DNA from: an uncultured Pelagibacteraceae bacterium | Lineage (GTDB): Bacteria > Pseudomonadota > Alphaproteobacteria > Pelagibacterales > Pelagibacteraceae | DNA: 16,667 nucleotides | Direction of reading: 5' to 3' | Assembly: GCA_902554135.1 (NCBI GenBank) | Contig: CACDNJ010000013.1 | Coordinates: forward strand, 1 to 16,667 | In this document: piece by piece, positions 1 through 16,667 of the stretch | Layout of the letters: the number at the start of each line of letters is the position of its first letter | Position numbering within the stretch: position 1 is the stretch's first letter | Position numbers and translations under genes: made by a program | Notes under the pieces: generated by a model | What the model saw: the letters and a program-made list of their open reading frames with translations, nothing else | Told to the model about the DNA's origin: nothing | Database searches by the model: none

Positions 1-2
1 AA

Positions 3-674
3 GATTTAATTCATTTTAATGATCCACAGGGTAATCGTGTGGAACTTATTTACAATCCAATGAAAGATACCGAACCATTTAAACCTTCTCGTCCAATTTC
101 TGGTTTTAAAACTGGAGCTTTAGGTATGGGTCATGTTGTTTTACATGTAAAAGATTTTGATAAAGTTGTGCCTTTTTATCGAGATCTATTAGGTTTTAAA
201 ATTAGCGATTATAGTCATACACCTATCTCATTATGTTTTTTTCATATCAACGGTCGTCACCACAGTCTTGCATTATTTGGTTCAGGCAAAATTGGTTTTC
301 ATCATTTTATGGTGGAATACAATAGTCTAGATGATGTTGGACAAGGTTATGACTTGGTACAATATAAAGATAACGCAATAGCTTACACAATGGGAAGACA
401 CACAAACGATTACATGACTTCTTTTTATTCAATTACGCCATCAGGTTTTTTTGTTGAAAATGGATGGGGCGGCCGAATAATCGATCCTAGTACATGGAAA
501 TCTCATGAAACTTTTGAAGGACCAAGTTTTTGGGGACATGAACGTCTTTATCTTCCAAAGGAAGAAAGAATGAAATTTAGAAATAAAAGATTGGAAACTG
601 CAGCAGAAGGTAAGCAAGCGCCATTATTAGTAGATTGTCCTTGGCTTTATTCAAAAATTAATAAAAAAAAATAA
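3..674 (+). CDS. Type I extradiol (meta-cleavage) ring dioxygenase, 5'-truncated
   Basis: The reading frame is open to the left edge, so the gene starts outside the window; the GTG at 39 is internal. The first residues (DPQGNRVELIY) are the typical end of a first VOC domain, followed by a linker and a complete second VOC domain. Counting from codon 39, the Fe(II) ligands expected for BphC/HsaC-type enzymes are present: H32 (GHVVLH), H88 or H89 (GFHHF) and E140 (GFFVENGWG). The catalytic His (H74/H75 in RHHSLA) and Tyr (Y130 in SFYSITPSGF) are also there. Such enzymes open catechols next to the hydroxyl pair using O2. The next gene, an MhpA-like hydroxylase 26 bp downstream, fits one catabolic operon. 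The exact substrate cannot be read from sequence. Confidence 0.88.
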   Translation, partial: DLIHFNDPQGNRVELIYNPMKDTEPFKPSRPISGFKTGALGMGHVVLHVKDFDKVVPFYRDLLGFKISDYSHTPISLCFFHINGRHHSLALFGSGKIGFHHFMVEYNSLDDVGQGYDLVQYKDNAIAYTMGRHTNDYMTSFYSITPSGFFVENGWGGRIIDPSTWKSHETFEGPSFWGHERLYLPKEERMKFRNKRLETAAEGKQAPLLVDCPWLYSKINKKK

Positions 675-700
675 ATTTTTAATTATTCAAGTTTGAATCA

Positions 701-2152
701 ATGAAAAAATACGATGTTGTTATAGTAGGACTTGGACCAACAGGCGGAACATTAGCCAACTTATTAGCTCTTAATGGATTCTCTATATTAATTTTAGAAC
801 GCGAAAAAAGTCTTTACTCGTTACCTAGAGCAGTTCACTTTGACGATGAAATAATGAGAGTTTTTCAAACAATTGGTATTACTAAAAAATTTTTAAAGGA
901 CACAATTGTTAATAAAGGAACTAAATTTGTAAATTCAGAAGGTAAAATACTACTTGATTGGCCTCGTCCTCGCACAATTACGGAAAATGGATGGTATCCA
1001 AGTTATAGGTTTCATCAGCCTGATTTAGAAAGAAATCTTCGGATGCGTTTGCGTAAATTCAAGAAGGTTTCAATAAGACAAAACTCTGATGTCTGTAAAA
1101 TAGAAAGCACAAAAGACAAAGTAGATTTAGTTTTTAAAGATACGACTAATCAGAAGCTACACAATATATCTTCTAAATATGTTATTGGTTGTGATGGGGC
1201 ACGTTCAACCACAAGAACACAAATAGGAACTGAACTTGATAATCTTGGATTTACTCAAAAATGGGTAGTTGTTGATTTAATATTAAAGAAAAAGAAAGAC
1301 GAACTACCTGACAGAACCATTCAATATTCTAATCCTAAAAGACCAGCTACTTATTGTAGGAACGTAGGCAAAAGGAGACGATGGGAATTTGCTATCCACG
1401 ATCATGAGAATGAACAAGAAATATTGTCAGATAATTATATCTGGAATTTTTTAAAGCCATGGTTATCACCACAAGAAGCTGATTTAGAAAGAAAAACAAT
1501 TTATACATTTCAATCAGCTATTGCTAGAAAATGGAGAAAAGGAAGAATTTTTATCGCTGGTGACGCGGCACATTTGATGCCGCCATTTATGGGGCAGGGT
1601 ATGTGTGCAGGAATTAGGGATGTTTCAAACTTGGCTTGGAAAATTAGTTTATGTATTAAAAACAAACATGATGAAAAGTTTTTGGACACATATCAAACAG
1701 AGAGATTTTCAAATGCTAAAGAATATATAGAAACTACAATGAGAATGGGTGAATTCGTAAATGCCATTGGATCAGATAAAATTACAGACAATATATCTTC
1801 AAAACCAGATGGAACAAAAAAAATGGAGTCAATAAAGCCAAAATTAGGTTTTGGGCTTGGAGATAAAACGGATAAAAACAGAGGTAGAGTTTTTCCTCAG
1901 CTAAAAATGAAAAATGGCAAAACATTAGACGACAAATTTTCTACATCACCTCTTGTGCTTTTGTCTTCAGAGTTAAAGAAGCAAAAGTCAAAAAGCAAAA
2001 TACCAATAATTACTGAGAAAGAAGTGGTAGGTTTGTCTAATGTGCTAAAAGGTTATGAAGCAAAAGCTGTTATCGTAAGGCCAGATAGATTTATTCTTAA
2101 AACTTGTAAGACTATTAATGATTTTAATCAAATAGAGCATTTGCCGCTTTAA
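701..2152 (+). CDS. FAD-dependent aromatic hydroxylase, MhpA-like
   Basis: This is a 483-residue class A flavoprotein monooxygenase. The N-terminal Rossmann motif GLGPTG (10-15) with E33-R34 binds FAD. The DG motif is in VIGCDGARS (163-170), and the GD motif is FIAGDAAHLMPP (285-296) followed by GQGMCAGIRD. The PRAVHFDDE segment (42-50) is typical of 3-(3-hydroxyphenyl)propionate hydroxylase (MhpA) relatives. The family inserts one oxygen atom from O2 into a phenolic ring using NAD(P)H, giving a catechol for meta-cleavage; the upstream gene encodes a matching extradiol dioxygenase. E. coli MhpA is longer (about 550 residues), but the C-terminal VIVRPDRF segment is retained. The last 29 bp overlap the tail of the convergent BKACE gene. 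Substrate is inferred only at family level. Confidence 0.87.
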   Translation: MKKYDVVIVGLGPTGGTLANLLALNGFSILILEREKSLYSLPRAVHFDDEIMRVFQTIGITKKFLKDTIVNKGTKFVNSEGKILLDWPRPRTITENGWYPSYRFHQPDLERNLRMRLRKFKKVSIRQNSDVCKIESTKDKVDLVFKDTTNQKLHNISSKYVIGCDGARSTTRTQIGTELDNLGFTQKWVVVDLILKKKKDELPDRTIQYSNPKRPATYCRNVGKRRRWEFAIHDHENEQEILSDNYIWNFLKPWLSPQEADLERKTIYTFQSAIARKWRKGRIFIAGDAAHLMPPFMGQGMCAGIRDVSNLAWKISLCIKNKHDEKFLDTYQTERFSNAKEYIETTMRMGEFVNAIGSDKITDNISSKPDGTKKMESIKPKLGFGLGDKTDKNRGRVFPQLKMKNGKTLDDKFSTSPLVLLSSELKKQKSKSKIPIITEKEVVGLSNVLKGYEAKAVIVRPDRFILKTCKTINDFNQIEHLPL

Positions 2153-2903
2153 CTTTTGTTTCGTTGTTAGGAGCAACACTTCCGTCTGGCATAAGTAATG
2201 AATTTTCAAAACCAACTCTAATTTTTCCACCAAGTTTTATTGCCTTTTTTAGACAAGACACTTCTTCCTTAGCGAAAGCACATACAGCCCAATCAGCATT
2301 CATATTATTTTTTTTCAGTCTTTCAATAAAAGGAGAAATATTTTCAGGATTGCTAACTTTTCCTGAATAATGTCCTATAACAAACATACACCATGTTCCA
2401 ATTTTTGAAAGTTCAGCTTTATCTAAAAGATCTGAAAGAAGATCAACATCTTCCGGCCCATAACATATGTGTTGGATTTTTGTTCCTGACTCTGTAAGTT
2501 TTTTATAAACTTTAATATCATCAGCTGTTGGTTGACGTGAAGGTATCATTTCACGAATTCCAATTGAAATACCAGGCGGCATAACATCGTAAGCAAGTTT
2601 ACGCATTACTTCTGGCGAATATCTTCCAACAGCTTCTGTTGTTACTTGTAAATGCATTTTAGGAACTTGTTTTTGAAGTTCGGCCAAAGCTTCCTTGCAA
2701 AGACCCGAATCTAAAATATGTTCTCCTTTTTCATCGCGCATATGAAAATGTATTCCGGTGGCACCTGATTTAAAACAAGCCTTTGCGGTTTCAACTGTTT
2801 CAGAAATAGTTACAGGAACAGCAGGATGATCTTTTTTATTGGGCCTAGCTCCATTGGGAGCGACCATTAAACGTGGCAGATGTTCTGGTTTGTAAAAATT
2901 CAT
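2124..2903 (-). CDS. BKACE-family (DUF849) beta-keto acid cleavage enzyme
   Basis: A 259-residue protein of the BKACE/DUF849 family, TIM-barrel zinc enzymes that cleave a beta-keto acid with acetyl-CoA to give acetoacetate and a new CoA ester. Visible marks are the metal-binding IHFHMRD (51-57, H52 and H54), PVTISE (30-35), TTEAVGRYSPE (88-98) and RVGFEN (229-234) with a conserved glutamate. I start it at the ATG at 2903. An open frame runs 15 codons further to a TTG at 2948, but those residues look unlike the family. It is convergent with the flavin hydroxylase and overlaps its 3' end by 29 bp. It could act on a keto acid from the neighbouring aromatic pathway, but opposite orientation makes that only a guess. 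The true substrate is unknown. Confidence 0.85.
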   Translation of the reverse strand: MNFYKPEHLPRLMVAPNGARPNKKDHPAVPVTISETVETAKACFKSGATGIHFHMRDEKGEHILDSGLCKEALAELQKQVPKMHLQVTTEAVGRYSPEVMRKLAYDVMPPGISIGIREMIPSRQPTADDIKVYKKLTESGTKIQHICYGPEDVDLLSDLLDKAELSKIGTWCMFVIGHYSGKVSNPENISPFIERLKKNNMNADWAVCAFAKEEVSCLKKAIKLGGKIRVGFENSLLMPDGSVAPNNETKVKAANALFD

Positions 2904-2935
2904 AATAATACTTTTATAAATGATTGTTCCTAGGA

Positions 2936-2964
2936 TTGCACTTAACAATTGTCAGGAGTATAAA
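2936..2964 (+). promoter_or_regulatory. Sigma70-type promoter for tRNA-Leu
   Basis: TTGCAC (2936-2941) and TATAAA (2959-2964) are separated by 17 bp, close to the sigma70 consensus. Transcription would start near 2971, about 15 bp before the mature tRNA. With no terminator after the tRNA, it probably also drives the glycosyltransferase and nadK. The call rests on sequence match only. Confidence 0.6.
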
Positions 2965-2985
2965 ACATGCTAAAACATAGACGGA

Positions 2986-3070
2986 GCCCTCGTGGTGAAA
3001 TGGTAGACACAAAGGACTTAAAATCCTTGCCCGCAAGGGAGTGCCAGTTCGAGTCTGGCCGAGGGCACCA
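2986..3070 (+). tRNA. tRNA-Leu(TAA)
   Basis: Class II tRNA with CCA encoded. The acceptor stem pairs GCCCTCG (2986-2992) with CGAGGGC (3060-3066), followed by discriminator A and CCA. The anticodon stem AAGGA/TCCTT encloses loop CTTAAAA, giving anticodon TAA. A long variable arm, typical of leucine tRNAs, and a GTTCGAGTC T-loop follow. Confidence 0.96.
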
Positions 3071-3085
3071 AAAGATTTTAAAAAC

Positions 3086-4273
3086 ATGTCAGAAACGAAA
3101 GAGTCTATTTTAATTTTGTTTAAGGAAAGAAAAAAGGAAACACCAAACTCCTTTTTTTATGAAAGAAAGTTTTCTAGAAAATATGATGTTACAACAATTT
3201 TTGTTTCTGATTATTTAAACCAAAATAATTCTGCGATAGCCAAGACTGTTAACGAGATTATTAAGAAAAAAAATATATCTTTTGTTTTATTTGAGGGAGA
3301 TCATATATCTATTTTTGACACAAAGTTTATTCAACTAATTGACAATAATGTAAAAAAAGGTTTGTTTCTGCAAGACGATTATATGTATCATTATATTAAT
3401 CGAATTACAGCTTCAGCATGCGATTTTGTACTTACAGCATGCCCTCTGTCTAATTTAAAGTTTAAAGAGCTTGGTTATAAATCATTTTTTTTACCTGTCG
3501 AAGCGGATGGATCAATATTTAGAGACATGAATCAAAAGAAAATTTACGATGTTTTATTTTTTGGAAGAGTTAAAAATAATAGAAGCGAAATAACAAAATA
3601 TTTAAAAGAAAATGACATTAAGTTACTCGAGTGCGGACCATATGATTCTATAAGTGACAGCCCAGAAAAATTAGCTAAATTAATTAATCAATCAAAAATA
3701 GTCCTAAACTTTACCGAATCTGATAATACTAATAAAGGAAACAATCCTCTTTCCCACTATAAACACTATTACCAAATGAAAGGAAGAGTTTGTTTTACTG
3801 GTATGTGCGGATCGCTTTGTATTTCTGAATATTCACCTTCCAATGAATTGCTTTTTAGCAGAAACGAAATTCCATATTTTAAAGGTAAAGAGGATTGTTT
3901 AAAAGTTATTAGAAGTTTTTTGACCGATAATTCAAAATTAATGGAAAGAACAAAAAAATACAAAGAAAAATGTCTAGAATATGAGGACAGTAATTACATA
4001 AACAAAGTAAAGACTTTTTTTGAAAGCAACTTAAAGGAAGGAAAAAAAATTGAAGTTAACATTCCTTATTGGTATGAATTTATCTTTTTTAAAAAAAATA
4101 TTATGTTGAGGTTTAGGCTGAATAACTTTCTATCTTTCTTTAAACAGACCTTTCTTTCCATTTTTTGTACAAAATATAAGTCAAAACCTTTGCTACCTGT
4201 ATTTTTCTTGCTAGGAATCTTTGTTTCAATTCTATTTATATTAAAATTCCCATTAGCTAAATTAAAATCATGA
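3086..4273 (+). CDS. Glycosyltransferase, GT4/CgeB-like, with C-terminal membrane tail
   Basis: A 395-residue protein. The C-terminal half of its soluble part resembles CgeB-type/GT-B glycosyltransferases: DVLFFGRVKNNR (155-166), then QMKGRVCFTGMCGSLCISEYSP (230-251) and NELLFSRNEIPYF (253-264), matching the pattern K-G-R-x-F...G...L..EY.P..E..F...E...F. A CPLSNLKFKELGYKSFFLPVEAD segment (119-141) fits the end of the N-terminal lobe. A hydrophobic helix at about 368-388 would anchor the C terminus in the membrane. I start at ATG 3086, 15 bp after tRNA-Leu; an open frame extends into the tRNA but is not coding. No Shine-Dalgarno site is evident. The stop overlaps nadK (ATGA). Donor and acceptor sugars are unknown; an envelope polysaccharide or lipid role is inferred. 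Confidence 0.65.
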   Translation: MSETKESILILFKERKKETPNSFFYERKFSRKYDVTTIFVSDYLNQNNSAIAKTVNEIIKKKNISFVLFEGDHISIFDTKFIQLIDNNVKKGLFLQDDYMYHYINRITASACDFVLTACPLSNLKFKELGYKSFFLPVEADGSIFRDMNQKKIYDVLFFGRVKNNRSEITKYLKENDIKLLECGPYDSISDSPEKLAKLINQSKIVLNFTESDNTNKGNNPLSHYKHYYQMKGRVCFTGMCGSLCISEYSPSNELLFSRNEIPYFKGKEDCLKVIRSFLTDNSKLMERTKKYKEKCLEYEDSNYINKVKTFFESNLKEGKKIEVNIPYWYEFIFFKKNIMLRFRLNNFLSFFKQTFLSIFCTKYKSKPLLPVFFLLGIFVSILFILKFPLAKLKS

Positions 4274-5031
4274 AAAAATACACTTTTATTTTTGACAATA
4301 CTAAGAAAGCTAAAAATTTAAAAAGGATTATTTTAAGAAAATATAAAAATTATCCTGTAAAAAACTCAGATGTAATAGTGGTTGCTGGAGGAGATGGTTT
4401 TATGCTTAAAAACATGAAAAAGCTTCATAAATTTAACAAGTCATTTTATGGAATTAATTGTGGGTCCATAGGCTTTTTATTAAATAGACATATATCAGAG
4501 AAAATTTCTAAAAAAATTAAAAAAGCAAAACTAACAACAATTCATCCACTTCAAGTCACTGCAATAAGCAAAGGGAAAAATAGAAAGTCTTTTTTAGCGA
4601 TTAATGAACTATCTTTGTTAAGACAAAGCAAACAAACAGTTTCATTAAAGTTAAAAATTAATAAAAAAATATTAATCAAGAAGCTGATAGGAGATGGGGT
4701 ATTATTATCTACTCCAGCAGGAAGTACAGCATATAACCTTTCAGTTCATGGCCCAATTCTTTCTTTAAATTCAAAAAAACTAGCCATCACACCAATAAGT
4801 CCATTCAGACCTAGAAGATGGAAGGGAAAAATTGTTTCTGACAAAACCTCAGTTTATATAAGCAATTTAGATCCCAAAAAGAGACCAGTAGCAGCAGTTG
4901 CTGATAATAATGAAATTAGAAATGTTGTTTCAGTTAAAGCATCAATAAATAAAAGAATTAAATTTAAGCTTTTGTTTAATTCAAGCGAGAGCCTGTTCAA
5001 AAAAATTAGATCAGAACAAAAAAGAAGATAA
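4270..5031 (+). CDS. nadK: NAD kinase
   Basis: A 253-residue ATP-NAD kinase that phosphorylates NAD+ to NADP+ in the cytoplasm. The family signatures are in order: VVAGGDGFML (37-46) with the GGDG motif, INCGSIGFLLN (62-72), FLAINELSL (108-116) with the NE pair, and GDGVLLSTPAGSTAYNLSVHG (141-161) containing the STAYNLS substrate loop, then TPISPFRPRRW (174-184). Length is slightly short compared with about 290 in E. coli but usual for alphaproteobacteria. The start ATG overlaps the upstream glycosyltransferase stop by 4 bp (ATGA), so translation is probably coupled. The pairing with a glycosyltransferase may simply reflect genome compaction. Confidence 0.94.
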   Translation: MKKYTFIFDNTKKAKNLKRIILRKYKNYPVKNSDVIVVAGGDGFMLKNMKKLHKFNKSFYGINCGSIGFLLNRHISEKISKKIKKAKLTTIHPLQVTAISKGKNRKSFLAINELSLLRQSKQTVSLKLKINKKILIKKLIGDGVLLSTPAGSTAYNLSVHGPILSLNSKKLAITPISPFRPRRWKGKIVSDKTSVYISNLDPKKRPVAAVADNNEIRNVVSVKASINKRIKFKLLFNSSESLFKKIRSEQKRR

Positions 5032-5142
5032 ATTAGTAAAAATATTTTTCTATCAATACTAGAAAATAATTAAAAAACTATGTGCCCATTACGGTTTTAA
5101 GGGCTTCCAAAAGATTAAAATATTTGATTAGATACCGCCCAC

Positions 5143-6342
5143 ATGAAAATTCTTTGCGTATTATATGACGATCCTAAAGGAGGCATGCCGAAAAGTTATC
5201 CGGTATCTTCTCTTCCTAAATTAGAAAAATATCCTGATGGAATGAAATTGCCGACACCAAAAGGTATTGATTTTAAACCAGGTGAATTATTAGGATGTGT
5301 CTCAGGTGAACTAGGTTTAAGAAAATTTTTAGAATCAAAAGGACACAAGCTAGTTGTAACTTCAGACAAAGACGCAAAAGGTTGTAAAGCAGATAAAGAA
5401 TTAGTTGATGCGGATGTTGTAATATCTCAACCGTTCTGGCCTTACTATTTAACAAAAGAGAGAATTAAATCTGCAAAAAATTTAAAAATGGCAATCACAG
5501 CAGGTATCGGATCAGATCACGTTGATCTACAGGCTGCAATGGATAATAAAGTTGATGTAGTAGAAGTTACTTATTGTAATTCTAGATCTGTAGCTGAACA
5601 TATCGTAATGATGATTTTATCTTTAGTTAGAGATTATCATAACCAACACAATATCGTAAACCAAGGCGGATGGAATATCGCTGATGCAGTTCGAAGATCT
5701 TACGATGTTGAAGGAATGCATGTAGGTACCGTAGCAGCAGGACGTATTGGTTTAGATGCTCTAAGAAAAATGAAACCTTTTGATGTTCATCTTCACTATT
5801 TTGATAGACACAAGTTGCCTGACTCAGTTGAAAAAGAATTAAATTTAACATTTCATGACTCAGTCGAGTCTTTAGTTAAGGTTTGTGATGTAGTTACGAT
5901 TAATTGTCCTCTGCATCCAGAAACAGAAAATTTATTTAACGACACACTAATTAGTAAAATGAAAAAAGGTGCTTACATTGTTAACACTGCTAGAGGAAAA
6001 ATTTGTAACAGAGAAGCGATTGTTAAAGCTCTTAAGTCAGGTCAACTAAGTGGTTACGCCGGAGACGTTTGGTTTCCTCAACCAGCACCGAATGATCATA
6101 TTTGGAGATCAATGCCGAACCACGGTATGACTCCACATACTTCTGGAACTTCATTGTCAGCCCAAGCAAGATATGCAGCAGGCGTTAGAGAAATTTTAGA
6201 ATGTTTCTTTGACAAGAAACCTATAAGAGATCCTTACCTAATAGTCAAAGACGGAAAACTTGCCGGCATGGGAGCTCACTCATACAGTAAAGGAAGCGCA
6301 ACTGGCGGTTCCGAAGAAGCTGCAAAATATAAAAAGAAATAA
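5143..6342 (+). CDS. fdh: NAD-dependent formate dehydrogenase (D-2-hydroxyacid dehydrogenase family)
   Basis: A 399-residue single-subunit formate dehydrogenase oxidising formate to CO2 with NAD+. It keeps the same residue numbering as the well-studied Pseudomonas sp. 101 enzyme: PFWP at 97-100, N146, the nucleotide loop VAAGRIGL (197-204), D221-R222 for NAD rather than NADP, R284 in NTARGKICN, Q313 in WFPQPAPNDH and catalytic H332 in MTPHTSGTSLSAQARYAAG. The C-terminal AHSYSKG..TGGSEEAAKYKKK tail is also typical. These marks separate it from phosphoglycerate and lactate dehydrogenases. It stands alone, convergent with tRNA-Thr, and would provide NADH from C1 compounds without metal or molybdenum. 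The ATG at 5143 matches the start of the characterised enzyme. Confidence 0.95.
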   Translation: MKILCVLYDDPKGGMPKSYPVSSLPKLEKYPDGMKLPTPKGIDFKPGELLGCVSGELGLRKFLESKGHKLVVTSDKDAKGCKADKELVDADVVISQPFWPYYLTKERIKSAKNLKMAITAGIGSDHVDLQAAMDNKVDVVEVTYCNSRSVAEHIVMMILSLVRDYHNQHNIVNQGGWNIADAVRRSYDVEGMHVGTVAAGRIGLDALRKMKPFDVHLHYFDRHKLPDSVEKELNLTFHDSVESLVKVCDVVTINCPLHPETENLFNDTLISKMKKGAYIVNTARGKICNREAIVKALKSGQLSGYAGDVWFPQPAPNDHIWRSMPNHGMTPHTSGTSLSAQARYAAGVREILECFFDKKPIRDPYLIVKDGKLAGMGAHSYSKGSATGGSEEAAKYKKK

Positions 6343-6360
6343 TTTAAAGAAAATCTAAAC

Positions 6361-6436
6361 TGGTGCCCCCACACGGACTCGAACCGCGAACCTACTGATT
6401 ACAAATCAGTTGCTCTACCAATTGAGCTATGAGGGC
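6361..6436 (-). tRNA. tRNA-Thr(TGT)
   Basis: Read on the minus strand, acceptor GCCCTCA pairs with TGGGGGC, then A and an encoded CCA (6361-6364 on the + strand). The anticodon stem-loop is CTGAT-TTGTAAT-style with anticodon TGT. D-arm (AGCTCAATTGGTAGAGC) and T-arm (GGTTCGAGTCC) are canonical. Its 5' half (6396-6436) is duplicated perfectly at 15321-15361. Confidence 0.96.
6396..6436 (-). repeat. 41-bp direct repeat, left copy (candidate attL core inside tRNA-Thr)
   Basis: This stretch is identical over 41 bp to 15321-15361, in the same orientation. It covers the tRNA from the mature 5' end through the anticodon loop and almost all of the anticodon stem. The identity stops exactly at the mature 5' end. 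Together with the right copy it brackets the phosphate/arsenate block. Confidence 0.85.
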
Positions 6437-6576
6437 GCAAAAAGTTTTTTAGTTGAAAATATCAAATTAAGCAAGCCTAATAAAGATAATAGATTACTTT
6501 TGAATTTTTAAAATTTTTTTCATTACTTCTTAATTTCAAGTGAAAGTTGCTTAAAGTGACTTATTGTGACCGATCT

Positions 6577-6596
6577 GTAGTCCATTCCGTAGTCCA
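6577..6596 (+). repeat. Paired GTAGTCCA direct repeats (candidate integrase arm sites, left)
   Basis: GTAGTCCA occurs at 6577-6584 and 6589-6596, 12 bp start to start. The same octamer pair occurs near the other end of the block at 15238-15256. Short phased direct repeats inside each junction of a tRNA-bounded element are what tyrosine-integrase arm-type sites look like. The repeats are seen directly; the function is inferred. Confidence 0.5.
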
Positions 6597-6764
6597 GATT
6601 TAATTCTTAAAAATTTGCAATTATTTTGTACCAAGGAAATCTTTCCAGCCTTTCCAGCCTTTATTTTTACAAGGTATCATCAATTAATAGTAAGGATAAA
6701 GTAACTATTGAATAAGAAAATTAACTTTTTTATTTGAGAGATTTAAATGAATTTTTTAATTACT

Positions 6765-6794
6765 ATTACAATTTAAATATTAGTAATTTATACT
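6765..6794 (+). promoter_or_regulatory. Possible phoR promoter
   Basis: ATTACA (6765-6770) and TATACT (6789-6794) are 18 bp apart, ending 19 bp before the phoR ATG. A TAAGG at 6798-6802 could be the ribosome site. I see no 11-bp-phased Pho box here, so phoR may be expressed constitutively. Confidence 0.35.
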
Positions 6795-6813
6795 ACCTAA
6801 GGTTTAATTTAAT

Positions 6814-7857
6814 ATGAGCAATTTATCAGAAACACAGATACAGGAAATAAAATTTCTTGATGAGCTTTTAGATCAAATAATTATTTTAGATAAGTCCAAA
6901 AATATATGCTGTGCTAATAAAAGTGCTCATAAACGATTTGGATCGAAGTTAGAAGGAAAAAATATATCTAGCATTTTAAGAGATGCAAAATTATTAGATA
7001 GTATTGAAACTTCTATCAATCAAAAAAAAACTCAAATAGTCGATGTTGAGGTAAAAAAACCAAATTTTCAATTCTATAAAGCTAGTATTATTCCCGGACC
7101 ATCAAAGCTTTGCAATCAAGAACAATCTGTAATTATTTTTTTAAAGGATTTAACGGAAGTATTCAAAACACAAAAATTTAAATCAGACTTTGTTGCTAAT
7201 GTATCCCATGAACTAAGAACCCCTCTGCAATCTATTAAATTGGGTTTAGAAACTATTAACCAAGGACACGCAACTAATGATTTTGAAAGTCAAAAGAAAT
7301 TTTTACCAATCTTACTTCAACAAACTTCAAGAATGGAAAGCTTAGTTAGTGATTTACTATCTTTGTCTAAAATTGAATTAGAAGAGCATATAAGACCCAC
7401 TGACAAACTTGATCTAAAAGAAATTATTTTACACGTAGTAGAAATACATAAGCAAATAATTAAGAAAAATGACATCTCTGTAGATATAAAAGGAGAAGAA
7501 TCAAAACATATAATACCCGGTCATAGAGAAAGATTAATTGAAGTTTTTACAAATTTAATTGATAATGCAATTAAATATAGCCCAAAAGGTAAAAAAATTT
7601 ATATTTCTTTAACTATTAGCAATGAAAGTACAACAGTATCTATAAGAGATGAGGGCATTGGAATACCCAAAAAATACATACCTAGAATTACAGAAAGATT
7701 TTTTAGAGTAGATCCTGCTAAAAGCAAAGAGGTGGGCGGAACTGGTTTAGGTTTAGCTATTGTAAAACATATAGTAAATCAACATAGAGCAGAAATAGAT
7801 ATTAAAAGTGAAGAGGGAAAAGGAACGGAGTTTATATTAACATTTCCAAATAGCTAA
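6814..7857 (+). CDS. phoR: Phosphate-regulon sensor histidine kinase PhoR, without visible membrane segment
   Basis: A 347-residue histidine kinase. An N-terminal PAS-like region (about 15-115) precedes HisKA with the H box FVANVSHELRTPLQSI (H132 is the phosphoacceptor). The ATP-binding domain has the N box EVFTNLIDNAIKYSPKG (243-259), G1 DEGIGIP (279-285), F box RFFRVD and G2 GGTGLGLAIV (308-317). PhoR identity rests on the H-box type and on its place at the head of the pst-phoU-phoB cluster. It autophosphorylates and passes phosphate to PhoB when phosphate is scarce. Unlike E. coli PhoR it has no hydrophobic N terminus, and an in-frame TAA at 6805 rules out a missed N-terminal extension. 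It is therefore probably cytosolic or tethered through PhoU/PstB. Confidence 0.88.
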   Translation: MSNLSETQIQEIKFLDELLDQIIILDKSKNICCANKSAHKRFGSKLEGKNISSILRDAKLLDSIETSINQKKTQIVDVEVKKPNFQFYKASIIPGPSKLCNQEQSVIIFLKDLTEVFKTQKFKSDFVANVSHELRTPLQSIKLGLETINQGHATNDFESQKKFLPILLQQTSRMESLVSDLLSLSKIELEEHIRPTDKLDLKEIILHVVEIHKQIIKKNDISVDIKGEESKHIIPGHRERLIEVFTNLIDNAIKYSPKGKKIYISLTISNESTTVSIRDEGIGIPKKYIPRITERFFRVDPAKSKEVGGTGLGLAIVKHIVNQHRAEIDIKSEEGKGTEFILTFPNS

Positions 7858-7882
7858 TTTTAATACAACCAAAAAGTTATAT

Positions 7883-7922
7883 CTTTAACAAAACTTTAAC
7901 ATTCTTGTAATAATTCTTAAAC
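7883..7922 (+). promoter_or_regulatory. PhoB-box array upstream of pstS
   Basis: Seven-base units lie exactly 11 bp apart: CTTTAAC (7883), CTTTAAC (7894), TTGTAAT (7905) and CTTAAAC (7916). PhoB binds tandem 7-bp repeats separated by 4 bp (CTGTNAY-type), so spacing and sequence both fit. A TATTTA at 7933-7938 could be the -10, leaving a leader with an AAGGA site before the ATG at 7971. Confidence 0.72.
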
Positions 7923-7970
7923 TTAGATCACATATTTAACAGACAGTTAAACAAAAAAAAGGAAATAAAA

Positions 7971-8997
7971 ATGAAAAAGTTAAATATTTTATTGTCAGTC
8001 TTGGTACTTTTGGTGTTTGCATCATCAGTTCAAGCTAGAGACCAAATAAAAATAGTAGGGTCTTCTACAGTTTATCCATATGCGACAGTTGTAGCTGAAA
8101 CATTTGGAAAAGGTGGAAAATTTAAAACACCTGTTATTGAAAGTACTGGTACGGGTGGTGGAATGAAATTATTCTGTGCAGGAGTAGGTACACAACATCC
8201 AGATATTACTAATGCATCTAGAGCAATTAAATCTAAAGAAAAAGCATTATGTGAAAAAAATGGAGTAACTGAAATTATTGAAATCGTAGTAGGTAATGAT
8301 GGTATAACTTTTGCTCACTCTGTTAATGCACCAGACGCTGATTTTACTAAAGAACAACTTTGGAGAGCGTTAGCTGCTAAAGTTGATATTGATGGCAAGC
8401 TTGTTGCAAATCCATATAAAAAGTGGAGTGATATAGACTCAAGCCTACCAAGTAAAAAAATTGAAATCATGATTGCACCACCAACATCTGGAACAAGAGA
8501 TGCATGGAATTCATTAGTTATGGGTAAAGGATGTTCAAAAGCAGCAAAATCTCTTTACGAAGCTGATGGAAAAAAAGCTAAAAAAAGAATGTGCAAAAAT
8601 GAGAGAAGATGGATACGCGGTTGAAGCAGGGGAAAATGATACTTTAATAGTACAAAAACTAGCTTCTAATCCTGATGCTTTCGGTTTCTTTGGTTACAGC
8701 TATTTAGTTGCAAATAAAGATAAAATTAAAGCTTCTGCAATAAATGGTGTCGAGCCAAGCCTTGAAGGAATTCAAGATTATTCTTATCCAATTGCTAGAC
8801 CATTATTTTTCTATGTAAAAAAAGCTCATATTGGAGTAGTGCCTGGTATAAAAGAATTTATCAAAGCATTTACTTCTAAAAAAGCGATGGGATCAAATGG
8901 TTATCTGACTGATATTGGTCTCGTTCCATTAGCAAAAGATAAATATAAATTAGTTAGAACTGCAGCTACTGAGTTGCAAACTATTAAGATTAATTAA
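7971..8997 (+). CDS. pstS: Periplasmic phosphate-binding protein PstS, reading frame interrupted near 8583
   Basis: PstS delivers phosphate to the PstCAB transporter. A signal peptide (MKK, hydrophobic core, cleavage after VQA about residue 22) precedes the mature protein. Phosphate-binding segments are visible: GSSTVYP (30-36), STGTGGG (58-64), DITNASR (78-84) and PTSGTRDAW (171-179). Codons from 7971 run to a stop at 8624, but from about 8587 the family sequence continues in the +1 frame (ECAKMREDGYAVEAGEND... FGFFGYSYL) to a stop at 8997. The switch falls in a run of seven A at 8580-8586; six A would restore one frame of about 341 residues, a normal PstS length. This may be a sequencing error, a mutation, or a site corrected by slippage. 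A strong terminator follows, and a Pho-box array precedes it. Confidence 0.9.
8580..8586 (+). other. A7 homopolymer at the pstS frame break
   Basis: Seven A follow the GCT codon. Upstream codons read D-G-K-K-A-K-K then shift; downstream family sequence resumes as E-C-A-K-M only if one A is skipped. A second near-identical A-run (8570-8576) lies just upstream, so the site is doubly prone to indels or slippage. Confidence 0.8.
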
Positions 8998-9017
8998 TTT
9001 TAATAAACCCTCTTAAT

Positions 9018-9050
9018 AAAAGGCCAGGATAAATTCCTGGCCTTTTTTCT
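9018..9050 (+). terminator. Rho-independent terminator after pstS
   Basis: AGGCCAGGA (9021-9029) and TCCTGGCCT (9035-9043) form a perfect 9-bp stem, extendable by three A-T pairs, with a 5-nt TAAAT loop and a trailing T tract. It lies between pstS and a second Pho-box array, so pstS and pstCAB are separate transcripts or linked by partial read-through. Confidence 0.93.
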
Positions 9051-9078
9051 TTATTTTTATTCAATCATGGGTTTAGGT

Positions 9079-9107
9079 TTGTAATAAAACTGTAACACTA
9101 TTGTAAT
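9079..9107 (+). promoter_or_regulatory. PhoB-box array upstream of pstC
   Basis: TTGTAAT (9079), CTGTAAC (9090) and TTGTAAT (9101) are spaced exactly 11 bp apart; the middle unit matches the CTGTNAY Pho-box consensus. The array ends only 14 bp before the pstC ATG at 9122, so the -10 (perhaps TAATAAT, 9104-9110) overlaps the last unit and the mRNA leader would be very short. Confidence 0.78.
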
Positions 9108-9121
9108 AATGTTTGGTCAAA

Positions 9122-10525
9122 ATGAATTTGGCCATAATTGTATTAATAGTTCTTTTTAGCGTTTCTTCTTTTTTCTTTGCCAGAACAAAAGTAAAAAAAA
9201 TTGCAATTTCAAATCAAACAAAACTAAACGCATTACCAGATTATTATGGGTACTATCTTTCTTTGTGGTGTGCACTACCAGCTCTGCTGATACTTATTGT
9301 TTGGACAATTTTTGAACCATCAATTATTAAAGCATTTATTTTTCAAGGAATAAGCGGAGAAAATGCTCAAACATATAATAATTCTGAATTAAATTTAATA
9401 TACCAACAAATTAAGTCTTTTCATTTTGGTTATTTCACTGGAACTATAACTGAAGAAATAATAAGGGGGGCAGAAAGCTATAAATCTTTCTTATCTATAG
9501 CTCAAGGGTCGAAGATAGTTTTACTAGCAACAATAATAATATTTACAACTCTTTATGCTCTTAAAAAAATATTAAATAATAATAAAGCCCGAGAGGATGT
9601 AGAAAAAATTTTTAAGGGACTCCTTTTTGTATGTTCTCTAGTAGCAATTTTGACTACGATTGGTATTATATTTGCTCTATTATTTGAAAGTATTAAATTT
9701 TTTTCAGTAATTAATATCTTTGATTTTTTATTTGGCACTTCGTGGAGTCCACAACGAGCATTTGTTAGAGATGCTTCTACCATTACAGCAGAAGAATATG
9801 CAGATTTAAAAAATGCATTTGGTACGGTGCCATTATTTGCTGGTACAGCTTTTATTGCGTTGATTGCGATGATAGTTGCAGTTCCTATTGGTTTATTTTC
9901 TGGAATTTACATGGCTGAATATGCAAATACAAAAGTTAGAAAATATTCAAAACCAATCATTGAAATTCTTGCTGGTATTCCTACTGTTGTTTATGGTTTT
10001 TTTGCAGCTTTAACCGTTGGACCTTTTTTTAGAGAAATAGGGGAAAAATTTGGTTTAGAAGTATCTTCCGAAAGTGCCTTAGCGGCGGGTCTAGTAATGG
10101 GAGTTATGATCATACCTTATATTAGTTCATTGTCAGATGATGTAATTAATGCTGTACCTCAGTCATTACGAGATGGTTCCTATGCGGTTGGAGCTACTAA
10201 ATCAGAAACTATTAAAAAAGTTGTTTTTCCCGCTGCGCTTCCAGGAATTGTTGGATCTGTGCTTCTTGCTGTTTCAAGGGCGATAGGAGAAACAATGATT
10301 GTTGTTATGGCTGCTGGCTTAGCAGCTAATTTAACTTTAAATCCATTAGAATCGACAACAACAATCACAACACAAATTGTAATGATTTTAGTAGGAGATC
10401 AGGAATTCGATAGTCCTAAAACTCAATCTGCTTTTGCATTAGGTCTTACATTATTCTTTGCTACTTTAGTTTTAAACTACATAGCTCTAAGGGTTGTTAA
10501 AAAATATAGAGAAAAATATGAATAA
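9122..10525 (+). CDS. pstC: Phosphate ABC transporter permease PstC, long form
   Basis: An inner-membrane permease of the high-affinity phosphate importer. I start at ATG 9122 (467 residues); the frame is open to a TTG at 9113, which lies too close to the Pho box. The first transmembrane helix begins right after the start (NLAIIVLIVLFSVSSFFFA), another lies at about 41-61, and the permease core is in the C-terminal half: GIYMAEYAN, GIPTVVYGFFAAL, and the cytoplasmic EAA loop RDGSYAVGATKSETIKKVVFP at about 350-370, followed by AVSRAIGETMIVVMAAG. E. coli PstC is about 319 residues; the extra N-terminal part is usual for alphaproteobacterial PstC. The stop overlaps pstA by 8 bp. No Shine-Dalgarno is visible. 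Confidence 0.93.
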   Translation: MNLAIIVLIVLFSVSSFFFARTKVKKIAISNQTKLNALPDYYGYYLSLWCALPALLILIVWTIFEPSIIKAFIFQGISGENAQTYNNSELNLIYQQIKSFHFGYFTGTITEEIIRGAESYKSFLSIAQGSKIVLLATIIIFTTLYALKKILNNNKAREDVEKIFKGLLFVCSLVAILTTIGIIFALLFESIKFFSVINIFDFLFGTSWSPQRAFVRDASTITAEEYADLKNAFGTVPLFAGTAFIALIAMIVAVPIGLFSGIYMAEYANTKVRKYSKPIIEILAGIPTVVYGFFAALTVGPFFREIGEKFGLEVSSESALAAGLVMGVMIIPYISSLSDDVINAVPQSLRDGSYAVGATKSETIKKVVFPAALPGIVGSVLLAVSRAIGETMIVVMAAGLAANLTLNPLESTTTITTQIVMILVGDQEFDSPKTQSAFALGLTLFFATLVLNYIALRVVKKYREKYE

Positions 10526-11780
10526 AGATCAGTTACTTAAAAAAAGATACCGAGCTGAAAAAAGATTTAAATTTTATGGGTTAATATCAATTACATTAGC
10601 AATTTTATTTGTAATTTTTTTAGTAAATGTAATTTTTTCTAAAGGAAGAACAGCTTTTCAGAGAACGACCATTGCTGTTGAAGTAAATTTCAATGCAGAA
10701 GAACTGGAGTTAAATTCAAACGCTTCTATAGAAGAAATCCAGGATGCTGATTTTTATGATTTATCGATTAATAGTTTACTTAAGCTTTATAAAACTGAAG
10801 GAGCGAAACAAGAAAAAGAATTATTAAGAGTTTTTAGCCCCGATCATGATATCGAGATTAAAAATTTTTTAATTAAAAATTTAGATAATTTAAACAAAAA
10901 TGTCATAGTTAATTTAACTACCTCAGATGATATTGATCAGCTCCATAAAGGAAATTATCCAAGACATTTGCCAGAAGAAAGAAGAAGAATATCAGATTTT
11001 CAACTTTTAATTTATGATCAATTAGTAAAGGAAAATAAAGTTAATAAAGTATTTAATACTTTCTTTTTTACTAATGGAGACTCAAGAAATCCTGAAGTAG
11101 CTGGTATAGGTGGTTCTTTATTTGGATCATTTTTTACTATAATTATTACATTAATACTTTCTTTTCCAATTGCTATTTTTGCATCAATATATTTAGAAGA
11201 GTTTGCTCCAAAAAATCGTATTACAGATTTTATTGAAATAAATATTAATAATTTGGCAGCTGTACCATCAATTGTTTTTGGTTTATTGGGTTTAGGAATT
11301 CTTTTAGGAACATTTGATTTGCCCAGATCAACCCCATTAGTTGCGGGAATTACATTATCTTTAATGACTTTACCAAGAATTATTATTCCATGTAGAGCTT
11401 CATTAAAAGCTGTCCCACCATCTATTAGAGAGGGTGCGCTTGCAGTTGGAGCATCGAAAGTTCAATCAGTTATGCACCATGTTGTTCCTTTAAGTATTCC
11501 TGGAACATTATCCGGAACTATTATTGGTCTTGCTCAGGCTTTAGGAGAAACTGCTCCTTTAATACTTATTGGTATGGTTGCGTTTGTTGTAGATATACCA
11601 GCAACGCCTATTGATCCATCTGCATCATTACCTGTTCAAGTCTATCTTTGGTCAGAACAAGCTGAACGAGGATTTGTTGAAAAAACTTCAGCTACTATTA
11701 TGGTTTTGCTGAGCTTTTTAATTGTAATGAATTTCATAGCAGTTTATTTAAGGCAAAAATTTGAGAAAAAATGGTCATGA
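10518..11780 (+). CDS. pstA: Phosphate ABC transporter permease PstA, long form with N-terminal DUF3333-like region
   Basis: The second transmembrane subunit of the Pst importer. ATG at 10518 (420 residues) lies 8 bp before the pstC stop; a TTG at 10494 is open but less likely. A first helix (about residues 15-40) is followed by a charged extracytoplasmic stretch of roughly 150 residues as in the DUF3333 N-terminal region of alphaproteobacterial PstA. The permease core then runs through [36 protein letters not shown] and the EAA loop [21 protein letters not shown] starting near 304, then [16 protein letters not shown]. It pairs with PstC and the ATPase PstB, whose gene overlaps its end. Confidence 0.93.
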
Positions 11781-12544
11781 TAAATAATAAAGTTAAAATA
11801 AAAACTACAAACCTTAATGTTTATTATGGAGATAAACAGGCACTTAATGATGTGAATTTAGAAATTCACAGTAAAGAAGTTACAGCACTAATCGGGCCAT
11901 CTGGATGTGGAAAATCTACATATATAAGATGTATTAATCGTATGAATGATGTAATCGATATTTGTAGAGTTGCTGGTTCCATCGAAATTGATGGCAATGA
12001 AATAAATAAAAAAGAAATTGATGTTGTAAGCTTAAGAGAGAAAATAGGAATGGTTTTTCAAAAACCTAATCCATTTCCAAAAAGTATCTATGACAATGTT
12101 TCTTACGGACCAAATATTCATGGTTTAGCAGAAAACAAAGTTAAGATGGACGAAATTGTTGAAACTAGTTTAAAAAAAGCAGCACTATGGAATGAGGTTA
12201 AAGATCGATTAAACGAGCCGGGTACAAGTTTATCTGGTGGCCAACAACAAAGATTATGTATAGCAAGAGCAATATCGGTAAATCCTGAAGTTATTTTAAT
12301 GGACGAACCCTGTTCAGCGCTTGATCCTATCGCTACTGCTAAAATAGAAGAATTAATGGACGAATTAAAAAAGAGTTATACAATAGTAATAGTTACGCAT
12401 TCTATGTCCCAAGCCGTTAGGGTTTCGCAAAGAACAGGATTTTTCCATCTCGGGAAGCTCATAGAAGTTGATACAACAGAAAAAATATTTAAAAATCCTA
12501 ACAATAAAATGACACAAGATTATATTACAGGGAGGTTCGGATAA
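11771..12544 (+). CDS. pstB: Phosphate ABC transporter ATP-binding protein PstB
   Basis: The cytoplasmic ATPase powering phosphate import, 257 residues. It has Walker [10 protein letters not shown] (42-50), the Q-loop [16 protein letters not shown] (95-110) with the FPKSIYDNV stretch diagnostic of PstB, the signature [14 protein letters not shown] (154-167), Walker B VILMDEP (174-180) and the H-loop VTHSM. The ATG at 11771 overlaps pstA by 10 bp and has GAG about 5 bp upstream. The ATG at 11777, forming an ATGA overlap with the pstA stop, is an equally reasonable start. phoU follows after 2 bp. PstB also contacts PhoU when signalling phosphate sufficiency. Confidence 0.96.
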
Positions 12545-12546
12545 TT

Positions 12547-13245
12547 ATGTCAGATGAAGCACATATAGTTAAGTCTTATGAAGAAGAGCTACAAAACTTA
12601 AACGATAGTTTGATTAAGATGGGCAGTCTAACTGAAAGTCAATTAGCTGATTCAATGGAAGCTATAATAAAAGTAGATAAAGAATCAGCAGATAAAATTA
12701 TTGCAAATGATGCGAAGATTAATGAATTAAGAGCAAAAATTGATAATCAAATAATGACTGTTTTAGTCAAAAGAGCTCCTATGGCAATTGATTTAAGAAT
12801 AACAATATCAACCTTAAAAATTTCGCACGATTTAGAAAGAATAGGAGATTTAGCCAAAAGTGTTGCAAAAAAAATTAAACCTTTACCCCATGATTTACCC
12901 AAAGAACTTATTGGCAGCCTAAGAAGATTAGGAGATTTAGTTCAAAAACAATTAAGAAATGTATTAGACGCTTATCTTAACAAATCAAAAGAAAGTGCCA
13001 TAACCATTTGGAAAAATGATGAACAAGTAGATGATCTTACTAATACTGCAATGAACGAGGTAGCTGATTTTTTAGGAAAAAGTAAAAAAAATTTAGAATT
13101 AGCTACTCATTTATTATTTGTTACTAAAAATATTGAAAGAGCAGGGGATCACATTACTAATATCGCTGAGTCCTTATACTATTTAATTGAAGGTGAGTAT
13201 TTAGAAGGAGCTAGACCTAAGGGTAAAGATATAGAGAAAAATTAA
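12547..13245 (+). CDS. phoU: Phosphate signalling accessory protein PhoU
   Basis: A 232-residue, almost wholly helical protein with the two internal PhoU repeats (three-helix bundles). Each repeat carries its signature: ISHDLERIGDLAKSVAK-type sequence at about 93-108 and KNIERAGDHITNIAESLYYLIEG at about 195-217; the acidic E/D positions bind metal in known structures. PhoU links the Pst transporter to PhoR and keeps the Pho response off when phosphate is plentiful. It starts 2 bp after pstB, and its stop overlaps the phoB start by one base (TAATG), so the genes are co-translated from the pst mRNA. This gives feedback because PhoB controls that mRNA. Confidence 0.95.
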   Translation: MSDEAHIVKSYEEELQNLNDSLIKMGSLTESQLADSMEAIIKVDKESADKIIANDAKINELRAKIDNQIMTVLVKRAPMAIDLRITISTLKISHDLERIGDLAKSVAKKIKPLPHDLPKELIGSLRRLGDLVQKQLRNVLDAYLNKSKESAITIWKNDEQVDDLTNTAMNEVADFLGKSKKNLELATHLLFVTKNIERAGDHITNIAESLYYLIEGEYLEGARPKGKDIEKN

Positions 13246-13925
13246 TGAATGCTAAAATATTTATAGTAGAAGATGAAAAGCCTATTATAACTTTAATTAA
13301 ATATAATTTAGAAAAAGAAGGTTACAAAGTTTCTTCTTCAGAAAACGGTGAAGAGGCACTTAAAGAGATAAAGGAAAGCGCTCCAGATCTTGTCTTATTA
13401 GATTGGATGTTACCTGATTTGTCAGGAATAGAGATTTGTAAACAACTTAAAAAAAGCGCTAAATATAAAAGTATACCAATCATTATGCTGACGGCTAAAG
13501 GAGAAGAAGAGGATAAAGTTAGAGGATTAAATGTTGGCGCAGATGATTATGTAACTAAACCATTTAGCTATCCTGAATTGCTCGCAAGAATAGAAGCTTT
13601 GCTTAGAAGATCTAAACCTTCAGTGGCACAAGATGTTATTTCTTTTGAAGATTTAAAAATTGATAGAATTACAAGGAGAGTTTACAGAGGAAAAAAAGAG
13701 ATTTCTTTAGGTCCTACAGAATATAATTTGTTAGACTTTTTTATAAAAAATCCAAAGAGAGTTTATTCTAGAGAGCAATTACTCGAAAATGTTTGGGGAA
13801 ACGATATTAACGTAGAATCCAGAACCGTTGATGTTCATATACGTAGGTTAAGACAAGCAATTAATATAGCAGGCAGTAAAGAACTGATAAGAACAGTAAG
13901 ATCTGCTGGTTATTCCTTAGACTAA
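13245..13925 (+). CDS. phoB: Phosphate-regulon response regulator PhoB
   Basis: A 226-residue OmpR-family regulator. The receiver domain has the acidic pair E9/D10, phosphoacceptor D53 (LLDWMLPD), T83 and K105 (VTKPFSY). The winged-helix DNA-binding domain follows (about 130-225): LGPTEYNLLDFF, YSREQLLENVWG and the recognition region ESRTVDVHIRRLRQAI. PhoB identity comes from the LLDWMLPD..G pattern and the operon. Phosphorylated by PhoR, it would bind the two 11-bp-phased arrays upstream of pstS and pstC. Sensor and regulator genes sit at opposite ends of the transporter cluster, so phoB, but not clearly phoR, is under Pho control. Confidence 0.95.
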   Translation: MNAKIFIVEDEKPIITLIKYNLEKEGYKVSSSENGEEALKEIKESAPDLVLLDWMLPDLSGIEICKQLKKSAKYKSIPIIMLTAKGEEEDKVRGLNVGADDYVTKPFSYPELLARIEALLRRSKPSVAQDVISFEDLKIDRITRRVYRGKKEISLGPTEYNLLDFFIKNPKRVYSREQLLENVWGNDINVESRTVDVHIRRLRQAINIAGSKELIRTVRSAGYSLD

Positions 13926-13930
13926 AATTT

Positions 13931-14350
13931 ATGAAATCAATATTATTTATTTGCACTGGTAATTCTGCAAGAAGTATTATTGCGGAAAGCATTATAAACA
14001 AAAACTATAGTAAAGATTTTAATGCATATAGTGCAGGTAGCAATCCAAGTGGAAAAATTAATCCTCATATTAAAGAATATTTAATTACTAAAAAATATGA
14101 TGTTTCAAACCTTAATTCGAAAAATTTTAATGTTTTTTTAAAAGATAAAAAAATATTTGATTACGTTGTAACAGTTTGCAGTAGTGCACATAATGAAATT
14201 TGCCCAATTTGGCCTAACAAAAACATAATTATTCATTGGGATATTAAAGATCCTGTAAAACAAATTGAAAGCCTTAATTTGAAAAAAAAATCAATAGACG
14301 TAATTATTGATGAAACGTATAAAGTTTTATATAGAAAAATTACTGATTGA
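13931..14350 (+). CDS. arsC: Arsenate reductase, thioredoxin-coupled type (low-molecular-weight phosphatase fold)
   Basis: A 139-residue member of the LMW-protein-tyrosine-phosphatase family. The P-loop ICTGNSARS (7-15) supplies the CX5R motif with C8 as nucleophile. Two further cysteines, C83 and C91 in VVTVCSSAHNEICPIWP, match the redox relay cysteines of thioredoxin-linked ArsC; ordinary LMW phosphatases lack them. HWDIKDP (102-108) corresponds to the HWGxxDP segment of ArsC enzymes. The enzyme reduces arsenate to arsenite in the cytoplasm. It starts 5 bp after phoB, so it should be induced with the Pho regulon, when high-affinity phosphate uptake is active. No arsR repressor is present nearby. 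Confidence 0.88.
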   Translation: MKSILFICTGNSARSIIAESIINKNYSKDFNAYSAGSNPSGKINPHIKEYLITKKYDVSNLNSKNFNVFLKDKKIFDYVVTVCSSAHNEICPIWPNKNIIIHWDIKDPVKQIESLNLKKKSIDVIIDETYKVLYRKITD

Positions 14351-14357
14351 ACACAAA

Positions 14358-15011
14358 GTGAAAAAAACAAATAAATATTTTTTAGGCGAATTTATTGGTA
14401 GTGCTTTTCTAGTTATGATTGTTGTGGGATCTGGCATTATGGCTGAAAATTTGACTGATAATTTAGCAATAATGCTTTTAGCTAATGCAATAGCTACTGG
14501 CGCAGGTTTGTTTGTTTTAATTACTGTTTTTTCAGATATTTCAGGAGCTCACTTTAATCCATTCGTATCACTAGCAATGGTTTTAACTAAAAAATTAAAT
14601 AAAAATTTATTAATAACCTACATTCCAGCTCAAGTTTTAGGATGTTTATTTGGGGTCATGCTTGCAAATTTTTTCTTTGAATATCCATTAATTGAACTTT
14701 CAACGAAAGTTAGACCAGGTATTAATATCTTTGTTGCAGAAATTGTAGCAACTTTTGGACTTATATTTGTAATCTTTGGATCATTAAGAAGCGGAAAAAT
14801 AGTTGTAGCCGCATCCGTAGCGACATTTATTACTGCAGGTTATTGGTTTACATCCTCAACATCTTTTGCAAATCCTGCCGTTGCACTAGCTAGAACATTT
14901 ACGAATACTTTTACCGGTATTAATTATACTAATACACCAAGCTATATTTTAGCCGAATTAATCGGCGCTTTAATAGCGGTATACGTGATTAAAAAACTAA
15001 TTTTAAAGTAA
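14358..15011 (+). CDS. MIP-family channel, AqpS-like (probable arsenite exit channel)
   Basis: A 217-residue aquaglyceroporin-family protein with about six membrane helices. Half-helix motifs are HFNPF (N67-P68-F69, the first NPA changed to NPF) and FANPAVALAR (N172-P173-A174), followed by TFTNTFTGI, the NPAVxxAR..xxTFxGI pattern of AqpS-type channels. In Sinorhizobium meliloti, AqpS next to ArsC is known to let arsenite leave the cell down its gradient; the same gene pair here suggests the same role. The start is uncertain: GTG 14358 lies 7 bp after arsC, while ATG 14310 would overlap arsC by 41 bp and add 16 residues. Water or glycerol transport is a less likely alternative. Confidence 0.83.
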   Translation: MKKTNKYFLGEFIGSAFLVMIVVGSGIMAENLTDNLAIMLLANAIATGAGLFVLITVFSDISGAHFNPFVSLAMVLTKKLNKNLLITYIPAQVLGCLFGVMLANFFFEYPLIELSTKVRPGINIFVAEIVATFGLIFVIFGSLRSGKIVVAASVATFITAGYWFTSSTSFANPAVALARTFTNTFTGINYTNTPSYILAELIGALIAVYVIKKLILK

Positions 15012-15054
15012 TCAGTGATTTATATAACTCTTTTCTTATCTTTATAATTCAATA

Positions 15055-15225
15055 ATGAATTTTGATCAAATAATCCCAATAATCTTTTTGATTGGAGTAT
15101 TGATATTAGTGTTGCCTAGTTTTTTACAATCCAATTCCAAACTAAAACAAATTCTTGCTAATCTTTCAATCTGGGTAATTATTGTTTTGATAGTGACTAC
15201 AATTTCGTATTTTTTATTAAAATAA
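15055..15225 (+). CDS. Small two-helix membrane protein of unknown function
   Basis: A 56-residue open frame starting at ATG 15055. It has two clear hydrophobic segments (about 6-23, IIPIIFLIGVLILVLPSF, and about 38-55, SIWVIIVLIVTTISYFLL) joined by a short polar, lysine-containing turn (QSNSKLKQ). The regular design, hydrophobic/polar alternation and position 43 bp after the channel gene, in the same direction, support a real small gene. I do not recognise the family; no catalytic motif is visible. It is the last gene inside the candidate island. Confidence 0.6.
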   Translation: MNFDQIIPIIFLIGVLILVLPSFLQSNSKLKQILANLSIWVIIVLIVTTISYFLLK

Positions 15226-15237
15226 AAACTACCATGC

Positions 15238-15256
15238 GTAGTCCATCTGTAGTCCA
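15238..15256 (+). repeat. Paired GTAGTCCA direct repeats (candidate integrase arm sites, right)
   Basis: GTAGTCCA at 15238-15245 and 15249-15256, 11 bp start to start, with a partial third CCATGC unit just before. The octamer pair is shared with 6577-6596 at the left end and lies 65 bp inside the tRNA fragment. A T8 tract follows, so it might also mark a transcript end, though no good stem forms. Confidence 0.5.
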
Positions 15257-15320
15257 TGCTTTTTTTTGAATCTTTTAGCCAGGTTTTATGCTAGTATTTT
15301 AATTAATTGTTGAGTGAAAA

Positions 15321-15361
15321 TGATTACAAATCAGTTGCTCTACCAATTGAGCTATGAGGGC
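15321..15361 (-). repeat. Truncated tRNA-Thr copy: 41-bp direct repeat, right copy (candidate attR core)
   Basis: Identical over 41 bp to 6396-6436. It contains the 5' acceptor strand, D-arm and anticodon stem-loop of tRNA-Thr(TGT), but the variable loop, T-arm and 3' acceptor are missing; the flanking base towards 15320 differs from tRNA-Thr. It cannot make a tRNA. Perfect identity in a non-functional copy suggests recent origin or upkeep as a recombination site. Confidence 0.85.
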
Positions 15362-15395
15362 CTGCTCGGAGTATTAAATAAAAGTTGTATAGATA

Positions 15396-16181
15396 TCAAG
15401 ATTTTTCTTTAAATATATTCAAATAATGAAAAACAACAGATGCGCTATTAGCGATATTTAGACTCTCTACCTTTTTATTTATATTAATCCGAAATAAAAA
15501 ATCTGAATTCTTTTTTATTTGATAATTTAATCCATGTCCTTCAGAACCAAAAAGAAGAACATTATTTCCTTTCCAGTCATGTTTGGTGAAGTCTTTTTTA
15601 CTTTCACTGTCAAAACCACTTACCCAGAAATTTTTAGATTTAAGGTATTTTAGGGTTGTATTAACATTTGACACTTGAAATATATTAATAAGCTCAGTAC
15701 ATCCGCTTGCACTTTTGTATAGAAGTTTACTTTCGCTAGGATAAGATCTTTCTTTAACGATAATACCGTCGATATTAAATGAAGCGGCACTTCTTATAAT
15801 TGAACCGATATTTCTAGGATCTGTTACCTCATCTAATGCTACAAGATTTATGTCATTTCTATCCGAATTTTTATTTAGAAAATCTTTTATACTGAGCTCT
15901 TCTAGATGCTCTATTTCTGCGACCAAACCTTGATGTGTAATACCATCCTTTGAACAATATTTATCTAGTTCTTTTTTGGTTTTATAAAAAAGACTAACAT
16001 TTTTAAGTAGACTGAGATGCTGGTTTTCTCTATTTATTCTTTTTTTTGAATCTTCGGTTAAAAATACTCTTAAGACCCTTCTAAGAGGATTTTTTAATGC
16101 TTCTGTTACAGCATGTCTCCCAACTATGTAAAAAGTACTTTTTTTCACTGAATTTTTAAGTTTTGTATAAATAAATAGCAT
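15396..16181 (-). CDS. rlmB: 23S rRNA (guanosine-2'-O)-methyltransferase RlmB-like, SpoU family
   Basis: A 261-residue SpoU/TrmH-family knot methyltransferase. An N-terminal substrate-binding domain begins with FYIVGRHAVTEAL (17-29), typical of RlmB/TrmH group 3. The catalytic domain has motif 1 DPRNIGSIIRSAASF (121-135; N124 and R130), motif 2 LFGSEGHGL (210-218) and motif 3 VESLNIANSASVVF (238-251). The enzyme uses S-adenosylmethionine to methylate a ribose 2'-OH, in E. coli at G2251 of 23S rRNA. I take ATG 16181; a TTG at 16193 is open but weaker. It is transcribed away from tRNA-Tyr and towards the tRNA-Thr fragment, suggesting an ancestral rlmB-tRNA-Thr arrangement before the insertion. 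Confidence 0.88.
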   Translation of the reverse strand: MLFIYTKLKNSVKKSTFYIVGRHAVTEALKNPLRRVLRVFLTEDSKKRINRENQHLSLLKNVSLFYKTKKELDKYCSKDGITHQGLVAEIEHLEELSIKDFLNKNSDRNDINLVALDEVTDPRNIGSIIRSAASFNIDGIIVKERSYPSESKLLYKSASGCTELINIFQVSNVNTTLKYLKSKNFWVSGFDSESKKDFTKHDWKGNNVLLFGSEGHGLNYQIKKNSDFLFRININKKVESLNIANSASVVFHYLNIFKEKS

Positions 16182-16283
16182 ATTTAAAAGCAAAATGATT
16201 TATTGCATTTATCAATCAAGATGCTTATAAAACCCTTGTTGTTGAATGCTTTTTAAGTTATTGGGTATCCCCTAACGACGTTT

Positions 16284-16369
16284 GGAGGGGTACCAAAGCG
16301 GTCAAATGGGGCGGGCTGTAAACCCGTTGACTTCGGTCTTCGAAAGTTCGAATCTTTCCCCCTCCACCA
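16284..16369 (+). tRNA. tRNA-Tyr(GTA)
   Basis: Class II tRNA with encoded CCA. GGAGGGG (16284-16290) pairs with CCCCTCC (16359-16365). The anticodon stem GCGGG/CCCGT encloses CTGTAAA, anticodon GTA. The long variable arm and GTTCGAATC T-loop fit tyrosine tRNA. It is followed closely by tRNA-Gly, as in many bacteria where tyr-gly tRNA genes precede tuf. Confidence 0.96.
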
Positions 16370-16418
16370 AACTTAAAAATCTTTAATAATAAAGAGGGCG
16401 TGATAAGTTTTGGATATT

Positions 16419-16489
16419 GCGGGTGTCGTATAATGGTAATACCTCAGATTTCCAATCTGATGCTAGGAGTTCGATTCTCCTCATCCGCT
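16419..16489 (+). tRNA. tRNA-Gly(TCC), 3' CCA replaced at a sequence junction
   Basis: GCGGGTG (16419-16425) pairs with CATCCGC (16482-16488); the discriminator T is 16489. Anticodon loop TTTCCAA gives TCC. The three other tRNAs in the window encode CCA, but here the following bases read CCG because the sequence switches into inverted tuf at 16487-16491. The tRNA body itself is intact. Confidence 0.93.
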
Positions 16490-16667
16490 CCGTCCATTTG
16501 TGCTGCACCAGTAATCATGTTTTTTACATAGTCAGCGTGACCAGGACAGTCTACGTGAGCGTAGTGTCTTTTTTCAGTTTCGTATTCAACGTGCGCTGTT
16601 GAAATTGTAATTCCACGTTCTTTCTCTTCAGGTGCTTTGTCAATTTGATCATAAGCAATAAATTCTG
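16487..16667 (-). pseudogene. tuf: Partial, inverted elongation factor Tu gene fragment
   Basis: Read on the minus strand from the right edge, codons give [17 protein letters not shown], then [20 protein letters not shown] and MDGA, which is EF-Tu from about residue 44 to 102 (E. coli numbering), including the switch I threonine and the DCPGH G3 motif. The 5' part lies beyond the window. After DGA the EF-Tu sequence stops abruptly and the frame runs into antisense tRNA-Gly, ending at a TGA at 16444. Usually tuf follows tRNA-Gly in the same direction; here it is inverted and lacks its last three quarters. It is therefore either a rearranged fragment or an amplification/assembly chimera. Confidence 0.85.

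Follow-up and report, generated by a model that had tools for sequence, protein, structure and literature searches.

CIMEs (cis-mobilizable elements), for example in Streptococcus, and the integrase-less ssrA islands of Dehalococcoides are described, in the available text of the two reports, as att-bounded elements that carry cargo genes, have no recombination genes and accrete in tandem (PMC7563491, PMC3146451). Tycheposons of Prochlorococcus, reported also in Methylophilaceae, are outlined second-hand in an excerpt as elements of 4 to 200 kb with a tRNA border and nutrient cargo, and the same excerpt names a tyrosine recombinase as characteristic of them (PMC10872708). Excerpts of two further reports describe the flexible phosphate islands (fGIp) of HIMB59, with no tRNA or IS at their boundaries and with homologous recombination inferred (PMC10734472), and pst genes in a flexible island of SAR11 (PMC7318151).

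We analyzed a stretch of 16,667 nucleotides from an uncultured Pelagibacteraceae bacterium (the window). An 8.9-kb block in the window is very probably an integrated, att-bounded genomic island in a tRNA-Thr gene, without an integrase (Table 1). Phage satellites (PICI, PLE and the like) have their own integrase, regulators or packaging genes; the island holds only pst/pho genes, an arsC-like gene, a MIP family gene and one small ORF. Like the CIMEs and ssrA islands of those excerpts, it is att-bounded, carries cargo genes and has no recombination genes of its own, and its site can hold tandem elements; its att sites appear to be retained without recombination or transfer genes. Unlike them, its ends resemble a phage attP and use the 5' half of a tRNA, its cargo is for phosphate uptake and its host is a streamlined marine alphaproteobacterium. 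CIMEs arise by deletion from an ICE or IME; no conjugative relative turned up among the sequences examined. Mobilization by accretion as in CIMEs is possible, given that a related genome (G013) has two elements in tandem at the tRNA-Thr site. On the second-hand definition, the island resembles tycheposons in its tRNA boundary, its 8.9-kb length, its pst nutrient cargo and its streamlined host, and differs in the absence of the tyrosine recombinase named in that excerpt. As far as the two phosphate excerpts go, it shares with the HIMB59 and SAR11 islands an exchangeable pst-phoU segment with phoR-phoB in several versions (PMC10734472, PMC7318151), and differs from the fGIp in having att boundaries inside a tRNA gene.

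TABLE 1 Positions of the island, its flanks and its genes in the window
Feature	Position	Strand	Basis
Formate dehydrogenase gene, left chromosomal flank, outside island	5143..6342	+	NCBIfam NAD-dependent formate dehydrogenase; 96% to G312
Intact tRNA-Thr(TGT)	6361..6436	-	Placed by ARAGORN; upstream comparison
Putative att core copy 1, tRNA nt 1-41	6396..6436	-	Perfect direct repeat
Putative left att end, comprising the conserved end and the new upstream region of the tRNA	6437..6600		End comparison
Paired arm-type repeats GTAGTCCA-N4-GTAGTCCA, left end	6577..6596	+	Copies at 6577/6589
Cargo segment like g1 pst locus	6751..15007	+	97.9-98.2% nt identity
phoR, sensor histidine kinase	6814..7857	+	Pfam HisKA/HATPase_c
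pstS, frameshift-split	7971..8997 (7971-8624 and 8566-8997)	+	ORF list and family match
pstC	9113..10525	+	Family match
pstA	10494..11780	+	99% identical to five g1 genomes
pstB	11771..12544	+	Family match
phoU	12547..13245	+	Identity of 99-100% with g1 copies and of 80-81% with closest g2 copies
phoB	13245..13925	+	Family match
arsC-like LMW phosphatase-fold gene	13931..14350	+	Pfam LMWPc
MIP family channel, aquaglyceroporin-like	14307..15011	+	Profile match
56-aa ORF, right-end module	15055..15225	+	96% identical to G013 element C ORF
Paired arm-type repeats GTAGTCCA-N3-GTAGTCCA, right end	15238..15256	+	Copies at 15238/15249
Conserved right-end box TTTTATGCTAGTATTT	15284..15299		End comparison
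Putative att core copy 2, the host's own tRNA-Thr 5' half, displaced	15321..15361	-	Repeat and empty-site alignment
Original tRNA-Thr upstream (promoter) region	15362..15395	-	Aligns to the empty site in G312, G264 and G024
rlmB, right chromosomal flank, outside island	15396..16193	-	Family match; 86% to G312

Table 1 shows that nt 1 to 41 of tRNA-Thr(TGT) are present in two perfect copies, 8,925 bp apart. The second copy has the same orientation as the tRNA, as an earlier note on this DNA had claimed, and two copies of the 41-nt repeat arose in 0 of 200 dinucleotide shuffles. With the gene on the minus strand, the second copy stops just past the anticodon (position 34), and its 5' end points to the rlmB side. 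A direct repeat of part of a tRNA at both ends, together with an intact tRNA, is the pattern of a tRNA-targeted island. The displaced fragment retains the host's old tRNA upstream region, which relatives of the host show at their empty sites. The upstream region of the intact tRNA-Thr is new and common to the islands of other genomes. The first ~48 nt of this new region are 87% like the empty site in the g1 genome G004, and therefore only the part beyond is island-specific. The upstream exchange supports the earlier proposal that the element supplies the tRNA 5' half, and the intact tRNA-Thr would be a hybrid gene with a chromosomal 3' part and a 5' part from the island.

We then compared the site with that of relatives. 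G312 and G264 were the nearest genomes read, and in both the flanks meet across exactly one 41-nt core, as expected of the empty site of a tRNA-targeted integrative island, a class that would also have its own integrase gene, which was not found here. Window positions 5044-6436 and 15321-16491 aligned to 8627-10018 and 9978-11143 of contig L722 (G312), and the same flanks aligned to 2-1683 and 1643-2810 of contig L723 (G264), each time with a 41-nt overlap. The order fdh-tRNA-Thr-rlmB, which the earlier note had taken as ancestral, is thus contiguous in both genomes. Among the 19 g2 genomes with a tRNA-Thr match, rlmB directly adjoins the tRNA in 10, and of these, 5 have fdh immediately across the tRNA from it and 3 more have fdh ~0.9 kb off; in the other 9 the site is not plainly empty or not visible. 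Other cargo at this tRNA-Thr site, which the earlier note had suggested looking for, includes restriction-modification genes and an oligopeptide transporter. The same architecture is present independently in G001, G013 and G217, and in G217, a member of another genus, the fragment matches nt 1 to 41 of its own tRNA-Thr at 41 of 41 positions. Occupied sites without a tRNA fragment were seen in G018 and G247, and the fragment is eroded in G020. The pst-carrying version of the island is known only from this window. Separately, family f2 has arrays of tRNA-Thr 3' halves, which we considered as a related case and judged to be a separate phenomenon.

The genes between the two copies are those named earlier, phoR-pstS-pstC-pstA-pstB-phoU-phoB followed by the arsC-like gene, the MIP gene and the small ORF. 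The pstS gene consists of two overlapping ORFs with a frameshift near 8.58 kb, and relatives have intact copies; the arsC-like gene scores under the NCBIfam arsenate reductase cut-offs. The cargo match extends over 6751-13957 in four g1 genomes and over 6965-15007 in G001. Rather than all relatives having the pst block here with no tRNA fragment, a case that the earlier note had named as refuting its model, five g1 genomes carry a near-identical block at another chromosomal locus. The flank proteins, on the other hand, match the genus-g2 genome G312 (RlmB, 86%; NADK, 77%; FDH, 96%), and these flanking genes place the host nearest to G312. G001 was dropped as the nearest kin of the host, its likeness coming from the island. 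The xenology of g1-type cargo between g2-type flanks indicates that the island is horizontally acquired, and with cargo 98% identical to another genus, its arrival would be recent.

It was conceivable that homologous recombination or rearrangement put the pst block beside tRNA-Thr and that the partial tRNA copy arose by a duplication unrelated to it. Such recombination has been proposed for the HIMB59 phosphate islands in the available excerpt (PMC10734472), and at the other g1 locus the pst block of G016 is 99-100% identical to those of G002 and G004 while the downstream flank is at 70-78%, a contrast expected of homologous exchange. However, an exact empty site, an exchanged tRNA upstream region and att ends common to unrelated cargo are unexpected under this explanation, and with the empty-site alignment already largely refuting it, we regard it as highly improbable. 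An assembly chimera, in which the identical tRNA-Thr sequence led g2 flanks to be attached to g1 contigs with the pst element, would likewise give g1-like cargo and ends between g2-like flanks, with joins where g1 and g2 sequences are identical. But the right join has only the 41-nt core to offer and the same architecture was found independently in G001, G013 and G217, which makes a chimera very unlikely; if the contig were chimeric, the pst block would still lie between att ends, but in a g1 host.

The island ends are conserved among genomes. Over its first 160 nt, the left end shares 94% identity with both G001 and G013 element C and 85% with G020, and the right end is 77% identical to G001 and matches G013 at 74 of the 77 nt compared. 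The 8-mer GTAGTCCA has four copies in the whole window, all just inside the island ends, and the layout of paired repeats at both ends resembles that of a phage attP. Among 397 genomes of the order, the exact arm-pair pattern was found only in G001, and the reversed control had 0 matches. The right-end pattern had three matches in these genomes, of which those in G028 and G217 are real; that in G276 was rejected, with no tRNA half beside it. In the G020 mini-element, the repeats have changed together at both ends, to GTAGTACT. A Pfam search with the 56-aa ORF gave no match.

As the earlier note had stated, no integrase is visible in the island, neither among ORFs of at least 60 aa nor among the forward-strand genes, which match other families or none. 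Therefore, movement would need an integrase supplied in trans. The locus may instead be a dead remnant, a former autonomous element or prophage that lost its integrase after pst capture and is now a fixed chromosomal locus. The missing integrase, the frameshifted pstS and the G020 element, with its eroded fragment yet persisting arm repeats, would all suit this explanation, which we hold possible but somewhat doubtful. Against it, the 41-nt core is still perfect, both arm pairs are intact and the arrival appears recent. Moreover, an integrase is also missing from the island of G001, from both elements of G013 and from the island of G020 (no PF00589 match on their contigs, none among their ORFs), which favours an integrase-less class over repeated loss.

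To find the acting integrase, we searched viral and genome sequences. Viral contigs carry the tRNA-Thr 5' half as attP next to a tyrosine integrase, with a core that is identical in L506/L507 and ~95% identical in L305, L329 and L418; L536/L537 are further contigs with such an attP and integrase. In phage contigs of the L506/L507 and L305 types (IMG/VR), the core has the same orientation as in the island and arm repeats lie at a similar distance from it; unlike the island, these contigs have phage genes and, next to the core, a tyrosine integrase of 378 to 386 aa. An exact arm-pair scan gave at least 115 stretches in genome contigs and 82 in viral contigs, with a G+C content of 40% or less in 11 of the 115 listed genome-contig stretches and 38 of the 82 viral ones. 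Tests of the 197 listed stretches for tRNA-like words within 400 bp of the pair left six, five of which were by eye chance or unrelated neighbours. In L159, from a gammaproteobacterial MAG, a tRNA 5' half adjoins the arm pair, with no integrase in the 8 kb of sequence examined. No phage or element combining an integrase with GTAGTCCA arms was among the matches listed for genome and viral contigs.

Other searches gave similar results. The core with GTAGT matched 21 of the 397 genomes, with paired arms in G001 only; in viral contigs it matched at least 120 stretches, with no usable attP among the matches listed. The 54 stretches with a tRNA-half word and TAGCATA were rejected, as inspection showed complete tRNAs or sequence of no relation. 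In a phage database, the 40 records listed of 187 matched the island junction query in the tRNA core only, and tblastn with the integrase gave no match. A phage integrase profile, run without a positive control, had 0 matches in the 397 genomes, and no excised circle of the island was found. An arm-binding integrase is expected to have extra N-terminal length, and a 304-aa Xer-like recombinase of family f1, which has none, was set aside, though not rejected, as the acting enzyme.

We propose that a tyrosine recombinase joined a circular form of the island to tRNA-Thr(TGT) in the region of its anticodon arm. A tRNA 5' half with its upstream region would have arrived as part of the island, and the original 5' half and upstream region would have been displaced by 8.9 kb, to their place beside rlmB. 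The ends of the island would correspond to a phage attP, with a core from a tRNA 5' half and, on either side of it, paired sites to which the arm-binding integrase would attach, and a g1-type pst-pho-arsC-mip segment, of presumed benefit to phosphate uptake, would now be in a cell with g2-type flanking genes. The integrase would most likely come in trans from a temperate phage using the tRNA-Thr half as attP, or from a neighbouring element. Tentatively, and with this reading as a whole somewhat less than probable, SAR11 populations may have in common minimal cassettes of 0.8 to ~10 kb that lack an integrase and are moved into tRNA 5' halves by the integrases of co-infecting temperate phages. 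The arm-site families GTAGTCCA, GTAGTACT, GTAGTGCA and TGTCGGT would then mark the matching phage integrase; restriction systems and the uptake of phosphate and peptides would pass in this way from one species or genus to another; and homologous recombination would afterward copy cassette alleles into native loci.

Phosphate is growth-limiting in parts of the ocean. While tRNA islands, CIMEs, tycheposons and the exchange of pst islands in SAR11-like bacteria were already known, in the present case the integration boundaries of a pst block are exact, an empty site is available for comparison, and one genus of donor type and one of recipient type can be pointed to, which makes a mechanism of nutrient-gene transfer directly testable. 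The paired repeats are a sequence handle with which further cassettes and their integrase may be located. The island suggests a route by which genes for scarce nutrients could pass between ocean bacteria.

We found a tRNA-Thr(TGT) gene on the minus strand and, 8,925 bp away in identical orientation, a perfect second copy of its nucleotides 1 to 41 (the core), as the earlier note had claimed of a tRNA-Thr and a 41-bp copy of its 5' half enclosing the pst block. The pair of copies was reproduced in none of 200 dinucleotide shuffles. Between them lie phoR, pstS, pstC, pstA, pstB, phoU, phoB, an arsC-like LMW phosphatase gene, a MIP channel gene and a 56-aa ORF. Arsenate reductase is a weak name for the arsC-like gene, since its protein scored far under the NCBIfam arsenate reductase cut-offs. 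pstS is broken near 8.58 kb, where an A-rich run holds a frameshift. This is the sole within-gene gap of the block in the alignment to G016 (genus g1); it may reflect an error in sequencing, or else real loss at the onset of decay.

Positions of the island features, alignments and related elements
Feature	Window	Other sequence
tRNA-Thr(TGT), minus strand	6361-6436	
Fragment (second copy of tRNA-Thr nt 1-41)	15321-15361	
Sequence upstream of fragment	15362-15395	
Left arm pair, GTAGTCCA-N4-GTAGTCCA	6577	
Right arm pair, GTAGTCCA-N3-GTAGTCCA	15238	
pstS (broken)	7971-8997	
Left cargo breakpoint	between 6597 and 6751	
Right cargo breakpoint	between 15007 and ~15055	
Cargo aligned to four g1 genomes	6751-13957	
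Cargo aligned to G001 (contig starts there)	6965-15007	
Left flank aligned to G312	5044-6436	L722 8627-10018
Right flank aligned to G312	15321-16491	L722 9978-11143
Overlap of the flanks in G312		L722 9978-10018
Overlap of the flanks in G264		1643-1683
tRNA-Leu(TAA) insert of G312		L722 3592-6392
GTAGTCCA pair, gammaproteobacterial MAG		L159 557-720
GTAGTCCA-type pairs, SAR324 contig		L114 605 and 7760
tRNA-Thr 3'-half fragments, family f2		L050 5798-7249

G001 (g1) was the nearest genome to the window by sampled words (28% common). It was rejected as the nearest kin of the host, as this likeness stems from the island and the flanking genes are nearest G312 (genus g2). The window RlmB was 86, 83, 81, 78 and 72% identical to that of the g2 genomes G312, G264, G024, G247 and G295, respectively, and 68 to 70% identical to that of the four fully matching g1 genomes. 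For NADK, identity was 77% in G312, 58 to 66% in the rest of g2 with a full match and 57 to 61% in g1; since the ranges overlap, NADK is poor at telling the genera apart beyond G312 and G264 (84%, a partial match). Judged on the flanking genes, the host is placed nearest G312.

The gene order of G312 was that of the window (VOC, FAD monooxygenase, BKACE, tRNA-Leu, glycosyltransferase, NADK, formate dehydrogenase [FDH], tRNA-Thr, RlmB, tRNA-Tyr and tRNA-Gly), differing by an insert adjoining tRNA-Leu. The two window flanks overlapped in G312 by 41 nt, a single core, and likewise overlapped in G264, so that the contiguous fdh-tRNA-Thr-rlmB order predicted for relatives was seen in both alignments. 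When 31 g2 genomes were surveyed for tRNA-Thr (E <= 1e-8), 19 matched, once apiece, and no second tRNA-Thr fragment was found in any of the 19 at this threshold. rlmB adjoined tRNA-Thr in 10 of the 19 (short loci), and in 9 the arrangement was other or lay outside the visible sequence of the short loci; FDH was directly opposite the rlmB side of tRNA-Thr in five of the 10 and about 0.9 kb off in three more of them. Among the family f1 loci examined, 12 had both tRNA-Thr and RlmB; the two were adjacent in nine (G024, G032, G021, G004, G026, G023, G002, G030 and G025) and separated by an insert in three (G001, G020 and G018).

Upstream of the displaced fragment, the sequence matched the tRNA-Thr upstream region at the empty sites of G312, G264 and G024, and the upstream region of the intact tRNA-Thr matched island ends in G001, G013 and G020. 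This exchange indicates that the island delivered the tRNA-Thr 5' half together with its upstream region, in agreement with the proposal that the element supplies the 5' half. The first ~48 nt upstream of the intact gene were 87% like the empty site of G004 (g1), which fits a g1 origin of the island; the island-specific part is therefore the farther-in part alone.

The window PstA was 99% identical to that of G001, G002, G004, G016 and G022, all of g1, whose pst stretches are without tRNA-Thr. The nucleotide identity of the cargo was 97.9% in four g1 genomes, 98.2% in G001, whose pst stretch also includes arsC-like and MIP genes, and 75.8% in G024 (g2). PhoU was 99 to 100% identical in four of the seven g1 genomes searched, with no match in G012, G013 and G020; in the seven g2 genomes searched, it was 80 to 81% identical in three and 45% in three, with no match in G312. 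Among G001, G002 and G004, RlmB differed by 21 to 26% and PstA was identical after rounding. When G016 was compared with G002 and G004 (pst loci L511 to L514, including G022), the block was 99 to 100% identical and the downstream flank 70 to 78%; the kilobase upstream was still 96 to 98% identical, so the g1 block boundary is sharp on one side alone. G016 and G022 were alike over both flanks. The pst block has thus also passed recently between species of g1, apparently through homologous exchange without a change of locus.

Just inside each island end is a direct-repeat pair (arm pair). Two matches to the pattern arose in 0/200 shuffles, and the GTAGTCCA 8-mer has no further copies in the window. 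Of 397 genomes of the order, G001 alone had the exact pair (reversed control, 0/397); G013, which also has it, lay outside this sample. The G001 island has pairs at both ends, with a single change in one right-hand copy. In the 0.8-kb element of G020 (one 153-aa ORF), the left pair consists of two GTAGTACT copies and the right pair of ATAGTACT/GTAGTACT; in G217, of another genus, TGTCGGT is paired on the left and, by eye, a weaker pair of TATCGGT/AATAGGT stands on the right; and G006 has GTAGTGCA pairs at the left, the only end visible. Such joint change at both ends would be expected of the arm sites of one recombinase, and we infer that the pairs are recombinase-bound. A right-end box, TATGCTAG or TATGATAA, was common to the window, G001, G013, G217, G028 and G012.

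Similar pairs were observed elsewhere. In a gammaproteobacterial MAG (L159), a GTAGTCCA pair lies ~100 bp from a tRNA 5' half in the layout of the island right end; ARAGORN calls no tRNA there, and no integrase was found among the ORFs of the 8-kb stretch. Two GTAGTCCA-type pairs 7.2 kb apart in like orientation on a SAR324 contig (L114) may belong to an element that has this arm motif in a different lineage.

Other cargo was found at the tRNA-Thr site, as the earlier note had envisaged. G001 carries an Eco47II-like restriction enzyme and a C5 methylase (~2.3 kb). G013 has two tandem elements, the outer sides of both cut by contig ends: the larger (~7.2 kb between arm pairs) encodes an SNF2 helicase, an N6/N4 methylase and a NO VEIN-domain protein, and the smaller (~1.1 kb) a terminal 56-aa ORF 96% identical to the window's. 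In G217, 9.7 kb encode an oligopeptide ABC transporter, DUF1028 and an M20 peptidase, with a fragment identical to nt 1-41 of its own tRNA. G028 has two fragments on separate contigs; in G012, the fragment adjoins rlmB and the tRNA ends a different contig. By eye, genes resembling surface-glycan genes follow the G020 element, and similar genes form the inserts of G018 and G247, which are without a fragment.

PF00589 (integrase) matches were present in 50 of 60 relatives, a search that left out G217 and G247, and none lay on the contigs that carry the inserts of G001, G013, G020, G018, G012, G028 and G006. No tRNA-Thr was found at the 14 integrase regions examined; the tRNAs there were Lys, Cys, Arg, Ser (two, one 4 kb from its integrase) and Glu (two). 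Five f1 genomes examined (L410 to L414) have in common a 304- to 317-aa Xer-like recombinase, and the one scored (L410) was far under the XerC/XerD cut-offs; 18 of 24 f2 genomes had two PF00589 matches. XerCD may have been replaced in f1.

A 25-nt core scan of viral contigs returned at least 120 stretches. Among those listed, three have the 5' half alone next to a tyrosine integrase: L392 (386 aa, full gene in L506), L305 (378 aa) and L329. The core is exact in L392/L506 and about 95% identical in L305 and L329. An integrase profile search gave 43 viral loci; GCTCTACC lay 247 to 284 bp before the integrase match in 14 of the 35 checked for an upstream tRNA word, several of those without it having little upstream sequence. 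Set against SAR11 tRNAs, 12 phage attachment (attP) regions gave tRNA-Thr matches from nt 1 to 41-44 in five (L520, L523, L305, L536 and L537), tRNA-Asn nt 1-45 in four (L525, L526, L528 and L533), a 16-nt tRNA piece in L530 and no match in L532 and L539. The L506 and L305 integrases matched phrog_1, and that of L506 also PF00589; the L506 arms are ATAGTGCA pairs, near those of G006. Phage contigs and island share the layout of right end, core and left arms, followed by an integrase in the phage but phoR in the island. The tRNA sequence suggests SAR11 as the host of these phages.

tRNA-Leu(TAA) 5' halves likewise bound inserts in G312 and G024. In G312, a 5'-half fragment and the full tRNA-Leu surround 2.7 kb with phosphofructokinase and pyruvate kinase, a possible glycolysis cassette without counterpart at the window tRNA-Leu; the intact tRNA has a tandem ACTAGAGCA pair close by, for which the fragment side gave no match. 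The 2.2-kb insert of G024 holds DUF4910 and formyl transferase genes, and the same test found no arm-type pair. In L050 and other genomes of family f2, tRNA-Thr is followed at its 3' side by as many as four 3'-half fragments of that gene (nt 25-76), ~400 to 515 bp apart, a pattern of integration from the opposite side.

The pst islands of HIMB59 do not follow species lines, and the authors of that study note neither IS nor tRNA at the boundaries and propose homologous recombination (PMC10734472), whereas the island here is bounded in tRNA-Thr. pst-phoU and phoB-phoR occupy the same position of a flexible island in two SAR11 genomospecies (PMC7318151), a Pelagibacterales phn operon has tyrosine recombinases and tRNA genes nearby (PMC12416821), and Methylophilaceae harbour both a tycheposon and an island whose tRNA-Lys end repeats recur (PMC10872708). 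The closest general precedents are cis-mobilizable elements (CIMEs) and integrase-less ssrA islands (PMC7563491, PMC3146451). Among the listings and opening lines of abstracts searched for SAR11 or Pelagibacter islands or prophages at tRNA genes, in a mostly non-subscription literature, we recognised no earlier report of such an island.

The core duplication, the empty site, the upstream-region exchange, the shared ends and the xenology of the cargo are established by sequence comparison. We interpret the block as an att-bounded, integrase-less island in the tRNA-Thr 5' half, carrying a phosphate-uptake segment from another genus. A recombinase supplied in trans would move the island, which may be mobile at present, and its perfect core and intact repeats are consistent with a recent arrival.
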